Positions 1-64,000 of a stretch of DNA of 64,000 nt are shown here, one piece after another. The stretch's first letter is position 1. Each line of letters opens with the position of its first letter. Made by a program: the position numbers and the translations under genes. This stretch comes from Brucella pseudogrignonensis (GTDB lineage: Bacteria > Pseudomonadota > Alphaproteobacteria > Rhizobiales > Rhizobiaceae). The stretch lies in NCBI RefSeq assembly GCF_032190615.1, contig NZ_JAVLAT010000001.1:812501-876500 (forward strand), written 5' to 3'. A model generated the notes under the pieces. That model made no database searches. It was not told the origin of the DNA and worked only from the letters and a program-made list of their open reading frames with translations.

Positions 1-656
1 TCGATGATGCAGACATTGATGCAGCTGTAGACGGTGCCATGCTTTCAAAATATCGCAATGCCGGTCAGACCTGTGTTTGCGCCAACCGCATCTATGTTCA
101 GCGCGGCGTTTACGACAAGTTCGCTGAAAAGCTGGCGCTCAAAGTGAAAGAGCTGAAAGTCGGCAACGGCACCGAGCCGGGCGTCGTCATCGGCCCGATG
201 ATCGAAGAAAAAGCCATCACTAAGGTCAAATCGCATATTGAAGATGCGGTTTCAAAGGGTGCGAAGCTTATTGCAGGCGGCAAGGAACTGGGTGGCCTGT
301 TCTTTGAACCGGGCATTCTAACCGGCGTTACCTCGGATATGCTTGTTGCCAAGGAAGAAACCTTCGGACCGCTCGCACCGCTCTTTGCCTTCGACACTGA
401 AGAAGAAGTGATTGCTGCTGCCAACGACACGATCTTCGGTCTGGCTGCCTACTTCTATACGGAGAACTTCAGCCGCGCGATCCGCGTCAGTGAAGGACTG
501 GAATATGGTATGGTCGGACACAATACCGGCCTGATCTCCAACGAAGTCGCACCTTTCGGCGGCGTGAAGCAGTCGGGCCTCGGTCGCGAAGGCTCTAAAT
601 ATGGCATCGAAGAATATCTCGAAACCAAATATATTTGCAGCGCCTACACGCGTTAA
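1..656 (+). CDS. gabD: Succinate-semialdehyde dehydrogenase, C-terminal part (runs in from the left edge)
   Basis: Open from the window edge (reading frame starts at base 3), 217 residues visible, about 45 percent of a usual 480-residue GabD. The NAD(P)-dependent enzyme oxidises succinate semialdehyde to succinate in GABA breakdown. The stretch GQTCVCANR near the start carries the catalytic cysteine of the aldehyde dehydrogenase superfamily, and its second cysteine two residues later is typical of GabD, where the pair can form a redox switch. The end has the family hallmarks [11 protein letters not shown] and [15 protein letters not shown] terminator follows at 679. Family assignment is firm; GabD rather than another semialdehyde dehydrogenase rests on the close GabD-like sequence. 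Confidence 0.9.
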
Positions 657-678
657 AATAGACTTGATCGACATTAAG

Positions 679-712
679 AGGTGGCGCGCATTGTTCGTGC
701 CACCTTTTTTAT
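679..712 (+). terminator. Rho-independent terminator of gabD
   Basis: AGGTGGC and GCCACCT arms around a 13-base loop, followed by a run of T. It lies 23 bases after the gabD stop codon. Confidence 0.8.
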
Positions 713-768
713 TTATAGAGAGTGCAAATATCCCCGAATGTTTGCACCTATAACAATCCGGAAAAATC

Positions 769-1359
769 ATGCTGCGCCGACTCTATGACTGGACGATCTC
801 GCTTGCTGCCCGAAAGTCTGCCGAATATTGGCTCGCTTTCATCGCTTTTGTAGAAAGCTCAGTGTTTCTGGTGCCCGCCGATGTGCTCTTTCTTCCGATG
901 GCGCTCGCACGCCCTGAACGCGCCTATCGCTATGCGCTTGTGGCGACGATCTTTTCCGTGCTTGGCGGTATAGCAGGTTGGTATCTTGGCTATCATGCCT
1001 ATGAACAGGTCGCGAAACCTGTGCTTGAAATGTATGGTAAGCTCGACACATTCGAGCAGATGCGTGGCACGACCAGCGCCGACATGATTTTGCTGATGCT
1101 TATCACATCCGGCCTATCGCATTTGCCGCCGATCAAAGTTGTCACCATTCTGTCCGGTGCTGCGGGCATAAATATCTGGCTATTTATTGCATCGGCAATT
1201 ATCGCTCGCGGTGCACGCTTCTTCTTCCTTGCATGGCTGTTGAAGCGTTATGGCGAACCGATCCGCCACTTTATTGAAAAGCGCCTCGGCCTACTGGCTG
1301 GTCTGGTCGCCGTGGTGCTGATTGCACTGTTCCTAGCGGTTAAATATTTTCATTTTTGA
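769..1359 (+). CDS. DedA/YqaA-like inner-membrane protein
   Basis: 196 residues with several hydrophobic segments and a VTT/SNARE-associated (DedA-like) layout. An N-terminal amphipathic stretch (LYDWTISLAARKSAEYWLA) is followed by FVESSVFLVPADVLFLPMAL, which matches the conserved acidic and proline-containing re-entrant region of YqaA-type proteins. A second characteristic stretch, SGLSHLPPIKVVTILSGAAG, sits near residues 115-135. DedA-family members act in envelope lipid translocation and membrane homeostasis; no specific substrate can be assigned here. GGAAAAA lies just before the ATG at 769, supporting this start. It stands alone between gabD and dsbB on the same strand. Confidence 0.75.
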   Translation: MLRRLYDWTISLAARKSAEYWLAFIAFVESSVFLVPADVLFLPMALARPERAYRYALVATIFSVLGGIAGWYLGYHAYEQVAKPVLEMYGKLDTFEQMRGTTSADMILLMLITSGLSHLPPIKVVTILSGAAGINIWLFIASAIIARGARFFFLAWLLKRYGEPIRHFIEKRLGLLAGLVAVVLIALFLAVKYFHF

Positions 1360-1449
1360 TTTTGCCTCAAGTCAGTCAAATTTAATTGCTTGGAAGCAAA
1401 CTAGAATTCTAGACTACTGATAAAGCCAGTGTGGCGCAGGAAATTTCAT

Positions 1450-1974
1450 ATGGCATTTGCCCTTAATAGACCCGTGGGCAAAATTCAGGCTTGGACCGCA
1501 GGCATCATGACAGTCGGACTTGCAGCGACGGTCGGTACAGCTCTGGGCTTCGAGCATCTGGCTGGCTTTATGCCGTGTAAGCTCTGCCTTGAAGAACGCA
1601 CACCATATTATATCGGCATTCCGGTTTTGGCTGCGGCTTTGGTTTCTTATGGCTTGAAGTGGCCACCGATCCTCACACGCGGTCTCATCCTGATCGGCGC
1701 GCTGCTGATGACCTTTGGTCTGGCACTTGCGATCTATCACACCGGCGTTGAGCTTAAATATTGGCCGGGTCCGGCTGATTGCAGTGCAGCCACCATGAAG
1801 GTCACACTCGATGCAGGCAATCTGCTTGGCGATCTCAACGCGACCCGCCCACCAGCATGCGATAGCGCGCCGGGCTTTTTCCTCGGCCTGTCATTTGCCG
1901 GATGGAACGTCGTCGCAAGCCTGCTCTTTGCAGCAATTGGCTACTACGGCGCTTTTGCAAAAGGTGAGAAGTAA
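1450..1974 (+). CDS. dsbB: Disulfide bond formation protein B
   Basis: 174 residues from the ATG at 1450, which has AGGAAA about nine bases upstream; a GTG 21 bases earlier is in frame but has no ribosome site. Four membrane segments are apparent. The first periplasmic loop contains CKLC in the context FMPCKLCLEERTPYY, the CxxC pair that passes electrons to quinone. A second pair of cysteines, at ADCSAATMK and PPACDSAPG, corresponds to the loop pair that reoxidises DsbA. The protein regenerates the periplasmic thiol oxidase DsbA. No dsbA is in the window. The layout fits DsbB or the DsbI-like alphaproteobacterial branch. Confidence 0.87.
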   Translation: MAFALNRPVGKIQAWTAGIMTVGLAATVGTALGFEHLAGFMPCKLCLEERTPYYIGIPVLAAALVSYGLKWPPILTRGLILIGALLMTFGLALAIYHTGVELKYWPGPADCSAATMKVTLDAGNLLGDLNATRPPACDSAPGFFLGLSFAGWNVVASLLFAAIGYYGAFAKGEK

Positions 1975-2042
1975 GAGCGAATTCTGAGGAAGTTTTTCTT
2001 TCTTCGCAAGAGCTCAAGTATTTTGATCGAAAAGCGGCAGGC

Positions 2043-2159
2043 CGTGGCGAAAATGGTGATTTTCGAGTACCGAAATGGAGTGTACTTTTGGGTACATGAG
2101 CATCGGAACGCAGACAAATTGCCATTTGCAGACCGGCATGGCGACTTTTGGAACAGATA
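2043..2159. repeat. Bru-RS-like palindromic repeat, copy 1
   Basis: About 110 bp that match a second copy at 37256-37350: both contain GCGAAAATGGTG, then GAGTGTACTTTTGGGTACAT, then GCATCGGAA or GCACCGGAA, then GCCATTTGCAGACC. The centre is a GTAC...GTAC hairpin. The copy ends just outside the stop codon of the HNH gene (2160). The resemblance to Brucella Bru-RS elements is from memory of that family. Confidence 0.7.
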
Positions 2160-2732
2160 CTAAGGTTCCAATTCGACATCCCAGTAAAGAAAGTCGAGCC
2201 AGCTATCGTGGAGATGGTTCGGTGGGAAAAGACGTCCGTTTTTATGCAGATCATGCATCGTGGGTTGAACCGGCTTCTGGCGTGGCCACATATGCGCGCG
2301 CGATGGCATCAAGCCGCCCTTGCGCAAATTGCATGGAGAACAGGCGGCGACCACATTTTCCCACGTCGTCGCACCGCCATGGCAACGCGGGGTAACGTGA
2401 TCAAACGTCAGATCATGCGGTGAGCCGCAATACTGACACTCAAAACGGTCACGCAGAAAAAGATTGAAGCGGGTAAACGCCGGATGGCGCGGCGGCTGCA
2501 CATAATCCTTGAGACAGATCACGCTTGGCAAACGCATGGAAAATGTTGGCGAGGATACGACCTGATCATATTCCGCCACGATATGCACGCGTTCAAGAAA
2601 CACGGCCTTGATCGCATCCTGCCATGACCAAAGCGACAGAGGATAATAGCTGAGCGGCCTGTAATCCGCATTGAGAACCAGAGCAGGCAAACCACTGCTC
2701 GACACCGTTCGGGGAGAGACGGCTACATTCAA
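2160..2732 (-). CDS. HNH endonuclease family protein
   Basis: 190 residues. Two zinc-ribbon CxxC pairs (CQYCGS and CSPCNLRKGG) bracket the HNH core LTFDHVTPRCHGGATTWENV, where DHV and the following N supply the metal-binding residues. The N-terminal part PALVLNADYRPLSYYPLSLW is characteristic of the alphaproteobacterial chromosomal HNH family, which is widely conserved and of unknown biological role. Start choice: AAGGAGG sits seven bases before a TTG at 2732, ideal spacing, while an in-frame GTG at 2738 directly abuts it and is unlikely. The gene ends against a palindromic repeat. Not linked to any phage or restriction gene here. Confidence 0.82.
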   Translation of the reverse strand: MNVAVSPRTVSSSGLPALVLNADYRPLSYYPLSLWSWQDAIKAVFLERVHIVAEYDQVVSSPTFSMRLPSVICLKDYVQPPRHPAFTRFNLFLRDRFECQYCGSPHDLTFDHVTPRCHGGATTWENVVAACSPCNLRKGGLMPSRAHMWPRQKPVQPTMHDLHKNGRLFPPNHLHDSWLDFLYWDVELEP

Positions 2733-2738
2733 AGGCAC

Positions 2739-3076
2739 ACCTCCTTCAGAACAATTCCGAAAGAAAAGTGCGAATGGCTTTCCATGCGGAACTGCGCTTC
2801 TGACGAGAGCGCCGCGCGTCCATCATGGGCGCAACCTACGACGCTCCAACCTTGTAATAGCATTTCCAGCAAAAGTACGAAGCGGTTTTGCGTGGGATAA
2901 TGCGTAGAAACAGATGGTTACAGCGGCCTTACCGCTGTAAGGCGGCAGTGCGATAGGCAGGGTACCAAGTTTCTGCGAATCGAAATGCCGTCATTCACCT
3001 GATGCGAATAATGTAATCCCGACATGACAGCATTGTGAAGCAGAAACGCATTTATGTCCCCGTAAACACGCAAGAT
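2739..3076. other. Intergenic stretch with a degenerate palindromic repeat and a hairpin
   Basis: 338 bases between the start of the HNH gene and the end of the glycosylase gene. No convincing gene. 2868-2906 resembles the element at 35560 (shared AAGCGGTTTT and ATGCGTA). A hairpin TTACAGCGG/CCGCTGTAA with a five-base loop lies at 2918-2940. The HNH promoter must lie in this stretch, but no clear boxes stand out. Confidence 0.5.
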
Positions 3077-3721
3077 TTACATAAGCGGCGCCGCCTCCCG
3101 CCCCTTGATCGCAGCGTAATATGACCAAAATAAACGCGCTGCCACACCGCGCCATGGCGACCAGTCTTCCGCAAGCAAGCGAAGCGCCTTTGTATCGGGT
3201 CTCGTTTCATGTGCAAAAGCGTGACCGACAGCCGTTTGCAACGCCACATCGCCAGCCGGAAACACATCCGGATGACCAGCGGCAAACAGCAGATAGACTT
3301 CAGCCGTCCATGGACCGATTCCTTTGATAGCGGTCAGCGCCTTGATCGCTTCTTCGGCAGGCAGATCGCACAGCCCATGCAGATCGATTGCCTCTTCTGC
3401 CAAAGCTTCACTCAAAGCAAACAGCGTTCTCTGTTTTGGCCGCGAAAGTCCGGCAAAACGCCATGCGTCTTCCCCGCCTGCAATATAAGCTTCCGGTGTC
3501 ATCGGATCGATCACCTGCTTGAACCGCGCCCATATTGCTGCCGCGCTTGCAGTTGAAACCTGTTGCGCAACGATAATCGAGGCAAGACTTTCAAAACCCG
3601 GCTCAGATCTTCGAAGCGAAATAGCGTGGGACCGACTGCGGATATCAAGCAACCGTGCGTCGGCTAATCCCAATGCTTCAAGCCCGGCTTCAATATCATC
3701 CAATGTATCGATCCGCCGCAT
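3077..3721 (-). CDS. DNA-3-methyladenine glycosylase, AlkA-like (HhH-GPD)
   Basis: 214 residues. The helix-hairpin-helix plus Gly/Pro/Asp signature is clear: LTAIKGIGPWTAEVYLLFA, followed by HPDVFPAGDVALQTAVG, whose aspartate (FPAGD) is the catalytic residue that activates the flipped base. This is an excision enzyme for alkylated purines. There is no iron-sulfur cluster cysteine set, unlike MutY/Nth. It lacks the N-terminal regulatory domain of Ada-type AlkA and is short, as usual for rhizobial homologues. Start at 3721 has AAGG about ten bases upstream; upstream in-frame ATGs at 3736 and 3775 are possible but poorly supported. Divergent from gluQRS with about 60 bases between them. Confidence 0.85.
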   Translation of the reverse strand: MRRIDTLDDIEAGLEALGLADARLLDIRSRSHAISLRRSEPGFESLASIIVAQQVSTASAAAIWARFKQVIDPMTPEAYIAGGEDAWRFAGLSRPKQRTLFALSEALAEEAIDLHGLCDLPAEEAIKALTAIKGIGPWTAEVYLLFAAGHPDVFPAGDVALQTAVGHAFAHETRPDTKALRLLAEDWSPWRGVAARLFWSYYAAIKGREAAPLM

Positions 3722-3784
3722 CGTCAGGCCTTTCATTTCAGTGTGGCACAACGTACCAATGCAGTCAGATGACAATCAACTGAC

Positions 3785-4666
3785 ATGATCATGACCCAGC
3801 CAGTATATCGCTTCGCTCCAAGCCCCAATGGGCAATTGCATCTTGGTCACGCCTATTCCGCCCTTCTCAATGCACAAATGGCGCAGACAAGCGAAGGGCG
3901 CTTTCTGCTTCGCATGGAAGACATCGACACCGCCCGCTGCACGCCGGAACTTGAACAGGGCATCTACGACGATCTCCACTGGCTCGGGCTTGAATGGGAA
4001 CAGCCGGTACGCCGCCAGTCAGAGCATTTCGGCGAATATCGCAACGCCCTGACCAAGCTCGCCGACAAGGGGCTCGTCTATCCCGCCTTTCTGAGCCGCA
4101 CCGAAGTGCGCGAGATTATCGGCGAAGCCCATGCCAAAGGCCAGGAATGGCCCACCGACCCTGACAGCACGCCGCTGTACCCGCATGGTGAACGAAACTT
4201 CAGCGAAAAAGAGCAGATGGAGCGCATCGTCTCCGGTGCGCCCTATGCATGGCGGCTCAATATGGAGAAAGCGCTCGAGGTGGCTGGCGAAACGCTGTTC
4301 TGGAACGAAAGCGGCTACGGCCCGAATGGCGAAACCGGTCGCGTGAACGCCGATCCCGCTCAATGGGGCGACGTGGTGATTGCCCGCAAAGACACCCCCA
4401 CCAGCTATCATCTTTCCGTCGTGGTGGATGATGCGCTGCAAGGCATAACCCATATTGTCCGCGGACGCGATCTGTTTCATGCAACATCCGTGCATCGGCT
4501 TCTGCAAAAGCTTCTGGACTTACCGCAGCCACTTTATCATCATCATGATCTTATACTCGGCGATGATGGTTTGAAACTATCCAAAAGCCGCAAGGATACT
4601 GCACTCAGCAGCTTGCGCGAACAGGGCTTTACGCCTGACGATATCCGCGCAAGACTGTCGCTGTAA
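3785..4666 (+). CDS. gluQRS: Glutamyl-Q tRNA(Asp) synthetase
   Basis: 293 residues. A truncated glutamyl-tRNA synthetase paralogue that charges glutamate onto queuosine in the wobble position of tRNA-Asp rather than onto a tRNA end. The class I signature is present as RFAPSPNGQLHLGHAYSAL (HLGH, residues 19-22) and the second as LKLSKSRKDTA near the end. The anticodon-binding domain of true GltX is absent, which together with the length identifies GluQRS. An alternative ATG two codons downstream (3791) is possible. Typical neighbours such as dksA are not present. Confidence 0.92.
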   Translation: MIMTQPVYRFAPSPNGQLHLGHAYSALLNAQMAQTSEGRFLLRMEDIDTARCTPELEQGIYDDLHWLGLEWEQPVRRQSEHFGEYRNALTKLADKGLVYPAFLSRTEVREIIGEAHAKGQEWPTDPDSTPLYPHGERNFSEKEQMERIVSGAPYAWRLNMEKALEVAGETLFWNESGYGPNGETGRVNADPAQWGDVVIARKDTPTSYHLSVVVDDALQGITHIVRGRDLFHATSVHRLLQKLLDLPQPLYHHHDLILGDDGLKLSKSRKDTALSSLREQGFTPDDIRARLSL

Positions 4667-4808
4667 AAACTATTTTCGCCGCAGCGTCACAGATGATGTG
4701 CCCGCACGCTGATTGACGAAAGCGCGCTAAAGCGGTTCAAAGACAGCATGATAGCTGGCACTGAAGGGTGCTGGCGGTGATTTTGTTTATTTTGAAGGAG
4801 GCAGAGCC

Positions 4809-6995
4809 ATGGTTTCTCAGAAAGCCGGTAACTACGTTGAGATAGAAGGCTTGCGCGTTGCCCCTGAACTGGTGGAGTTTCTGGCCAAGGAAGCAGCACC
4901 CGGCACTGGCGTTGAACCAGACGCCTTCTGGAAGGGCTTCGCTGCCATCATCCGCGATCTCGCACCGAAGAATCGCGCCCTCCTCAAAAAGCGCGACGAC
5001 CTGCAGGCCAAGATCGATGCCTGGTACAAGGACAATCGCGACAAAGGCTATTCGCAGGCTGATTACCAGCAATTCCTGAAAGACATCGGCTATCTCCTGC
5101 CCGAAGGCGGAGAGTTCAAGGTTTCGACCGCCAATGTCGATCCGGAAATCATGCATATTGCAGGACCGCAGCTTGTCGTTCCGGTCATGAATGCCCGCTA
5201 TGCGCTCAATGCCGCCAATGCACGCTGGGGTTCGCTCTATGACGCGCTTTACGGCACCGATGCTATTTCTGAAGATGACGGTGCGGAAAAAGGCAAAGGC
5301 TACAACCCGAAGCGCGGCGAAAAAGTCATCGCATGGGCCAAGAATTTCCTCGACGAAAGCGCACCGCTCAATGCGGGCAAGTGGGCCGACGTCACCGGCC
5401 TTTCCGTTAACGACGGCAAACTCGGCTTAACGCTTGCCGACGGTTCGGGCACCGCCTTGAAGGACGGGAGCCAGTTCAAGGGATATAATGGCGATGCGGC
5501 GGCACCGACCAATGTGCTGCTGGCCAAGAACAACATGCATGTTGATATCGTAATCAATGCGGACAGCCCGATCGGCAAGAGCGACCCGGCCCATATAGCA
5601 GACATGGTTCTGGAATCGGCGATCAGCACGATCCAGGATTGCGAAGATTCGATTGCAGCAGTCGATGCGGAAGACAAGGTTGCCGTCTATCGCAACTGGC
5701 TCGGCCTAATGAATGGCAAGCTCGAAGACACCTTCGAAAAGGGCGGCAAGCAGATGACGCGCCGCCTTAATGGCGACCGCAGCTATAAGGCTGCCGATGG
5801 CTCGGAACTTAGCCTCAAGGGCCGTTCGCTGATGCTGGTGCGCAATGTCGGCCATCTGATGACCAATCCGGCGATCATTGATTCCGAAGGTCATGAAGTG
5901 CCGGAAGGCATCATGGATGCCGCCTTCACCAGCCTGATCGCACTGCATGATATTGGCGCGAATGGTCGCCACATGAATTCGCGCGAAGGCTCGGTCTATA
6001 TCGTCAAGCCAAAGATGCACGGGCCGGAAGAAGTGGCATTCGCCAATGAAATCTTCACCCGCACCGAAGAGCTGCTTGGTATGAAGCCGAACACGCTGAA
6101 AATCGGCATCATGGATGAGGAACGCCGCACCACGGTTAACCTCAAGGAAGCGATCCGCGCTGCCAAGGAACGCGTCGTCTTCATCAATACCGGCTTCCTT
6201 GACCGCACTGGCGACGAAATCCATACCTCGATGGAAGCTGGCCCGATGATCCGCAAGGGCGACATGAAGCAGGCTGCCTGGATCGGCGCTTATGAACAGT
6301 GGAATGTCGATATCGGTCTTGAATGTGGCCTTTCCGGCCATGCGCAGATCGGTAAGGGCATGTGGGCCATGCCGGACCTGATGGCTGCGATGCTGGAACA
6401 GAAAATTGCCCATCCGAAGGCTGGTGCGAACACCGCCTGGGTGCCATCGCCAACCGCTGCAACGCTCCACGCAACCCATTATCATCAGATTGATGTTGCA
6501 AGCGTTCAGGAAAAGCTGAAGAGCCGCCCGCGCGCCAAGCTCGACGATATTCTGTCGGTGCCGGTCGCCCCGCGTCCAAACTGGACGCCGGAAGACATCC
6601 AGCACGAAATCGACAACAACGCACAGGGCATCCTCGGCTATGTCGTGCGCTGGGTCGATCAGGGTGTTGGCTGCTCGAAAGTGCCGGACATCAACAATGT
6701 CGGCCTGATGGAAGATCGTGCAACGCTGCGTATCTCGGCACAGCACATCGCCAACTGGCTCTATCATGGCGTGGTTTCGGAAGCGCAAGTCATGGAAACG
6801 CTGAAGCGCATGGCAGCTGTCGTCGACAAGCAGAATGAAGGCGATCCGCTTTATCGTCCGATGGCCGCAAACTTCGACAATTCGATTGCTTTTCAGGCCG
6901 CTTGCGATCTGGTTTTCAAGGGCCGCGAACAGCCAAATGGTTACACCGAGCCAGTCCTGCACCGCCGCCGGTTAGAACTGAAAGCGCAAGGCTAA
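4809..6995 (+). CDS. glcB: Malate synthase G
   Basis: 728 residues, close to the 723 of the E. coli enzyme. Condenses glyoxylate with acetyl-CoA to give malate in the glyoxylate and glycolate pathways. The long single-chain form (isoform G) is shown by length and by segments such as [20 protein letters not shown] and the alpha/beta insertion between residues 140 and 250. Active-site regions include [15 protein letters not shown] and [18 protein letters not shown], the latter holding acidic residues of the Mg site. A strong ribosome site (GAAGGAGG, eight bases before the ATG) supports this start. It appears to be a single-gene unit; a terminator follows. Confidence 0.96.
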
Positions 6996-7020
6996 TCAGG
7001 AATTATTCGGACAGAAAGAA

Positions 7021-7052
7021 AGCGGCGGGAGAAATCCCGCCGTTTCTGTTTT
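7021..7052 (+). terminator. Terminator of glcB
   Basis: CGGCGGGA and TCCCGCCG arms around GAAA, followed by a T-rich stretch. Located 28 bases after the glcB stop. Confidence 0.75.
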
Positions 7053-7067
7053 CGAAATCACTTGACT

Positions 7068-7100
7068 CCATTATAATAGATATTAATTCTAAGATAATGG
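7068..7100. promoter_or_regulatory. Inverted repeat over the start of the XRE-cupin regulator, likely its operator
   Basis: CCATTATAATAGA (7068-7080) and TCTAAGATAATGG (7088-7100) match at 11 of 13 positions as inverted repeats with a 7-base spacer. A TTGACT box lies immediately to the left (7062-7067). Overlap with the core promoter and start region suggests repression, most simply autorepression. Confidence 0.55.
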
Positions 7101-7105
7101 AAAAC

Positions 7106-7678
7106 ATGAATGAGCATCTCGACAACGCCATTGGCGAAAATCTGCGCCGCCTGCGCCTTGCGCAAGGCATGACGCTGGATGCGCTTGGTGACGCGTCAGG
7201 TGTCAGCCGCGCCATGATATCGCGGATCGAGCGTGGCGAAACCAGCCCAACCGCACAGCTTCTGGCGCGCATTTGTGCAGCGCTCGGCACATCGCTCTCA
7301 GCTTTCTTTGCTGATGCGGAAGCCCCCGCCTATCCCTTGCTCACGCATGATCGCCAGCCAGTCTGGCGTGACCCGGATACGGGCTATATCCGGCGGTCTG
7401 TTTCGCCACCGGCAACGGGGTCGAATATCGACATGATCGAGGTCGAATTTCCCGCAGGCGCAAAGGTCACTTTTGCACCACAGGCAGCCAATGCAGGCAT
7501 CACGCAGCATTTGTGGCTCCTGAATGGGCAGATGGAAATCACCGTTGGAGCAACCGCCTATCAGCTTCATACCGGCGACTGTCTTTATATGCCGCTCGTT
7601 GAAGGCATCACCTTTCATAATCCCGGCACCTCGACCGCACGTTATACAATCGTACTCGAACGCCGCAGCAGTCTCTGA
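7106..7678 (+). CDS. XRE-family regulator with C-terminal cupin domain
   Basis: 190 residues. Residues about 10-65 form a helix-turn-helix (ENLRRLRLAQGMTLDALG, SRAMISRIERGETSPT), and about 110-185 form a cupin fold (HLWLLNGQMEITVG, HTGDCLYMPLVEGITFHNPG). Regulators of this build sense a small molecule in the cupin and often control a neighbouring transporter or enzyme. Start: two in-frame ATGs, 7097 and 7106; only 7106 has a purine-rich site (GGAAAA) at workable distance. First gene of an apparent operon with the two acetyltransferases (gaps of 9 and 1 bases), so the ligand may be related to their substrates. Confidence 0.85.
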   Translation: MNEHLDNAIGENLRRLRLAQGMTLDALGDASGVSRAMISRIERGETSPTAQLLARICAALGTSLSAFFADAEAPAYPLLTHDRQPVWRDPDTGYIRRSVSPPATGSNIDMIEVEFPAGAKVTFAPQAANAGITQHLWLLNGQMEITVGATAYQLHTGDCLYMPLVEGITFHNPGTSTARYTIVLERRSSL

Positions 7679-7687
7679 AAGTACAAT

Positions 7688-8197
7688 ATGATTCGTGTCC
7701 TTAACTACGAAGATGCTGGCTCCTCGCTTCTCCCACTGGCAGAAATCCTGACCGATTGCGTTAATGATGGCGCGTCAGTTGGTTTCATGGCGCCATGTGA
7801 ATGGCAGGGCTTCATCCCTTACTGGAACCACGTCTTTAATGAAGTAGAGCGAGGCGACACGGCCCTTCTGGTTGCCGAACATAACGGCGAAATTGTCGGT
7901 ACAGTTCAGCTTGGTCTCGCACAGATGCCCAATCAGCCGCATCGCGCCGATCTTAAAAAACTGCTGATCCATCGTAAGGCGCGCGGCCTTGGTCTTGCAC
8001 GCAAGCTGATGGAAGCCGTTGAAGAAGAAGCACGTAACCGACGCAAGACACTTCTCTGCCTCGACACGGCGACCGGCAGTCCGGCGGAGGCGATTTACAC
8101 ACATCTTGGCTGGGAACGTGTCGGCACTATCCCGAATTATGCGCTCTATCCTGACGGCAGCCCCTGCGCGACCACACTTTTCTATAAAGGCCTGTGA
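7688..8197 (+). CDS. GNAT-family N-acetyltransferase
   Basis: 169 residues. The acetyl-CoA binding motif A is visible as KKLLIHRKARGLGLARKLM, followed by the beta-strand and helix around LCLDTATGSPAEAIYTHLGW, the usual GNAT end. Substrate unknown. It sits nine bases after the XRE-cupin gene and one base before a second acetyltransferase, so the three are probably co-transcribed. The two acetyltransferases are only distantly alike, so this is not a recent duplication. Confidence 0.85.
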   Translation: MIRVLNYEDAGSSLLPLAEILTDCVNDGASVGFMAPCEWQGFIPYWNHVFNEVERGDTALLVAEHNGEIVGTVQLGLAQMPNQPHRADLKKLLIHRKARGLGLARKLMEAVEEEARNRRKTLLCLDTATGSPAEAIYTHLGWERVGTIPNYALYPDGSPCATTLFYKGL

Positions 8198-8198
8198 A

Positions 8199-8693
8199 AT
8201 GACCCTCACCATCCGCTTTGCCAACGAAGCTGACCTCCCTGCTCTGCTTGCGATCTACAATGATGCAGTCGAGAACACGCTTGCGATCTGGAACGAAACG
8301 CTTGTCGATCTGGAAAACCGTCGCGAATGGCTCGAAGCCCGCAACCGCGACGGCTTTCCGGTTCTGGTGGCCGAACGTGAGGAACAGGTCGTCGGCTATG
8401 CGAGTTATGGCCCATTCCGCCCGTTTGAAGGTTTCCGCCACTCATCGGAACTCTCTGTCTATGTGGCAAGCGATGCACGCGGCGGCGGTATCGGACGCGC
8501 ACTTTTGGCCGAGCTTGTGGAAGAAGCACGCGAGCGTAAAGTCCATGTGCTGGTGGCGGGCATTGAAGCAGGCAACACCGCATCCATCGCGTTGCACAAA
8601 TCGCAAGGCTTTGAAGATAGCGGCACGCTGAAACAGGTCGGCCAGAAATTCGGACGCTGGCTTGATCTGACCTTCATGCAAAAGATACTCTAA
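8199..8693 (+). CDS. GNAT acetyltransferase of the phosphinothricin/methionine-sulfoximine type
   Basis: 164 residues from the ATG at 8199, one base after the preceding stop. TIRFANEADLPALLAIYNDA at the start and the NTLAIWNETLVDLENRREW segment are typical of the Pat/MddA group, which acetylates the amino group of phosphinothricin, methionine sulfoximine or related analogues. The acetyl-CoA loop is DARGGGIGRALLAELV. In soil alphaproteobacteria such enzymes are common and give tolerance to glutamine synthetase inhibitors; the real substrate here is not shown. Last gene of the operon; a terminator follows. A longer upstream reading frame from 8019 overlaps the previous gene and is unlikely. Confidence 0.85.
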   Translation: MTLTIRFANEADLPALLAIYNDAVENTLAIWNETLVDLENRREWLEARNRDGFPVLVAEREEQVVGYASYGPFRPFEGFRHSSELSVYVASDARGGGIGRALLAELVEEARERKVHVLVAGIEAGNTASIALHKSQGFEDSGTLKQVGQKFGRWLDLTFMQKIL

Positions 8694-8710
8694 TCAGCAC
8701 CGTGCAATAG

Positions 8711-8747
8711 AAAGCGCAGCGGGCCATTGCCCTGCTGCGCTTTTTTT
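8711..8747 (+). terminator. Terminator of the XRE-GNAT-GNAT operon
   Basis: GCGCAGCGGG pairs with CCCTGCTGCGC (one bulged A) and is followed by seven T. Confidence 0.85.
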
Positions 8748-8903
8748 GTTTATACAGGCGTATTCGCAAGGACCCGGTGAAAGCCCGGGTGGCTCTTCTG
8801 GCCGCCTATCCGCCAGACAACGCAACAACATCCCCCATTTTTACAATCGGCCATGTTGAATCGGACGGCTCTCAACGCCCGTCTTCTATTTGCGGAAAAT
8901 TCA

Positions 8904-10388
8904 ATGACACGTCTTGCTGCCTACCGCCGCGAGTGGTTTTCCAATATTCGCGGCGATATTCTTTCCGGCATCGTCGTAGCACTTGCCCTTATCCCGGAAG
9001 CCATCGGCTTTTCGGTCATCGCTGGCGTCGACCCCAAGGTCGGCCTCTTCGCCTCTTTCGCCATTGCCTGCGTTTCCGCCTTCACTGGTGGACGTCCTGG
9101 CATGATCTCTGCTGCAACCGCTGCAACTGCTGTGGTGATGGTCTCGCTCGTCAAGGAACACGGGTTGCAATATCTCTTTGCAGCCACGATCCTGATGGGC
9201 ATTCTGCAAATCTTTGCAGGCTTTCTCAAACTCGGGCGCCTGATGCGGTTTGTATCGCGCTCGGTCATCACCGGCTTCGTCAATGCGCTTGCGATCCTCA
9301 TTTTCATGGCGCAGCTGCCTGAACTCATTCATGTTCCGGTTGAGACCTACTGGATGATCGCAGGCGGTCTCACCATCATCTATCTCTTCCCGCGCTTAAC
9401 CAAAGCCATCCCCTCGCCGCTCGTTGCGATTGCCGTGCTCACCACCCTTGCATGGACCAGCGGCATGGATCTGCGAACCGTTGGCGATCTCGGCGAGTTG
9501 CCATCCGCATTGCCGATCTTCGCGCTTCCACAAGTACCGCTGACGCTGGAAACGCTGCAGATCATCCTGCCTTACTCGATCACGCTGGCGGCTGTCGGCC
9601 TGCTTGAATCGCTGATGACGGCCCAGATTGTCGATGACATGACGGATACCAACAGCAACAAAAACCAGGAATGTATTGGTCAGGGCACCAGCAATATCGC
9701 ATCCGCCATGATTGGCGGCATGGGTGGTTGCGCCATGATCGGACAGTCGGTGATCAATGTGTCGTCCGGCGGTCGCGGCAGGCTGTCGACCTTTGTTGCT
9801 GGCTCTTTCCTGCTGTTTCTCATCTTGGTTCTCGACGATCTTGTGCGGATCATTCCGATGGCCGCACTGGTGGCCGTGATGATCATGGTCTCTATCGGCA
9901 CCTTCTCATGGCGCTCGATCCTCGATCTGCGCCGCAACCCGCCATCCTCCTCCATTGTCATGCTCGCAACCGTCATAACGGTGGTTTCCACCCATGATCT
10001 TGCCAAGGGGGTTCTGGTCGGTGTGCTGCTTTCCGGCGTGTTCTTCGCAGGAAAAGTCGCAAAGATGTTCCGCGTGAGCGAAACAACGAGCGAAGATGGA
10101 ACCGAGCGCACCTATACCGTTCAGGGTCAGATCTTCTTTGCCTCGGCACAAAACTTCATTGCCGCGTTCGACTTTTCATCACCTGCAAAAAGGGTAACGA
10201 TCGATGTCAGCAATGCCCATCTGTGGGACATCACCTCGGTCGGTGCGCTCGACAAGGTGGTACTAAAATACCGTGCCAGCGGTACCGATGTTTCGGTGAT
10301 CGGCTTTAATGAAGCAAGCAGCGATATGATCGACCGCTTCGCTGTCCATGATAAAGAACCGGGCAGCGCAAAGCTCGCAACACATTAA
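8904..10388 (+). CDS. SulP-family inorganic anion transporter with STAS domain
   Basis: 494 residues. The N-terminal part has the SulP signature region ([20 protein letters not shown], then [19 protein letters not shown] and [18 protein letters not shown]) and about ten further membrane segments to residue 395. The C-terminal 90 residues form a STAS domain ([20 protein letters not shown]). SulP proteins carry sulfate, bicarbonate or other anions, usually coupled to sodium or protons; the sequence does not fix the anion. The start at 8904 has GGAAA seven bases upstream; an in-frame ATG at 8853 lacks a site. Monocistronic, ending at a bidirectional terminator shared with the MFS gene. Confidence 0.88.
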
Positions 10389-10394
10389 ACAAAG

Positions 10395-10424
10395 AAAAAG
10401 GGCCGCTTTTGCGGCCCTTTTTTT
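10395..10424. terminator. Bidirectional terminator between the SulP and MFS genes
   Basis: AAAAAGGGCCGC, TTTT loop, GCGGCCCTTTTTTT. It works for the SulP gene on the plus strand and the convergent MFS gene on the minus strand, both of which stop beside it. Confidence 0.88.
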
Positions 10425-10425
10425 A

Positions 10426-11778
10426 TCAGTTCGGCTGTGGAACGGCAGTCCCGGTCGAAAGCTCTGTCAGACCGATATCACCTTCAACCTGATCGCTGCG
10501 GGCCATCAGGTAGAGGCCGAGCACAGAGGTCAGAACCGCGATAAACACCAGATACCAGGCATGTGCCATCGGGTTGACCGCCAGAAGCGAGGTTACAATT
10601 ACGGGAGTCAATCCGCCAAAAATCGCATAGGAAATATTGTAGGAAAACGACAGGCCCGAGAAGCGAACGGGTGCCGGGAATGCGCGCACCATCACATAAG
10701 GGACCGCGCCAACCATGCCCACCGAAAGACCCATCACCGCATAAAGCGCGAACAGAACAGGCAGGGAAACCGCCGCATAGGTGTAGAACACGAAAGTCGC
10801 AACACCGAAGAAAATGCCTGCAACCGCAAAGAAGCGGCCGCTGCCAATGCGATCAACAATCGCGCCAGCGCTCACCGTTCCGAACATCAGAAACAGCGTG
10901 CCGAAGCTTGTGGCGGCAAGCGACTGCAAAGGCGTGTAGCCATAAAGCTTCTGCAGGAACGTCGCAGTCATCAATGTGGTGACGACGATGCCAGCCGACA
11001 GAATCCATGTCAGCAGCACGGAAATGATAACGCCATGCATGTGGTTGCGCAGAACAGTGCCGAGCGGCAGCTTGTCCTTGAGAAGATGGCTGTTCTTCAT
11101 CTCGGTGAAGATCGGCGTTTCAGCCAACCAGCGGCGCAGGTAAACGGCGAACAGGCCGAAAATACCACCGATGAAGAACGGAATGCGCCATGCGTAACCG
11201 GCAAGGTCTTCCGGCGTGAAAATCCAGTTGATGGCGGTCGCAATCAGCGAGCCGATCATGATGCCGAGCGTCAGGCCGGAACAAAGGAAACCACACGCCA
11301 TGCCAACACGATTGGCAGGGACATGTTCAGCCACAAAGGTCCAAGCGCCGGGGACTTCACCACCGATGGCAGCGCCCTGCAACATGCGGAAGATAATCAG
11401 TAGGATCGGCGCGCCAACACCAAGCGTTGCATAGGTTGGCAGACAGGCCATGGCCAATGTCGAGATCGACATCAGAAACACCGAGAACGCGAAGACGCGC
11501 TTGCGGCCAAACTTGTCGCCAAAATGCGCCAGTACAATGCCACCCACGGGGCGCACCAGATAACCAGCTGCGAAAATGCCAAAAGTCTGGATCAGCACCA
11601 GCCAGTCCGGCATGTCAGGCGGAAAAAACAGATGTCCGATAACGCTCGCAAAAAATACAAAAATGATGAAATCATAAAACTCCAGCGCGCCACCCAATGC
11701 CGAAAGGCCAAGGGTGCGGAAATCCTGCCGGTTGAGCGGTCGGGGATTGATGCTTGTATGGGAGTTTGTCGATGCCAT
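10426..11778 (-). CDS. MFS transporter, metabolite:proton symporter (MHS) type
   Basis: 450 residues with twelve predicted membrane segments. The MHS hallmarks are present: FYDFIIFVFFASVIG in segment 1, the loop motif GDKFGRKRVF between segments 2 and 3, and RMLQGAAIGGEVPGAW in segment 5. Members carry shikimate, proline/betaine, citrate or ketoglutarate with protons; the substrate is not determinable here. Start at 11778 follows AGAAGAGAAC; the longer frame to 11865 has no ribosome site. Divergent from mbfA; the Irr-type operator at 11894 lies between the two genes, so co-regulation by iron is possible but unproven. Confidence 0.85.
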   Translation of the reverse strand: MASTNSHTSINPRPLNRQDFRTLGLSALGGALEFYDFIIFVFFASVIGHLFFPPDMPDWLVLIQTFGIFAAGYLVRPVGGIVLAHFGDKFGRKRVFAFSVFLMSISTLAMACLPTYATLGVGAPILLIIFRMLQGAAIGGEVPGAWTFVAEHVPANRVGMACGFLCSGLTLGIMIGSLIATAINWIFTPEDLAGYAWRIPFFIGGIFGLFAVYLRRWLAETPIFTEMKNSHLLKDKLPLGTVLRNHMHGVIISVLLTWILSAGIVVTTLMTATFLQKLYGYTPLQSLAATSFGTLFLMFGTVSAGAIVDRIGSGRFFAVAGIFFGVATFVFYTYAAVSLPVLFALYAVMGLSVGMVGAVPYVMVRAFPAPVRFSGLSFSYNISYAIFGGLTPVIVTSLLAVNPMAHAWYLVFIAVLTSVLGLYLMARSDQVEGDIGLTELSTGTAVPQPN

Positions 11779-11893
11779 CGATTCGTTCTCTTCTGATCGG
11801 GAATCCTGATATGGAGCCTCGTTTAAAGGCTGCGGTTTAATGCGCCAATTATGCCTTCGCTGCAAGGCTTGACTTTTAGCCAGTAAAACTTAT

Positions 11894-11910
11894 TTTAGAA
11901 TTATTCTAAA
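11894..11910. promoter_or_regulatory. Irr-type iron control element (ICE) upstream of mbfA
   Basis: TTTAGAAT-T-ATTCTAAA, a perfect inverted repeat with one central base, 15 bases before the mbfA start. It fits the ICE motif (TTTAGAA..TTCTAAA core) bound by Irr in rhizobia and Brucella relatives, which controls mbfA in Bradyrhizobium and Agrobacterium. Confidence 0.8.
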
Positions 11911-11925
11911 CTATGGATTTGAGAA

Positions 11926-12909
11926 ATGCTCAGCCGGTTCTTCAGCAATGGTCGTCGCCCCTTTGATTCACTCTCCGAACAGGAGATACTAGCGCTCGCA
12001 ATTTCGTCTGAGGAAGACGATGCGCGCATCTATCTTGCCTATGCGGATGGGCTGCGCGACGAATTCCCACAATCTGCGAAAATCTTTGAGCAGATGGCCG
12101 CTGAAGAGCATGAACACCGCGATGCATTGATTGAGCGACATCGCGCTCGTTTCGGCGATCGCATCCCGCTTGTTCGTCGCGAACATGTGAGCGGCTATTA
12201 CGAGCGCAAGCCGGACTGGTTGGTGCGCCCGCTTGGCATCGACAAGGTGCGCGATGCGGCAGCGCAAATGGAAGAGCAGGCCTATCGCTTTTACATTGAG
12301 GCCGCAAAACGTGTGACAGATGCACAGACCCGCAAGCTTCTCGGTGATCTGGCCCAACAGGAAAAGAAGCACGAAGCAAAAGCAGAGTCGCTGGAGAACG
12401 AACTCACGCCCAATGCTGTTCAGGACGAAGAACGTGCGCTGGAACGCAAGCAGTTCATCCTGACTTACGTGCAGCCTGGGCTGGCGGGATTGATGGATGG
12501 CTCTGTCTCCACCCTCGCGCCAATCTTTGCCGCTGCTTTTGCTACACAGGACACATGGCAGACATTCCTCGTGGGCCTCTCGGCTTCAGTCGGCGCGGGC
12601 ATTTCGATGGGGTTCACGGAAGCCGTGCATGACGACGGTAAGCTTTCAGGTCGCGGCTCTCCGATCAAGCGGGGCATTTCCTGTGGCGTGATGACGACGC
12701 TGGGCGGCCTTGGCCACACATTGCCTTATCTCATTAAAGATTTCTGGACTGCAACGAGCATCGCAGCAATTCTGGTTTTCTTTGAGCTTTGGGCAATCGC
12801 CTTCATTCAGAACCGTTATATGGAAACACCTTTCTTCCGCGCAGCCCTTCAGGTCGTGTTCGGTGGTGCGCTTGTTCTTGCGGCAGGCATATTGATTGGC
12901 AGCGCTTAA
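11926..12909 (+). CDS. mbfA: Membrane-bound ferritin-like iron exporter
   Basis: 327 residues in two parts. Residues about 15-165 are a ferritin-like (erythrin) di-iron domain with glutamate and ExxH ligands visible in EEDDARIYL, AAEEHEHRD, QMEEQAYRFY and QEKKHEAK. Residues about 175-327 are a VIT1-like transporter (QPGLAGLMDGSVSTLAPIFA, GISMGFTEAVHDDG). This fusion is MbfA, which exports iron from the cytosol and protects against iron and peroxide stress. The Irr-type operator immediately upstream predicts repression when iron is scarce. The stop codon overlaps the convergent amidotransferase gene by four bases. Confidence 0.93.
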   Translation: MLSRFFSNGRRPFDSLSEQEILALAISSEEDDARIYLAYADGLRDEFPQSAKIFEQMAAEEHEHRDALIERHRARFGDRIPLVRREHVSGYYERKPDWLVRPLGIDKVRDAAAQMEEQAYRFYIEAAKRVTDAQTRKLLGDLAQQEKKHEAKAESLENELTPNAVQDEERALERKQFILTYVQPGLAGLMDGSVSTLAPIFAAAFATQDTWQTFLVGLSASVGAGISMGFTEAVHDDGKLSGRGSPIKRGISCGVMTTLGGLGHTLPYLIKDFWTATSIAAILVFFELWAIAFIQNRYMETPFFRAALQVVFGGALVLAAGILIGSA

Positions 12910-13715
12910 ACCGACATAGCATCCTGCGGCAAGGAAACAGGACCAGCAAAATCATCGATGGAAATGCGGCCATGCCGGGAAACAGTGACGAAACTGTTTG
13001 CTGGCACAGCCATCCAGTTTGCAGCCTCACCGTCCAGCGGCTCGGATACAACACAGATGCCGGATACACTGCCGAGCGTCGCTGTATAAAGCGTCGGCGC
13101 AAATGCATCGGTGGCATAACGGATTGCATATAGCTGATTGCCATCGGAAAAAGCTGCTGTCAGCCGCAAGAATGGTGGCACTCCCGCACCTATAGCCTCT
13201 TCCACGATTGTTCCGACCATCCGCTTCATAGCCAACACGGGATCGCTTTCAAGACCAAATTCGAGCAAGAGCAGAAAGATCAGCTCCGAATCTGTTGCGC
13301 CATGTTTCTGACGATAAATGTCGTCGCTCAGATGGCCTTCAAGCCTCCGTCGCACCCGGTCAAAATTACCGATCTGTCCGTTATGCATGAAACTCCAGCG
13401 CCCGGAGACAAACGGATGGCAGTTGGAACGACTTGTCAAACCACCGGTCGAGGCGCGAACATGAGCAAGAAAAAGGCGCGACCGGATCTGCCGCGCAAGA
13501 CTGTGTAAGTTCTGATCCGACCAGGCGGGCAGAATATCGCGGTAAAGCCCCGGCTCGCTCCGATTGCCATACCAGGCGACGCCGAAACCATCGCCATTGG
13601 TCCGCGTTTTGGCTTCATGTGCATCGTGGCTTTGCGCCACGAGCGAATGACAGGGAGACGAGATAATGTCTTCCAGATAGGTTTCAGGTCCGAGATAGGC
13701 GGCCCAACGACACAT
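12906..13715 (-). CDS. Class II glutamine amidotransferase, YafJ-like
   Basis: 269 residues. After removal of Met1 the N-terminal Cys2 (MCRWAAYLG) becomes the catalytic nucleophile of the Ntn-type glutaminase fold, which fixes the start exactly. Supporting motifs are HDAHEAKTRTNGDGFGVAWY, RSRLFLAHVRAST and HPFVSGRWSFMHNGQIGNF. There is no synthetase domain attached, so the partner or acceptor substrate is unknown; YafJ/EgtC-like stand-alone amidotransferases hydrolyse gamma-glutamyl amides. Convergent with mbfA (four-base overlap) and 14 bases downstream of the DUF6356 gene, with which it may be co-transcribed. Confidence 0.88.
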   Translation of the reverse strand: MCRWAAYLGPETYLEDIISSPCHSLVAQSHDAHEAKTRTNGDGFGVAWYGNRSEPGLYRDILPAWSDQNLHSLARQIRSRLFLAHVRASTGGLTSRSNCHPFVSGRWSFMHNGQIGNFDRVRRRLEGHLSDDIYRQKHGATDSELIFLLLLEFGLESDPVLAMKRMVGTIVEEAIGAGVPPFLRLTAAFSDGNQLYAIRYATDAFAPTLYTATLGSVSGICVVSEPLDGEAANWMAVPANSFVTVSRHGRISIDDFAGPVSLPQDAMSV

Positions 13716-13729
13716 TTTCGATCCGGTGT

Positions 13730-13945
13730 TTACCGGCCCCGGTTATGAGTCCGCTCATAAAGCTGGCGAACAATTGTGCTCGCAGTCTTCTCGAACAAAA
13801 ATGGCAAAATTGCATGAATGAGTGCAGCGAATGCTGCACAAAAAAGCTTGAATGAAAAACGACCAGCAAAGGCCATATGCTGAAAATAGGTTTCGTCGAC
13901 TGACTCTGGATGTTCAGTAAAGAGGCGTGTGATGCGAGTGGTCAT
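13730..13945 (-). CDS. Small DUF6356-like protein
   Basis: 71 residues. The opening RLFTEHPESVDETYFQHMAF and a single hydrophobic helix (FAALIHAILPFLFEKT) followed by a basic tail match the DUF6356 family of small rhizobial membrane-associated proteins; function unknown. Located 14 bases upstream of the amidotransferase gene on the same strand, so probably in one transcript. An overlapping frame (13684-13869) is a shadow. Confidence 0.72.
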   Translation of the reverse strand: MTTRITRLFTEHPESVDETYFQHMAFAGRFSFKLFCAAFAALIHAILPFLFEKTASTIVRQLYERTHNRGR

Positions 13946-14090
13946 TGGAAATACTCCCGTCGATGAGCAATTTGTTCCCGTTTATCCAGCGCAATCGCGC
14001 CTTTCTGGAAAATCATTTTAGCAAAAGCGGGCGAGATGAAATCTCAATTTATCCTTGATAATTGACATTATATGAGACAATCATCCCAAT

Positions 14091-14561
14091 ATGAAACTCA
14101 CTTTAGACGAAATTGATCGAAAAATCTTGAATGAACTGCAAATTGACGGCACTTTGTCCGTTGATTCTCTCTCCGAGCGCGTACACCTTTCCCGCAATGC
14201 CTGCTGGCGACGCGTCAAGCGCATGGAAGATGATGGAATCATCAAAGCGCGCGTTGCTTTGATTGATGCTGAAATGGCTGGTTGCGGCCTGTCCGTCTTC
14301 ATTCTGGTTCGCACATCGAGCCACGACCCCGATTGGCTTGGCAAGTTTCGCAGCGCCATGACACGCTTTCCAGAGATTGTTGGCGTTTACCGCATGACTG
14401 GCGATCTTGACTATGTGCTCAAAGCACGCGTTTCCGACGTGAAAGCTTATGACCGACTCTATCAGCGATTGATTGCAAGCGTTCCCTTATCGGATGTATC
14501 AGCGTCTTTCGTCATGGAGGAGATAAAGGAGACGACAGCCGTGCCATTAGAGCGCGATTAA
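14091..14561 (+). CDS. Lrp/AsnC-family transcriptional regulator
   Basis: 156 residues. N-terminal helix-turn-helix (DEIDRKILNELQIDGTLSVD, then HLSRNACWRRVKRMEDDGII) and C-terminal RAM ligand-binding domain (FPEIVGVYRMTGDLDYVLKA). Proteins of this size and the GDLDYVL motif are typical of regulators of a neighbouring amino-acid gene, usually divergent. Here the nearest divergent gene is the DUF6356 one, 145 bases away, so a target is not obvious. The upstream region has an AT-rich patch (TTATCCTTGATAATTGACATTATATGAGAC) in which a promoter and operator are likely. Confidence 0.9.
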   Translation: MKLTLDEIDRKILNELQIDGTLSVDSLSERVHLSRNACWRRVKRMEDDGIIKARVALIDAEMAGCGLSVFILVRTSSHDPDWLGKFRSAMTRFPEIVGVYRMTGDLDYVLKARVSDVKAYDRLYQRLIASVPLSDVSASFVMEEIKETTAVPLERD

Positions 14562-14705
14562 TTCGCCACTAAAGGGTAACTCATGGTGTAAAAGCATGAT
14601 CCTGTGCCGCACTATCATTGCAAAACTCAAAATAGGCGGTACACCTTTGATGTGTTTTCACGTATGAGCGTCGCCAATTTAACTTCACGTAGGAAAGGCC
14701 CCCTC

Positions 14706-15164
14706 ATGACAGCACCAACGCTCGGCATTATTCGCCTTGAACATGCGGAAGGCCTTGAACTCCCCGCTTATGAAACGTCCGGCTCCGCTGGTATGGATCT
14801 TCGTGCAGCCGTTGCCGAAGACCGTCAGATCGTTCTTCTCCCAGGTCGTCGCACTCTGGTACCAACCGGCCTTATCTTTGAAATCCCGGACGGCTATGAA
14901 GTGCAGATCCGCCCGCGTTCGGGCTTGGCTTTCAAGAACGGTATTACATGCCTCAACACGCCGGGAACAATCGATTCTGACTATCGCGGCGAAGTGAAAG
15001 TGTTGCTCATTAATCTTGGCGATGAAGATTTCCGCATCGAACGCGGCATGCGTATCGCGCAGGCTGTCTTCGCTCCGGTCGTCCAGCCAAAGATCGAAGA
15101 GCGTTCACAGGTAAGTCAGACAGCACGCGGTGCTGGTGGTTTCGGCTCCACAGGGACTGCCTGA
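14706..15164 (+). CDS. dut: dUTP diphosphatase
   Basis: 152 residues with all five dUTPase motifs: [10 protein letters not shown] (1), [11 protein letters not shown] (2), [13 protein letters not shown] (3), [10 protein letters not shown] (4) and the glycine-rich C-terminal [11 protein letters not shown] (5). The homotrimer removes dUTP, keeping uracil out of DNA and feeding dTMP synthesis. The start at 14706 is preceded by AGGAAAGG; a longer frame from 14604 includes 34 residues with no family similarity. In many rhizobia dut follows coaBC; here it stands alone. A terminator follows. Confidence 0.96.
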
Positions 15165-15189
15165 TTAAGCAAGATCAGAAAATTCAGAC

Positions 15190-15214
15190 AGCCGGGTTCA
15201 ACCCGGCTTTTCTT
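15190..15214 (+). terminator. Terminator of dut
   Basis: GCCGGGT and ACCCGGC with a three-base loop, followed by TTTTCTT. Confidence 0.75.
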
Positions 15215-15385
15215 CTGTGCTCATACATTTCAACAATCACATTTAAACCATAAAACAACCGCTTAAAGGTCCTTCATATTAGGACTTTTGGGCGCATGAC
15301 AAATAATTAAGATGAATTCCTGACTGCGCAGGCATAGATATCCGCCTAACACTATTTTTAAAATTGATTTCTCAGGGGTTACCGG

Positions 15386-16600
15386 GTGCTTAAATCCACT
15401 CATTCACTTGCCACAGCTCGAAAAAAGACTGCCACACGCAAACGCAATCGTTTGTGGATCGGTTTGGCTGTTGCGGCCATTGCCTTGGGAGCAGGCTGGT
15501 ATTTCCTCAGTGGCAAAGAAACAGGCAGCCAAAAAAGCACCTATCTCGCTGAGACTGTTGAGCGCGGAAATATCGAAAATTCAATCACTGCGGTGGGAAC
15601 ATTGAGCGCGCTACGCAGCGTCAATGTTGGTGCTCAGGTATCAGGCCAGCTCAAAAGCGTCAAAGTTGACATCGGCGACACTGTAAAACAGGGTGACCTT
15701 CTGGCCGAGATAGACCCCTCGCCTTTTGAAAAAAAGATGGAAATCGCCAGCGCACAACTCGATAATCTCAAAGCGCAACTAGTGAGCAAACAAGCACAGC
15801 TCACGCTCAAAAAAGCCAATGCTGCACGCCAGCGCTCTCTGCTTGCAAGCCGAAACGCATCGCAATCAACAATTGATCAGGCCGATGCCGAACTAGCCGT
15901 GGCCGATGCCGATGTAAAAGCACTCAGTGCACAGATTCGTCAGCAGGAAGCCCAGCTATCCAGTGCCAAAGTAGATCTCGGATATACCACGATATATAGC
16001 CCGATTTCTGGCACAGTCGTCGACCAGACTTCTAAAGAAGGCGAAACACTGAACGCAGTGCAAAGTGCGCCCACAATTGTAACTGTAGCCGACCTTACGG
16101 TGATGACCGTAGAAGCACAAGTATCAGAAGCCGACATCAGCAAGTTAAAGCCAGGGATGCCAGTTTATTTCACCCTGCTTGGCCAGCCTGAAAAGCGCTT
16201 TACAGGTAAACTCCGTCAAATCAAACCGACACCCGAAACTGACAATAATGTTGTTCTTTATTACGCGCTGTTCGACGTTCCCAACCCGACTGGCGAACTT
16301 ATGATCAATATGAGCGCGCAGGTTTACTTCGTTCTCGACAACGCCGAGAATGTACTCATTGTTCCAACGGCTGCACTAAATACAAAGAATAACAAAGAGA
16401 GTAAGCCGGAGGTCACGGTACAAGTCGTAGACAAAAATGGCGGCACAACGGAACGCGCCGTTGAAGTTGGCGTGCGAAATCGTGTGCAGGCAGAAATCAA
16501 AAGCGGTCTTGAGGAAGGAGACAAGGTCGTCGTTACGTCAGCATCAGGAACTACGAGTTCCAGCCAGCGTGGTCGCAGACCTGGCGGTATGTTCTTCTGA
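15386..16600 (+). CDS. macA: MacA-type periplasmic adaptor subunit
   Basis: 404 residues, GTG start with AGGGG eight bases upstream. One N-terminal membrane anchor (about residues 23-42), then a lipoyl-like domain ([20 protein letters not shown]), a long coiled-coil hairpin (about 105-195, rich in Q, A and K), the second lipoyl half ([19 protein letters not shown]) and beta-barrel and membrane-proximal domains. It bridges MacB to an outer-membrane TolC-type channel in efflux of macrolides, peptides or heme-related compounds. Its TGA overlaps the macB ATG, so the two are translationally coupled. No TolC gene is nearby. Confidence 0.9.
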
Positions 16601-18555
16601 TGGAGCGCGCCATGACCGATACTCCGCTCATAAGATTGCTGGACATTCGCAAAACCTATCACAATGGCGATCTGGCGGTTGAAGTTCTGCACGGGATAAC
16701 GCTTGACATTCATGCCGGTGAGTTTGTTGCCATCAAGGGTGCATCCGGCTCCGGCAAATCAACACTGATGAATATTCTGGGCTGCCTCGACAGTCCAAGC
16801 GGCGGTGCATATCTGCTTGATGGCGAGGATGTCTCGACACTGGATGCCGATGAGCTGGCAGGTCTGCGCCGGCGCACATTCGGCTTCGTGTTTCAGAGCT
16901 ATAATCTCATTGCCACCTCCACCGCACTTGAGAATGTCGAGGTTCCTGCGATCTATGCTGGCATGCCAGCTGCTGAGCGTCACGAACGCGCGGCAGCACT
17001 TCTCGATACACTCAAACTCGGGGACCGTCTGGACCACCGCCCCAACCAGCTTTCCGGCGGACAGCAGCAGCGTGTTTCCATAGCGCGCGCATTGATGAAT
17101 GGTGGCCGCATCATCCTAGCGGACGAACCGACCGGTGCGCTCGATAGCCAGAGCGGCGAAGATGTCATGGCGCTTTTGCGCTCGATGCACGAGCAAGGTC
17201 ACACAATCATCGTCATCACTCACGCTCGCGAAGTCGCGGAACGTGCCGACCGGCTGATCGAAATTCGCGATGGCCAGATTCTGTCCGATACAACCAAGCA
17301 TGAAATCCCGGACACCGAAGCACCCAAAAACCTCCAGCAGATCACGCAAAGCGGTGCAGCGCATATCGCCGACATTTCCGAAGCGGTCAAAATGGCAATG
17401 CGCGCGCTGCGCGCTAATATCTTCCGCACCGTTTTGACGTTGCTCGGCATCATCATCGGCGTGAGTTCCGTTGTGACGATGCTCGCAATCGGCACCGGCG
17501 CGCAAAATTCGATCCTCGATCGCATCAATGCGATGGGCACCGACCTTGTTTTGATTCGTCCATCCATGCCCGGTTTCCGTGGCTCAGGTTCCATAGCAAC
17601 GCTCGTCCCTGAAGATGCCGATGCAATCCTGCAATTGCCCAATGTGAAAACCGCCGTGCCCGAAGTCACGGGCAGCGTCACTTTGAGACGCGGTAATGTG
17701 GATTATCAGTCGCAAGCCAATGGCACGGTCGCCGCTTTTTCAGAAGCCAAATCATGGAAGGTAGCCACCGGCGATTTTATTACCCAACACGACATGGAAT
17801 CCTATGCGCCCGTTGCAGTGCTGGGTTCGACCGTGGTCAAAACTCTGTTCCCGGACGGCTCGAACCCAATTGGTCAATATATCTTGATCAAGAAAATACC
17901 ATTTCAGGTGATCGGAACGCTGGAATCCAAGGGCGCAGGCTTCGGTGGCTCCGATCAGGATGACGTCGTGGTGGTCCCGCTCTCAACCGGAAATCTTCGC
18001 CTCTTCGGCCAAAAATATGTCCGAACCATCACCGTTCAGGTGAAAGATGCCGACCTGATCGATACGACGCAAGATCAGATTCAGGAACTTCTAGATCAAC
18101 GTCACAAGCAGCGTGACACGATGATCACCAACATGTCGTCTATTCGAGACGATGCGGCTGCTATGGGATCGACCCTCACGCTGTTTTTGGGATCCGTAGC
18201 CGCAATCTCGCTTCTGGTCGGTGGCATCGGTGTGATGAACATTATGCTGGTCAGCGTCACCGAGCGCACGCGTGAAATCGGCGTTCGTATGGCAACGGGT
18301 GCAAGACGGCGGGACATCCTCCTCCAATTCATTACCGAAGCGCTTAGCGTATCTGCAATCGGCGGCGCATTTGGCGTGATACTTGGTGTGGGAGCAGCGA
18401 CGCTGATATCCTTCGCAGGTGTGGCGGTGGCCTTCAGCGTCGGCCCTGTGCTGCTTGCATTTACTTGCGCATTCGCAACGGGCCTCGTGTTTGGGTTTCT
18501 ACCGGCCCGCAAAGCTTCACGTCTCTTACCAGCAGTAGCGCTCTCATCCGAGTAG
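16600..18555 (+). CDS. macB: MacB-type ABC transporter, fused ATPase and permease
   Basis: 651 residues. N-terminal ATPase with Walker [10 protein letters not shown] (about 48-56), signature [15 protein letters not shown] and Walker [15 protein letters not shown]. The permease half has one membrane segment near 285, a large periplasmic domain, and three C-terminal segments with the conserved [20 protein letters not shown]. MacB acts as a mechanotransmitter: ATP binding drives the periplasmic adaptor and channel instead of moving substrate through the membrane. Overlaps macA by one codon-sharing base (TGATG). An ATG four codons later is an alternative start. Confidence 0.92.
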
Positions 18556-18575
18556 CCAGCCCGTCACGGAAATAG

Positions 18576-18610
18576 AAAAGCTGGCCCGTTTTCACGAGGC
18601 CAGCTTTTTT
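18576..18610. terminator. Bidirectional terminator between macB and tonB
   Basis: AAAAGCTGGCC and GGCCAGCTTTTTT with an 11-base loop. T-rich on both strands, serving macB and the convergent exbB-exbD-tonB operon. Confidence 0.85.
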
Positions 18611-18628
18611 AAGATTGCTTTGCGGAAG

Positions 18629-19549
18629 TTACTTAAACTGAATCGGTACCGTAATCGGCATGCGCGGTTTGGCAATTGCAGCAGGCGGTGCTGGCACCGG
18701 TGATGAATTACGCGTGGCTTGCACCGCCAGTTCATCAACCTTCGGATTGCCCGATGAGCTGGCCAATCGAACGGACAGAATATTGCCCGATGGATCCACC
18801 ACAAACGCAACCTGTGCCGTACCCTTTACACCTCTTCCAGCCTGACGCTGCAAAGAACGTGTGCGACGGAGCAAATGCGCATAAAGCTTGGACTGCCACT
18901 TGTTGGAACTAATGCCGGCAGAGGCATTGTTGTCCCCACGGCGATTGGCAACTGGCTTTGCGCCTGAATCCACATCCATGCGCGGGGCGCTTGCTTCACG
19001 CGTTTCAGCAGCCTTCTCAGCCTTTTTGGGCTTTGGCTTTTCAACCTTCTTTACCGGCTTGGGCTTTTCAACCTTCGGCTTCTCAACCTGTGCTTTTTCG
19101 ACCTTCGGCTCAGGCTTCTCAACAGGCAGCGGCACAGCGACTTCAGGCTTCGGAGCTTCGACCACATCCGGAATGACTTCTTCCGGTTCCTCAACAGGTT
19201 CTGGCTCAGGCTCCGGTTCGGGTTCCTTGATCTCTTCTGGGACTGGTTCCGGCTCAACCTGCTCTTCAGGCGCCACGGCAGTTTCCTGCTGGGGTGCTTC
19301 TGATGCTACCTCTTCCATCGGCGCTTCAGGCTCAAGCGCAATCTCAACAACCATGGCTGCAACTTGCGCACCATCCGGCTGATCATCGTCCTGGCTCACA
19401 CTGATAGCATAAGCACCGGCAGCATGAACCGTCAGAACAATTACGCCCGCACCGATCCACCGCCCCGCATCACGCCAAAATGAGTAATGATGGCTATCAG
19501 TTGATGCCACATTCTTGATAGGAGGATGTTCGGGCGGAAGCCTGTTCAT
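18629..19549 (-). CDS. tonB: TonB energy transducer
   Basis: 306 residues. A single N-terminal membrane anchor (about 28-48), a long Pro/Glu/Val then Lys/Pro-rich spacer (about 80-190, with repeats such as EPEPEPEPVEEPEEV and KVEKPKVEKPKPVKK) that spans the periplasm, and a C-terminal TonB domain (YAHLLRRTRSLQRQAGRGVK, VDPSGNILSVRLASSSG). It transmits the proton-motive force to outer-membrane siderophore and heme receptors. The start overlaps the exbD stop (TAATG). Third gene of exbB-exbD-tonB; iron regulation is suggested by the candidate operator at 21138. Confidence 0.93.
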   Translation of the reverse strand: MNRLPPEHPPIKNVASTDSHHYSFWRDAGRWIGAGVIVLTVHAAGAYAISVSQDDDQPDGAQVAAMVVEIALEPEAPMEEVASEAPQQETAVAPEEQVEPEPVPEEIKEPEPEPEPEPVEEPEEVIPDVVEAPKPEVAVPLPVEKPEPKVEKAQVEKPKVEKPKPVKKVEKPKPKKAEKAAETREASAPRMDVDSGAKPVANRRGDNNASAGISSNKWQSKLYAHLLRRTRSLQRQAGRGVKGTAQVAFVVDPSGNILSVRLASSSGNPKVDELAVQATRNSSPVPAPPAAIAKPRMPITVPIQFK

Positions 19550-20034
19550 TACTGGGCTCCCTGTATAGCAGGTGTGGCGTCAGACGCAGGAGCTGGAGCG
19601 ACACCATCGGTGGCTCCAACGGTTTCAAGCCCAACAAGCGCGATCTTCAGATAACCCGCTTCCCGCAACAAGTTCATCACACGCATCAATTCGCCATAGC
19701 CAACCGTTTTATCCGCACGCAGGAATACGCGTGCGTCCTTGTTGTTTTCAGACACACCATCAAGCTTTGCGCCAAGGGCTTCCCGCACAACCGTGTCGTT
19801 ACCCACACTGACAGTAAGATCGTCCTTGAGCGTCACATAAATCGGCTTATCGGGGCGTGGTGCAGGCGTTGCAGTCGACGCAGGGAGATCAACATTGATA
19901 TCAACCGTCGCCAATGGAGCCGCGACCATGAAGATGATCAGCAGAACCAGCATGACGTCGATGAACGGCGTCACATTGATTTCGTGATTAAGCTCCAGAT
20001 CGTCACCGCCGCCTTCGCGAATTTTGCCAGCCAT
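19549..20034 (-). CDS. exbD: Biopolymer transport protein ExbD
   Basis: 161 residues. One membrane segment near 25-45 with the conserved aspartate in INVTPFIDVMLVLLIIFMVA, which carries protons in the ExbB-ExbD motor. The rest is the periplasmic domain (KTVGYGELMRVMNLLREAGY). Begins five bases after exbB and overlaps tonB by one base, as in a tight operon. Confidence 0.94.
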   Translation of the reverse strand: MAGKIREGGGDDLELNHEINVTPFIDVMLVLLIIFMVAAPLATVDINVDLPASTATPAPRPDKPIYVTLKDDLTVSVGNDTVVREALGAKLDGVSENNKDARVFLRADKTVGYGELMRVMNLLREAGYLKIALVGLETVGATDGVAPAPASDATPAIQGAQ

Positions 20035-20039
20035 TTTGC

Positions 20040-21041
20040 TTACTCCGCAGCGTGCAACTTGCCTTCAGAAACACCAGCGGTCCTGAAGTCGAAATCACGG
20101 CTAACAAGGCGCTCAACGCCAGCACTCGCATCAGCGAGCAGTGAGCGGTAGCCAGTGATAGAGCGTGCGAATACGTTATAGATAACAACCGCCGGAATAG
20201 CTGCGACAAGACCAATAGCCGTTGCCAGCAGCGCCTCAGCAATACCGGGAGCAACAACCGCAAGGTTGGTCGTCTGCGCCTGACTGATACCGATAAAGGA
20301 ATTCATAATACCCCAAACGGTGCCGAACAAACCGACGAACGGTGCAACAGAACCGATCGTTGCCAGAATGCCGGTGCCTTTTGAAAGACGGCGTCCGGCT
20401 TTTGCTTCGATGCGTGACAAACGCGAGGACACGCGTTCTTTCAGACCATCGCCACCCGCGCGCGACAATGCCAGTCCCGATAGGCGAACTTCATCTTCTG
20501 CTGCACGCACAAGAATTGAAGCTGGACCTTTCACACCATCAAGCGAACGGACCGCCTCAACAAGCGTCGCAGAATGGCCAATAACTTTGAGTGCACGCTT
20601 GGCGCGACTGCGTGCACCAGCAAGTTCGAGCGACTTGGCAACCCATATGGTCCAGGTCGCAAGCGAAGCTACCGCAAGGCCGATCATGACCGACTTCACC
20701 ACCCAGTCAGCCGCCATGAACATGCCCCAAGGCGAAAGATCATGTGGCAACACGAAAGCTGGAGTCGCTACTTCAGCCGATGTTACAGGCTGGGCCACTT
20801 CAGGTGACGCCTGTTGTACTGCGGCTGATTCACCTGCTGGCGCACCAACGGGCGGCGTTTCCGCTGCTGGCTGTTCAGCAGCTGGAGCAGCGGGTGCGGG
20901 GGTGGTCGGCGCCTGACTCGTAACCGCCGGGCTGGTCGTCGATGGCTCAACTGTACTTTGCGCAGCGGCAGAACCTGCAAATGCCAGCAGCCCAATGCCC
21001 ATCGCCGCAGCCGTGAAGCTCTTTCGCCAGAAACCAGTCAT
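20040..21041 (-). CDS. exbB: TonB-system energiser ExbB
   Basis: 333 residues, long for ExbB because of a signal-like segment and a Pro/Ala/Glu-rich periplasmic N-terminal extension (about 25-100), as usual in Brucella and rhizobia. The MotA/TolQ/ExbB core has three membrane helices, with GTGILATIGSVAPFVGLFGTVWGI and EALLATAIGLVAAIPAVV covering helices 2 and 3. It forms the pentameric stator of the TonB motor. Start at 21041 follows AAGG with good spacing; the longer frame to 21089 has no support. First gene of the operon. Confidence 0.93.
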   Translation of the reverse strand: MTGFWRKSFTAAAMGIGLLAFAGSAAAQSTVEPSTTSPAVTSQAPTTPAPAAPAAEQPAAETPPVGAPAGESAAVQQASPEVAQPVTSAEVATPAFVLPHDLSPWGMFMAADWVVKSVMIGLAVASLATWTIWVAKSLELAGARSRAKRALKVIGHSATLVEAVRSLDGVKGPASILVRAAEDEVRLSGLALSRAGGDGLKERVSSRLSRIEAKAGRRLSKGTGILATIGSVAPFVGLFGTVWGIMNSFIGISQAQTTNLAVVAPGIAEALLATAIGLVAAIPAVVIYNVFARSITGYRSLLADASAGVERLVSRDFDFRTAGVSEGKLHAAE

Positions 21042-21137
21042 TTTGATCGCCTTTTGATTGTTCAGGTTCAAGCGCACATGACAGATCATCCATGCAGACC
21101 ATCCCGGCGCCTGATCGGCCTTTTCTTAACTCTCATT

Positions 21138-21160
21138 AACATGATGATGCAAGTCATGTT
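21138..21160. promoter_or_regulatory. Candidate RirA iron-responsive operator upstream of exbB
   Basis: AACATGA - 9 bases - TCATGTT, an exact TGA-N9-TCA iron-responsive operator core extended to seven-base arms, about 100 bases before the exbB start. RirA is the main iron repressor of uptake genes in rhizobia and Brucella relatives. The match is by pattern only. Confidence 0.6.
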
Positions 21161-21328
21161 TCATCAAATACGGCATTTTCCCTATTTTTCGGGTATTTAG
21201 AAAAAGCAACTGCGTAGAAATAGCTATTGCGTAAGCAGTTCAAATCAGACCTGATACGACAATAACAGACAAACCGATATTTCAACTGAAATGCACGGAT
21301 TTGCAAAAGGCTTGTGGAGGGCACATCA

Positions 21329-21487
21329 ATGATGTTCAAAGACATTCAAACGCTCGAAAACGCAGCACGCACTGCAATGGCTGGCAATGATGACCCGTTG
21401 CCTGCACCTCAACCGCTTTTGAAACCATCGCATTATGGACTGGCTGCAATCGTGTTGATCGGAACTGCCTACCTGCTTTTCGCCTAA
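21329..21487 (+). CDS. Unrecognised 52-residue membrane protein
   Basis: Starts at the tandem ATG ATG at 21329, with GGAGG nine bases upstream, a very strong ribosome site. The first 37 residues are polar (FKDIQTLENAARTAMAG, then a Pro/Leu-rich turn) and the last 15 form one hydrophobic helix (YGLAAIVLIGTAYLLFA) ending at the stop, as in tail-anchored small proteins. Predicted to sit in the inner membrane with its N-terminus inside. No family recognised. It lies between exbB (divergent) and the DUF883 gene. Confidence 0.6.
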   Translation: MMFKDIQTLENAARTAMAGNDDPLPAPQPLLKPSHYGLAAIVLIGTAYLLFA

Positions 21488-21488
21488 A

Positions 21489-21532
21489 GCATGTCGCGGA
21501 AACGTGGGAACCGGTTTTCCGACACCGGCATG
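21489..21532. repeat. Short palindromic repeat of the rhizobial intergenic type
   Basis: Core ...GCATGTCGCGGAAA...GGAACCGGTTTTCC...CCGGCATGCG, imperfectly self-complementary, directly after the small membrane-protein gene. Related in layout to the element at 35560. Confidence 0.5.
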
Positions 21533-21760
21533 CGTAAGAACGGGGACTCAGCGCGAGCGCCGTGAATACGAATAAGTGCAACACGCTCTAAGAACACAGC
21601 TTTAAGATAGCGGTCATCACCGGCGCATTTACCATGCCAGACGGTTCATGACACATTGTGTTGCCGATATACTGGTTTGCATGCAACCATTGGGCCTCAA
21701 TAAACGTTATACTGGTCGAACTTTAAAATCCAAGATCAGTGATCGAACAGGAGGCCTGCC

Positions 21761-22114
21761 ATGGCGCGCGGAACAACCAGCACGCGGAAGATCGAAGAAA
21801 AAATCGAAGACGCACTGACGGATTCGACAACGGACGACCTTCAGGCGCAGGTCGAGCAGCTTAAGGAAGATATTGCTGCAATTGCGGCCACGCTTACCAA
21901 TCTTGGTTCGCAGACAGTACGCGATGCGAAGCGCACCGCAAAAGAAACCTATAAGAGCGCCTATATTCAGAGCGAAGACGTTGTTGGTGACTTGAAAAAC
22001 AAGGCACACGACGTTGAAGCACAACTGACAGAAACAGTGCGTGCACGACCCATCGCTTCGCTCGCGACTGCAGTTGGCGTGGGCTATCTCCTAGCCCTTC
22101 TCTCACGTCGCTAA
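21761..22114 (+). CDS. DUF883 (YqjD/ElaB-like) protein
   Basis: 117 residues. A charged helical N-terminal part (about 1-95; DDLQAQVEQLKEDIAAIAATL) and a single C-terminal membrane helix after the RARPIASLATAVGVGYLLAL motif typical of the family. E. coli YqjD, ElaB and YgaM tether ribosomes to the inner membrane in stationary phase. The GGAGG site 13 to 9 bases before the ATG supports the start. The next gene (YqjE/holin-like) follows after eight bases, reproducing the yqjD-yqjE order of enterobacteria. RpoS-like control in E. coli would be replaced by EcfG here, but no EcfG promoter is visible. Confidence 0.82.
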   Translation: MARGTTSTRKIEEKIEDALTDSTTDDLQAQVEQLKEDIAAIAATLTNLGSQTVRDAKRTAKETYKSAYIQSEDVVGDLKNKAHDVEAQLTETVRARPIASLATAVGVGYLLALLSRR

Positions 22115-22122
22115 ATTTTGTC

Positions 22123-22551
22123 ATGCTGAAGCTATTAGCACCAGTCGTGGCAACGCTCGCCGGTGATGAGATTAAACTCCTCACCGGGCGAGCAAAAAGA
22201 GCAGCCATTTTCGGGACGGCGATTGCAATCTTCGGTCTGATTGCAGTGGTATTTCTGTGTGTCGCAGCTTTTCTGGCTCTCGCCGAGAATTATGGTGGTC
22301 CAATTGCAGCCCTCATTCTTGCTGGGCTTTCGCTTATTATTGCTCTGCTTATTTTGGCTGTTTTGAAAATTCAGGCCGCAGCAGAGGAGAAAAGACGCAA
22401 ACAACGCATTGAAGCTGATAAGTCCGCCTTGGTGGCTACCGCTGCAATCGCAACGGTGCCTTCTATTCTAAAGCGTCCTATACTGGCGGTTGCTTTGCCG
22501 CTGGCAGGCATTGCGCTTGTGAGCCTACTCTCAGACAAGAAAAAGCGTTGA
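22123..22551 (+). CDS. YqjE/phage-holin-like membrane protein
   Basis: 142 residues. Two adjacent membrane helices (about 28-52 and 60-83), then a Lys/Arg/Glu-rich segment (EEKRRKQRIEADKS) and a last helix near 118-135. This fits the DUF1469 (Actinobacterial Holin-X/YqjE) superfamily. Despite the name it is a chromosomal envelope protein in a yqjD-yqjE pair, not a lysis protein. A bidirectional terminator follows. Confidence 0.78.
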   Translation: MLKLLAPVVATLAGDEIKLLTGRAKRAAIFGTAIAIFGLIAVVFLCVAAFLALAENYGGPIAALILAGLSLIIALLILAVLKIQAAAEEKRRKQRIEADKSALVATAAIATVPSILKRPILAVALPLAGIALVSLLSDKKKR

Positions 22552-22556
22552 AAAAT

Positions 22557-22589
22557 AAAAGCTCCCGCAAATTTCAGCGGGAGCTTTTT
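22557..22589. terminator. Bidirectional terminator
   Basis: AAAAGCTCCCGC and GCGGGAGCTTTTT with an eight-base loop, shared by the YqjE-like gene and the convergent histidine kinase gene, whose stop codon abuts it. Confidence 0.85.
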
Positions 22590-24010
22590 CATTGTGATGT
22601 TTCACTGTTTGTTTCTTTTTCATGCTCTTTAAGCCCCGACAGCCGTACAATAACGCGTGTTCCTGTTCCCCCTTCACAAGAGGAATAAACAGGCTTCTCA
22701 CCGAACTGCATACAAAGCTGCTCAACAACCAGCGTACCCAAGCCGGCTTGGTCTTTGGTGCTGAGCGCCTCGTCGTGCTGCAAGCCAATCCCGTTGTCTT
22801 CAACAATCAAAACCAGCACACCAGTTTCATCGTCATGTTTAAAGCTGACGGAAATTGTGCCTTCCTGCTGGCCTTTGAAGGCGTGCTTAATTGCGTTCGT
22901 GATCAGCTCACCAAGAATAATGCCAATCGTCGTAACGTCACGCGCTTTCAGATCAAGCGGGGCCAGATCTGTCTGAAAGCTAATCTTGCGATCCTCGCCA
23001 ATTGCATGGCGGATATCCTCGATCACCGTTTCCAGAAATTCATCAACGCGAGTCGATTCCATATCTTCGCCCAAGCGCAGCCGACGATGCGCCGTTGAAA
23101 CCGTCTGAACACGATCGCGCGCAGCAGAAAGCGCAGCACGCGCTTCCGTGCTTCTCGTTTGACGCAGTTGAAGCCCCAGCAAGGAAGAAACTGTTGCGAG
23201 TGAGTTGCCAATACGATGGTTGGAGTCCTGTAACAATATTTCCACGCGCTTGCGTTCGCGTTCCGCAATAGAGCGCTCGCGTTCCAATTCCGCTGTACGC
23301 TCCCTAACCCGCTCTTCAAGCAATTCATTTTGAGATAGCAGGACCGATTGTCCTTCAAACAGAGCGCGAACGACTCTTTGGACACGTGAAAACAGCAAAA
23401 ATGCCAGAATGGCGCCAGAAATAAGCGCCACTACGGAGGCCACCGTCATCCAATAGCGCATAGTGTCAATATGCTTATTGCGCTCAGCCAGTTCCTTTTC
23501 TTCTATCGTGATGAATTGCGATACGGTTTCGGTAAGCTGATCCATGAGGACCTTGCCCTCATCACTGCGCACCTTCTTGATCGCTTCCTGAACATTTCCA
23601 GCCTTGGCGAGATCAATTGTTTGTCGCACATCGTCATGTGCATGCTCAACCAGCGCTTTTATGATTCTGATTCGACCGTCCTGCTGTGGATTGTCTTTTG
23701 TCAAAACGCCGAGATCGGCTAGGGTCTGATCAATATTGACGATGGAGCGCTGATAAAGATCGAGATAGGCATCATCCAGAGTCAACAAATAGCCCCGGCG
23801 GCTCATTTCGATATTATAAGCAATACGCATGACTTTTCCGACCTGCTCACGCAGTTCGAAATTTTTAGAGATATCGACAATCTGATTGTTTACACCCGCT
23901 GACAAAAACAACGTGATCAAAGCGGACAACAGCACGAGGCTCAACGACACGATAACGGCTATCGGTCGTATGGATGGTTTTAACAGGCCGCTGGAAAATG
24001 GTGATGGCAA
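22589..24010 (-). CDS. Sensor histidine kinase of the HisKA_2/HWE class (general stress response)
   Basis: 473 residues. Two membrane helices (about 17-37 and 188-208) enclose a periplasmic helical CHASE3-like sensor (NIEMSRRGYLLTLDDAYLDL). A cytoplasmic coiled coil (EERVRERTAELERERSIAE) leads to the phosphoacceptor region DSNHRIGNSLATVSSLLGLQ, where the histidine in NHRIGN is the predicted phosphorylation site, and an ATPase domain (LGELITNAIKHAF, VEDNGIGLQ). Kinases of this class phosphorylate PhyR. Position immediately beyond ecfG fits that role. It is separated from ecfG by a hairpin, so it may be transcribed on its own. Confidence 0.87.
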   Translation of the reverse strand: MPSPFSSGLLKPSIRPIAVIVSLSLVLLSALITLFLSAGVNNQIVDISKNFELREQVGKVMRIAYNIEMSRRGYLLTLDDAYLDLYQRSIVNIDQTLADLGVLTKDNPQQDGRIRIIKALVEHAHDDVRQTIDLAKAGNVQEAIKKVRSDEGKVLMDQLTETVSQFITIEEKELAERNKHIDTMRYWMTVASVVALISGAILAFLLFSRVQRVVRALFEGQSVLLSQNELLEERVRERTAELERERSIAERERKRVEILLQDSNHRIGNSLATVSSLLGLQLRQTRSTEARAALSAARDRVQTVSTAHRRLRLGEDMESTRVDEFLETVIEDIRHAIGEDRKISFQTDLAPLDLKARDVTTIGIILGELITNAIKHAFKGQQEGTISVSFKHDDETGVLVLIVEDNGIGLQHDEALSTKDQAGLGTLVVEQLCMQFGEKPVYSSCEGGTGTRVIVRLSGLKEHEKETNSETSQ

Positions 24011-24054
24011 AGGTCAGTCCACGATCGAAATAATACGCTTAGTTTAGAATCTTC

Positions 24055-24096
24055 AAACCAGCGTCGAAAACCACTACAGTTTTCTGACGCTGGTTT
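24055..24096. terminator. Hairpin between ecfG and the kinase gene
   Basis: AAACCAGCGTC and GACGCTGGTTT, a perfect 11-bp stem, with GAAAAC/GTTTTC able to extend it inward. Located 50 bases after the ecfG stop (minus strand). The T-run is short, so it may act as an attenuator, processing site or weak terminator. Confidence 0.5.
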
Positions 24097-24146
24097 GATA
24101 AGCAAACACGAGCGAAACATTTTATTCAAGTAGCCCTGCCTAGTGA

Positions 24147-24719
24147 TTAGGCGAAGCTTCTTAACGTAGCGCGGGAAGAACTGGCATCCGGGCCGTAATC
24201 CGCTTCTCCATCGATTTGCAATATTTCCTGCAAACGCGTGCGGGCTCGACTAACGCGACTCTTGATTGTACCGACAGCACAACCGCAAATCTCCGCCGCC
24301 TCTTCATAAGCAAAACCAGACGCACCAATCAGGATAATTGCTTCACGCTGGTCATCAGGAAGCTGCTCAAGTGCCGCCTTAAAATCCTGCAGATCAAGCG
24401 TCCCATATTGCGAGGGATGAACAGCAAGTTGCTCGCTGAATACGCCATCCGTATCTTGCACTTCGCGACCGCGTTTGCGCATCTGTGTATAAAATTCATT
24501 TCTTAGAATCGTAAAAAGCCAGGCCTTGATATTGGTGCCCAACTCGAACGATTCCTGTTTGGCCCAGGCTTTCATAATAGTATCTTGTACAAGATCATCG
24601 GCTCGGTCGTGCTGCCCGATCAATGAAACTGCAAATGCGCGCAGACTGGGCAAAGACGCGAGAAGCTCGCGCTTGAACTGCGCCATCTCCTCAGCCGACG
24701 GAACCAGTGCTGTGCTCAC
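24147..24719 (-). CDS. ecfG: General stress response sigma factor EcfG
   Basis: 190 residues, an ECF sigma factor. Region 2 is visible in GQHDRADDLVQDTIMKAWAK and FELGTNIKAWLFTILRNEFY, region 4 in LEQLPDDQREAIILIGASGF and YEEAAEICGCAVGTIKSRVSRAR. Context (nepR overlapping upstream, phyR divergent) identifies it as EcfG, released by NepR when PhyR is phosphorylated. EcfG recognises GGAAC-N16/17-CGTT, of which clear examples lie at 26083 and 27745. Its start codon overlaps the end of nepR by 29 bases, giving translational coupling. Confidence 0.95.
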   Translation of the reverse strand: MSTALVPSAEEMAQFKRELLASLPSLRAFAVSLIGQHDRADDLVQDTIMKAWAKQESFELGTNIKAWLFTILRNEFYTQMRKRGREVQDTDGVFSEQLAVHPSQYGTLDLQDFKAALEQLPDDQREAIILIGASGFAYEEAAEICGCAVGTIKSRVSRARTRLQEILQIDGEADYGPDASSSRATLRSFA

Positions 24720-24918
24720 GCGTACTCTCCTGTTCAGCCTGATCGAGTTTTTCCAACAAATCGAGAAAACGATCTGGAATGCTCTCGTCTTGTATCGAGC
24801 TATAAAGCGCTTTTAGTTTAAGACCGACCTCGCAGTTCGGACCCAAAATGTCCTTCTGGACGCGCCCGTTGAGCCGGATACCGGCCCCGTTCGCATGAAG
24901 GTGTTTCTTTTCAGTCAT
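24691..24918 (-). CDS. nepR: Anti-sigma factor NepR
   Basis: 75 residues. The conserved two-helix core, GLKLKALYSSIQDESIPDRF followed by LDLLEKLDQAE, is the NepR signature that wraps around EcfG or the sigma-like domain of PhyR. The polar N-terminus is disordered, as in other NepR proteins. First gene of nepR-ecfG. Divergent from phyR across a 236-base region with an EcfG-like promoter facing this way. Confidence 0.94.
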   Translation of the reverse strand: MTEKKHLHANGAGIRLNGRVQKDILGPNCEVGLKLKALYSSIQDESIPDRFLDLLEKLDQAEQESTREHSTGSVG

Positions 24919-24979
24919 CTCTTATTCAATCCAGGCACATCGCCATTTATCAATTACCCAGCTGCTACTCAGATGGATT

Positions 24980-25004
24980 AATGCATCAACATCCATTAAG
25001 TTCC
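24980..25004 (-). promoter_or_regulatory. Probable EcfG-type promoter for nepR-ecfG
   Basis: On the minus strand GGAAC (25000-25004) is followed after 16 bases by CATT (24980-24983), one mismatch from the CGTT consensus. It lies about 60 bases before the nepR start, consistent with the autoregulation seen in relatives. Confidence 0.5.
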
Positions 25005-25024
25005 ACAAATAACGTTCATTGCGT

Positions 25025-25050
25025 GGAACTTTTTCGACTGAGTGTAGTTT
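25025..25050 (+). promoter_or_regulatory. EcfG-type promoter for phyR
   Basis: GGAAC at 25025-25029, then 16 or 17 bases, then AGTT/GTTT at 25046-25050. About 105 bases before the phyR start. Back-to-back with the nepR promoter. Confidence 0.6.
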
Positions 25051-25154
25051 TAAATACCATAATGCCGCGCTCTCTAACATTAACCTCATGGCTTCAGCGC
25101 TGTCAGGTTGATGTGAAAAGAATGAAAACTGCGGCAACGAGGAGTTATATAATC

Positions 25155-25949
25155 ATGACGTTATCGACGCGTATCGCGCCGCATCTTCCCTATCTCCGCC
25201 GCTTTTCACGCGCGCTTACAGGCACTCAGGTCTCTGGTGATGCGTATGTTGCAGCAACGCTGGAAGCTTTGATCGCAGATATAAGCATCTTCCCGCCGTG
25301 TTCTACAGACCGGATTGCGCTCTATCGCTTGTTCTGCAATCTTTATAAAACTGCATCCGTACAGGTACCCGAGCCTTCGTCCCAATTCGCTTGGGAAAAG
25401 CAGGCAGCACGCAATTTGTCCGTGATCGCACCATTGCCACGTCAGGCGTTTCTCTTGGTCGCAGTTGAAGGTTTTAATGATCGGGAAGCCGCTGAAATTC
25501 TGGAATTGAACGAAAAAGAATTCAGTTCCATCCTCGCTTCCGCCTCGACTGAAATATCAAAGCAAGTCGCAACGCGCATCATGATCATCGAAGATGAGCC
25601 ATTGATAGCGATGGATATTGAGCAAATGGTTGAGAGCCTCGGTCATGAGGTTGTCGGCATTGCGCGCACGAAAGACGAAGCAGTCGCGCTTTACAACAAA
25701 CAAAGACCAAGAATGGTGCTTGCCGATATTCAGCTTGCTGATGGCAGTTCCGGCATCGATGCCGTCAATGAAATTCTAACCGACGGCACCATCCCGGTGA
25801 TTTTCATCACAGCGTTCCCAGAACGCCTCTTGACCGGAGAGCGTCCCGAGCCGACTTTCCTTGTGACAAAGCCATTTAACCCAGACATGGTAAAGGCGTT
25901 AATCAGTCAGGCTTTGTTTTTTGAAGAATCTGCCGAAGCAGCGGCTTAA
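25155..25949 (+). CDS. phyR: Stress response anti-anti-sigma regulator PhyR
   Basis: 264 residues. The N-terminal half (about 1-135) imitates an ECF sigma factor (LPYLRRFSRALTGTQVSGDA, SVIAPLPRQAFLLVAVEGFN) and traps NepR; the C-terminal half (about 140-260) is a receiver with the acidic pocket IIEDEPLIAMD, phosphoacceptor aspartate in MVLADIQLADG, the threonine/serine in VIFITAF and lysine in FLVTKPF. The start is the ATG at 25155 after GAGGAG; the frame is open further upstream into the promoter region, but this is not coding. Phosphorylation by the HisKA_2/HWE kinases on either side is expected. Confidence 0.96.
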   Translation: MTLSTRIAPHLPYLRRFSRALTGTQVSGDAYVAATLEALIADISIFPPCSTDRIALYRLFCNLYKTASVQVPEPSSQFAWEKQAARNLSVIAPLPRQAFLLVAVEGFNDREAAEILELNEKEFSSILASASTEISKQVATRIMIIEDEPLIAMDIEQMVESLGHEVVGIARTKDEAVALYNKQRPRMVLADIQLADGSSGIDAVNEILTDGTIPVIFITAFPERLLTGERPEPTFLVTKPFNPDMVKALISQALFFEESAEAAA

Positions 25950-26082
25950 AGAACAATTGTAGTCCGTAAGCTTATCCCCCTGCGAAGAATAGCCTTCACA
26001 GGGGGAGCTTGCTTTAAACAAAAGTCATCCGCTAAAAAGTGTGATTTTTTTGAGGTCTGGACCTTCAAATTGTCTATTTCGA

Positions 26083-26108
26083 GGAACCAAAAGCATAGGT
26101 GGGACGTT
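26083..26108 (+). promoter_or_regulatory. Perfect EcfG promoter for the DUF1328 gene
   Basis: GGAAC (26083-26087), exactly 17 bases, CGTT (26105-26108), 31 bases before the ATG at 26140. Confidence 0.8.
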
Positions 26109-26139
26109 TCTCTTTCAATGAAAACAGAGGAGACCCAAA

Positions 26140-26304
26140 ATGCTTTATTACGCTCTTGTATTTCTCGTCGTAGCTCTCGTTGCAGGCGCTCTAGGATTTG
26201 GTGGTATCGCCGGTGCATCAGCCGGGATTGCGCAAATACTGTTCTTCGTATTTCTGGCGTTGCTGGTTATTTCCCTTATCGCCTCGGTGGTTCGCAAGGC
26301 TTAA
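26140..26304 (+). CDS. DUF1328 small membrane protein
   Basis: 54 residues: [20 protein letters not shown], a [12 protein letters not shown] turn and a second hydrophobic helix ending VVRKA. This two-helix protein (YtjA-like) is conserved in proteobacteria and has no assigned function. A GAGGAGA ribosome site and a perfect EcfG promoter precede it, so it is a predicted general stress gene. It lies between phyR and the HWE kinase. A strong inverted repeat (TTCACGCCGTC/GACGGCGTGAA, 26351-26386) follows. Confidence 0.88.
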
Positions 26305-26350
26305 CCATCAAGGGCGAGCGGCTAATTAATCCGGCTCGGCTTTCGAAAAC

Positions 26351-26386
26351 TTCACGCCGTCTCGCACTGTTCGATGACGGCGTGAA
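26351..26386. terminator. Inverted repeat after the DUF1328 gene
   Basis: TTCACGCCGTC and GACGGCGTGAA, perfect 11-bp stem with a 14-base loop. There is no T-run, so termination strength is uncertain. Confidence 0.45.
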
Positions 26387-26539
26387 TAGTGAACTTAAAG
26401 ATCATACTCTTTCGTTTAAATCTTCTTCGTGTATTTGCATTTCTCGATTTCTTGATGAAAACAACATAAATCAAAAATCGATATTTTTATCATTCCTTCA
26501 ATCATTTGTACTCGATAACGGGCGGCAGTTGAGGCCTTC

Positions 26540-27544
26540 ATGACAACACCTAACTCTTCCCGCAAAAATATCGAGACAGATGCATCCCGTCTTCGCGCCC
26601 TTCTGGGCGCTGTGAGAAACAACAATATCTGCGTTCTCTATCAATCGCCTGATCTGCTTTACATATGGGGTGAAAATATCCCTCCATACTGGCAGGAAAA
26701 GTGGAAAGCCGGCGGGCGGGATTGTGATTTCATTTTCTCAACGTCAATGTCTCGTCTGGAACATGCAAAGCGTGCCGCCTTAGAAACTGGCACCGCGCAA
26801 AATGTCGAACTGGCGATCAACGATGGCGATAAGTTACGCTGGATCGAATTCCATATCGATTGCGACCATGATTCGGATGGCAACGTACTCGGTCTCGTAA
26901 CGACAGCGCTTGAAATCAGCGAGCTGAAACGTCGCGAGCAGGTCTTAAAAACGCTGCTACGCGAAGTCAGCCACCGCTCAAAAAACTTACTGGCCATCGT
27001 TCAAAGCATTGCAAGTCAAACGGCGCGCTTCACTGATAGCGTTGACGACTTCCTGCTAAAATTTCGCGGACGCATTCAGTCTCTCTCTTACTCGCAAGAT
27101 CTCGTCACCGATTCCAATTGGCATGGTGCGCTCTTCCTCGACCTCGTGCATTCACAGATCGAAAAATACATCGATGTTACGGATGAACGCCTGACCATCG
27201 AGGGTGATGATCCTTATCTCTTCCCCGGCGCGGCGCTGCACGTTGGCCTGGCACTGCATGAATTAATTATCAACGCAACGTCTTTCGGTGGCCTGTCTAT
27301 TCCTTATGGCCGCGTCGTCATATCGGCTAAGGTTCAGCGCAGCGATAAGGGCGACGAAGAGCTGATCTTGCATTGGGAAGAGACCAATCCGTCCATGCCT
27401 GAGATCAAACATGATCCCCGCTTTGGCAGTGCAGTTCTCCAGCGCATCGTACCCTCATCCGTCGGCGGGCGAGCCGAGTATCGTGTTGATGGCAACGGCG
27501 CTGTTTACACGCTGACCGTGCCCGCTGAGCAGTTCGATTCCTGA
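26540..27544 (+). CDS. PAS-domain HWE histidine kinase
   Basis: 334 residues, no membrane segment. An N-terminal PAS-like domain (about 15-130; VLYQSPDLLYIWGENIPPYW, RWIEFHIDCDHDSDGNVLGL) is followed by the HWE phosphoacceptor region LLREVSHRSKNLLAIVQSIA, with the histidine in VSHRSKN, and an ATPase domain containing LALHELIINATSFGGLS and HWEETNP, the His-Trp-Glu that names the class. The N-box is ELIINATS. A cytosolic second input for PhyR is likely. A bidirectional terminator shared with the small RNA follows. Confidence 0.88.
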   Translation: MTTPNSSRKNIETDASRLRALLGAVRNNNICVLYQSPDLLYIWGENIPPYWQEKWKAGGRDCDFIFSTSMSRLEHAKRAALETGTAQNVELAINDGDKLRWIEFHIDCDHDSDGNVLGLVTTALEISELKRREQVLKTLLREVSHRSKNLLAIVQSIASQTARFTDSVDDFLLKFRGRIQSLSYSQDLVTDSNWHGALFLDLVHSQIEKYIDVTDERLTIEGDDPYLFPGAALHVGLALHELIINATSFGGLSIPYGRVVISAKVQRSDKGDEELILHWEETNPSMPEIKHDPRFGSAVLQRIVPSSVGGRAEYRVDGNGAVYTLTVPAEQFDS

Positions 27545-27569
27545 CCATTTTTTCTCGGCTAAATGATCC

Positions 27570-27738
27570 AGCAAAAGAAAAGCCGTTGCGATCTTCTGTC
27601 ACAACGGCTTTTCTTTAGAAAATGCGGAACGCCAGCTGCATAACGGGGGCTTCTGCGCGACATTCTCGCTGTTCACTTCATACGGGGAGGTCGAAGTAAA
27701 CCATGAAGGTCGCTTGCGGGGCGGGTTGCGACCTTCAT
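27570..27738 (-). ncRNA. Candidate EcfG-dependent small RNA with C-rich loops
   Basis: About 169 nt on the minus strand between a perfect EcfG promoter (27745-27769) and a strong terminator (27573-27616). The predicted 5-prime end begins a perfect hairpin, ATGAAGGTCGC/GCGACCTTCAT, whose 14-base loop holds CCCGCCCC. A second stem, GTTTACTTC/GAAGTGAAC (one G-U pair), exposes ACCTCCCC, complementary to a Shine-Dalgarno sequence. A third unpaired CCCCC follows. No reading frame of note. This layout resembles C-rich-loop riboregulators of alphaproteobacteria such as GsrN of Caulobacter, which is also controlled by the general stress sigma factor. Homology to GsrN is not claimed. Confidence 0.75.
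27573..27616. terminator. Bidirectional terminator for the HWE kinase gene and the small RNA
   Basis: AAAGAAAAGCCGTTG and CAACGGCTTTTCTTT, a perfect 15-bp stem with a 13-base loop. T-rich on both strands. Confidence 0.85.
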
Positions 27739-27744
27739 AATGAA

Positions 27745-27769
27745 AACGCCGGTCGCGATGATTGGTTCC
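27745..27769 (-). promoter_or_regulatory. Perfect EcfG promoter of the small RNA
   Basis: Minus strand GGAAC (27769-27765), 16 bases, CGTT (27748-27745). Starts one base after the fur/mur stop codon region, facing away from it. Confidence 0.8.
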
Positions 27770-27770
27770 A

Positions 27771-28196
27771 TTAGGATTTTATTTTTTTGCAATAAAGTTC
27801 GAGACGATGATGCACAATCTCATAGCCAAGTTGGCGTGCGATCTCTTCCTGCAGCTTTTCGATTTTATCCGAACGAAACTCAACGACGTCGCCTGAGTCC
27901 ATGTCAATGATATGGTCATGATGTGCGCCACTTGCTTGCTCAAAGCGCGATGGCCCACCTGCAAATGCATGACGGTGAATAGCACCCAACTCTTCAAGCA
28001 ATTTCATCGTGCGATAGACGGTTGACAGCGAAATGCTGCTATCAATTACCACCGCCCGCCTGAAAATCTCCAGTGCATCTGGATGATCTTCAGTCTCGGT
28101 CAAAATGTTCAGGATAATCCTGCGAGGCCGCGTAATACGAACGCCTGCCTGCCTCAGTTCCTGCTCATAATCGGGCTTCTTGTGCGATTCACTCAT
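27771..28196 (-). CDS. Fur-family metalloregulator (Fur/Mur type)
   Basis: 141 residues. The winged helix ([38 protein letters not shown]) and the dimerisation domain with metal ligands ([18 protein letters not shown]) are clear. The structural-zinc CxxC of enterobacterial Fur is replaced (IDMDSGD), as in alphaproteobacterial Fur/Mur. In rhizobia and Brucella this protein mostly represses manganese uptake (Mur), with Irr and RirA handling iron. It lacks the heme motif of Irr. Start at 28196 is favoured; a frame to 28241 would run over the palindrome at 28222. It may regulate itself through that palindrome. Confidence 0.88.
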
Positions 28197-28221
28197 AGAT
28201 TGATTATGCACGCACGGTGTT

Positions 28222-28245
28222 CCAGTTGCAAATTTTTGCAACTGG
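28222..28245. promoter_or_regulatory. Palindrome upstream of the Fur/Mur gene, likely operator
   Basis: CCAGTTGCAAA, TT, TTTGCAACTGG: a perfect 11-bp inverted repeat ending 26 bases before the start. The TTGCAA...TTGCAA core is like Mur/Fur sites of rhizobia. Confidence 0.6.
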
Positions 28246-28348
28246 ATTGATCAACATCTCCCCAAGCCTTTTATTAAAATGTGCACCCGGGGAGGTTGTG
28301 GTTCATCAGAACCCGTTAAAAGAGTGACACAGCCTCTCATCCAGCGAT

Positions 28349-29413
28349 TTATTCTGCCGCCTGGAAAACAAACGGCTTCACCTCCACAAAGGCATCAGAA
28401 GCCTCCCCGACAAGCACACGGCTCATATCCACACCAAGATCGAGTTTCAGCACCTTTGCTCCTTCAGAGAAATCAAGCTTCTTAAGATCGACCCAGAAAA
28501 CATTTGGCGATGTCGCCGATTCTGCGTGAAATGTCAGACTCTTGTGGTCGGCCACAACGCGCCATCTTGTAGTCGAGAGATTGGGCGCATCAGGCAGACT
28601 AACTCCATAAGGCACTGAAGCATTGCGGATAACACTAAAAACTGCAGACGCAGCGATCCTCGGATCTTCAGTCTGCGTCACGGCATTGACATAGAACCCT
28701 GCGCGCACGAAACGATCCTCTGAGCGGCCACTGCCCGGAAGAAAGTTCAACAAATTGAGGGCGCTCCAATATTTCTGATTGGCAAGCTGGAAATCAAATG
28801 GCGGATCATTCGTAACCACCTGATACGAACGATCATGATGGATTTTAAGCTTTCCATCGATCCATTCCAACACGGCACTATCGCCGGAAGAATCGGACAG
28901 TGTCAGATGGAGCGGTGCGAGACTGCCCGGACGACCGGGCACTTCACCGCTCACCACATCAAATGGCTGGCTGCGGGTGTATTCTACAGCCTCAGCAACA
29001 GTCGCGAACTGATCCAGATAAAATTGTGCCCATATTGCCAGTGACATGCGAGGCGTTGCATCATCATCTTTTGGGAACTGGGTTGCGTTCAACCACAGCA
29101 GGCTTGCATTGAGGCCAGCTTCATTCATGCCGTCAACAGTAGAAATATCATAGCCCGACACAGCGAGGCTTCCATATTTCGACGTCCATTCCTTCGAGCG
29201 GGAACCGGCTTCACCATTGCGCTTCATCCCCCGCGGGAAGACCCAGAAATTGCTGACCATAGGATCCTTAAAATCCATATTTCGGCCCGTAAGCACGCGC
29301 CCTTGCTCTCCATGATAAACAATCCGGGTACAGGCCTGAACTTCAGCCGTCATTAACGCAGTTGCTGCGGTCAGCGCCGCAAGTACACGTGTGAAGCGGG
29401 ACATCATGGACAC
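28349..29413 (-). CDS. Exported linear amide C-N hydrolase (choloylglycine hydrolase family)
   Basis: 354 residues. A signal peptide (about 1-27) ends at AEVQA, and Cys28 (ACTRIVYHG) becomes the N-terminal nucleophile after cleavage. Other family marks are GRNMDFKDP, SGYDISTVDGMNEAGLNASL and VTNDPPFDFQLANQ. Members hydrolyse conjugated bile acids, penicillin V or acyl-homoserine lactones. A Brucella homologue (Cgh) contributes to bile resistance and infection; whether this orthologue has the same role is inference. Alternative in-frame ATGs at residues 3 and 4 change little. Monocistronic. Confidence 0.87.
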   Translation of the reverse strand: MSMMSRFTRVLAALTAATALMTAEVQACTRIVYHGEQGRVLTGRNMDFKDPMVSNFWVFPRGMKRNGEAGSRSKEWTSKYGSLAVSGYDISTVDGMNEAGLNASLLWLNATQFPKDDDATPRMSLAIWAQFYLDQFATVAEAVEYTRSQPFDVVSGEVPGRPGSLAPLHLTLSDSSGDSAVLEWIDGKLKIHHDRSYQVVTNDPPFDFQLANQKYWSALNLLNFLPGSGRSEDRFVRAGFYVNAVTQTEDPRIAASAVFSVIRNASVPYGVSLPDAPNLSTTRWRVVADHKSLTFHAESATSPNVFWVDLKKLDFSEGAKVLKLDLGVDMSRVLVGEASDAFVEVKPFVFQAAE

Positions 29414-29494
29414 CTATTCGTCAATTAATGAGATATTTCTATCGGTGGAATTGGGATAGCAAAACAACATGAAAACTATGTTTTCACCGCCACT

Positions 29495-29701
29495 TTATTT
29501 GCGCGCCCAATCCGGATCAATGCCATTTGTACCGATGATGCCATAATAGCCACCTGTGTTGATAAACCACACAGTAAAGGCCACACACAACACCAGGAAG
29601 ATACTTATAGCGATCAACCGGCTCTTTTTTCGCGCCATCCGCCTCAAAGTGAGATAAACGCCAGCACTGAGTAAAGCAGATCCGATATAAGCCGCTATCA
29701 T
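29495..29701 (-). CDS. Small two-helix membrane protein, unrecognised
   Basis: 68 residues with GAGGAAG as a good ribosome site. Two hydrophobic helices (about 2-18 and 29-47) flank a basic loop (RRMARKKSR), with a C-terminal tail GGYYGIIGTNGIDPDWARK. The loop charge places both ends outside. No family assigned. Upstream of and on the same strand as the amide hydrolase gene, 81 bases away. Confidence 0.55.
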   Translation of the reverse strand: MIAAYIGSALLSAGVYLTLRRMARKKSRLIAISIFLVLCVAFTVWFINTGGYYGIIGTNGIDPDWARK

Positions 29702-29867
29702 TCCATACTTCCTCAGTTCAATCAGGAATGTCTAAACCTTTTCGAGGGCGCCATAAAGGACCCGTCGAAAGTAAGCTCCCTCAAATATTATCCACAAAAT
29801 TGGAATTGAAATAAGCAACATCTGATATCAACATAGCGCTTTAATATTGAAATGGGAGGATATTAAC

Positions 29868-30059
29868 ATGCGTAGAGTTGTTATATTGGCAACGATAATT
29901 GGAACCTTTAGCATTTCTTCTGTACAGTTCGCAGAAGCCGAAAATGCAGTCAAAACAAAACCACAAAACAACATAGCATGCGTTACCAGTGGGCGGAATG
30001 CACTTGATTGCGCTGTATACTGCACTGCTATTTTTGCTATCTGGAATATATGTTTCTAA
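29868..30059 (+). CDS. Small exported protein with four cysteines, unrecognised
   Basis: 63 residues with GGGAGG eight bases before the ATG. An N-terminal signal-like helix (RRVVILATIIGTFSISS) ends near AEAE. The mature part has four cysteines (ACVTSG, LDCAVYCTA, NICF) and a short hydrophobic end. The region is AT-rich compared with its surroundings. A second small exported cysteine-containing frame lies 99 bases downstream. Function unknown. Confidence 0.5.
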   Translation: MRRVVILATIIGTFSISSVQFAEAENAVKTKPQNNIACVTSGRNALDCAVYCTAIFAIWNICF

Positions 30060-30158
30060 TAATATGGTTGTTGACGACAAATAATGAGAACCGCACATTT
30101 GCGGGGCCTGAACTATCTGGACAGCTATTAAACACAGAAAGCTTGAATTTGATATCGC

Positions 30159-30335
30159 ATGAAAAAGGTAATTCTGTTTCTAACTCTTTTCTCCAGTATA
30201 ATAAGTGTAACCAATATTAGCCTAACAGCAATCGGAGACGAATTGCCGTTTAATGACGATTGTGAGTATCATTATTGGGATGGGCAGCAGGTTAAATGTT
30301 GCCCGGACTTAACGGGTCGCTGGCACTGCAATTAA
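30159..30335 (+). CDS. Small exported cysteine-rich protein, unrecognised
   Basis: 58 residues. Signal peptide MKKVILFLTLFSSIISVTN, then a mature segment with four cysteines (DDCEYHYW, VKCCPDLTG, WHCN). The cysteine spacing differs from the previous small protein, so they are not obviously paralogous. The ribosome site is weak (AGAAAG, 19 bases upstream). Weakly supported as a gene, mainly by the clean signal peptide and the sensible cysteine pattern. Confidence 0.42.
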   Translation: MKKVILFLTLFSSIISVTNISLTAIGDELPFNDDCEYHYWDGQQVKCCPDLTGRWHCN

Positions 30336-30363
30336 GCTGCCTCCAAAGGAGCCATCAATTCAT

Positions 30364-30438
30364 TGGTACGCCCAAGGGGAATCGAACCCCTGTTTGCGCC
30401 GTGAGAGGGCGCCGTCCTGACCGCTAGACGATGGGCGC
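30364..30438 (-). tRNA. tRNA-Glu (anticodon CTC)
   Basis: Minus strand. Acceptor stem GCGCCCA pairs with TGGGCGT, CCA is encoded. Anticodon stem GCGCC/GGCGC encloses CTCTCAC, giving anticodon CTC. T-arm GGGGTTCGATTCCCC is canonical. The D-arm is CGTCTAGCGGTCAGGACG. Confidence 0.95.
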
Positions 30439-30511
30439 AAGCAGTGCTTGCTAATATAAGACCCGCAGCACGCAATGAAAAGGGCGGCAAATCTGCCGCC
30501 CGCATCCAAAA

Positions 30512-30991
30512 CTATTCGACGTTGCCGAGCTTAATACGCCCAAGAATGCGCGATTCACGGTAATCATAAATGATGAGTTCCGTGCCACCATCGGGCAAAA
30601 GCGTTTCAAGCGAAAGCTGATCGCCAGACAGGCTCTGCGACAAAAGACGCGTGCCGGGTGTCAAATCGATTTGCGACTCGATCAGCTTCGGCGGTTCCGG
30701 TTTAATCGGCGTCGCCACCTGTCCCGGAATGTCTGAACGCGCAACTTCTGTCTCGGAAGTATCCGGTGCGCGATTGATCTTGTAGACAACGGCGACAAGC
30801 ACAGCCATAAGACCAATCAACATAACACCGATGGAAACTGCAAGCAGCCGCACCATCTTACGACGGACTTTCTCCATCGCTGGATCAAGCGGGGGCTCCG
30901 GTTGTTGTTGGTCCGGGTAATAGCCCTGCTGATAGTCCTGATATCCAGAATCCTGATGATTCTGATATTTCGGATAGTGTGGATCCTGCAT
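30512..30991 (-). CDS. DUF6476-like membrane-anchored protein
   Basis: 159 residues. A Tyr/Gln/Pro-rich cytoplasmic N-terminus (YQDYQQGYYPDQQQPEPP), one membrane helix (about 50-72, LLAVSIGVMLIGLMAVLVAVV) and a beta-rich periplasmic end (ETLLPDGGTELIIYDYRESR). The fit to the alphaproteobacterial DUF6476 family is by overall pattern. Start at 30991 follows GGAG at eight bases; ATGs at 31009 and 31048 are less well supported and would collide with the divergent pseudouridine synthase. Confidence 0.7.
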   Translation of the reverse strand: MQDPHYPKYQNHQDSGYQDYQQGYYPDQQQPEPPLDPAMEKVRRKMVRLLAVSIGVMLIGLMAVLVAVVYKINRAPDTSETEVARSDIPGQVATPIKPEPPKLIESQIDLTPGTRLLSQSLSGDQLSLETLLPDGGTELIIYDYRESRILGRIKLGNVE

Positions 30992-31048
30992 TAAATGACT
31001 CCGGTTCATGCTCCCGCGTGGGCGCGTGATAACGAAGGGAAGAGACAA

Positions 31049-32053
31049 TTGAAAGAACTAATTGCCGACCTAGACGCTGCGGGTAAAAGATTAGACCAGT
31101 GGCTGGCCGCAGCATTGGGGCCGGAACTCTCCCGCAGTCGCGTCCAGTCCCTGATTGCTGATGGTCATGTGACCATCGATGATGTTCCCGCCAGTGGCGC
31201 GAAGCAAAAGCTGCGCGAAGGCATGAAGATTACCGTCGTGCTACCAGAGCCTGAACCTGCCGACCCACAAGGCGAGAACATCCCACTGGATATTCTCTAT
31301 GAAGACGATGATCTCATCGTCATCAACAAGCCTGCTGGTCTGGTTGTCCATCCGGGCAACGGCAACTGGACCGGAACGCTGGTGAATGCTCTTATCTATC
31401 ATTGTGGCGATAGCTTGTCAGGCATCGGCGGCGTGCGTCGTCCGGGCATTGTTCATCGTCTGGATAAAGACACCAGCGGCGTCATGGTTGTGGCCAAGAA
31501 CGACCATTCCCATCGCCACTTGAGCGACCAGTTCGCCGATCATGGACGCACCGGCGATCTCGAACGCGCCTACAAAGCACTTGTTTGGGGTATGACCGAA
31601 CGTCCACAAGGTTATATCGACGCCTATCTTGGCCGCTCGCACCGTGATCGCACCAAGCAAGCCGTTGTCAAAGAAGACCGCGAAGACGCACGCCACGCCA
31701 TCACGCATTATTCGACCATCGAGAAATTCGCACCGCAAGAAGACGCCACATCACTTGCTTCACTGGTCGAATGCCGCCTTGAAACAGGTCGCACCCATCA
31801 GATTCGCGTTCACATGGCCCATATCGGTCATCCGCTTGTCGGGGACATGGATTATGGCGGCGCTTATAAGACCAAGGCCAACAAGCTGCCAGAGCCATTG
31901 AAAAATGCCGTGAACAGTTTTCAGCGTCAGGCGCTTCACGCCTGGCTTCTGGCATTCACGCATCCAACGACCGACGAAATCATGCGCTTTGAGGCCGATC
32001 TGCCTGAAGACATGGAGACGCTTCTGGAAAATTTCCGCAAGCACTCTACATAA
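31049..32053 (+). CDS. RluA-family 23S rRNA pseudouridine synthase (RluD-like)
   Basis: 334 residues from a TTG at 31049 that follows AAGGGAAG; an ATG at 30995 would add 18 residues without similarity. An S4 RNA-binding domain (RLDQWLAAALGPELSRSRVQ) precedes the catalytic domain with the signature IVHRLDKDTSGVMVVAKND, whose aspartate is the catalytic residue, and VECRLETGRTHQIRVHMAHI. The S4 domain and size point to RluD, which modifies helix 69 of 23S rRNA. The position directly before rpoH is common in rhizobia. Confidence 0.88.
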   Translation: MKELIADLDAAGKRLDQWLAAALGPELSRSRVQSLIADGHVTIDDVPASGAKQKLREGMKITVVLPEPEPADPQGENIPLDILYEDDDLIVINKPAGLVVHPGNGNWTGTLVNALIYHCGDSLSGIGGVRRPGIVHRLDKDTSGVMVVAKNDHSHRHLSDQFADHGRTGDLERAYKALVWGMTERPQGYIDAYLGRSHRDRTKQAVVKEDREDARHAITHYSTIEKFAPQEDATSLASLVECRLETGRTHQIRVHMAHIGHPLVGDMDYGGAYKTKANKLPEPLKNAVNSFQRQALHAWLLAFTHPTTDEIMRFEADLPEDMETLLENFRKHST

Positions 32054-32334
32054 CGCTGTAAGTTCTCACAGTTTCAGAACGCCAGATTAAGTCTGTAAAG
32101 ATTATGCCTTGAGGGCGAAAACGGGGTCTCAAAACAAGGCTTCACCCAAAATGGTTGTGGCCTCTCAGGAATGACAAGTGTTCACATTCTAGTGACACAT
32201 TGTTTCATGAGGTTAGAGATCGTGTTTTCGCCAAAATCATGCCTATATATGTAAGTTCGCGAGGGAAGTGCAGGAGGCAGCCAGCGCGACAGGTTTGCCA
32301 GACGGGAACCTGAAACTATAAAGGAGGGTGCTTA
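32054..32334. other. Long leader region of rpoH
   Basis: 281 bases without a gene. Contains CCTATATATG (about 32240) as a possible -10 region and a purine-rich AAGGAGGG ribosome site at 32322. No convincing hairpin of the RNA-thermometer type was found by eye. Confidence 0.4.
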
Positions 32335-33246
32335 ATGGCCCGTACTAGTCTTCCAAGCATTACATCCGGTGACGGTGGCCTAACCCGTTATATGGAAGAA
32401 ATCCGCCGTTTTCCAATGCTTCAGCCGCAGGAAGAATACATGCTGGCGAAGCGTTATCATGAACATAGCGATCCGAAAGCCGCACATAAGCTGGTGACCA
32501 GCCATCTCCGTCTCGTAGCAAAGATTGCCATGGGTTATCGCGGCTATGGCTTGCCAATTGGTGAAGTTATCTCCGAAGGCAATGTCGGCTTGATGCAGGC
32601 GGTCAAGCGCTTTGAACCAGAACGCGGCTTCCGCCTTGCCACATATGCAATGTGGTGGATCAAAGCTTCAATCCAGGAATATATCCTGCGCTCGTGGAGC
32701 CTTGTGAAGATGGGCACCACGGCCAATCAGAAACGCCTGTTCTTCAATCTCCGCAAGATGAAGAGCAAAATTCAGGCGCTTGATGATGGCGACCTCAACC
32801 CAGATCAGGTCAAACAGATCGCGACCAAGTTGAAGGTGAGCGAAGACGAAGTGGTTTCCATGAACCGCCGTCTGTCCGGTGATGCTTCGCTGAATGCGCC
32901 ACTGCGTGCAGCCGAAGGTGAATCAGGCGAATGGCAGGACTGGCTTGTCGATGACAGCAGCAGTCAGGAACAGGTTCTGATTGAACAGGATGAGCTGGAA
33001 AGCCGCCGCTCGCTGCTCGAACAGGCAATGGATTCGCTCAATGAACGCGAACGCCGTATCTTCGAAGCGCGCCGCCTCTCGGAAGACCCGATGACACTGG
33101 AAGATCTTTCCGGTGAGTTTGGTATCAGCCGTGAACGTGTACGCCAGATTGAAGTCCGTGCCTTCGAAAAGGTACAGGCTGCAGTCAAGGCAGCAGCTTT
33201 CAAACAGCATAAGGCATTGACCCATGTCGAGGAAGCCAACGCATAA
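32335..33246 (+). CDS. rpoH: Heat-shock sigma factor RpoH
   Basis: 303 residues of sigma-32 type. Region 2 (GLPIGEVISEGNVGLMQAVK, FRLATYAMWWIKASIQEYIL) contains the RpoH-box neighbourhood QKRLFFNLRKMKSKIQ just after it. Region 4 ends with LEDLSGEFGISRERVRQIEV. It directs RNA polymerase to heat-shock and oxidative-stress genes. Brucella relatives have two RpoH proteins; which one this is cannot be said with certainty. Preceded by a strong AAGGAGGG site and followed by a terminator. Confidence 0.94.
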   Translation: MARTSLPSITSGDGGLTRYMEEIRRFPMLQPQEEYMLAKRYHEHSDPKAAHKLVTSHLRLVAKIAMGYRGYGLPIGEVISEGNVGLMQAVKRFEPERGFRLATYAMWWIKASIQEYILRSWSLVKMGTTANQKRLFFNLRKMKSKIQALDDGDLNPDQVKQIATKLKVSEDEVVSMNRRLSGDASLNAPLRAAEGESGEWQDWLVDDSSSQEQVLIEQDELESRRSLLEQAMDSLNERERRIFEARRLSEDPMTLEDLSGEFGISRERVRQIEVRAFEKVQAAVKAAAFKQHKALTHVEEANA

Positions 33247-33270
33247 TCCTGCTAATTTAGATTCCATTCT

Positions 33271-33308
33271 ACTGCCGCGATTGGGGAACCATTTGCGGCA
33301 GTTTCGTT
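33271..33308 (+). terminator. Terminator of rpoH
   Basis: ACTGCCGC and GCGGCAGT arms with a 16-base loop, then TTCGTT. T-run weak. Confidence 0.6.
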
Positions 33309-33403
33309 ATGTGTCATCCAACTGATAAAAAACCGTCAAATATCTGTAATGCAATGTCTTTAGGCAACAGGTCGTATTTCACCGAAGCCTTAAAGGTCAT
33401 GCT

Positions 33404-34006
33404 ATGAAAAAGCTCCTGCTTGCTGCAACGCTCGCTCTTACTGCTGCCACTGCTGTATCTGCGTCTGAATATGTCTCTTATCTCGACTACCCGCAGAAAG
33501 AGCAGGACGGAAAAGAATTCTTCACTGCCATTGAAATTCCACAGGGCAGCTTCACCAAATACGAAATCAACGACAAGACCGGCCACATCATCGTGGATCG
33601 CTATCAGTCGATGCCGGTTGTCTACCCTGCCAATTACGGCTCGATCACCAGCACGCTCGCGGGCGATGGCGATCCGCTTGATGCGCTCGTTTATACCCGT
33701 GAGCCAATCGTGCCAGGTGCGATCATCAAGGTTCGCCCAATCGGCGTTTTGAAGATGATTGACGGTGGCGAGCAGGACGACAAGATCGTTGCTGTACCAA
33801 CCTCAAAAATCGACCCGACCTATGACAACATCAAAGAACTTTCTGACCTGCCAAAGATTGAGCAGCAGCGCCTTGAAGCCTTCTTCCGCGTCTACAAGCA
33901 GCTTCCAGAAGGCCGTAAGACGGTCGAGCTGAATGGCTTTGATACTGCCGAAACTGCGGCTTCTGAAGTTGCAAAAGCCATCAAGGCGTTCTCTGAAAAG
34001 AAATAA
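33404..34006 (+). CDS. Inorganic pyrophosphatase with an N-terminal signal peptide
   Basis: 200 residues. Soluble family I pyrophosphatase, shown by VVYPANYGSI, GDGDPLDALVYT (catalytic acidic pair DxxDxxD pattern) and VGVLKM-like GVLKMIDGGEQDDKIVAV. Unlike the cytosolic enzyme of about 175 residues it begins with a clean signal peptide (KKLLLAATLALTAATAVSAS), so it should act in the periplasm. A lysine-rich cytosolic Ppa is expected elsewhere. Substrate could be periplasmic pyrophosphate or a related phosphoanhydride. A terminator follows. Confidence 0.88.
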   Translation: MKKLLLAATLALTAATAVSASEYVSYLDYPQKEQDGKEFFTAIEIPQGSFTKYEINDKTGHIIVDRYQSMPVVYPANYGSITSTLAGDGDPLDALVYTREPIVPGAIIKVRPIGVLKMIDGGEQDDKIVAVPTSKIDPTYDNIKELSDLPKIEQQRLEAFFRVYKQLPEGRKTVELNGFDTAETAASEVAKAIKAFSEKK

Positions 34007-34027
34007 TCCGGCGTGATTGCCGGTAAT

Positions 34028-34060
34028 AAAAAAGGCCGCGCGAAGCGGCCTTTTTATTTT
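34028..34060. terminator. Bidirectional terminator
   Basis: AAAAAAGGCCGC and GCGGCCTTTTTATTTT with a short GCGA-type loop, between the pyrophosphatase gene and the convergent large hypothetical gene. Confidence 0.85.
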
Positions 34061-34064
34061 ATGA

Positions 34065-35462
34065 TTAACCTGCACCCAACACGTCGTTAAACACCTTCTC
34101 GCCCGGAACACCCTTTTCAAGACTGATCAGAGCACGGCGACCATTGCGGTATGAGATCGGAATATCGATCCACTGCAAACGGCGCATCAGTGACAAATTG
34201 GTGTCCTGCGCTGTCGTCGCATCATTGAGCCAGATAATGAAGAAATTATCGGCAATCTTTGATGGCACAGCGATCAATGGATTACCCGCAGCCTGTTCCG
34301 TATCTTTGAACGTGATGCGCTGAACATTATCGACCGCGCCGCCCGGAAAATCATCTGGTAGAGTGAATACCATTTCAATCAAATGACTGGCAGGAATGGA
34401 CTGATCCGTGTTCTTGCGAATGGTTAGTTTAAGCTCGGCTTTGGTGTCAGGCATCGTGATCGTGCCACGAATTGCCGGGGCAGCAGGTTCACCTTCGCCC
34501 GGGCTTTCCTGTATTTCCGACCAGACAACTGTTCCACGCTCAACCGAGCCAGTTTCCGTACCACCGCGCTCTTCATAAAGAAGCGCTTGCTGGCCAACGG
34601 CAACAGCTTGCTGGGCCTGTGGTTGGCTTTGCGTATTGGTCTGTTCCGCACCCGGCGTTGAAGCCGCCATTGACTTGCCTTCGCCAAGACCTGACTGACC
34701 GCCCGCTGGACCTTCGTCTTTCTCGCTGCCATCTTCCATCAGACGCTGCGTCATTTTCTGTTCTTGAGACGGCGCCGCTGGCTGGCCAGTCGGCGGCTGT
34801 TCAGAACCTGCGGTCTGCCCGGCTTCTGGCTGCGTTGTTCCCGTATCACCACTTGCTGGTGCATCGCTGCGACCAAGACTTGAGGCCAGTTCCTGCAACT
34901 TGTCTTTGTTCGCCCAAACACCGTAACCGGCAGCGCCAAGAACGAGCACAGCAATCAGGCCAATGATAGGGCCCTTGTAAGAGCGCTTTTCTTTAAAACG
35001 TACAGGGTCAGTATATTCACCGCGGCGTGCATAAGCAGGCTTGTCTTCCGTGCGATCCTGTTCGCGCTCTGCTGACCACTCATCCTGACGACGCGCCTGC
35101 ACGGGTGCTGCATCTTCATCAGTATCAACGTCATGATCGGAATAGGACCGATTGCCAGCTACGAAAGGCGCCTCGTCCGAAGATGTTTGACTTGATTCGG
35201 CAAGAAAATCTTCAAGCGGATCATGCAACGGCTGCTCTGCAACAGGTGCGGCAGCTGGCGGCGCATAAAAGGCTTCGACTTCTTCGATAGCATCTTCAAG
35301 TATTTTGCGTTGGCGAACTGCCACAACTTGCGAAGCATTTGCTGTCACAAGCTTCTGTTCAATCGTCGCGCGCGCCTTTGCATAGACACGCTGCCGCAGT
35401 TCAGGCGACTTATCCGCCTGTGCATCGATTGTCTTTTTCAGAACCGCTACAAAATCAGCCAT
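34065..35462 (-). CDS. Conserved single-pass membrane protein of unknown function
   Basis: 465 residues from the ATG at 35462 (MADFVAVLKKTIDAQ). A cytoplasmic helical part (about 1-65), an acidic Asp/Glu-rich linker, one membrane helix near 160-180 (PIIGLIAVLVLGAAGYGVW), a Gln/Ala/Gly/Pro-rich low-complexity periplasmic stretch (about 190-285), and a structured C-terminal domain (about 290-465; TITMPDTKAELKLTIRKNTD, QWIDIPISYRNGRRALISLE). The pattern is typical of a rhizobial family with no assigned role. Monocistronic on the minus strand; the palindromic repeat at 35560 lies upstream. Confidence 0.75.
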   Translation of the reverse strand: MADFVAVLKKTIDAQADKSPELRQRVYAKARATIEQKLVTANASQVVAVRQRKILEDAIEEVEAFYAPPAAAPVAEQPLHDPLEDFLAESSQTSSDEAPFVAGNRSYSDHDVDTDEDAAPVQARRQDEWSAEREQDRTEDKPAYARRGEYTDPVRFKEKRSYKGPIIGLIAVLVLGAAGYGVWANKDKLQELASSLGRSDAPASGDTGTTQPEAGQTAGSEQPPTGQPAAPSQEQKMTQRLMEDGSEKDEGPAGGQSGLGEGKSMAASTPGAEQTNTQSQPQAQQAVAVGQQALLYEERGGTETGSVERGTVVWSEIQESPGEGEPAAPAIRGTITMPDTKAELKLTIRKNTDQSIPASHLIEMVFTLPDDFPGGAVDNVQRITFKDTEQAAGNPLIAVPSKIADNFFIIWLNDATTAQDTNLSLMRRLQWIDIPISYRNGRRALISLEKGVPGEKVFNDVLGAG

Positions 35463-35559
35463 ACGTCTTACCCAGTTTCCGCGCGTTCGAAATGCAGTAA
35501 ATACCTCAATAATCACAATAATCGTTAGAAAGCAAAGGTTGCGGCAACGATTAAGTGAA

Positions 35560-35600
35560 CGCATCCCGAAAAGTGTGAAGCGGTTTTCGGAAAAGATGCG
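35560..35600. repeat. Rhizobial-type palindromic intergenic repeat
   Basis: CGCATC CCGAAAA ... TTTTCGG ... GATGCG: nested inverted repeats with AAGTGTGAAGCGGTTTTCGG in the middle, a widespread intergenic palindrome type in this order of bacteria. A degenerate relative lies at about 2868-2906 and a related one at 21489. Confidence 0.6.
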
Positions 35601-35687
35601 TACTAAAATACAAAATTTGAGCGCCGATGTGATGCAATCAGATCGAAATGCGCTCTAACGCTTTCAAAATGATCGCGAAAAAACCTT

Positions 35688-35724
35688 AAAAAAAATACCC
35701 GGTCAGCCATAAAGGCAAACCGGG
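35688..35724 (-). terminator. Terminator of purA
   Basis: On the minus strand CCCGGT and ACCGGG surround a 15-base loop and are followed by TATTTTTTTT. Located about 35 bases after the purA stop. Confidence 0.8.
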
Positions 35725-35757
35725 CTTGTTCTTTACAGAACGCAAAGTTCCGAACGA

Positions 35758-37047
35758 CTAATCCTGAAATGGATCAGTCACGAGGATGGTGTCTTCGCGT
35801 TCCGGGCTCGTCGAGAGCATCGATACCGGCGCGCCGATCAGCTCTTCGATGTGGCGAACATATTTCACAGCCTGTGCTGGAAGATCGTTCCACGAACGTG
35901 CACCGGCAGTCGTTTCCGACCAGCCCGGAAGTGTTTCATAAATCGGCTTCACGCGGGCCTGCGCACCCATCGAGGATGGCAGATAGTCGATGCGCTTTCC
36001 ATCAAGCTCATAAGCGACGCAGATCTTGATTTCTTCAAGACCGTCGAGAACATCAAGTTTGGTCAGTGCAATACCGGTAATGCCCGACGTGCGAACCGTC
36101 TGACGAACGATAACCGCATCGAACCAGCCACAACGACGCTTGCGACCTGTCACCACGCCAAATTCATGGCCCTTGGTGCCGAGGAATTCGCCAATCTCGT
36201 CATTGAGTTCGGTCGGGAACGGACCTTCACCAACGCGGGTGGTGTAAGCCTTGGTGATACCAAGAACATAACCGATTGCTGTCGGACCAAGGCCCGAACC
36301 GGCAGCAGCCTGACCGGCAACAGTATTGGATGAAGTGACGAACGGATAGGTACCGTGGTCGTTATCAAGCAACGCGCCCTGCGCACCTTCGAAAAGAATG
36401 CGGTCACCAGCCTTGCGACGTTCGTCGAGAACGCGCCAGACCTGATCGATATAAGGAAGGATCTTGTCTGCAACCGAGGTCAGCTCTTCAAGAATGGTGG
36501 CAACCGCGATTTCTTCGAGGCCCATGCCACGACGCAGCAGATTGTGATGCGCAAGCAGGCGCTCAACCTTTGGCTCTAACGTGTCCGGCTCGGTCAGATC
36601 GATGACCCGGATCGCGCGACGGCCAACCTTGTCTTCGTATGCAGGGCCGATACCACGCTTGGTGGTGCCGATCTTGAGGCCTTCCGTAGCGCCTTCACGC
36701 ATCGCATCCAGTTCGCGATGAACGGACAGAATAAGCGGTGCGTTTTCTGCAATACGCAGAACTTCAGGGGTGATTTCGATGCCCTGGCCGCGCAGCTTTT
36801 CGACTTCCATGACAAAATGATGCGGGTCAACCACAACACCATTGCCGATCACGCTCAGTTTGCCGCGTACAAGGCCGGATGGCAGAAGCGAAAGCTTGTA
36901 GCTGACGCCATCGATGACAAGCGTATGACCCGCGTTATGACCGCCCTGATAGCGCACAATCACATCGGCGCGCTCGGACAACCAGTCCACGATCTTTCCC
37001 TTGCCTTCGTCGCCCCATTGCGACCCGACGACAACTACATTCGCCAT
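35758..37047 (-). CDS. purA: Adenylosuccinate synthetase
   Basis: 429 residues from the ATG at 37047 after a GAGGAG site. Joins IMP and aspartate with GTP in AMP synthesis. The GTP loop is [18 protein letters not shown] (residues about 8-25) with catalytic aspartate and histidine in this region and QGGHNAGHT. Also present: [16 protein letters not shown] and [21 protein letters not shown] longer frame to 37158 adds no family similarity. Flanked upstream by the second Bru-RS-like repeat. Confidence 0.97.
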
Positions 37048-37230
37048 TGAGAAAACTCCTCGGTACGGCATCTCAGCCGTCAATATAACCCAAGGATCGC
37101 AAGCAAACCCCGTCAATGAAACGCGAGGTGCTGATCCCTCGTCTCTATACAGACTCAATCCCGCTTGCGCGACTCTTTCATGCAGAAAATGTGAATATTT
37201 TCACGATAACGTGGAAAGGTAGCGTCAGAT

Positions 37231-37366
37231 CGTCTGAGATTCTGGATATGGTGAGGCGAAAATGGTGTTCTTCGAGAACCGGAGCGGAGTGTACTTTTGG
37301 GTACATGAGCACCGGAAGCGGAGAAAAACGCCATTTGCAGACCGCCAGATCCAGAATATCTACGAT
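37231..37366. repeat. Bru-RS-like palindromic repeat, copy 2
   Basis: Outer arms ATTCTGGAT (37231-37239) and ATCCAGAAT (37350-37358) enclose the same interior as the copy at 2043: GGCGAAAATGGTG, GAGTGTACTTTTGGGTACAT, GAGCACCGGAA, CGCCATTTGCAGACC. It ends directly against the stop codon of the acetyltransferase gene. Confidence 0.75.
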
Positions 37367-37876
37367 CTAGCCGGCACGAACCATATAGAGCGCCTCATCC
37401 GAATAGCCTTTCAGCTTGTCTTCGAGTGCTGGCACATCGCGGGTAACGAAGCCCTTTTTCTCCCAAAAACCGTGCGAACTATTCACCGCGACAAGTGCCA
37501 TGGTCGCAAAACCATCACGCTCTGCCTGAGCGCCCATCAGCTCAACAACGCGCGACGCCTGCCCGCCTGAACGTACTTCCGGCAAGAGTGCAATGTCGTG
37601 GATATAATAGGTGCTGATGTCTTTTGGCAGTTCGCCAAGAACGGAATTCAGTGCGGGAACCGAATCGAGTTTCCATGGATGACTGATGCCATAACCGACG
37701 ATTTCACTGCCCTTTGCCAGCACAAAACAACCGGCTGGGTAGATGTTGAAGCGGTCCCGAAAGACCGCCTCATCTTCGAAGAAGTCGGGATGAACAATGT
37801 TGGCGACAGTCGTAACGCCTGCAAAATCCTGTGCCTGCATCCGCCGCCATTCAGCCTGCTCAATCCCGTCATTCAT
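37367..37876 (-). CDS. GNAT-family N-acetyltransferase
   Basis: 169 residues. GNAT fold with ISTYYIHDIALLPEVRSGGQ (acetyl-CoA loop RSGGQASR) and a late helix VNSSHGFWEKKGFVTRD. It starts five bases after serA, so it is the last gene of a serC-serA-GNAT transcript, though a functional tie to serine synthesis is not known. Substrate unknown. Confidence 0.82.
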   Translation of the reverse strand: MNDGIEQAEWRRMQAQDFAGVTTVANIVHPDFFEDEAVFRDRFNIYPAGCFVLAKGSEIVGYGISHPWKLDSVPALNSVLGELPKDISTYYIHDIALLPEVRSGGQASRVVELMGAQAERDGFATMALVAVNSSHGFWEKKGFVTRDVPALEDKLKGYSDEALYMVRAG

Positions 37877-37881
37877 ATCGT

Positions 37882-39483
37882 TTAAGCTTCCTCGACGTTA
37901 AATTCCAAAGGTCTTGCCGCCTTGATTGCCTCTTGTGCAATCAGTTCGTCAAGTGCTGCCTGTGGAATTCTGTCGTCGACGTAGAGCATCGCAATGGCAT
38001 CACCGCCCGGATGATCACGTCCTAGAGCGAAGTTTGCGATGTTGATATCATGCTTACCGCAGATCGTTCCAAGCAGACCAATCATGCCCGGAATATCAAC
38101 ATTGGTGACATAAAGCATGTGCGGTCCAACTTCCGCATCAAGGTTGATTCCCTTGATCTGGATAAAGCGGGCCTTGCCGTCAGAGAAGCACGTTCCTGCA
38201 ATCGAGCGTTCACGTTCAGTGGTCTTCACGGTCAGCTTGATATAGCCGTCGAAGATACCCGACTTGTCGCGCTTGATTTCGGAAACGATGATTCCACGTT
38301 CCTTCACCATGATCGGTGCAGAAACCATGTTTACGTCAGCAACCTGCGGACGGATCAGACCGGCAAGAGCTGCACTGACCAGAGCGCGTGTGTTCATGCC
38401 TGCAGTCGCACCATCAAAAAGCACTTCGACTTCCTGAATAGGCTCATCTGTCACCTGACCAACGAAAGCACCGAGAACTTCTGCAAGCTTGACGAAAGGC
38501 CTGAGACGCGGCGCTTCCTCCGCCGTGATCGACGGCATGTTGATCGCGTTGGAAACGGCACCCTTGACCAGATAATCCGACATTTGCTCGGCTACCTGAA
38601 TGGCAACATTTTCCTGCGCTTCGGAAGTCGAAGCACCAAGATGCGGTGTGCATACCACGTTGGGCAGATTGAACAGCTCGTTCTCTGTCGCAGGCTCAGT
38701 CTCGAAAACATCAATACCGGCACCAGCAACATGACCGGATTTCAGTGCTGCAACCAGATCCTTTTCAACGATCAAGCCGCCACGTGCACAGTTGATAATG
38801 CGGACGCCCGGCTTGGTCTTCGGCAGTGCCTCGGCATTGATGATGCCACGTGTCTTGTCGGTCAGTGGCGTATGCAGCGTGATGAAATCGGCACGGGCCA
38901 GAAGTTCATCAAGCTCCAGCTTTTCAACGCCAAGCTCCTGCGCGCGCGCTTCAGAAAGAAACGGATCGAACGCAACAACCTGCATCTTGAGACCAATACC
39001 GCGCGCTGCAACCACAGCACCGATATTGCCGCAACCAACCACACCAAGCGTTTTGCCTGTGATTTCCACGCCCATGAAGCGGTTCTTTTCCCACTTGCCA
39101 GCGCGCGTGGAAACGTCAGCTTCGGGAAGCTGACGCGCAACTGCAAACATCAGTGCAATTGCATGTTCTGCAGTGGTGATCGAATTGCCGAAAGGCGTAT
39201 TCATCACAATGATACCGCGGCGCGACGCCGCCGGAATATCGACATTGTCCACGCCAATTCCGGCGCGACCAATGACCCTGAGCTTCTTTGCTGCAGCAAT
39301 CAGTTTGTCCGTCACCTTGGTTGCGGAACGGATAGCCAGACCATCATATTGGTCGATGACTTCAAGCAGCTTTTCTTTGTCCTTGCCAAGATCTGGAAGG
39401 TAATCAACTTCAACACCGCGATCTTTGAAAATCTGAACGGCGGTCGGCGACAATTTATCGGATACGAGTACGCGAGGTGCCAT
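37882..39483 (-). CDS. serA: D-3-phosphoglycerate dehydrogenase
   Basis: 533 residues. First step of serine synthesis: 3-phosphoglycerate to 3-phosphohydroxypyruvate with NAD. NAD loop LGVVGCGNIGAVVAARG near 145-161, catalytic Arg-Glu-His in INCARGGLIVE, GIDVFETEPA and TPHLGASTSEAQE. The long C-terminal half holds an allosteric substrate-binding domain and an ACT domain (LYVTNVDIPGMIGLLGTICG) for serine feedback, the long form typical of rhizobia. Lies 88 bases after serC in the same operon. Confidence 0.97.
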   Translation of the reverse strand: MAPRVLVSDKLSPTAVQIFKDRGVEVDYLPDLGKDKEKLLEVIDQYDGLAIRSATKVTDKLIAAAKKLRVIGRAGIGVDNVDIPAASRRGIIVMNTPFGNSITTAEHAIALMFAVARQLPEADVSTRAGKWEKNRFMGVEITGKTLGVVGCGNIGAVVAARGIGLKMQVVAFDPFLSEARAQELGVEKLELDELLARADFITLHTPLTDKTRGIINAEALPKTKPGVRIINCARGGLIVEKDLVAALKSGHVAGAGIDVFETEPATENELFNLPNVVCTPHLGASTSEAQENVAIQVAEQMSDYLVKGAVSNAINMPSITAEEAPRLRPFVKLAEVLGAFVGQVTDEPIQEVEVLFDGATAGMNTRALVSAALAGLIRPQVADVNMVSAPIMVKERGIIVSEIKRDKSGIFDGYIKLTVKTTERERSIAGTCFSDGKARFIQIKGINLDAEVGPHMLYVTNVDIPGMIGLLGTICGKHDINIANFALGRDHPGGDAIAMLYVDDRIPQAALDELIAQEAIKAARPLEFNVEEA

Positions 39484-39571
39484 AAGGGCCTCCTTCGAAT
39501 TGTACGATAATGAAAGGCAAGCAGGCTATGGCCGTCCCAACTCCGGCCACAGCTATCTACATCGCTTGCGA

Positions 39572-40747
39572 TTATGCAGCGGCTTTCAGAGCAGCTTTCT
39601 GTGCAGCAAAGGCCCAGTCGAGCCATGCAGTCAGGGCTTCAAGATCAGAAGCTTCTACAGTCGCACCCGCCCATATACGTAAACCGGAGGGTGCATCGCG
39701 ATACGCACCAATGTCGAAGGCAACGCCTTCTTTTTCGAGCGCCGAGACGATGCCCTTGGCAAAAGCCGCCTGTTCATCCGCTGACAATGCGGTCACTTCC
39801 GGGTCCACAATCGTCACGCAGACCGACGTGTTGGAGCGCGTTTCAGGCTTCTGAGCCAGATTAGCGATCCATGGCGTCCGCTCGATGAAGGCATTGAGCA
39901 CGGCAAAATTCGCATCCGCACGTCCGACAAGACCGTCGAGACCGCCGACAGAACGCGCCCAGCTCAGCGCATCGAGATAATCTTCAACACAAAGCATCGA
40001 AGGCGTGTTGATGGTTTCGCCAACGAAAATGCCTTCGATCAGCTTGCCGCCAGAAGTCAGGCGGAAAATCTTTGGCAGCGGCCATGCTGGCTTATAGCTT
40101 TCCAGACGCGCAACAGCGCGGGGGGAAAGAATGAGAATGCCGTGTGCGCCCTCGCCGCCAAGCACTTTCTGCCATGAGAAAGTGACAACATCGAGCTTTG
40201 CAAAATCAAGACGCTGCGCGAAAGCAGCCGAGGTCGCATCGCAAATGGTCAGGCCTTCACGATTTGCAGGAATGAAATCTGCATTGGGCACGCGAACGCC
40301 GGACGTTGTGCCGTTCCAGGTGAAAACGACGTCACGGTCGAAATCAACCTCAGAAAAATCGACCAGCTCGCCATAAGGCGCAACAAAAGTGCGGGTGTCT
40401 TCCAGCTTAAGCTGCTTGATCACGTCTGTGACCCAGCCGGAGCCGAAGCTTTCCCACGCGACCATATCAACGCCGCGCTCACCGAGCAGCGACCACAAGG
40501 CCATTTCCACCGCACCCGTGTCGGATGCAGGCACAATGCCAATGCGGTAATCAGCCGGAACGCCGAGAATTTCGCGGGTAAGGTCTATAGCTTCTTTCAG
40601 CTTGTTTTTGCCGATTTTCGCGCGGTGCGAACGGCCAAGCGGCGCATCGGCGAGCGCTTGAAGCGACCAGCCGGGGCGTTTTGCACAGGGACCTGAAGAA
40701 AAATTAGGGTTAGCCGGGCGAACTGCCGGCTTCGCAATCGTCGTCAT
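39572..40747 (-). CDS. serC: Phosphoserine aminotransferase
   Basis: 391 residues. PLP enzyme of the second serine step, also used for pyridoxal phosphate synthesis. The start at 40747 ([20 protein letters not shown]) follows AGGAAA; the extra nine codons to 40774 lie inside the leader RNA. PLP lysine in [17 protein letters not shown]; substrate loop [16 protein letters not shown] near the start. The alphaproteobacterial type with [16 protein letters not shown]. First gene of serC-serA-GNAT. Confidence 0.95.
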
Positions 40748-40749
40748 TT

Positions 40750-40800
40750 TGTTTCCTATCCTCACAGATAGCACGCGCCTCGTTGGGGAGGCGTGGCCCG
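40750..40800 (-). ncRNA. Probable serC leader RNA element
   Basis: Minus strand leader of serC with two short hairpins: CGCCTC, CCCAAC loop, GAGGCG (40776-40793), then CTATC, TGTGAG loop, GATAG (40756-40771), the second overlapping the ribosome site region. Position and shape fit the serC RNA motif reported upstream of serC-serA in Alphaproteobacteria. Assignment is by pattern, without covariance search. Confidence 0.6.
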
Positions 40801-40962
40801 CTGATGAAAATATCGGAAAGCAAAAATTTCACAAGACCGTCTAAGGCTTATTTTTTAAGCGCCGCGCGCTTGAACAGACGTACCAATATCGCTTTTACAC
40901 TTTAAAATTACAGCATGATTTCACCTCAAACCGACTGAAGTTTAAGGATTTATGCTCTAAAC

Positions 40963-40983
40963 CCGCCGGAATAGCACCGGCGG
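40963..40983 (-). terminator. Probable terminator of the BASS transporter gene
   Basis: CCGCCGG and CCGGCGG arms with a seven-base loop, 18 bases after the stop. T-run weak. Confidence 0.5.
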
Positions 40984-41001
40984 ATTCGAATGCCAGAGGA
41001 T

Positions 41002-41943
41002 TTACTTCTCGGATGGTTTTTCTTTCATGCGCGCATAATAGCTTGCGATGAGCGCACCGGAAACATTGTGCCACACGCTGAAAACGGCGCTCGGAACTGC
41101 CGCCAAGGGTGAGAAATGCGCATTGGCCAGCGCTGCACCAAGGCCACTGTTTTGCATGCCGACCTCAATGCTAATTGCCTTGCGCTTTGCCAGAGAAAGA
41201 CCCGCAGCGCGTGCGGCGAAATATCCCAAAAGCAAACCAAAGCCGTTATGCAAAACGACCACCGCGAAGATCAATGCACCAGACTGGGCAATTGCAACCT
41301 TATTGACCGCAACAACAGCTGCGACGATCAAAACAATGCCGATCACCGAAACGAGAGGCAACATTGGAACGGCTGCCTTCACAAGACCCGGCATCAGCTT
41401 CTGCAGAATGAAACCAAGTGCAAGGGGTACGAGAATAACTTTGAGAATGCTGATGAACATACTCATCGCATCAACAGGCAAATACTGGCTTGCAAAGAAC
41501 CAAACCAGAAATGGCGTTACCAGCGGGGCCAACAAAGTGGTCACGCTGGTACAAGCAACGCTAAGAGCCACATCCCCTTTGCTAAGATAGGTCATCACAT
41601 TGCTTGCGGTACCTCCCGGGCAACAGCCAACAAGAATTACGCCCGCAGCCACTTCCGGCGACATCGGAATAATGCGCGTCAGCAAAACTGCAAGCAGCGG
41701 CATAATCAGAAATTGGGCGAAAACACCAATCAATACTTCAAACGGTCGTTTGGCGACCTCCGCAAAATCCTTGGTCGAAATCGTAAGTCCCATGCCAAAC
41801 ATAATGATGCCCAGCAACACGACAATCCAGGGCGCGAAAACACTGAACGTCGATGGCAACAGGAAACCAAGTACGGCGAAGACGATAATCCAGACAGCAA
41901 AAGAGCGGCCAACAAAATCTGAAAAAGCTACAAGCGCTTTCAT
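41002..41943 (-). CDS. Bile acid:sodium symporter (BASS) family transporter
   Basis: 313 residues, about nine to ten membrane segments. Family marks are MFGMGLTISTKDFAEVAKRP (segment 2), GVILVGCCPGGTASNVMTYL (crossing region with the sodium sites) and SIEVGMQNSGLGAALANAHF (second crossing region). Such transporters carry bile acids, pantothenate, pyruvate or other organic anions with sodium. Start at 41943 follows GAAGGGAGAG; the frame to 42024 lacks a site. It is not part of the ser operon (serC promoter and leader lie in between). Substrate unknown. Confidence 0.85.
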   Translation of the reverse strand: MKALVAFSDFVGRSFAVWIIVFAVLGFLLPSTFSVFAPWIVVLLGIIMFGMGLTISTKDFAEVAKRPFEVLIGVFAQFLIMPLLAVLLTRIIPMSPEVAAGVILVGCCPGGTASNVMTYLSKGDVALSVACTSVTTLLAPLVTPFLVWFFASQYLPVDAMSMFISILKVILVPLALGFILQKLMPGLVKAAVPMLPLVSVIGIVLIVAAVVAVNKVAIAQSGALIFAVVVLHNGFGLLLGYFAARAAGLSLAKRKAISIEVGMQNSGLGAALANAHFSPLAAVPSAVFSVWHNVSGALIASYYARMKEKPSEK

Positions 41944-42102
41944 TTCTCTCCCTTCAGACTGCGTACAGTCTCGAAAAATGCTTCTATAAGGCAACGCCTC
42001 TCTGATGCGGCCTTCTAAGGGCATTTCGGAAGATATGAAATAAAAAATAGCCAGATTACTAATTTATGGGCAATTTTGACGGGCTTATAGGATATAAAAT
42101 GA

Positions 42103-42128
42103 AAAAAGCCCGGAGCGCTTCGGGCTTT
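42103..42128 (-). terminator. Terminator of the Omp25-like gene
   Basis: On the minus strand AAAGCCCG and CGGGCTTTTTTC surround a seven-base loop, 20 bases after the stop. Confidence 0.75.
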
Positions 42129-42146
42129 ATTTCAAGTTACAGTGTT

Positions 42147-42884
42147 TTAACCACCAAACATGTACCGAAGACCCACACGAACATCGTGGATATTCATGCC
42201 CTTGTCGTAACCGTCGCCAACGCCATAGTTTCCATTAAACATCTTGCCGCCGTTGATATGGCGGAAACGATAACCAGCATCAAGTTTGAGATTGTGTGTC
42301 AGATCGACAGACGCACCAGCCATAAGTGCGTAGGTGAAGCGCCAGTCAGCATCACCTGAGAGAACACCGCCATTGGTGGTATCGACGAGGTCGTTCCACT
42401 TCACGCGAGTGCCACCGATACCGGCGCCGACGTAAGGCGTAACGCCGCCGAAATTGCCGAGATCGACATAGGCGTTAGCCAGAAGCGATAAAGCAGACAT
42501 CTTGCTTTCATCGCGATCGCTCGTGAATTTAGCGCGCGTCATATAGTCAAGCGTCAGGTCGGTACGAAAATAATCAGTGACCTGATAACCAACACCACCG
42601 CCAAGCAAAAACGAGCCTTTCAGCTTGCCGCCATGAATTTCGGGATCGCCGTCACCACAGGTGTTACAACCACTGCCACCCGGCAAGGTGTAGGTTGCGC
42701 CACGGAATTTCGCTGCGGAATAACCGATATCGCCACGCAAATACCAACCACCAACAGCTGGCGGAGCGACAACGACTTCCGGCACAGGTTCGATGTAATC
42801 TGCGGCGAAACCCGCAGGAGCCAATGCCATCATTGCAGCCGATACAGCAAGGCTTGCGCAAAAAGTTTTAATAAGACCGTTCAT
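42147..42884 (-). CDS. Omp25/Omp31-family outer-membrane beta-barrel protein
   Basis: 245 residues. Signal peptide about 1-28 (ends GFAADY), then a Pro/Val-rich linker (IEPVPEVVVAPPAVGGWYLR) and an eight-stranded barrel with alternating aromatic residues, ending in a C-terminal segment VGLRYMFGG. This matches the Omp25/Omp31 family of Brucella and related bacteria, major envelope proteins linked to peptidoglycan and lipopolysaccharide. The start at 42884 gives a proper signal peptide; the frame to 42944 does not. A CtrA-type site lies about 80 bases upstream. Borders the accessory island. Confidence 0.88.
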   Translation of the reverse strand: MNGLIKTFCASLAVSAAMMALAPAGFAADYIEPVPEVVVAPPAVGGWYLRGDIGYSAAKFRGATYTLPGGSGCNTCGDGDPEIHGGKLKGSFLLGGGVGYQVTDYFRTDLTLDYMTRAKFTSDRDESKMSALSLLANAYVDLGNFGGVTPYVGAGIGGTRVKWNDLVDTTNGGVLSGDADWRFTYALMAGASVDLTHNLKLDAGYRFRHINGGKMFNGNYGVGDGYDKGMNIHDVRVGLRYMFGG

Positions 42885-42959
42885 CTGTCTGTCCCATAAA
42901 TCTGTCTCGTCGCAACTGCGTCGGAACTGAATTGTGGAAGCCACGCTAACGATGAAAAG

Positions 42960-42974
42960 TTAAATACAACTTAA
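42960..42974. promoter_or_regulatory. CtrA-type binding site upstream of the Omp25-like gene
   Basis: TTAA, seven bases (ATACAAC), TTAA: an exact TTAA-N7-TTAA CtrA motif, 76 bases before the start. It is nested in a larger inverted repeat (42963-42990, AACTTAACGTTAAGTT centre). CtrA control of omp25 has been described in Brucella. Confidence 0.6.
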
Positions 42975-43042
42975 CGTTAAGTTTTGTATTATGCTATTAT
43001 GTTAAGCGACTTAGTTAGCAACTGCTAAATGAAAGGAGTTTC

Positions 43043-43066
43043 TTAACCATAACTATTAATGGTTAA
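43043..43066. promoter_or_regulatory. Inverted repeat before the serine recombinase gene
   Basis: TTAACCAT, eight bases, ATGGTTAA: a perfect inverted repeat 15 bases before the recombinase start. TTAACCAT is also a CtrA half-site. It could be an operator or part of an attachment region. Confidence 0.45.
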
Positions 43067-43080
43067 AGAAGGCTGTATTC

Positions 43081-45201
43081 ATGAAAGAAACCTACATTTG
43101 CCCTACTGCATATTCTTATGTGCGAATGAGTACCCAACAGCAGTTGAAGGGGGATTCGCTTCGTCGCCAGCTTGAACGCAGTCGCGAATATGCAGCGAAA
43201 AACAATCTCCGTTTGGACAACACGCTGCACGATATTGGCGTCAGCGCTTACACTGGTGCAAACGTGCGATCCGGTGCGCTTGGCCGCTTTCTGGAACTCG
43301 TACAAAGCGGACAAATCAAACGCGGCAGTTATCTGCTCGTTGAGTCCTTGGATCGACTTTCACGACTGCAAGTTCGCAACGCCCTCGGCCCGTTCATCGA
43401 TCTAATCAACGCCGGAATAACCATTGTAACCCTTGCAGATAATCAGGTTTACTCGGATGCGACCGTTGACGAGAACTGGACGCAATTAATGATGTCGCTA
43501 GCGATCATGTCGCGTGCACATGAGGAAAGCCAGACGAAGAGTGACCGACTGCAACGAGCAGCAGAAGGCAGACGCAAACGGGCACTTGCCGGTGAAACAC
43601 GCTTTTCGCATCACATGTTCCGTTGGCTCGATCAAATCGAGATTGCACCGGACAAATATGAGTACCGGCTGAACAAACATGCCGACACTGTGCGGCAAAT
43701 ATACGAGTGGGCCGATGCAGGCATAGGCCAGATCGTAATTACTCGCCGTCTCAATGAGGCGAAGACCCCTACCCTGACGGGCAAAGATGTGTGGCAACAG
43801 CCAACGGTAGGGTTAATTTTACGAAATGAAGCGGTGATTGGAACGTATCAGCCGGTTCATCGCGTTAACGGAAAGTCACAACCATACAGCGAAGCGCTGC
43901 GCGGTTATCTTCCTGCCGTGATAAGCGAAGAACTCTTCTGGCGAGTGCAAAAGAACAAGCGTGTTCGTAATTCAGCTGGACGAAAAGGCGAACGGCTCAC
44001 GAACCTAATTGGGCCGCTCGCAACATGCGCCCACTGTCAGGGTCGAATGCTCATTAAAACGGGCGGCGCTGCAAACAATCCTCAGAAGTACATTCGTTGC
44101 GACAACAATTACCGTGGCGGCACGTGTACCGGACCAACTGGGCAATTCCGATATGATAAGGTTGAGAGCGCCATTCTCGACCACGTTAAGGAGTTTCATT
44201 CGTTCTCTACATTTGCTCGTGAAAACAACAGCGCCGGAAAGCAGCAGTTGCAAGAGACGATTGCAAGCCACGAGACAACACTTGCAGGGTTGGAGAAGCA
44301 GCACAAAAACCTCATGGCGATCGCAGCAATGGCTGATGATGATGCAACTCGTGCCGATGTGATGCGCGCGATAAGCGAACGTCGAACCCGCGAGGACAGC
44401 GCGAAAGCCGAACTCGAAATATTGCGCGCCGATTTAATTACGCTGGACAGCGCTGAGCGAAACGCCAATTCCCTCGCCGAGCGAATCGTCAGTGAGCGCA
44501 AAGCGTGGGAAACCGGATCGGACGCGGAAGTTTACGAAAGCCGTTCAAAGATCGCGCAAGCACTCACGCAGATTATCGACTTCATATCCTTCGATATGGA
44601 TACGCGACGCTTCCGGGTCATTATTGGTGCTGGCATCGTCGCATATGAATTCGACAAGCAAGGCCGACTGACGAACAAATTCGATCTTGCAACATCGCTT
44701 TCATCTATTGGCGTATCTCCGTTGAAGGTGGAACATTTCGCGCAAGGCGATAATTCGCGACATCAGAAACTGACGAAAGTCATGCGCGAGAAGCAGGATG
44801 CAGGAGAAGCAAAACACTTAAACACCGACGGACAGCCGATCAAAATGCTGTACGATTACGAGCAGGAGACGCATCGCAACAATGCTCTACAGGATGTGAA
44901 GTTAAAAAAGACGGTCCATCTGCGCGTACCCGAAAGGTTAATCCATCGGGATGCACCGATTAGGGCTTCTTACGAACAATACGATAATATTTTGCTTCCC
45001 GGAAAATGGGTCGAACTGCAGGATTATCCGGTTGAACCAATCCTTGAGAATTTCACAGCGCTCATGGACGCAGCAATCGTGTCCGGTTCGATAGTACTAA
45101 TACGACGCAACGCCGAGAAATCCACGCTGATCGACGTCGAAATTGCACCCTTGAAAGAGTTAGTCCTCATGCACTTGAAGCATCTACGCGGTTTTCAGTA
45201 A
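43081..45201 (+). CDS. Large serine recombinase
   Basis: 706 residues. N-terminal resolvase domain with the catalytic serine in YSYVRMSTQQQ (Ser17), arginines in DSLRRQLERSR and LVESLDRLSRL. A recombinase domain follows (ITRRLNEAKTPTLTGKD, VGLILRNEAVIGTYQPVHR), then a zinc ribbon (CAHCQGRMLIKTGGAANNPQ, CDNNYRGGTC) and a coiled coil (about 385-480). The C-terminal 150 residues are an extension without recognised domain. It integrates or excises the island; the gene marks its left border next to the Omp25-like gene. AAGAAGG lies nine bases before the ATG. Confidence 0.9.
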   Translation: MKETYICPTAYSYVRMSTQQQLKGDSLRRQLERSREYAAKNNLRLDNTLHDIGVSAYTGANVRSGALGRFLELVQSGQIKRGSYLLVESLDRLSRLQVRNALGPFIDLINAGITIVTLADNQVYSDATVDENWTQLMMSLAIMSRAHEESQTKSDRLQRAAEGRRKRALAGETRFSHHMFRWLDQIEIAPDKYEYRLNKHADTVRQIYEWADAGIGQIVITRRLNEAKTPTLTGKDVWQQPTVGLILRNEAVIGTYQPVHRVNGKSQPYSEALRGYLPAVISEELFWRVQKNKRVRNSAGRKGERLTNLIGPLATCAHCQGRMLIKTGGAANNPQKYIRCDNNYRGGTCTGPTGQFRYDKVESAILDHVKEFHSFSTFARENNSAGKQQLQETIASHETTLAGLEKQHKNLMAIAAMADDDATRADVMRAISERRTREDSAKAELEILRADLITLDSAERNANSLAERIVSERKAWETGSDAEVYESRSKIAQALTQIIDFISFDMDTRRFRVIIGAGIVAYEFDKQGRLTNKFDLATSLSSIGVSPLKVEHFAQGDNSRHQKLTKVMREKQDAGEAKHLNTDGQPIKMLYDYEQETHRNNALQDVKLKKTVHLRVPERLIHRDAPIRASYEQYDNILLPGKWVELQDYPVEPILENFTALMDAAIVSGSIVLIRRNAEKSTLIDVEIAPLKELVLMHLKHLRGFQ

Positions 45202-45258
45202 TTTCACTCTCCCCGCTGAATTATTAGTATAATAATATGGGCACTAAACGTCTGCAAC

Positions 45259-46623
45259 CTAGAAATCCAAACTAATCTCCGAAGGAAGGAATTTGGCGGC
45301 AGCTAGTTGATGAACGCCAAGCTGTTTGTATACTTCTTTCTTCAAAGCCTCTTCATAACCAGTCCCAACAGCGGAATCGGTTACAAGCTTCTCAATCTCT
45401 GTGTCGATCCCTGAAGCCCAGTCAATAAATTTACTGATCGCTTGCTCCATTGTACGAGGCTGAGGACTGATGGAGAACGATGAGCGTCCCCACAATATTG
45501 CGCGAGTTATCGCTTCCGCGACCGAGCGAGAATGATTTTTTTCATATATCACTGCTCCATTTTTCATAACTACTTTGACGTCGATTTGATCCATGAATTG
45601 CGTCAAAGATATAGTCTTCAGAGATTTCTTTTCAAAGCTAAGAAATAGCTCCATATCCTGTACGTCGGAAAAATCTTCTGGAAAGTTTTTCAAGCTTATT
45701 TTGGTTGAAACGGCTTTTGCAATAGACTTTGCAACCGTGCCAATGCTATCATCTTTTTTCTTCTTTACCTTCTTATCTTTATCCTTTGCTACCGTAGATC
45801 GGGCAGCACAGACCTCACGTAAATCATCATAGAGCTTTTTCGTCGAAACAGCGCCACCTGCGCAGCTCAACAGAAAATTGTCGAGTTGTTGCAAAGCCGT
45901 ACCAGGGTGCGATTTGCGATTTAGCCAATCTACGGGCTTTTCGCCGGTCCATACCGCTTCGGCCAGCGAAACGAGGTGAGCTCTTAGTTGGGGATCCAAA
46001 GCTCTTACATCAAACACCGGATATCGACGGAGTTGTGATGTTGGGGCCTCCAACGCTCCGGCCCCCATGTTGGTCGACCCATTTACCTCCAAAGAATAGC
46101 TGAAAAGCGTGCTGGTCAAGACAGCGGCGAGTTCTTTCCAGTTTATGCCATTTGGTTGTAGTCCGTTCAACCGTTGGTCAAGAAGCGCAGGTTTCTCGAA
46201 CAAATAAGGTGAAAAGTTACCATTGACTGCCTTGCGAAGCGCAACGTGATATAGATGAGGGCGCGCCTTTGGAGCGTACCAAAGCTTCCCACCTTGATTC
46301 TGCAGCGCTTCCATAATTGTTTGTGACTTTCCGGCCTGCTTCTTCTTTATGGCGGGTCGATCACCCATCGCCTGTATGTACTTCAAAGCTCCGGTATTGC
46401 GAATATCTTCTTGTTTCTCCCGGCAGAGAAAAACCCATTGATTATTAACGGGGTCTTGAAGAAATGCGCCGCTATCCAAGGATTTCAGCATCAGGATGGG
46501 GGCGAGAAATCTGTCTTCTATTCCGTAGGTGTCGATCGTCGCATGATTGACATAAAAGAATGTGTTTTGAAGCGACTTGAAACCTAATCCAACTGTCGCC
46601 AACTCGGAAAGCTCTACGAACAT
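45259..46623 (-). CDS. Specificity/C-terminal part of a split restriction-modification enzyme
   Basis: 454 residues. The start ATG at 46623 overlaps the stop of the methylase gene (TGATG); a TTG one codon earlier is also in frame. The sequence FVELSELATVGLGFKSLQNT and the following part resemble the target-recognition region that in many single-chain N6-adenine methylases directly follows the segment the upstream gene ends with. A lysine-rich patch (DKDKKVKKKKDD) divides it from a C-terminal domain (about 280-454) of unknown role. So the two genes act as one enzyme. Either a natural two-subunit arrangement or an old frameshift. Confidence 0.7.
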   Translation of the reverse strand: MFVELSELATVGLGFKSLQNTFFYVNHATIDTYGIEDRFLAPILMLKSLDSGAFLQDPVNNQWVFLCREKQEDIRNTGALKYIQAMGDRPAIKKKQAGKSQTIMEALQNQGGKLWYAPKARPHLYHVALRKAVNGNFSPYLFEKPALLDQRLNGLQPNGINWKELAAVLTSTLFSYSLEVNGSTNMGAGALEAPTSQLRRYPVFDVRALDPQLRAHLVSLAEAVWTGEKPVDWLNRKSHPGTALQQLDNFLLSCAGGAVSTKKLYDDLREVCAARSTVAKDKDKKVKKKKDDSIGTVAKSIAKAVSTKISLKNFPEDFSDVQDMELFLSFEKKSLKTISLTQFMDQIDVKVVMKNGAVIYEKNHSRSVAEAITRAILWGRSSFSISPQPRTMEQAISKFIDWASGIDTEIEKLVTDSAVGTGYEEALKKEVYKQLGVHQLAAAKFLPSEISLDF

Positions 46624-48659
46624 CAAGCGTTCCTCTCAAATATTTCATAATAGGATAGTGGCGCACGCATGAATTTCGACCAGTTTCTTGCAGATTTGCG
46701 GTTGGCTTTTATCGCCGCACGTTCTGGTCCTGATTCGATTATCTTGATCCGATACATGTCAGTTTCAATTGAAATTTCGGAAGCCTCGATTTCATCAGCC
46801 AGTTTGATGACCTTATCCCAATATAATCCTGAGCCTTGCGTTAGCTTCTCAATTGGCTGTTTCAGCGTTACAAACCGAATTGGCTCATTTTTTTCAAGAG
46901 AGGCAACCTTTTCGGCGACGAGCAAAACGGCATTAATGTCTACCTGTGGAAAGAATGATTCAGCGTGAGAACTCACTACGGTAACAAGCTTGATCTCGCC
47001 GAGGAAAGCCTCTTGTAGTGAATAAGCGTAGTCCGCTGTCAGCCAACTCGCTGGTGTTACAAAACCCAAACGAGAACCGGGCTGCATGAAACGCATGGCA
47101 TGATAGATAAAGAATGCGAACAAGTCCGTCTTCGCGGGCGCTTGAATGCCCGCACGAGCTGCAGCAGCAAATAATCTGGAACGGTACCCGCTGTCTAGGT
47201 CATCTTGATTCTGCGATCTCAGATACGGGGGATTACCAAGAATGCAATCAAAATAGGGGATCGGGATATCGATTTTTGTCGCGCCAGCAGTGATGCGAGG
47301 CGGTGGAAAAGGGACAGTGTCTCCCGGGTTCCTACTGAAAAAATCTCCAGTGACGATGCGCGGAAAGTTCTCGTACTCGGACATATTTTGACGATACAGA
47401 TTTATGACTGCCAGTTCCGCAGCAAACGGACTTATATCAAATCCCCAAATGGTTGATAGTAACTCCTTGTGCGAAAGCCCCGTTGTATGTGCAATGTATC
47501 CATAAAGCGACATCAGAAATGTACCACTGCCGCATCCTGGGTCGAGGACCATGGGACGCGTACCGTCGACCGTCAGCGCGACAAGTAGGTCAGCAACATG
47601 GCGAGGAGTGTAAAACTGTCCAAGAAGCAGCTGCTCTTCTTGAGGTATCAGATGCTCAAAAATAGCCCCCAGAACGTCATCGGTTAGCGAGGCCCAATCA
47701 TATGCACCAAGTTGTCTGACCAGCTGACGAATTATCGCTGCTGCTTCCGAAGGTATTGGTACTAGAGAGTCCAGCCGGTCCGGCTTGTATAGAGCCTCAT
47801 AATCATATCGCCTGACTTCATTCCAATAAGGCTGCAGGGCATCTGGAAGCTTATCACTTGGAGAGAGTGTAATCTCCCTAAGGGAAGTGATCTTGCGACG
47901 TAATGCAAAATAAAAGAGAATTTGGCCGATTAGCCGATAGCCCATTTGGCCGGCAATGGCGTAGTTGATGTCTTGAACAAAACCTTTGAAACCCTGCTCG
48001 GCAGCAATTGAACTCAACGTTTTCCGAAGTGCTCGATTGGAGGCTGCGGCGTGTCTAAGGTCACGATAAAATAGCGTCCTTAGTCGCCGGATTGATTCGG
48101 TAAGACGACTGACAAATATTTCTGTATCTATAGCTTGACCTGCAACCTCTCCATTTGCTGCATGTATGAGAGCAGCATCAAGCATCTCTAATGCCTGAAT
48201 TTTCAGTTCGCTAGTAAAAGGTTCATTGAACCAGTCTTCTACGCTATTTATGGACAGCGGGAGCGCAGATTGCATTATTGCTTCATGTGGTAGCGGTGCG
48301 CTGCCGGGCGCGGGAGTTCGGTAGACTTCAATCTCCCGCATGTTCCACATCGCGAAGTAGGGAGCGTGCCAATGCTGAGCTTTCTCGATCGCGTCTGCGA
48401 AAAATACCGGATCGTTGATCAAGGTATTTGGCGTTTTTAGCTCCACGGCTAAGAAAGCCGTTTCGCTCGCTCTGTCCTTCCAAATAACAAGATCGCTACG
48501 CTTGCCGGATTGCAAACGCGGTTTCTCCTGTGTTGCTTTGTCAATATTGATACCTTTACGCTTTAATATCTCGTTGTTAAGCCAGCTGATCACTTCTCCT
48601 TGAAACTCGAGCTCGTTGCTCAATTTTCTTCCAGACTTGGCCATTTTATCTGCTTTCAT
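46623..48659 (-). CDS. DNA N6-adenine methyltransferase with N-terminal nuclease-like domain (Type IIG-like)
   Basis: 678 residues. The N-terminus has a PD-(D/E)xK-like pattern (RSDLVIWKDRASETAFLAVE, then LKTPN, giving D...ExK). The methylase core follows: YTPRHVADLLVALTVDGT, motif I VLDPGCGSGTFLMSLYGYI, and catalytic motif IV DCILGNPPYLRSQNQ. It ends at LRAP-like MRAPLSYYEIFERNA, where single-chain relatives continue into target recognition. With the overlapping downstream gene it forms a restriction-modification enzyme that needs no separate nuclease. More AT-rich than core genes. Confidence 0.82.
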   Translation of the reverse strand: MKADKMAKSGRKLSNELEFQGEVISWLNNEILKRKGINIDKATQEKPRLQSGKRSDLVIWKDRASETAFLAVELKTPNTLINDPVFFADAIEKAQHWHAPYFAMWNMREIEVYRTPAPGSAPLPHEAIMQSALPLSINSVEDWFNEPFTSELKIQALEMLDAALIHAANGEVAGQAIDTEIFVSRLTESIRRLRTLFYRDLRHAAASNRALRKTLSSIAAEQGFKGFVQDINYAIAGQMGYRLIGQILFYFALRRKITSLREITLSPSDKLPDALQPYWNEVRRYDYEALYKPDRLDSLVPIPSEAAAIIRQLVRQLGAYDWASLTDDVLGAIFEHLIPQEEQLLLGQFYTPRHVADLLVALTVDGTRPMVLDPGCGSGTFLMSLYGYIAHTTGLSHKELLSTIWGFDISPFAAELAVINLYRQNMSEYENFPRIVTGDFFSRNPGDTVPFPPPRITAGATKIDIPIPYFDCILGNPPYLRSQNQDDLDSGYRSRLFAAAARAGIQAPAKTDLFAFFIYHAMRFMQPGSRLGFVTPASWLTADYAYSLQEAFLGEIKLVTVVSSHAESFFPQVDINAVLLVAEKVASLEKNEPIRFVTLKQPIEKLTQGSGLYWDKVIKLADEIEASEISIETDMYRIKIIESGPERAAIKANRKSARNWSKFMRAPLSYYEIFERNA

Positions 48660-49240
48660 TAATTGCAGGGTCTGACGAGGACGTGAAATGAATCGCTCAT
48701 ATCATCGCAACATAATCAGCTCAGATCATATTGTCGTCAGGAATAGCTATTTTTTACACTGCTTCTGTGCACCAGCTCGCTCAAGCCATGGATAGGCCAT
48801 ATAAGAGATGTGGCAAGTAGCAGACTAAGGGTTTTACACGGTTCGTTTTTACGGGGCAGAGGAGCAATATCTGCTGGAGTTACCTCTTCTTCCAACTTAC
48901 ATTGATCTCAAGAGCGTCTCGGTGCAGCTCAAAATGCGGCTTAAATATGATAAATACAGGTGGAGCCAATCGTCACTTTCAGACAGTCACCGTCGGTAAC
49001 CAACAGTAGTTGGTCCACCGAAATTAATCGCGTGGTCGAACCGCTTATCTCATTTTAATGTCGAGCGTCACAAAGAGGGAACGAAACCTCATAAAATGTG
49101 CATTTTCTTAGGTCTTCGACTTAGCTTTCCCTAAATTATTGCACCCATTGAATTTTTTACGGCACATTTCTACGCTCGCCCTTTTGGCGCAGTGGTTACA
49201 TAACAAAAGGCATGGAAACACTGCCTTTTGTGAGGTCGCC
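48660..49240. other. Gene-free stretch between the methylase and tyrosine recombinase genes
   Basis: About 580 bases with no supported gene on either strand. It must contain the promoter for the methylase operon. A perfect hairpin, ACAAAAGGCA/TGCCTTTTGT (49203-49231), lies directly before the recombinase ribosome site (GAGGTCGCC ATG). GTTACCGACGG and TGGTTGACC-like short symmetric words are present near 48990-49020 but no clear direct repeats. Possibly an attachment or regulatory region. Confidence 0.4.
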
Positions 49241-49810
49241 ATGAAACAAGCGCGTGTGCTGACGGACACGGAATTCAAACGGCTGCTTGCAGTGGTCGCA
49301 CAGTCCCGACACTCGGGACGCAATCGATTGGCACTGATGCTGTCGCATCTCGCCGGGTTGCGCGTCGGTGAAATCGCCGCACTAACCGTGCGTGATGTCT
49401 TCGACGGTGATGGTGTTGTGCGGGCACAATTGCGGCTGCGCGCAGAGATCACCAAAGGCGGTCATGCGCGAGTAGTTTTTGTAAATGAAAAGCTGCGCCG
49501 AGAGATCGAACGCTATTGCGGTGAATGCCAAGTTGAACGCTTGCCGGATGCACCTCTGCTTCGGACGCAAAAGCGCACAGCATTTTCTGCTAACACGCTT
49601 TGTCAATTGATGGGCCAACTATATAGGCTAGCTGGCCTTGACGGTGCGACATCGCATAGCGGTCGCCGCTGGTTCATCACCCGTCTCGCGCATTCGGGTG
49701 TCAGCCCGAAAGTCATAATGACACTCGCGGGTCATCGCAATCTGACAACCACTCAGCGTTACATTGACGTGCGCGATGAAATGATGAAAGCCGCAGTCGA
49801 TCTACTTTGA
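49241..49810 (+). CDS. Minimal tyrosine recombinase/integrase
   Basis: 189 residues, only the catalytic domain; the N-terminal core-binding domain of usual integrases (300-400 residues) is missing. Catalytic residues: Arg in HLAGLRVGEIAAL, His-Arg in SHSGRRWF (HxxR), His in LAGHRNLTT and the nucleophile Tyr in TTQRYIDVRDEM. All five are present, so it should be able to cut and join. The start at 49241 follows GAGG; the longer frame to 49139 is not supported. Such small recombinases occur in genomic islands of alphaproteobacteria. Confidence 0.85.
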   Translation: MKQARVLTDTEFKRLLAVVAQSRHSGRNRLALMLSHLAGLRVGEIAALTVRDVFDGDGVVRAQLRLRAEITKGGHARVVFVNEKLRREIERYCGECQVERLPDAPLLRTQKRTAFSANTLCQLMGQLYRLAGLDGATSHSGRRWFITRLAHSGVSPKVIMTLAGHRNLTTTQRYIDVRDEMMKAAVDLL

Positions 49811-49953
49811 ACCGATGAGACAGACAGCCCCAAATCCCGAATGCTTGCCCAGCGTGTTGCTTTCTCTGCAAACGCAGGCGATATTCCTCCAATGTTGTTC
49901 AGATATTTGACTTACGCTCGTTAAAGATTGGCGGCACGGGCGGGCGGGGGGAT

Positions 49954-51018
49954 ATGCCGGTAAGCTTAGATGAAAAAACAGGCGGCATAATAGCTGTTCT
50001 TCCTATTCACTTCGATCTCCCATCACACAATATTTCCCTATCGACGTTTGTTCAAACTGCCGAGCAGACCGCTGTTATCGTGGCAGCGCTCAACAGAGAG
50101 CTATTTGCTGGCAAGCTGAAGTATGAAATTCTCGTACTTCCTCCACAACAAGGATCATTCAAAAGTAAAATCGGTGTTTTGCTAGCGGTTGGTGGGATAC
50201 TATGGGCTGGCCTTGAAAGCAGTGTTGGTCAAGCCTTTGTTAAAGGGCTTACCGGTCACGAACCAGCATACTGGGCAGAAATCGCCGGTAAGAAAACCAA
50301 AGAGTATTTGGAGGCTGAGAGTGAAGATAGTGCGCCCGAAAAGGCTAAGGGATCAGAAATAGCTGAACCCGAAAAGATTAAATGTATTGCGACTGGAGAA
50401 ATTCTCATCGAAGCGACAAAGTCTTTTTTACAAAGTGAAGTGCTTGATTTAGAGGTTCTAGGGGTCACTACATCTCAGTTTCGAGATGCTTATGAAGCAC
50501 GAAATGAGTTCTACCAAGCTTGTTTGAACACGCGCAATCTCCGCGCAGTTGGTTTTGAAGACGCGCCGGTATTCCCAATAAGTCGTCGAGATTTTACGCA
50601 ATTGCAGATTGTTCTTCCGCCGCGAGAAGACGACACAGATGAGACGTGGCTGACTGCCATCGCCGACTTGAAGGTCACTTCGCCAAATTGGGACCGCGAA
50701 GACAGACATCGAAATTGGAAGGGGCGCGATGTCAACGGCAGAGATCGCTTTTTCAGGATTGATGACGAGCATTTTTGGCAGCTAGTTAAAGCCGAACGGC
50801 TCAACACGCACATTATCGATACAATCAAGGTGCATTGGGCTTTCCGTGGATCACCCGCCGCCCCCAAAAACATCCGGGTCTTGAAGGTGCTGGAGTTTAA
50901 TGGTGAACGGCTAGCCCAACCATTGGACGACAATGCGCTCGATGCCATACTGGGCAACTATTTCGTAATAGAGACCGATCAACTCGATCTTTTCGGAGCC
51001 GCCGAGGATAAAACTTAG
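49954..51018 (+). CDS. Unrecognised island protein with one possible membrane segment
   Basis: 354 residues, start after a G-rich site (GGGGGGAT ATG). N-terminal alpha/beta part (about 1-70), one hydrophobic helix (about 71-90, KIGVLLAVGGILWAGLESSV), a charged helical linker (about 105-150) and a C-terminal mixed domain (about 160-345) with many Trp and Asp residues (WLTAIADLKVTSPNWDREDR). No domain recognised. Its place among restriction and nuclease genes makes a defence role conceivable, nothing more. Confidence 0.65.
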   Translation: MPVSLDEKTGGIIAVLPIHFDLPSHNISLSTFVQTAEQTAVIVAALNRELFAGKLKYEILVLPPQQGSFKSKIGVLLAVGGILWAGLESSVGQAFVKGLTGHEPAYWAEIAGKKTKEYLEAESEDSAPEKAKGSEIAEPEKIKCIATGEILIEATKSFLQSEVLDLEVLGVTTSQFRDAYEARNEFYQACLNTRNLRAVGFEDAPVFPISRRDFTQLQIVLPPREDDTDETWLTAIADLKVTSPNWDREDRHRNWKGRDVNGRDRFFRIDDEHFWQLVKAERLNTHIIDTIKVHWAFRGSPAAPKNIRVLKVLEFNGERLAQPLDDNALDAILGNYFVIETDQLDLFGAAEDKT

Positions 51019-51153
51019 CCTATGGGCGACGCAAACTGATTATTTTAGCTTTTTGTATCTAGGATAAAACACTGTTTTAACCAGACTTACCTATCAGCCT
51101 TCGCCTGAGTGGGTGCCAGCATTATTCGTGCTGGCTTGATGTTGGGTGGGCTA

Positions 51154-52389
51154 ATGGCTGATAAGAACAATCCGCGTTGGATGAATCTACTGGAAAAGAT
51201 CGCGGATAGCTGGAGTGATGATGACCGTTCTAAGTCGGACAACATCAAGGATAAATCGGTCCACACGAATATTTTGCGGGGTCTTATCTCGGGAAAGCCG
51301 TTGAGTGATAAACAGGCAGCGGCTTTTGTCAGCAGTATTCGCAAACGTGTGCCGTTCAAGCATGACTTTTCATGGGACGGACAGATTTTTCTGACGCGTA
51401 AACAAGTGCGCTATATGCGGACGAGTGGGCTTTATGATAGATTGTCCGACAAGTTTTCCAAAGAGGTGCAAGGGCTTAAGGAGTTTGATCCAAAAAGTTT
51501 TGTCACCAATTTGTCACCTATTTCTTCCTCAATTGCTCCTGATTTGTCCCTTCTTTGTCCAAATAAGAGCGTGAAGTCGCTGGAAAACAAGGGGTTTCCA
51601 GCGCTTACAGAACTTAACGACACGAAACAAAACGCCACAGGTGGCTTAGCCACTTCTCAAGATGAAGATTCATACCCATCGACTGATGTCGGGGACAAGC
51701 CCCAACACCTGACGAGCGCTTCCATGCATTCGCATGTCGCGCATGTTTCGGCTACGCCATCGGGAATTGGGGAAGACACCTATATTGAATCTTCTCTGAA
51801 AGAAATAAATGCAATCGAAAATATCGGCGCGCCAGTTGTAAGCCCGGCGCCGCCACAGACGCCCGCCGCTGGCCCGGCCAGCAACGCTGCACAATTTGCG
51901 AACAACAACATACACGCTGCAGCCCATCACGGTTTCGCGTCATCTGATATCAAGATCGCGCTTTGGCGAACACCCGGTTCGCTGACAGGAACGATTATGA
52001 TTGACAGCGAAGTCATGCAGCTGGATTTCCGTACCTTCCAACATCATGAAGATGCATTCTATCGGGCACATGGCGATGCCGCCGACAAGCAATGGTACCG
52101 TCGTGATTATGAACCGCTGCTTGCAACTGATCTTCGCGACTATGATCGGGATCGAAAGCTTCACGACAGGCCGGACTGGTTCCAGTTTGCCTTAAGCCCT
52201 CTCTATAAAGAGCGAAACAGCAAGGTCTTGGCCTACAGACGCTTCATAGTGCGTTGTGTATGGGGTGATAATCTAAACGGTGTAGATCCGACGGGCTGTA
52301 TTCTTCTCCGGGAAAAGGACGAATTGCTCATACCGATTAAGCCGAACAACAAAAGTAAAAACCCCAAGGCACCTGATTATAAGAACTGA
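51154..52389 (+). CDS. Unrecognised island protein paired with an HNH nuclease
   Basis: 411 residues from the ATG at 51154, preceded by GGGTGGG. The N-terminal part (about 1-100) is helical and basic (SDKQAAAFVSSIRKRVPFKH), then a long Ser/Pro/Ala-rich linker (about 110-265, with PAPPQTPAAGPASNAAQFAN), then a compact C-terminal domain (about 270-400; WRTPGSLTGTIMIDSEVMQL, DRPDWFQFALSPLYKER). No family recognised. The HNH gene starts four bases after it, so the two are co-expressed and probably work together. Confidence 0.65.
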   Translation: MADKNNPRWMNLLEKIADSWSDDDRSKSDNIKDKSVHTNILRGLISGKPLSDKQAAAFVSSIRKRVPFKHDFSWDGQIFLTRKQVRYMRTSGLYDRLSDKFSKEVQGLKEFDPKSFVTNLSPISSSIAPDLSLLCPNKSVKSLENKGFPALTELNDTKQNATGGLATSQDEDSYPSTDVGDKPQHLTSASMHSHVAHVSATPSGIGEDTYIESSLKEINAIENIGAPVVSPAPPQTPAAGPASNAAQFANNNIHAAAHHGFASSDIKIALWRTPGSLTGTIMIDSEVMQLDFRTFQHHEDAFYRAHGDAADKQWYRRDYEPLLATDLRDYDRDRKLHDRPDWFQFALSPLYKERNSKVLAYRRFIVRCVWGDNLNGVDPTGCILLREKDELLIPIKPNNKSKNPKAPDYKN

Positions 52390-52393
52390 CCCT

Positions 52394-53095
52394 ATGGACC
52401 TGACGAAAACGGCCCGACGCAGACAGATGCGTTTTATACGAATGAACGAGCAACGCGGTCGCTGCTTTTATTGCGGCAACGCGATGTGGGAACGGGAAAT
52501 CGAGCCGCGCGAAGATGCCTTACGCCGGTTTAATCCGTGCTATCCCGATGGAGATTTTCATTCTGACTCTCAGGTTCTGGAAGCCACAACCTGTACGCTT
52601 GAACATAAGCACCGTCAGGCCGAAGGCGGTACGGATGCCGTGGGCAACCTTGTTGCAGCCTGCGCACGTTGCAATAGCCGCCGCAACGGCCTTGCGGTCG
52701 AAGAGGTCATTGAGCGCGTAATGCAGACCTACGCCTCACCGGAATCGGGTCGTTCGCATTGGCCCGATGCGCTCACCAACACGATGATAAGGCGCAAACA
52801 TACCTTTCATTGGCAACGTCTGGTCTGCGTCGAAGCAAGCGTCAACAATGTCAGCCTGTGGCGGCATACGGTTTCGCTTGAAGGCGGCAGCAATCCAAGT
52901 GGTAATCAGATAGCTGTAAGTTCAGATGACGCTCTTGTGTTTCCGGCGGCGCACATCGTTCCTAGGGAAATAGCTTACATCGGGCGAACAGCGATTGCGG
53001 GTGTCCGGGTGCTATTTGAGAACCCCGATCATGGCGCTCTGTTCGAACAGCATTATCGGGGCTTTGTCGTGTTCAGCACGAATAATGCCGGGTAG
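52394..53095 (+). CDS. HNH endonuclease of the island
   Basis: 233 residues. Zinc ribbon CFYCGNAMW, central TCTLEHKHRQAEGGTDAVGN with the catalytic histidine pair (EH and H), then NLVAACARCNSRRNGL, giving the HNH core in the first 115 residues. The C-terminal 110 residues are an extra domain of unknown role. Coupled to the upstream gene. Not related closely to the core HNH protein at 2160. GC content and codon use look nearer to the surrounding chromosome than those of the restriction genes. Confidence 0.82.
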   Translation: MDLTKTARRRQMRFIRMNEQRGRCFYCGNAMWEREIEPREDALRRFNPCYPDGDFHSDSQVLEATTCTLEHKHRQAEGGTDAVGNLVAACARCNSRRNGLAVEEVIERVMQTYASPESGRSHWPDALTNTMIRRKHTFHWQRLVCVEASVNNVSLWRHTVSLEGGSNPSGNQIAVSSDDALVFPAAHIVPREIAYIGRTAIAGVRVLFENPDHGALFEQHYRGFVVFSTNNAG

Positions 53096-53300
53096 CCGGG
53101 GCGTAAGGTCACCCCGTATTACCGCGCTTTAATATTGGTTTACCATGCAATCAAAACTCAGTTGCACGAATCCCGAGTCCAATTAAAAGCCTATCCGTCG
53201 GTGTTGTTACCTGACGTTGTTTTCTTCGCCCTGCTGTCACTCACCCTGACTTCCGGGTTTCAAAAAGGTCAAGGAGCTTAGGCTCTGGAAACTGGGCTGT

Positions 53301-53326
53301 CGTGGCGGGTGCCGCGATACGCCACG
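53301..53326 (+). promoter_or_regulatory. Leader hairpin before the gene at 53359
   Basis: CGTGGCG and CGCCACG with a 12-base loop, about 30 bases before the ribosome site (GAAGGAAA). May modulate expression of the downstream gene. Confidence 0.4.
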
Positions 53327-53358
53327 GGAGCGGTTTTTCCCGAAGAAGGAAATCTCAA

Positions 53359-54165
53359 ATGGTTACTAACGCTATCTCTTTGTCCACCAAGGGCGAACTC
53401 GAAATCCTGCGTGATGATTTCAATCAGGGCTTCAATCAGGTATTTGCAAAAGTCTCCACGCCGGCGGAACTGAGCGAGTGCCTTGAAAGAGGTCAGGCTT
53501 GGTCCAGCGTGGAAATGGCTCATCGCGGGCGAGGACACCGTTTGACGTATCAGGCCATAGCATTTGCGGTGGCGCTGGCTGAAGCGGTTCAATCCTCATC
53601 TGCCTTGCGTATAGCCTTTGACAAGGAGTGTGAGGCTCGCGGTATCGAACCACTCGATAAAGCCGCGAATCCCTTCACCACCTATCTCGGGGCAACGTTC
53701 GGACATTGGGTAAAGACCGAAAAGGATGGCAGCACGTCAAATAGTTGGATCAGGAATAAAACCTGGCTCAATCTGGGGGGCGCGTTACGGTATCTCGTGG
53801 AAAGCAAAATCCGTCCGGAGGATGTAGTTGACCACATTATGAATGCCGTGGAAAAGGATGCAAATGGGGCAGAGAAAACCAAGCTTGAAGCCCTCAAGAT
53901 CCGGGACCGCAAAAAACATCCCGCGAAATCGCCTTCGGGTAAGACATCGTTCGGAAACGACGAGAACCGGCGCAAGGTAACCACATGGAAACCAGTCGCG
54001 ACGGCCACAGTTGACCCCAAGGTGCTGAAACCCAACAGCGAAAACCTCACCCTGATGGTGGCGCGTGTGGACCCGGTGAACGGCAACGTGGAAGTTCTCT
54101 ATGATGCCAATCTCGACCACGAAACCATTATGAAAGGTGTGCGTGAAGGACTTAAGCTCGGTTGA
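53359..54165 (+). CDS. Unrecognised island protein
   Basis: 268 residues, start supported by AAGGAAA. A helical N-terminal half (about 1-115), a middle with YLGATFGHWVKTEKDGSTSN, a basic segment (about 185-215, RDRKKHPAKSPSGKTSFGND) and a short beta-rich end (about 225-268). The basic segment suggests nucleic-acid binding; a role in replication or partitioning of the element is possible. No family recognised. It has its own long leader (263 bases) and a strong terminator, so it is a separate unit and may be well expressed. Confidence 0.65.
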   Translation: MVTNAISLSTKGELEILRDDFNQGFNQVFAKVSTPAELSECLERGQAWSSVEMAHRGRGHRLTYQAIAFAVALAEAVQSSSALRIAFDKECEARGIEPLDKAANPFTTYLGATFGHWVKTEKDGSTSNSWIRNKTWLNLGGALRYLVESKIRPEDVVDHIMNAVEKDANGAEKTKLEALKIRDRKKHPAKSPSGKTSFGNDENRRKVTTWKPVATATVDPKVLKPNSENLTLMVARVDPVNGNVEVLYDANLDHETIMKGVREGLKLG

Positions 54166-54172
54166 TGACACG

Positions 54173-54206
54173 AAGGGGGAGCGACGGCTCCCCCTTTAGC
54201 TTTTTG
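54173..54206 (+). terminator. Terminator of the gene at 53359
   Basis: AAGGGGGAGC and GCTCCCCCTT around GACG, followed by TAGCTTTTT. Confidence 0.85.
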
Positions 54207-54346
54207 GAGTGCCTACAACGTAGTCGCAAACCTCTTCGACAATATCGTCCCGACGCACAGATACGTCAGGAACCACAGCCCCCACGAATAATGCTGCAGG
54301 CGCAGCTACAAACAAAGGTGCCTATCGCTGACATCCGAGTTGAGGT

Positions 54347-55492
54347 TCATATGGCTATTGACTGAAGTTTTTCGGGCAAGGCTCTGAATCGTTCATTCAA
54401 CATGCCTTCGACAAAGCGCCACGGAACAAGTGCTTCTCTTGAACCAAACGCATATGGCAATACATCGTACGGGCTGAAATTAACTGTTATTCCCTTTGGA
54501 TCGAAATTGAACTGCCCGATCAGTTTCCATACAGTTTCGTCATCGTCCTTATGATGACCGAAGAAGGGACTGAGATCATTCTCTCCGTCTTCATTTTCGA
54601 TAGCGATTTCAGCATCAATTATCTTTTCGCAATAATCGAGTATTTTCCTTGCCGATTTCGCATCGTGATAAAGCAGGTCCGGCATCGTAATAAGACCGAG
54701 GTGGCTGCCCCCAAAGTTGAACGAGCGGAGATAATGATTGGGATGGGCCGCACCGCTCCAGTAATAATAGGTATGCACGCGTGCAGACACAAATTCATCC
54801 TTTCGGAAAAATTCGTCACTGCTGAGTTCAAGTGTGGACTTATTGAACTCGGACACTTCACTTTCGTTCGTCAGAAAATCAACACGTATGTTGTAAAAGT
54901 CTTCCAAAGCGACCGAGGCCAGTTTGGCGTTTACGAATTCCCAATAAAGACCGGTTTCGTGATAGCGAAGATAATTCCCCTCACATTCGAATGTATCTGT
55001 CCGTTCAGAGAATTGAACCTTCTCCATACCACAATCTCCTTTAACCTGCTCTTCAACAGTGATCGTCGGCCCTTCGGACGAGGAAACCGGGCTTACTCCT
55101 GATGCCTTCTCAAGCGAAGCTTTTAGTTTTTCACGCCAGTCAGATCGAAAATAGTCAAGGTAATGAAATCTTAGCAAATCAATAGGAAGGCGAAACTCCT
55201 CAAGGCGGATAAACAACGCATACAATCGGCCAAATGGCTGATCATCTGCTAGTTTTAATGTATAACGAATTTCCCTTAAAACTACTCCGGAACGCTCAGT
55301 TATTTCCGGTGAACAGAGGTGGATCAAAAAATCTGCTTGATCCTGAGCTCTCCTGCGAACATCGTCCCATTGATCACCACCAACTAGAGAACGCTTGTCG
55401 AACCAAACCTCGTGCCCTTCCGATACGAGAAACGCATAAATTTCTTCTGCCGCCGCCAAACGTTCCGACGGATATCCCAAGAAAATCTTCAT
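54347..55492 (-). CDS. TIR-domain protein with C-terminal DUF3298/RsiV-like domain
   Basis: 381 residues. The N-terminal 135 residues are a TIR fold: KIFLGYPSERLAAAEEIYAF, GHEVWFDKRSLVGGDQWDD, FLIHLCSPEITERSGVVLRE; the Glu in REIRYTL sits where NAD-cleaving TIR domains have the catalytic glutamate. A short linker leads to a C-terminal domain (about 185-375) with EGNYLRYHETGLYWEFVNAK and AAHPNHYLRSFNFG, typical of DUF3298. No signal peptide is present, so unlike most DUF3298 proteins it should be cytosolic. TIR proteins with a sensor domain often act in anti-phage NAD depletion. Confidence 0.75.
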   Translation of the reverse strand: MKIFLGYPSERLAAAEEIYAFLVSEGHEVWFDKRSLVGGDQWDDVRRRAQDQADFLIHLCSPEITERSGVVLREIRYTLKLADDQPFGRLYALFIRLEEFRLPIDLLRFHYLDYFRSDWREKLKASLEKASGVSPVSSSEGPTITVEEQVKGDCGMEKVQFSERTDTFECEGNYLRYHETGLYWEFVNAKLASVALEDFYNIRVDFLTNESEVSEFNKSTLELSSDEFFRKDEFVSARVHTYYYWSGAAHPNHYLRSFNFGGSHLGLITMPDLLYHDAKSARKILDYCEKIIDAEIAIENEDGENDLSPFFGHHKDDDETVWKLIGQFNFDPKGITVNFSPYDVLPYAFGSREALVPWRFVEGMLNERFRALPEKLQSIAI

Positions 55493-55604
55493 TCACTTAC
55501 CCGCTCATCATCGACTCAGAAAAGAAAATCTAGCAGCCCCGTACAGAAGTGTCAGCGCTTCTGGCACTCGCTAACCTTATTGGCCACAAGCTGAGGCATC
55601 GGCA

Positions 55605-55723
55605 TAAATAGAATGTGTGCAAGATGCTATTTGAGGGAGAAGACGCCCTTCCCAGCATGATAGCATTAAGCCCACGGTTCCATTTGAGCCCGGATTGTTT
55701 CCTAACAGCAATCCGGGTTTTTT
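55605..55723 (+). ncRNA. Possible small RNA between the TIR and DUF6626 genes
   Basis: A strong plus-strand terminator (CCCGGATTG/CAATCCGGG, then TTTTTT; 55689-55723) has no plus-strand gene in front of it; both flanking genes are on the minus strand. A weak promoter (TTGGCC and TAAATA) lies near 55580-55610, giving a transcript of about 110 nt that would run convergent to DUF6626. Support is the terminator only. Confidence 0.35.
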
Positions 55724-55750
55724 CTGTTCCGCCATTAGGTTCTTTGGCAA

Positions 55751-56041
55751 CTATCGGAATTTCCGACCACGAACATCCACAATAGATCGACGTGCAATAT
55801 GCGCATTGATCGCATACTTGAGTTCTAACAGTTTTTTCGCTTGCTCCGTTGGCAGCCCCTCAACAAATCGTTCCAATCGCCACACCATACCGCAAAGAGT
55901 TGCCAACCCCGGCTCTCGCTTGGTTGCCAACAAATGCGAATAGTAGCGTGGGCTGCGACCAAGCCAGATTTTCGAGAATTCCATTTGCGATTTTGTAAGG
56001 CCTTTGCGTTGCATGGCCGAGTATATTTCTATGAGCTTCAT
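55751..56041 (-). CDS. DUF6626-like small protein
   Basis: 96 residues. Opens LIEIYSAMQRKGLTKSQMEF and contains WLGRSPRYYSHLLATKREPG, the pattern of DUF6626, with a helix-turn-helix-like character (SQMEFSKIWLGRSPRYYSHL). A DNA-binding regulator of the neighbouring rep gene is plausible; the two start back to back, 97 bases apart. AGGA lies nine bases before the ATG. Confidence 0.65.
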   Translation of the reverse strand: MKLIEIYSAMQRKGLTKSQMEFSKIWLGRSPRYYSHLLATKREPGLATLCGMVWRLERFVEGLPTEQAKKLLELKYAINAHIARRSIVDVRGRKFR

Positions 56042-56138
56042 TATATATATCCTATTGAAAAATATATTTAATTCAGAACATGGGAGGTGTTAAAATGGTG
56101 CTTTATAAATAGCACGTTATTTCAAAAAGGAGATTTTT

Positions 56139-57500
56139 ATGACGAGTGTTATGTGGAAGCTAAGGAATGCGTTATGGGCCGCGCCCGGATACATCGATTG
56201 GGCCGACAAGAAGAGATTTCGCTGGCTCAGCGAGGGGAACGAACAGCAACGGACTGTGCTGATGGAAGCCCTCGGCTTCGGCCATCCGCTACGCGGAAAG
56301 GCTGCCCGCTGCGGAAGGATTGAGGATCCCGACACCAACTACATGCGGCGTTGCGGTATCCCATTGTGTCCGCGCTGCTTCATGACGGAGCGGAGCAAGC
56401 AGATAAAGCAAGCAACGCGGCAGCGGTTCGTCGGCGTGGCCAATGAGCAACTGGCGTTCGCGACGATCCTTTTGCCGGTGGCAACCACGCTTTCCGGTGT
56501 CTCCAATATCATAGACACTGAGAAAACGCGCATGCGCAATATGGTGAGCCTTAAACGCCGGAAGGACAGCCGCTGGAACAACTTCGAAATCCTCGGTTGG
56601 TGGGAGACCGACCGAATGACGTACAGCGATTTTGAAGAAATGGGCCGTAATTCGCAGATTGCGCTGAAACAGCTTGGCATTCCCTTGGTCTGGTATGACG
56701 ACGCTACCATCTGGCGACCACACCTTCATGCGATTGTTCGGCTGGATCAACTCTCCGTTTCCGAGGTGGCCGATGCCTTCCGTAACAACGGATATGGCGC
56801 AGCCTATCAGGTCAATATCAAACCGTTTACGGCCAGCCAGAGGGTCGGCCTCAACATCAAATCAGTGATCCAGTACGCGCTGAAGTTCCGTATCGAAGCG
56901 GATTTCAAGTCGGCTGACAGCAACTGCAGTTCTGGAAAATATGATCTGGCCAACAGGAAGTGGTGGCCAGCTAAAGATGTCAAGGCATATGCGGAATGGC
57001 TCTGCGAGAAAAACTCGGGGTTTCAGTCGCTTCGCTTTTCCTTGGGCGTGAAGGGCAAAAGAGCCAGTGCTGTTGTTGCAAATTCGGCATCGAATAATTT
57101 GTCGGCCAAGTCGGGCGCGTCACTGATGCAGGTCATTGCTGATGATGATCTAGACGGTATTGAATTGCTCGAAGACGCATTCGATGACCGTTTCGATCAG
57201 ACAGATGGTGTCGAAGTCGATGATGGTTTTGTTGATGAAGACCCAGCTCATGGGATTTGTGTTGAAGACGAAGGAGTTATTAATGGAGGAAGTTCTGTCA
57301 TTGGTATAAGGTATAAGAACCCGTATTCAGATACTAACTGGACAGAAGATGCGAGTGAAGGACACTCTGACCGAGTGCCATTTGCTGTTGATTGGTCATC
57401 CAAATTCGCTGGAAATGTCATCGGTCTCAAAGAACGTCTACGTGGGATTGCCATTGCGCGGCACGATGACGCTTCCAACGGCAGTATGGGACGTGGATGA
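56139..57500 (+). CDS. HUH-type rolling-circle replication initiator
   Basis: 453 residues, AAAAAGGAG before the ATG. Zinc-finger-like RRCGIPLCPRCFMTERSKQ near 70-90, the metal-binding HUH motif WRPHLHAIVRL (about 190-200) and a candidate catalytic tyrosine in VIQYALKFRIE (about 245-255). This order (CxxC, HxH, Y) fits Rep_1-like rolling-circle initiators of small plasmids. The last 130 residues are acidic and without known fold. Its presence in the chromosome suggests an integrated small replicon. A 21-base palindrome abuts the stop codon and larger ones follow. Confidence 0.78.
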   Translation: MTSVMWKLRNALWAAPGYIDWADKKRFRWLSEGNEQQRTVLMEALGFGHPLRGKAARCGRIEDPDTNYMRRCGIPLCPRCFMTERSKQIKQATRQRFVGVANEQLAFATILLPVATTLSGVSNIIDTEKTRMRNMVSLKRRKDSRWNNFEILGWWETDRMTYSDFEEMGRNSQIALKQLGIPLVWYDDATIWRPHLHAIVRLDQLSVSEVADAFRNNGYGAAYQVNIKPFTASQRVGLNIKSVIQYALKFRIEADFKSADSNCSSGKYDLANRKWWPAKDVKAYAEWLCEKNSGFQSLRFSLGVKGKRASAVVANSASNNLSAKSGASLMQVIADDDLDGIELLEDAFDDRFDQTDGVEVDDGFVDEDPAHGICVEDEGVINGGSSVIGIRYKNPYSDTNWTEDASEGHSDRVPFAVDWSSKFAGNVIGLKERLRGIAIARHDDASNGSMGRG

Positions 57501-57520
57501 AAGTTTGTTGAACAAACTTT
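57500..57520. repeat. 21-base palindrome at the end of the rep gene
   Basis: AAAGTTTGTT, G, AACAAACTTT, starting at the last base of the stop codon. A similar sequence, ATTTGTTTGCACAAACTTTT, lies at 61701-61720. Confidence 0.55.
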
Positions 57521-57654
57521 TGCGGAGCAACTTCATCGCTATCGTTAAGAAGCAGAGAAGCGTAAAGGAGTGCGGACAACGCCATGTAAGCAGCCAAGCT
57601 GCACCCAATGATAAACGCTTGCCGTCGACGCTCTATGGTGATCGCCGGAAAAGA

Positions 57655-57716
57655 CAAACCCCATGGGATCATATTGATCCCATGGGGTTTGAAGACAGCA
57701 CAGTTATCTGTGCTGT
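57655..57716. other. Two strong palindromes downstream of rep, candidate replication or transfer origin
   Basis: First palindrome: CAAACCCCATGGGATCA, TAT, TGATCCCATGGGGTTTG (57655-57691), perfect 17-base arms. Second: ACAGCACAG, TTAT, CTGTGCTGT (57695-57716), perfect nine-base arms, ending at the DUF6641 stop codon. Neither has a terminator-like T-run. Nicking sites of rolling-circle Rep proteins lie in such extruded hairpins. Confidence 0.45.
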
Positions 57717-58159
57717 TATTCGGTTTTGTGCAACTGCTTCTTGCGTTCTGCCGATACCGCAGCGAGTTGCGCGTCAAGTTCGCCAGCACGAACTGCTTCA
57801 ATCAGCGTGTCGAGAATTGCAGGCAGCGCTTTTAATTCGCTGACCTCAATGGCGTTTTTGTCCTTGGCGATTTCGATGGTCTTGCCTGCATAACGCAGGA
57901 CGAAAAATGTCTTGCCCATAAGATCTTCGAACCAGCCCTGACGAACACGTCGTAGTGCCTCCGTCTGGACCTTCTGCCCTTCCGCATTCGTGCGCCAGAC
58001 TTTGCGGAAGGTGTGATACTTGCGGCCTTCAAGCGCTGCCGTCACCATGAGTTTTTGTTCGGAGAGTACCACGATCATTTTTTCTCGTGACCGCAAAACA
58101 GGGTCGTTCGTACGTGCGGGAGCCGCATTTGCAAGCTTAAGCGCCTTGAGATGGGACAT
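57716..58159 (-). CDS. DUF6641-like protein
   Basis: 147 residues from the ATG at 58159 (MSHLKALKLANAAPARTNDP). Basic, alpha/beta, with VLSEQKLMVTAALEGRKYHT and FEDLMGKTFFVLRYAGKTIE, as in DUF6641, a family found with small replicons and islands in alphaproteobacteria. Function unknown; the strong positive charge suggests nucleic-acid contact, for instance as an accessory of Rep. Convergent with rep across the palindromes. The frame to 58246 is not supported. Confidence 0.68.
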   Translation of the reverse strand: MSHLKALKLANAAPARTNDPVLRSREKMIVVLSEQKLMVTAALEGRKYHTFRKVWRTNAEGQKVQTEALRRVRQGWFEDLMGKTFFVLRYAGKTIEIAKDKNAIEVSELKALPAILDTLIEAVRAGELDAQLAAVSAERKKQLHKTE

Positions 58160-58363
58160 GCTGTGATCCTTTCCGAAACGTCGTTGTTTCGTCCCGGATA
58201 CAGCCGTCCGCCAAAAGGGCGAGTAAAGAACTGAAATCATGAGCACGCAATCTCGCCTTTGCTGGCCGCTCTCCCATTCTTGTTGTTCAGTGTATTTCTT
58301 TGCATTTGCATCAGGGAAACGATTATAAGCATATGAATTGTGGGCAAATTAAAAGGGGAAAGC

Positions 58364-58798
58364 GTGCGTATTGACAATAATCCCGATGAAGAGCCAGCAG
58401 CGCCTGCAGTCGCATCTGGACAAAAAGAGGCTCAGTCAAAAGGTAAAAGAAAGTCGCTGAGCAACGTTCGCCGGGATCTTAGCGACGAAGAACTTGCCTC
58501 TCCCGGCGTTCAAAAAACCTTACTTGATGAAATTGAACGACTTGATAGTGATCTTGCTGACGCAAAAGACTACCAGAGCAAGTATTATGAAGCAGACAAA
58601 AAGGCAGATGTTCTTGAGCAAAAACTTAAAACACATCAGGCATTTGAGATAATTTCTGCGTCTTGTCTAACCGGAGGAGCGCTCCTGCTTGGTTACCTGC
58701 CATCTGTATGGGAAGCCCAACCGACTGGTTGGATACTGTTTGCAGTGGGGCTTTTGGCAGTTTTTGGAGGCATTATCTCCAAGGTGGTAAAAATATGA
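58364..58798 (+). CDS. Coiled-coil membrane protein, first gene of an unrecognised pair
   Basis: 144 residues from a GTG at 58364, seven bases after AGGGG. N-terminal disordered and basic (about 1-40), an acidic coiled coil (about 55-95; LLDEIERLDSDLADAKDYQS), then two membrane helices (about 98-115 and 120-140). It overlaps the next gene by four bases (ATGA). An SLATT- or effector-like membrane component is a possible reading, because small two-helix coiled-coil proteins act as membrane effectors in several defence systems. No family recognised. Confidence 0.62.
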   Translation: MRIDNNPDEEPAAPAVASGQKEAQSKGKRKSLSNVRRDLSDEELASPGVQKTLLDEIERLDSDLADAKDYQSKYYEADKKADVLEQKLKTHQAFEIISASCLTGGALLLGYLPSVWEAQPTGWILFAVGLLAVFGGIISKVVKI

Positions 58799-59163
58799 AC
58801 TTGGAAATTAGGTCTATAGTTGATCCGGGGCAGTTCGAAAAAGAGCGCGTCACTTTTCGGGCAAAAGCAAATCTAGATATTGGGGACTTCCTATTCGCTC
58901 AGGCTGGTTATGCTAACGGCTCTCCAACGATGGACTTTTCCTACACATATTGGTTTCCGTACAAAGCAATCAACAAGGGAGATTTAGTGGTACTTTATAC
59001 CAAAGCTGGTGAAGCGCGAGAGAAACCGCTAACAACGGGGAAGACAGCACATTTCTTTTATTGGGATATTAAAAAATCAATATGGAGAGACTTAGAGCTC
59101 GGCGCAGTACTTCTAAATGCTCCCAATTGGGTAAGTAAACAAGCAAGCGAGCTTTCGGAGTAG
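58795..59163 (+). CDS. Beta-rich protein, second gene of an unrecognised pair
   Basis: 122 residues. Sequence predicts a beta-sandwich: FDPGQFEKERVTF-like start (SIVDPGQFEKERVTFRAKAN), then YWFPYKAINKGDLVVLYTKA and TGKTAHFFYWDIKKSIW. The GDxVxLYxKxG and HFFYW patterns recall lamin-tail-like or ligand-binding sandwiches, but no family is assigned. Start codon overlaps the previous stop, so the two are made together. Last gene of the island before the flgE-like gene. Confidence 0.6.
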   Translation: MNLEIRSIVDPGQFEKERVTFRAKANLDIGDFLFAQAGYANGSPTMDFSYTYWFPYKAINKGDLVVLYTKAGEAREKPLTTGKTAHFFYWDIKKSIWRDLELGAVLLNAPNWVSKQASELSE

Positions 59164-59201
59164 TCCTTCTTCCCACTTTGCTCACTCGCTATCTTTTTAG
59201 T

Positions 59202-61283
59202 TTACCGTTTTAAATTAACCAGAACTTCCATCAGTTCAGAGCCGGTCTGGAATACCTTCGAATTGGCCGTATAGCTTCGCTGCGCTTCGATCATGTCAGT
59301 CAGCTCTTGCGCAATATCGACGTTCGAATTTTCCAGAGCGCCTGTCCTGATCTTGCCGTTGCCGTTCGATGCGGCAGTTCCAAGGGTGATGTCGCCGGAT
59401 TCAGCGGAGGGCGAGAACACGTTGCCGCTGATGACGGTCATTTTGTCCGGGCTCGCGACATCGGCGATCGCGAGTTGATAGCGTGCGAGCATGTCGCCGT
59501 TTGCCGAGCGATCATAAACGATGCCATCTTCCCCAATAATGGTATCGACGGTTGCGCTTGGGGCTTGCCCATTCAGTTCAGCAGCCGATATCTGATAATC
59601 GCCTGCAAGCTGTGTTGATGCGGCAAGATCAAGCGTCATGGTCTGGCCGTTGGATATTGCTATCTCAAGCGCGCCGCCTTCAAGAAGCTTGCCATTTTGA
59701 GGATCAAACCGCATCAGTGACGTTGCAAGAGGTGTGCTGCCCAGAGCGCCATAGGGAAATCCACCAGACGGTGACGCGTCGTCGCGATTGAAGACGGCCA
59801 CCTCCCAATTGAAATCCGCGCCCTTGGTAAAATAAACATCCAGCGTCACACCTCGTCCCTGATCGTCATATGCTATCAAGGATGTCTTATGCGAATACGC
59901 GCTGTTTGCCATATTGTCAGCAGGCGTATTGCCGAGCACCGAGGGCTTGATGACTGGATCAGTCGCGGGAAGGTTCAGCGCCGCAAATATCCACTCATTA
60001 TCCATCAGGCTGGAGTCGGTCAAAGACATACTGTCGCTGAAATCGATGGGCCAAGTCTCTCCGCCCGGAAGCGTCACATTGAGACTGCCGTCACTGATCA
60101 GCGAACCCGTCGCGAGATCGAATTGAAGCGTTGTTTGGCCGAGCGGGGCACTACTGTAAGGAAACGGAGCTCCAGCCCCAGTACTTGTCGCGTCAGCAGC
60201 GTTGTAGACCGCCACTTCCCATGTGTTCGACCCTGTACGCGTATAATAGACGTCGAGGCCGACATTGTTTGGGAAGCCTGCATAGCCTCGCAGGCTCATT
60301 CGTTCAGTCGGGCGGCTTGCGGTGCTGTTCGCGGATGCTGGCAGCTCACCTGCTGCCGTGTCGAGGATCGGTGCCAGCGTGGACAGGTTCGTATTGATTT
60401 TAACAGCTGGCATAGAACCACCCGTTATTGCCTGCGTGAAGCCGGAAAGATCAACGAGGAAGGGATCATTCGGATCGAAGCCAACAATTGGATTGCCGTC
60501 GATCAGATCTCCGGTCACCGGATCAAAGTCGAGCTGGACCGAGCGCAATTCAACATTGCCGCTCATCAGGTCATAGGGAAACCCTGTCAATGGCGTACCA
60601 TCCGTTTCAACAATGGTTACTTCCCAGCGGTTTTCAGCAATCTTCGTGAAATAGGTTTCCGTCGTCACAAATTCGCCAGCGCTATTCAGGCTCGCAGTCG
60701 TTAGCTTGCGGTTCCACGCGCTATACGGGCTATTCTCCGATGGTGGAACATTGACGATTGCTTGTCCCACGTCTGGATCATTCGCAGGCAGATTTACAGT
60801 GAAAGTGCCATTGGTTGTAGGCTCTGGCGGAAAGCTGCTCTGTCCGAGCGTGATAGGCACCATGCCATCAAAGCCGTTACCCGCGCCTGTGAATGGATAG
60901 GGATAGCCCATGAGGGTAAAGCCAGCCACGTTCACCAGATCTCCATTCTTGTCCGGTACGAACGATCCAGCCCTCGTGAGATAAGACATGCCACTGGCAT
61001 CCTGCACAACGAAGAAGCCATTGCCGTCAAGAGCCAGATCGGTGGTAGAACTCGTGGACGTCAATCCGCCTTGTGCACCGATATTATGGCGTACCTGCGT
61101 CAGCACACTGCCGGAGTTGTAATTGCCAGATGTTGACGGCAATACCAGCGAAGAAAACTCAGTCGAGCCGCGCTTGTAACCATTTGTGCTAGCATTCGCG
61201 ATATTGTCAGCCACTGCACTTAATTTGTTTGCCTGAGCGTTCATTCCCGAAACACCCGTACGCATCATTCCGTACAAACCCAT
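59202..61283 (-). CDS. Enlarged flagellar hook protein, FlgE-like
   Basis: 693 residues against about 400 for usual FlgE of this group. D0/D1 ends are intact: GMMRTGVSGMNAQANKLSAV and NIANASTNGYKRGSTEFSSL at the start, NSNVDIAQELTDMIEAQRSY at the end. The middle has three copies of a unit, at about 208-256, 343-396 and 481-535, each of the form (T/L)x(V/T)Y(F/Y)T(K/R)...WEV..(V/Y/F)...FPY.....L.FD...G.L(I/L). No other flagellar gene is in the window, so this is an orphan hook-like gene. AGGGGG precedes the ATG. The XRE gene is divergent. Confidence 0.85.
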   Translation of the reverse strand: MGLYGMMRTGVSGMNAQANKLSAVADNIANASTNGYKRGSTEFSSLVLPSTSGNYNSGSVLTQVRHNIGAQGGLTSTSSTTDLALDGNGFFVVQDASGMSYLTRAGSFVPDKNGDLVNVAGFTLMGYPYPFTGAGNGFDGMVPITLGQSSFPPEPTTNGTFTVNLPANDPDVGQAIVNVPPSENSPYSAWNRKLTTASLNSAGEFVTTETYFTKIAENRWEVTIVETDGTPLTGFPYDLMSGNVELRSVQLDFDPVTGDLIDGNPIVGFDPNDPFLVDLSGFTQAITGGSMPAVKINTNLSTLAPILDTAAGELPASANSTASRPTERMSLRGYAGFPNNVGLDVYYTRTGSNTWEVAVYNAADATSTGAGAPFPYSSAPLGQTTLQFDLATGSLISDGSLNVTLPGGETWPIDFSDSMSLTDSSLMDNEWIFAALNLPATDPVIKPSVLGNTPADNMANSAYSHKTSLIAYDDQGRGVTLDVYFTKGADFNWEVAVFNRDDASPSGGFPYGALGSTPLATSLMRFDPQNGKLLEGGALEIAISNGQTMTLDLAASTQLAGDYQISAAELNGQAPSATVDTIIGEDGIVYDRSANGDMLARYQLAIADVASPDKMTVISGNVFSPSAESGDITLGTAASNGNGKIRTGALENSNVDIAQELTDMIEAQRSYTANSKVFQTGSELMEVLVNLKR

Positions 61284-61460
61284 TGAATTGCCCCCTAACC
61301 CAAACTCTTTGTGCCGTCTATAGCTTGCGTGAAGCTTGACACTGGCCCGCTATGGTTTCACGCGCTTAAATTGAACTCCCTAGTAAGCTGGTTCGCGCGC
61401 GAATCTCATGTAGAGAATACTCCGTGGCGGAATACTCAACAAGTCAGTTCATCCTTCGGG

Positions 61461-61673
61461 ATGGACATACGAGAAATCTTCGCAAAGAATTTGAAGAGAT
61501 TGCGACTGGCTAAAGGGCTATCGCAGGAAGAGCTTGCACATCGAGCCGATATAGATCGAACCTACATCAGCTCTCTTGAACGATGTGTATATGGCGTTAG
61601 CATCGACGTGCTGGGCAGATTGGCAGTAGTGCTGGAGGTCGAGCCCGCAGAATTGCTGAAGATTGCACAGTGA
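61461..61673 (+). CDS. Small XRE-family regulator
   Basis: 70 residues, essentially a single helix-turn-helix domain: FAKNLKRLRLAKGLSQEELA, HRADIDRTYISSLERCVYGV, then DVLGRLAVVLEVEPAELLKI. Such single-domain proteins are typical of prophage and island repressors. It is divergent from the flgE-like gene (177 bases between the starts), which it might control, along with itself. The ribosome site is weak and the in-frame region upstream is not coding in character. Confidence 0.72.
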   Translation: MDIREIFAKNLKRLRLAKGLSQEELAHRADIDRTYISSLERCVYGVSIDVLGRLAVVLEVEPAELLKIAQ

Positions 61674-61700
61674 TCGAAACAGATGGCCACGCTCGAAAAA

Positions 61701-61720
61701 ATTTGTTTGCACAAACTTTT
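61701..61720. repeat. Imperfect palindrome similar to the one after rep
   Basis: ATTTGTTTGCACAAACTTTT; shares TTTGTT and ACAAACTTTT with 57501-57521. Lies 28 bases after the XRE gene. Confidence 0.35.
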
Positions 61721-61857
61721 CGTTCGGAAACTCCGTTAGGCTGCAACCAAAACGGCCTATTAATGAAAATAGCACTATATAAAAAGCACGGAACCTTGTT
61801 TTTTAACCATGTTTATCAATGACTTCTAAAGTATAACTTTTCCTCGTCCAAAAACAC

Positions 61858-61885
61858 AAAAAGCGCGGAAAACCGCGCTTTTTTT
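61858..61885 (-). terminator. Terminator of glmM
   Basis: AAAAAGCGCGG and CCGCGCTTTTTTT with a four-base AAAA loop, 20 bases after the glmM stop. T-rich also on the plus strand, so it may act in both directions. Confidence 0.85.
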
Positions 61886-61904
61886 AAATTTATAGTCCGA
61901 CTGA

Positions 61905-63257
61905 TCAGGCCGCAGCGCTTTCCGAAGAAATCACGTTGATGATGTCGTTAACGACCTTCTCAACGAGTGCACGGTCATCGCCTTCCGCCATAACGCGGAT
62001 CAGCGGTTCAGTTCCGGATGGACGAATAACCAGACGCCCCTGCGAACCCAGACGATCAGTCGCTTCATCGATAGCGCTCTTAACCTTCTTATTTTCAAGC
62101 GGCTTTCCGCCAGCGGTACGCACATTCTTAAGAAGCTGTGGCACTGGCTCAAACTTGCGGCACAACTCGCTCAACGGCTTGTTCTCTTCCTGTGCAACGG
62201 CAAGAATCTGCAAGGCAGAGACCAGCCCATCGCCCGTCGTAGCAAAATCCGACAGAACAATATGACCGGACTGTTCCCCACCAACATTGAAGCCATGCTC
62301 ACGCATGTGTTCAACCACGTAGCGGTCGCCAACCTTGGTACGGGCCAGCGTCATGTTATGATCATGCAGGTAACGCTCAAGGCCGAGATTGGACATGATC
62401 GTCGCGACGATCCCACCGCCTTGCAGACGATCTGACTTTGCCCATGATTCGGCAATAACCGCGAGAAGCTGGTCGCCGTCGATCACGGTGCCGTTTTCAT
62501 CGACAAGCAGAACGCGATCCGCATCGCCATCAAGCGCAATGCCGACATCGGCGCGCACTTCATGCACCTTCTTCATCAGGCCAATCGGATGGGTCGAGCC
62601 GCAATCCTCATTGATATTGATGCCGTTTGGCTCGTCATTAATGGTGATGACCTCGGCGCCGAGTTCCCAAAGTGCGGCGGGCGCTACCTTGTAGCCCGCG
62701 CCATTGGCGCAATCCACCACAACGCGAAGACCATTAAGCGAGATATTGCGCGGCAGCGTGCGCTTCGCAAATTCGATATAGCGATAAATATCACCATCGA
62801 CGCGCTTGGCCTTACCCACTTCGCCATGGGTCGCGAGATGCGCAGAGAGATCGCTATCGATCAGGCTTTCAATCTGCAATTCGATCTCATCTGAGAGCTT
62901 GAAGCCATCAGGACCAAACAGCTTGATACCATTGTCATAGAATGGATTGTGCGAAGCCGAGATCATCACACCAATATCGGCACGCAGCGAACGGCAAAGC
63001 ATCGCGACCGCAGGCGTTGGAATTGGACCGAGCAGAAACACGTCCATACCGGCGGCAGTGAACCCCGCCACAAGCGCATTTTCCAGCATGTAACCAGAGC
63101 GGCGCGTATCCTTACCGATCACAACGCGCGAAGCTTGGCCCTTGCGGCGAAAAATATGCCCAACCGCCATACCGACTTTCATGGCAATATCTGGCGTCAT
63201 CGGAAAGCTGTTTGCCTTACCGCGAATACCATCAGTTCCAAAATATTTACGTGTCAT
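61905..63257 (-). CDS. glmM: Phosphoglucosamine mutase
   Basis: 450 residues from the ATG at 63257 ([20 protein letters not shown]). Converts glucosamine-6-phosphate to glucosamine-1-phosphate for peptidoglycan and lipopolysaccharide. The phosphoserine loop is [20 protein letters not shown] (Ser about 103), the metal loop [18 protein letters not shown], and the sugar-binding loop [19 protein letters not shown]. The phosphate-binding end is [19 protein letters not shown] longer frame to 63341 has no similarity. Lies downstream of ftsH on the same strand, the order usual in Brucella and rhizobia, but with a terminator in between. Confidence 0.97.
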
Positions 63258-63559
63258 ATTCTTAGCCTTGCGTTGCGCCATAAAGCTGTCTCGAAGCAAT
63301 AAAAAATCAGTCGCGGTTATTTTATGAGACTGCAATGACATCCGGGGTCGTTAGCCCGGCAATCGATTGTCTGCGTTAATAGCGCAAAACCACCCGTCAT
63401 TGCAATTTCACCTTTCGGGGAAACAAATTATATCAAAGCATCAATTCCCAAAGTTGCCATATGATGCGCCGAAATCCTTAACCGAGCCTTTCCAACAAAA
63501 TGCGCCTCAAAAACAGAAAAGCCGGACAGAATGCCCGGCTTTTAAAATTGTTACGATAC
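63258..63559. other. Region between ftsH and glmM
   Basis: 302 bases without a gene. It contains the ftsH terminator (63517-63543) and presumably the glmM promoter; no further motif was recognised. Confidence 0.45.
63517..63543 (-). terminator. Terminator of ftsH
   Basis: AAAAGCCGG and CCGGCTTTT arms with a nine-base loop, 16 bases after the ftsH stop. Confidence 0.75.
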
Positions 63560-64000
63560 TTACTGCGGCTGTGGGTTGGGCTCAATACCAGGCTCACTGC
63601 CGGGTTCTTCACCCTTGCGCTTGCGTGGGCTGCCAGCTTTCGGAACGCCCGAACCACGCGATGGCGTATCATTCCCTTGATCACGCGATGGCTTGTTGCC
63701 CGCAAGCAGTTCCTTGATTTCATCGCCACTGAGCGTTTCATATTCAAGCAGACCTTCAGCAAGAGCAATCCAGTCCTCACGCTTTTCAGTCAGGATACGG
63801 GTTGCTTCTGCATAGGCTTCATCCACAAGACGGCGTACTTCAGCATCAATGATCTGCGCAGTTGCTTCCGAAATATTCTGCGTGCGCGAAACCGAGTGAC
63901 CGAGGAACACTTCTTCCTGATTGTCGCCATAGGCCACGCGACCTAGCTTGTCGGAATAACCCCACTGCGTTACCATCGAACGCGCTAGCTTGGTTGCCTG
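63560..64000 (-). CDS. ftsH: ATP-dependent zinc metalloprotease FtsH, C-terminal part (runs off the right edge)
   Basis: 147 residues visible, frame open to the window edge. Segment [19 protein letters not shown] and [20 protein letters not shown] are typical of the FtsH peptidase domain after the zinc-binding HEAGH, which lies outside the window. The last 40 residues are a Pro/Gly/Lys-rich tail ([20 protein letters not shown]). FtsH degrades membrane proteins and cytosolic regulators such as RpoH, also encoded in this window. Confidence 0.93.

What the first reader, a model, noticed from the sequence alone, without database searches (positions are those of the whole stretch)
27570..27769. 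Candidate general-stress small RNA with three C-rich patches
Seen: perfect EcfG promoter (GGAAC-N16-CGTT), a 15-bp terminator stem about 150 bases further, and in between no reading frame but two clean hairpins whose loops hold CCCGCCCC and ACCTCCCC plus a free CCCCC. Known: alphaproteobacteria use RNAs with C-rich or anti-Shine-Dalgarno loops, and GsrN of Caulobacter is driven by the same sigma class. Inference: a post-transcriptional arm of the stress response encoded beside ecfG-phyR.
Basis: partly seen in the sequence, partly recalled or inferred. Interest (0 to 1): 0.85.

Follow-up and report, generated by a model that had tools for sequence, protein, structure and literature searches.

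The report
Stress-sigma small RNA with C-rich loops
Beside the master switch of this bacterium's general stress response lies a conserved small-RNA gene with a stress-sigma promoter and two hairpins that expose cytosine-rich loops, most likely a regulator of messenger RNAs; similar RNAs are already known in related bacteria.

Summary
On the minus strand (27769-27571), one base after the stop of a Fur-family gene (probably mur), lie GGAAC-N16-CGTT, three hairpins and a terminator. A covariance model finds one copy in 31 of 35 genus genomes (27 of these 31 built it). All 31 carry the box with N16 at the same place, one with CATT at -10. Stems covary (14 of 31 pairs changed on both sides) while CCCC in loops 1 and 2 stays fixed. 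The third C patch is not conserved (11 of 28). A diverged counterpart sits at the same place in Pseudochrobactrum. Model searches found no further convincing relative, yet in 26 of 80 other Rhizobiaceae stress loci an EcfG box with C-loop hairpins lies at the equivalent place, convergent with phyR or its HWE kinase; outside the family there is no enrichment. R. etli ReC64, shown to be EcfG-dependent, lies downstream of phyR-tcrY, and a gsrN-like RNA near this locus was predicted in B. abortus in 2018. So: a real, probably EcfG-driven sRNA, a new member of a known kind. EcfG dependence and targets of this copy are untested.

The parts
27745..27769 (-). EcfG-type promoter GGAAC-N16-CGTT, one base after the stop codon of the upstream gene
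   Evidence: conserved in 31 of 31 model hits
27571..27738 (-). predicted small RNA, about 168 nt (start and end inferred)
27703..27738 (-). hairpin 1; CCCGCCCC of its loop at 27718-27725
   Evidence: loop CCCC unpaired with mean probability 0.93 in 31 sequences, lowest 0.38
27671..27701 (-). hairpin 2; ACCTCCCC of its loop at 27684-27691
   Evidence: mean 0.91, lowest 0.19
27624..27669 (-). hairpin 3, conserved stem; its CCCCC (27645-27649) is not conserved
27573..27616 (-). intrinsic terminator stem, followed by T-rich sequence
   Evidence: a terminator-like stem was found in 31 of 31 relatives with a permissive script
27771..28241 (-). Fur-family regulator, probably mur
   Evidence: name after B. 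ovis synteny (PMC12354254 passage)
26540..27544 (+). HWE histidine kinase (phyK-like), convergent with the RNA
24147..25949 (.). ecfG (24147-24719 -), nepR (24691-24918 -), phyR (within 25131-25949 +)

Best explanation
A trans-acting small RNA of the general stress response. When PhyR frees EcfG from NepR, EcfG transcribes the RNA from the box behind mur (inferred from the motif and its conservation). The RNA folds into three hairpins and a terminator; the first two expose C-rich loops that stay fixed while their stems drift by compensatory changes (shown). The loops most likely pair with G-rich stretches in leaders or ribosome-binding sites of mRNAs and so change their translation or stability, as GsrN does with katG in Caulobacter (inferred). 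It is the Brucella-lineage counterpart of an RNA gene found at the 3' side of phyR and its HWE kinase in other Rhizobiaceae (shown as place plus architecture, not as sequence homology).
For: Covariation: 14 of 31 pairs changed on both sides, 98.7% of cells paired, 0 of 500 shuffles as high; with Pseudochrobactrum 16 of 19 pairs. One copy in 31 of 35 genus genomes, box with N16 in 31 of 31. Counterparts: 26 of 55 boxes in the equivalent zone are followed by a C-loop hairpin against 10 of 407 elsewhere; in the 60 loci fetched after the idea was formed, 21 of 38 against 7 of 293. Convergent neighbour HWE kinase in 22 and PhyR in 4 of 26. ReC64 at the place downstream of phyR-tcrY is EcfG-dependent. 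GsrN acts through a C-rich loop.
Against: No transcript, EcfG dependence or target was shown here. Exact complements of the two loops before ATG in the own genome gave 8 and 12 sites with no convincing common target. 4 of 35 genus genomes lack a match, and B. gallinifaecis keeps the neighbours without the RNA. 54 of 80 family loci show no such RNA at the place, and there is no enrichment outside the family.
Confidence: 0.78

Rival explanations
1. It is mainly the 3' untranslated region and terminator of the mur mRNA, and a terminator for the convergent kinase; the RNA has no trans role, or is made mostly by read-through or processing of mur mRNA.
For: The box follows the upstream stop by one base in 31 of 31, so a mur transcript has no room for a terminator of its own before the RNA; the terminator stem can serve both convergent genes.
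Against: A fixed promoter motif with a free spacer, C loops kept while stems covary, and counterparts in other genera where the nearest co-directional ORF is 187 aa or longer in 19 of 26, unlike the 156-aa Fur-family gene (mechanical ORFs, not annotated).
Confidence: 0.1
2. An sRNA as described, but working as a general anti-Shine-Dalgarno decoy or sponge rather than through specific mRNAs.
For: Loop 2 of this window reads ACCUCC, as does the anti-SD of 16S rRNA (recalled); other C-rich-loop RNAs exist in the family.
Against: ACCUCC is not kept in the genus; only the (C)UCCCC core is. GsrN has specific partners.
Confidence: 0.08
3. A short leaderless mRNA: an ATG stands at the predicted start.
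For: ATG at the start of hairpin 1 in 26 of 31 relatives.
Against: The frames end after 20 to 74 codons, shift with small loop indels between close relatives, and 5 of 31 lack the ATG; the ATG belongs to a covarying stem.
Confidence: 0.03

Closest known systems
ReC64 of Rhizobium etli (PMC3892343: section 21 read, passages of other sections)
   Same: EcfG motif GGAAC-N16-CGTT, place downstream of phyR and a histidine kinase in the ecfG locus, small ncRNA; expression abolished in an ecfG1 mutant
   Different: 88 nt by Northern; its sequence was not in hand, so loops and homology were not compared; the paper reports it conserved in two other Rhizobium genomes
GsrN of Caulobacter and the gsrN-like RNAs predicted in Rhizobiaceae and B. 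abortus (PMC5869019: sections 14 and 48 read, passages)
   Same: EcfG-class promoter, exposed C-rich 5' loop, usually near the stress locus
   Different: [quoted passage not shown] the interval of the B. abortus prediction is not given in the text; this RNA has two conserved C loops
Bsr6 of B. abortus (PMC12772402: abstract, sections 3 and 8, passages) and Bmsr1 of B. melitensis (review PMC9751625, section 6; original not held)
   Same: Bsr6 needs RpoE1 and has its box; Bmsr1 has the orientation -> -> <- that a gene between mur and phyK would have, and locus tags that interpolate to roughly the right region
   Different: Coordinates of Bsr6 not in the text; the Bmsr1 mapping is my interpolation; either may or may not be this RNA
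Cuckoo / alpha-r14 type RNAs (recalled)
   Same: Hairpins that present C-rich loops
   Different: The repeated CCUCCUCCC motif (recalled) is absent here

Membership tests
GsrN/ReC64-type general-stress sRNA | EcfG-type promoter | tested here: met
   GGAAC-N16-C(G/A)TT in 31 of 31 model hits
GsrN/ReC64-type general-stress sRNA | Encoded near ecfG-nepR-phyR | tested here: met
   2.8 kb from nepR, next to the HWE kinase
GsrN/ReC64-type general-stress sRNA | Exposed C-rich loop near the 5' end | tested here: met
   hairpin 1 loop, CCCC mostly unpaired
GsrN/ReC64-type general-stress sRNA | Expression depends on EcfG | not tested
   needs transcript data; bench step in this genus referred
GsrN/ReC64-type general-stress sRNA | Pairs with G-rich mRNA sites | tested here: inconclusive
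   pattern searches for exact complements gave no convincing target
GsrN/ReC64-type general-stress sRNA | Sequence homology to GsrN or ReC64 | tested here: inconclusive
   R2 finds no convincing match in 394 family, 297 order and 385 class genomes, but neither reference sequence was in hand
Cuckoo / alpha-r14 RNAs | Repeated CCUCCUCCC motif (recalled) | tested here: not met
   the motif is not in the RNA; no Rfam family at gathering score there
Bsr6 or Bmsr1 | Same genomic interval | not testable with these tools
   coordinates lie in supplements or papers not held

The most novel reading that the evidence does not exclude
One old small-RNA gene has stayed at the 3' side of phyR and its HWE kinase through much of the Rhizobiaceae, keeping its EcfG promoter and two or three C-rich loops while its sequence changed past recognition: a built-in post-transcriptional output of the general stress response that sequence and covariance searches do not see as one family. 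In the Brucella lineage it has also become the 3' end of the mur transcript, which could tie manganese control to the stress response.
Probability: 0.45. Interest if true: 0.7.

Novelty: new member of a known kind. Interest (0 to 1): 0.5.

Why it matters
EcfG drives stress survival in alphaproteobacteria, yet of the papers seen here only the one on Caulobacter GsrN shows how an EcfG-driven RNA acts. A covariance model, a place rule and a loop rule now say where to look for counterparts in many genera and which bases to test in harmless laboratory rhizobia: the two fixed C loops, not the third patch.

Tried and rejected
Rfam: nothing at gathering score in the RNA; the nine matches listed up to E 5 are all below gathering and most lie on the terminator. 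Plasmid records: no match. Weak R2 matches: 13 family and 7 order genomes at E 2e-4 to 0.05; 0 of 21 loci showed an EcfG box, one of them (L170) cut off so that it was not properly examined; judged chance. Two more in the class (E 4e-4 and 8e-4) were not inspected. Targets by exact complements of the loops: uninformative. Coding potential: rejected. Third C patch as a shared element: rejected. In my early notes I called the upstream gene irr; make mur/Fur the better name. Rows and A1 were picked by a pattern that holds the box and a CCCC near loop 1, so their box and loop 1 are partly chosen; against that, the 23 named loci with the box, found without the CCCC filter, all passed it, and one search counted boxes on model hits, of which 27 of 31 had built the model. 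The other 4 hits (G024, G025, G032, G004; E 9e-21 to 2e-9) are free of that. In one search, 22 of 80 loci were not oriented; one search repeats the count with nepR strands. The zone was widened slightly after one search had been seen; one search repeats the test with the zone written before the 60 later loci were seen. Extending the place rule to 40 loci of other families failed.

Full report
WHAT IS THERE. The RNA lies on the minus strand between two convergent genes: a Fur-family gene (27771-28241, minus) and an HWE histidine kinase (26540-27544, plus), 2.8 kb from nepR, with ecfG and phyR beside it. The Fur-family gene scores best with a Fur model, below its cut-off (106 of 146 bits), and far lower with Irr models; in B. 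ovis the gene after phyK is called mur (PMC12354254, passages), so mur is the likely name. From the box GGAAC-N16-CGTT (27769-27745) a start near 27738 is expected. The strand then folds into hairpin 1 (CCCGCCCC in its loop), hairpin 2 (ACCUCCCC), a longer hairpin 3 and a terminator; -73.3 kcal/mol against a mean of -42.3 for shuffles, z -7.3.

CONSERVATION. blastn finds the stretch in 30 of 100 relatives, all of one genus. An alignment of 27 sequences without the promoter (A1) gives 31 pairs, 14 with changes on both sides and 98.7% of cells paired; 0 of 500 shuffles do as well, and sliding the partners leaves 34 to 50% paired. Model R1 finds one copy in 31 of 35 genus genomes (28 of 31 good ones), E 6e-25 to 2e-9; G012 (72% complete), G013, G027 and G031 have none. 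All 31 hits have the box with N16, one base after the upstream stop codon (30 CGTT, 1 CATT), a C-rich core in both loops and a terminator-like stem; the third C patch occurs in 11 of the 28 that could be scored. In the fold ensemble the CCCC cores are unpaired with mean probability 0.93 and 0.91 against 0.35 for the whole RNA, with single exceptions down to 0.38 and 0.19. The CCCC cores are fixed in A1, but the rows were picked with a filter that asks for CCCC near loop 1; no boxed locus failed that filter.

FURTHER RELATIVES. Behind the same gene in Pseudochrobactrum-type records R1 scores weakly (E 0.00057 to 0.12 in 4 of 6 loci), but the same two hairpins with C-rich loops are there. A joint alignment (A2, 28 rows, 6 of them such rows placed by me) has changes on both sides in 16 of 19 pairs, 96.2% of cells paired. 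Its model R2 hits 7 genomes of genus g136, all 7 with GAAAC-N16-CGTT at -35; the -35 box thus differs from GGAAC there. One of the six records is labelled Bacillus subtilis. In 394 family, 297 order and 385 class genomes nothing else is convincing. Paenochrobactrum (L067, L071), B. gallinifaecis (L044) and a MAG (L058) keep the upstream gene with a short gap and no match.

SAME PLACE, OTHER GENERA. ReC64 of R. etli lies downstream of phyR-tcrY (PMC3892343 section 21). I took about 11 kb around nepR from 80 genomes of the family, 79 genera (L316 is Pseudochrobactrum, whose own RNA the GGAAC pattern misses). With nepR on the minus strand, minus-strand boxes GGAAC-N15-17-NGTT at 6.3-9.8 kb into the stretch are followed by at least one C-rich hairpin loop in 26 of 55 cases, other boxes in 10 of 407; two or more in 17 of 55 against 1 of 407. 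The idea came from the first 20 loci and the zone was adjusted. With the zone 6.8-9.9 kb written before the other 60 loci were seen, those 60 give 21 of 38 against 7 of 293 (p 3e-17) and 13 of 38 against 1 of 293. Random 120-nt windows of the first 20 loci gave one or more in 62 and two or more in 1 of 2994. The 26 hits are 26 of 80 loci, 25 genera; 38 loci have no box in the zone and 16 have only boxes without a C loop. Spacing is N16 in 25 of 26 and the -10 begins with C in 19 of 26. The convergent neighbour is an HWE kinase in 22 and PhyR in 4 of 26. As a positive control the detector finds at least one C loop in 23 of 23 Brucella-lineage rows and two in 19. In 40 stretches from other families of the order there is no enrichment: 1 of 24 against 3 of 169. 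I therefore claim shared place and architecture inside the family, not proven descent.

HOW IT MOST LIKELY WORKS. Shown: promoter motif, structure, loops, fixed place. Inferred: transcription by EcfG and pairing of the loops with G-rich mRNA sites. Precedent: 32 of 67 analysed partners of GsrN have predicted pairing with its C-rich 5' loop, and changes in the loop or in the katG site lower katG expression while compensatory changes restore it (PMC5869019 passages). The box sits directly behind mur, so a mur transcript would run through the RNA; a second origin is possible and untested.

WHAT IS KNOWN. Tien et al. 2018 predicted gsrN-like RNAs near the locus in R. etli, S. meliloti, Agrobacterium and B. 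abortus (sections 14 and 48 read). S. meliloti has RpoE2-dependent sRNAs (PMC3616915 passages). In B. abortus Bsr6 needs RpoE1, has its box, and its loss did not change spleen colonisation in mice (PMC12772402, passages). Bmsr1 may map nearby; its loss weakened B. melitensis by the review's account (PMC9751625 section 6), which disagrees with Bsr6 if both were this RNA. Neither could be tied to this interval: searches for Bsr6, Bmsr1 and locus tags gave no coordinates. ReC64 occurs in 3 held papers (listing only, apart from PMC3892343). I saw no print of the family-wide place rule beyond Tien et al., but searched only.

VERDICT. Real and conserved. New member of a known kind; the family-wide pattern is the part worth following.

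Noticed in passing
window 26083-26108 (+): A second EcfG-type box stands 31 bases before the DUF1328 gene (26140-26304); 21 of 24 RNA-bearing named loci have a box at a similar place (downstream gene not checked in each).
   Followed up: partly
L171, L174, L175: Weak R2 matches in one family genus that are three hairpins with CCTCCTCCC loops, like cuckoo / alpha-r14 RNAs (name recalled).
   Followed up: no
L336 (+ 2586 after orientation), L343 (+ 6747): EcfG boxes followed by large C-rich hairpin loops in other families of the order, not at the equivalent place.
   Followed up: no
L061, L064: In Falsochrobactrum hairpin 3 carries a long insertion between its arms (107 and 75 nt where the model has 15 and 14).
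   Followed up: no
L087: A record titled Bacillus subtilis SK6B4 carries the Pseudochrobactrum-type locus; probably a mislabelled or contaminated record.
   Followed up: no
L252, L268, L276, L308, L309, L312, L314: Other EcfG boxes in the zone stand before ORFs beginning MNW-, CsbD-like from memory.
   Followed up: no
window 8767-8822 (+), 40751-40803 (-), 30367-30438 (-): Rfam matches: sul1 RNA, serC leader and a tRNA.
   Followed up: no
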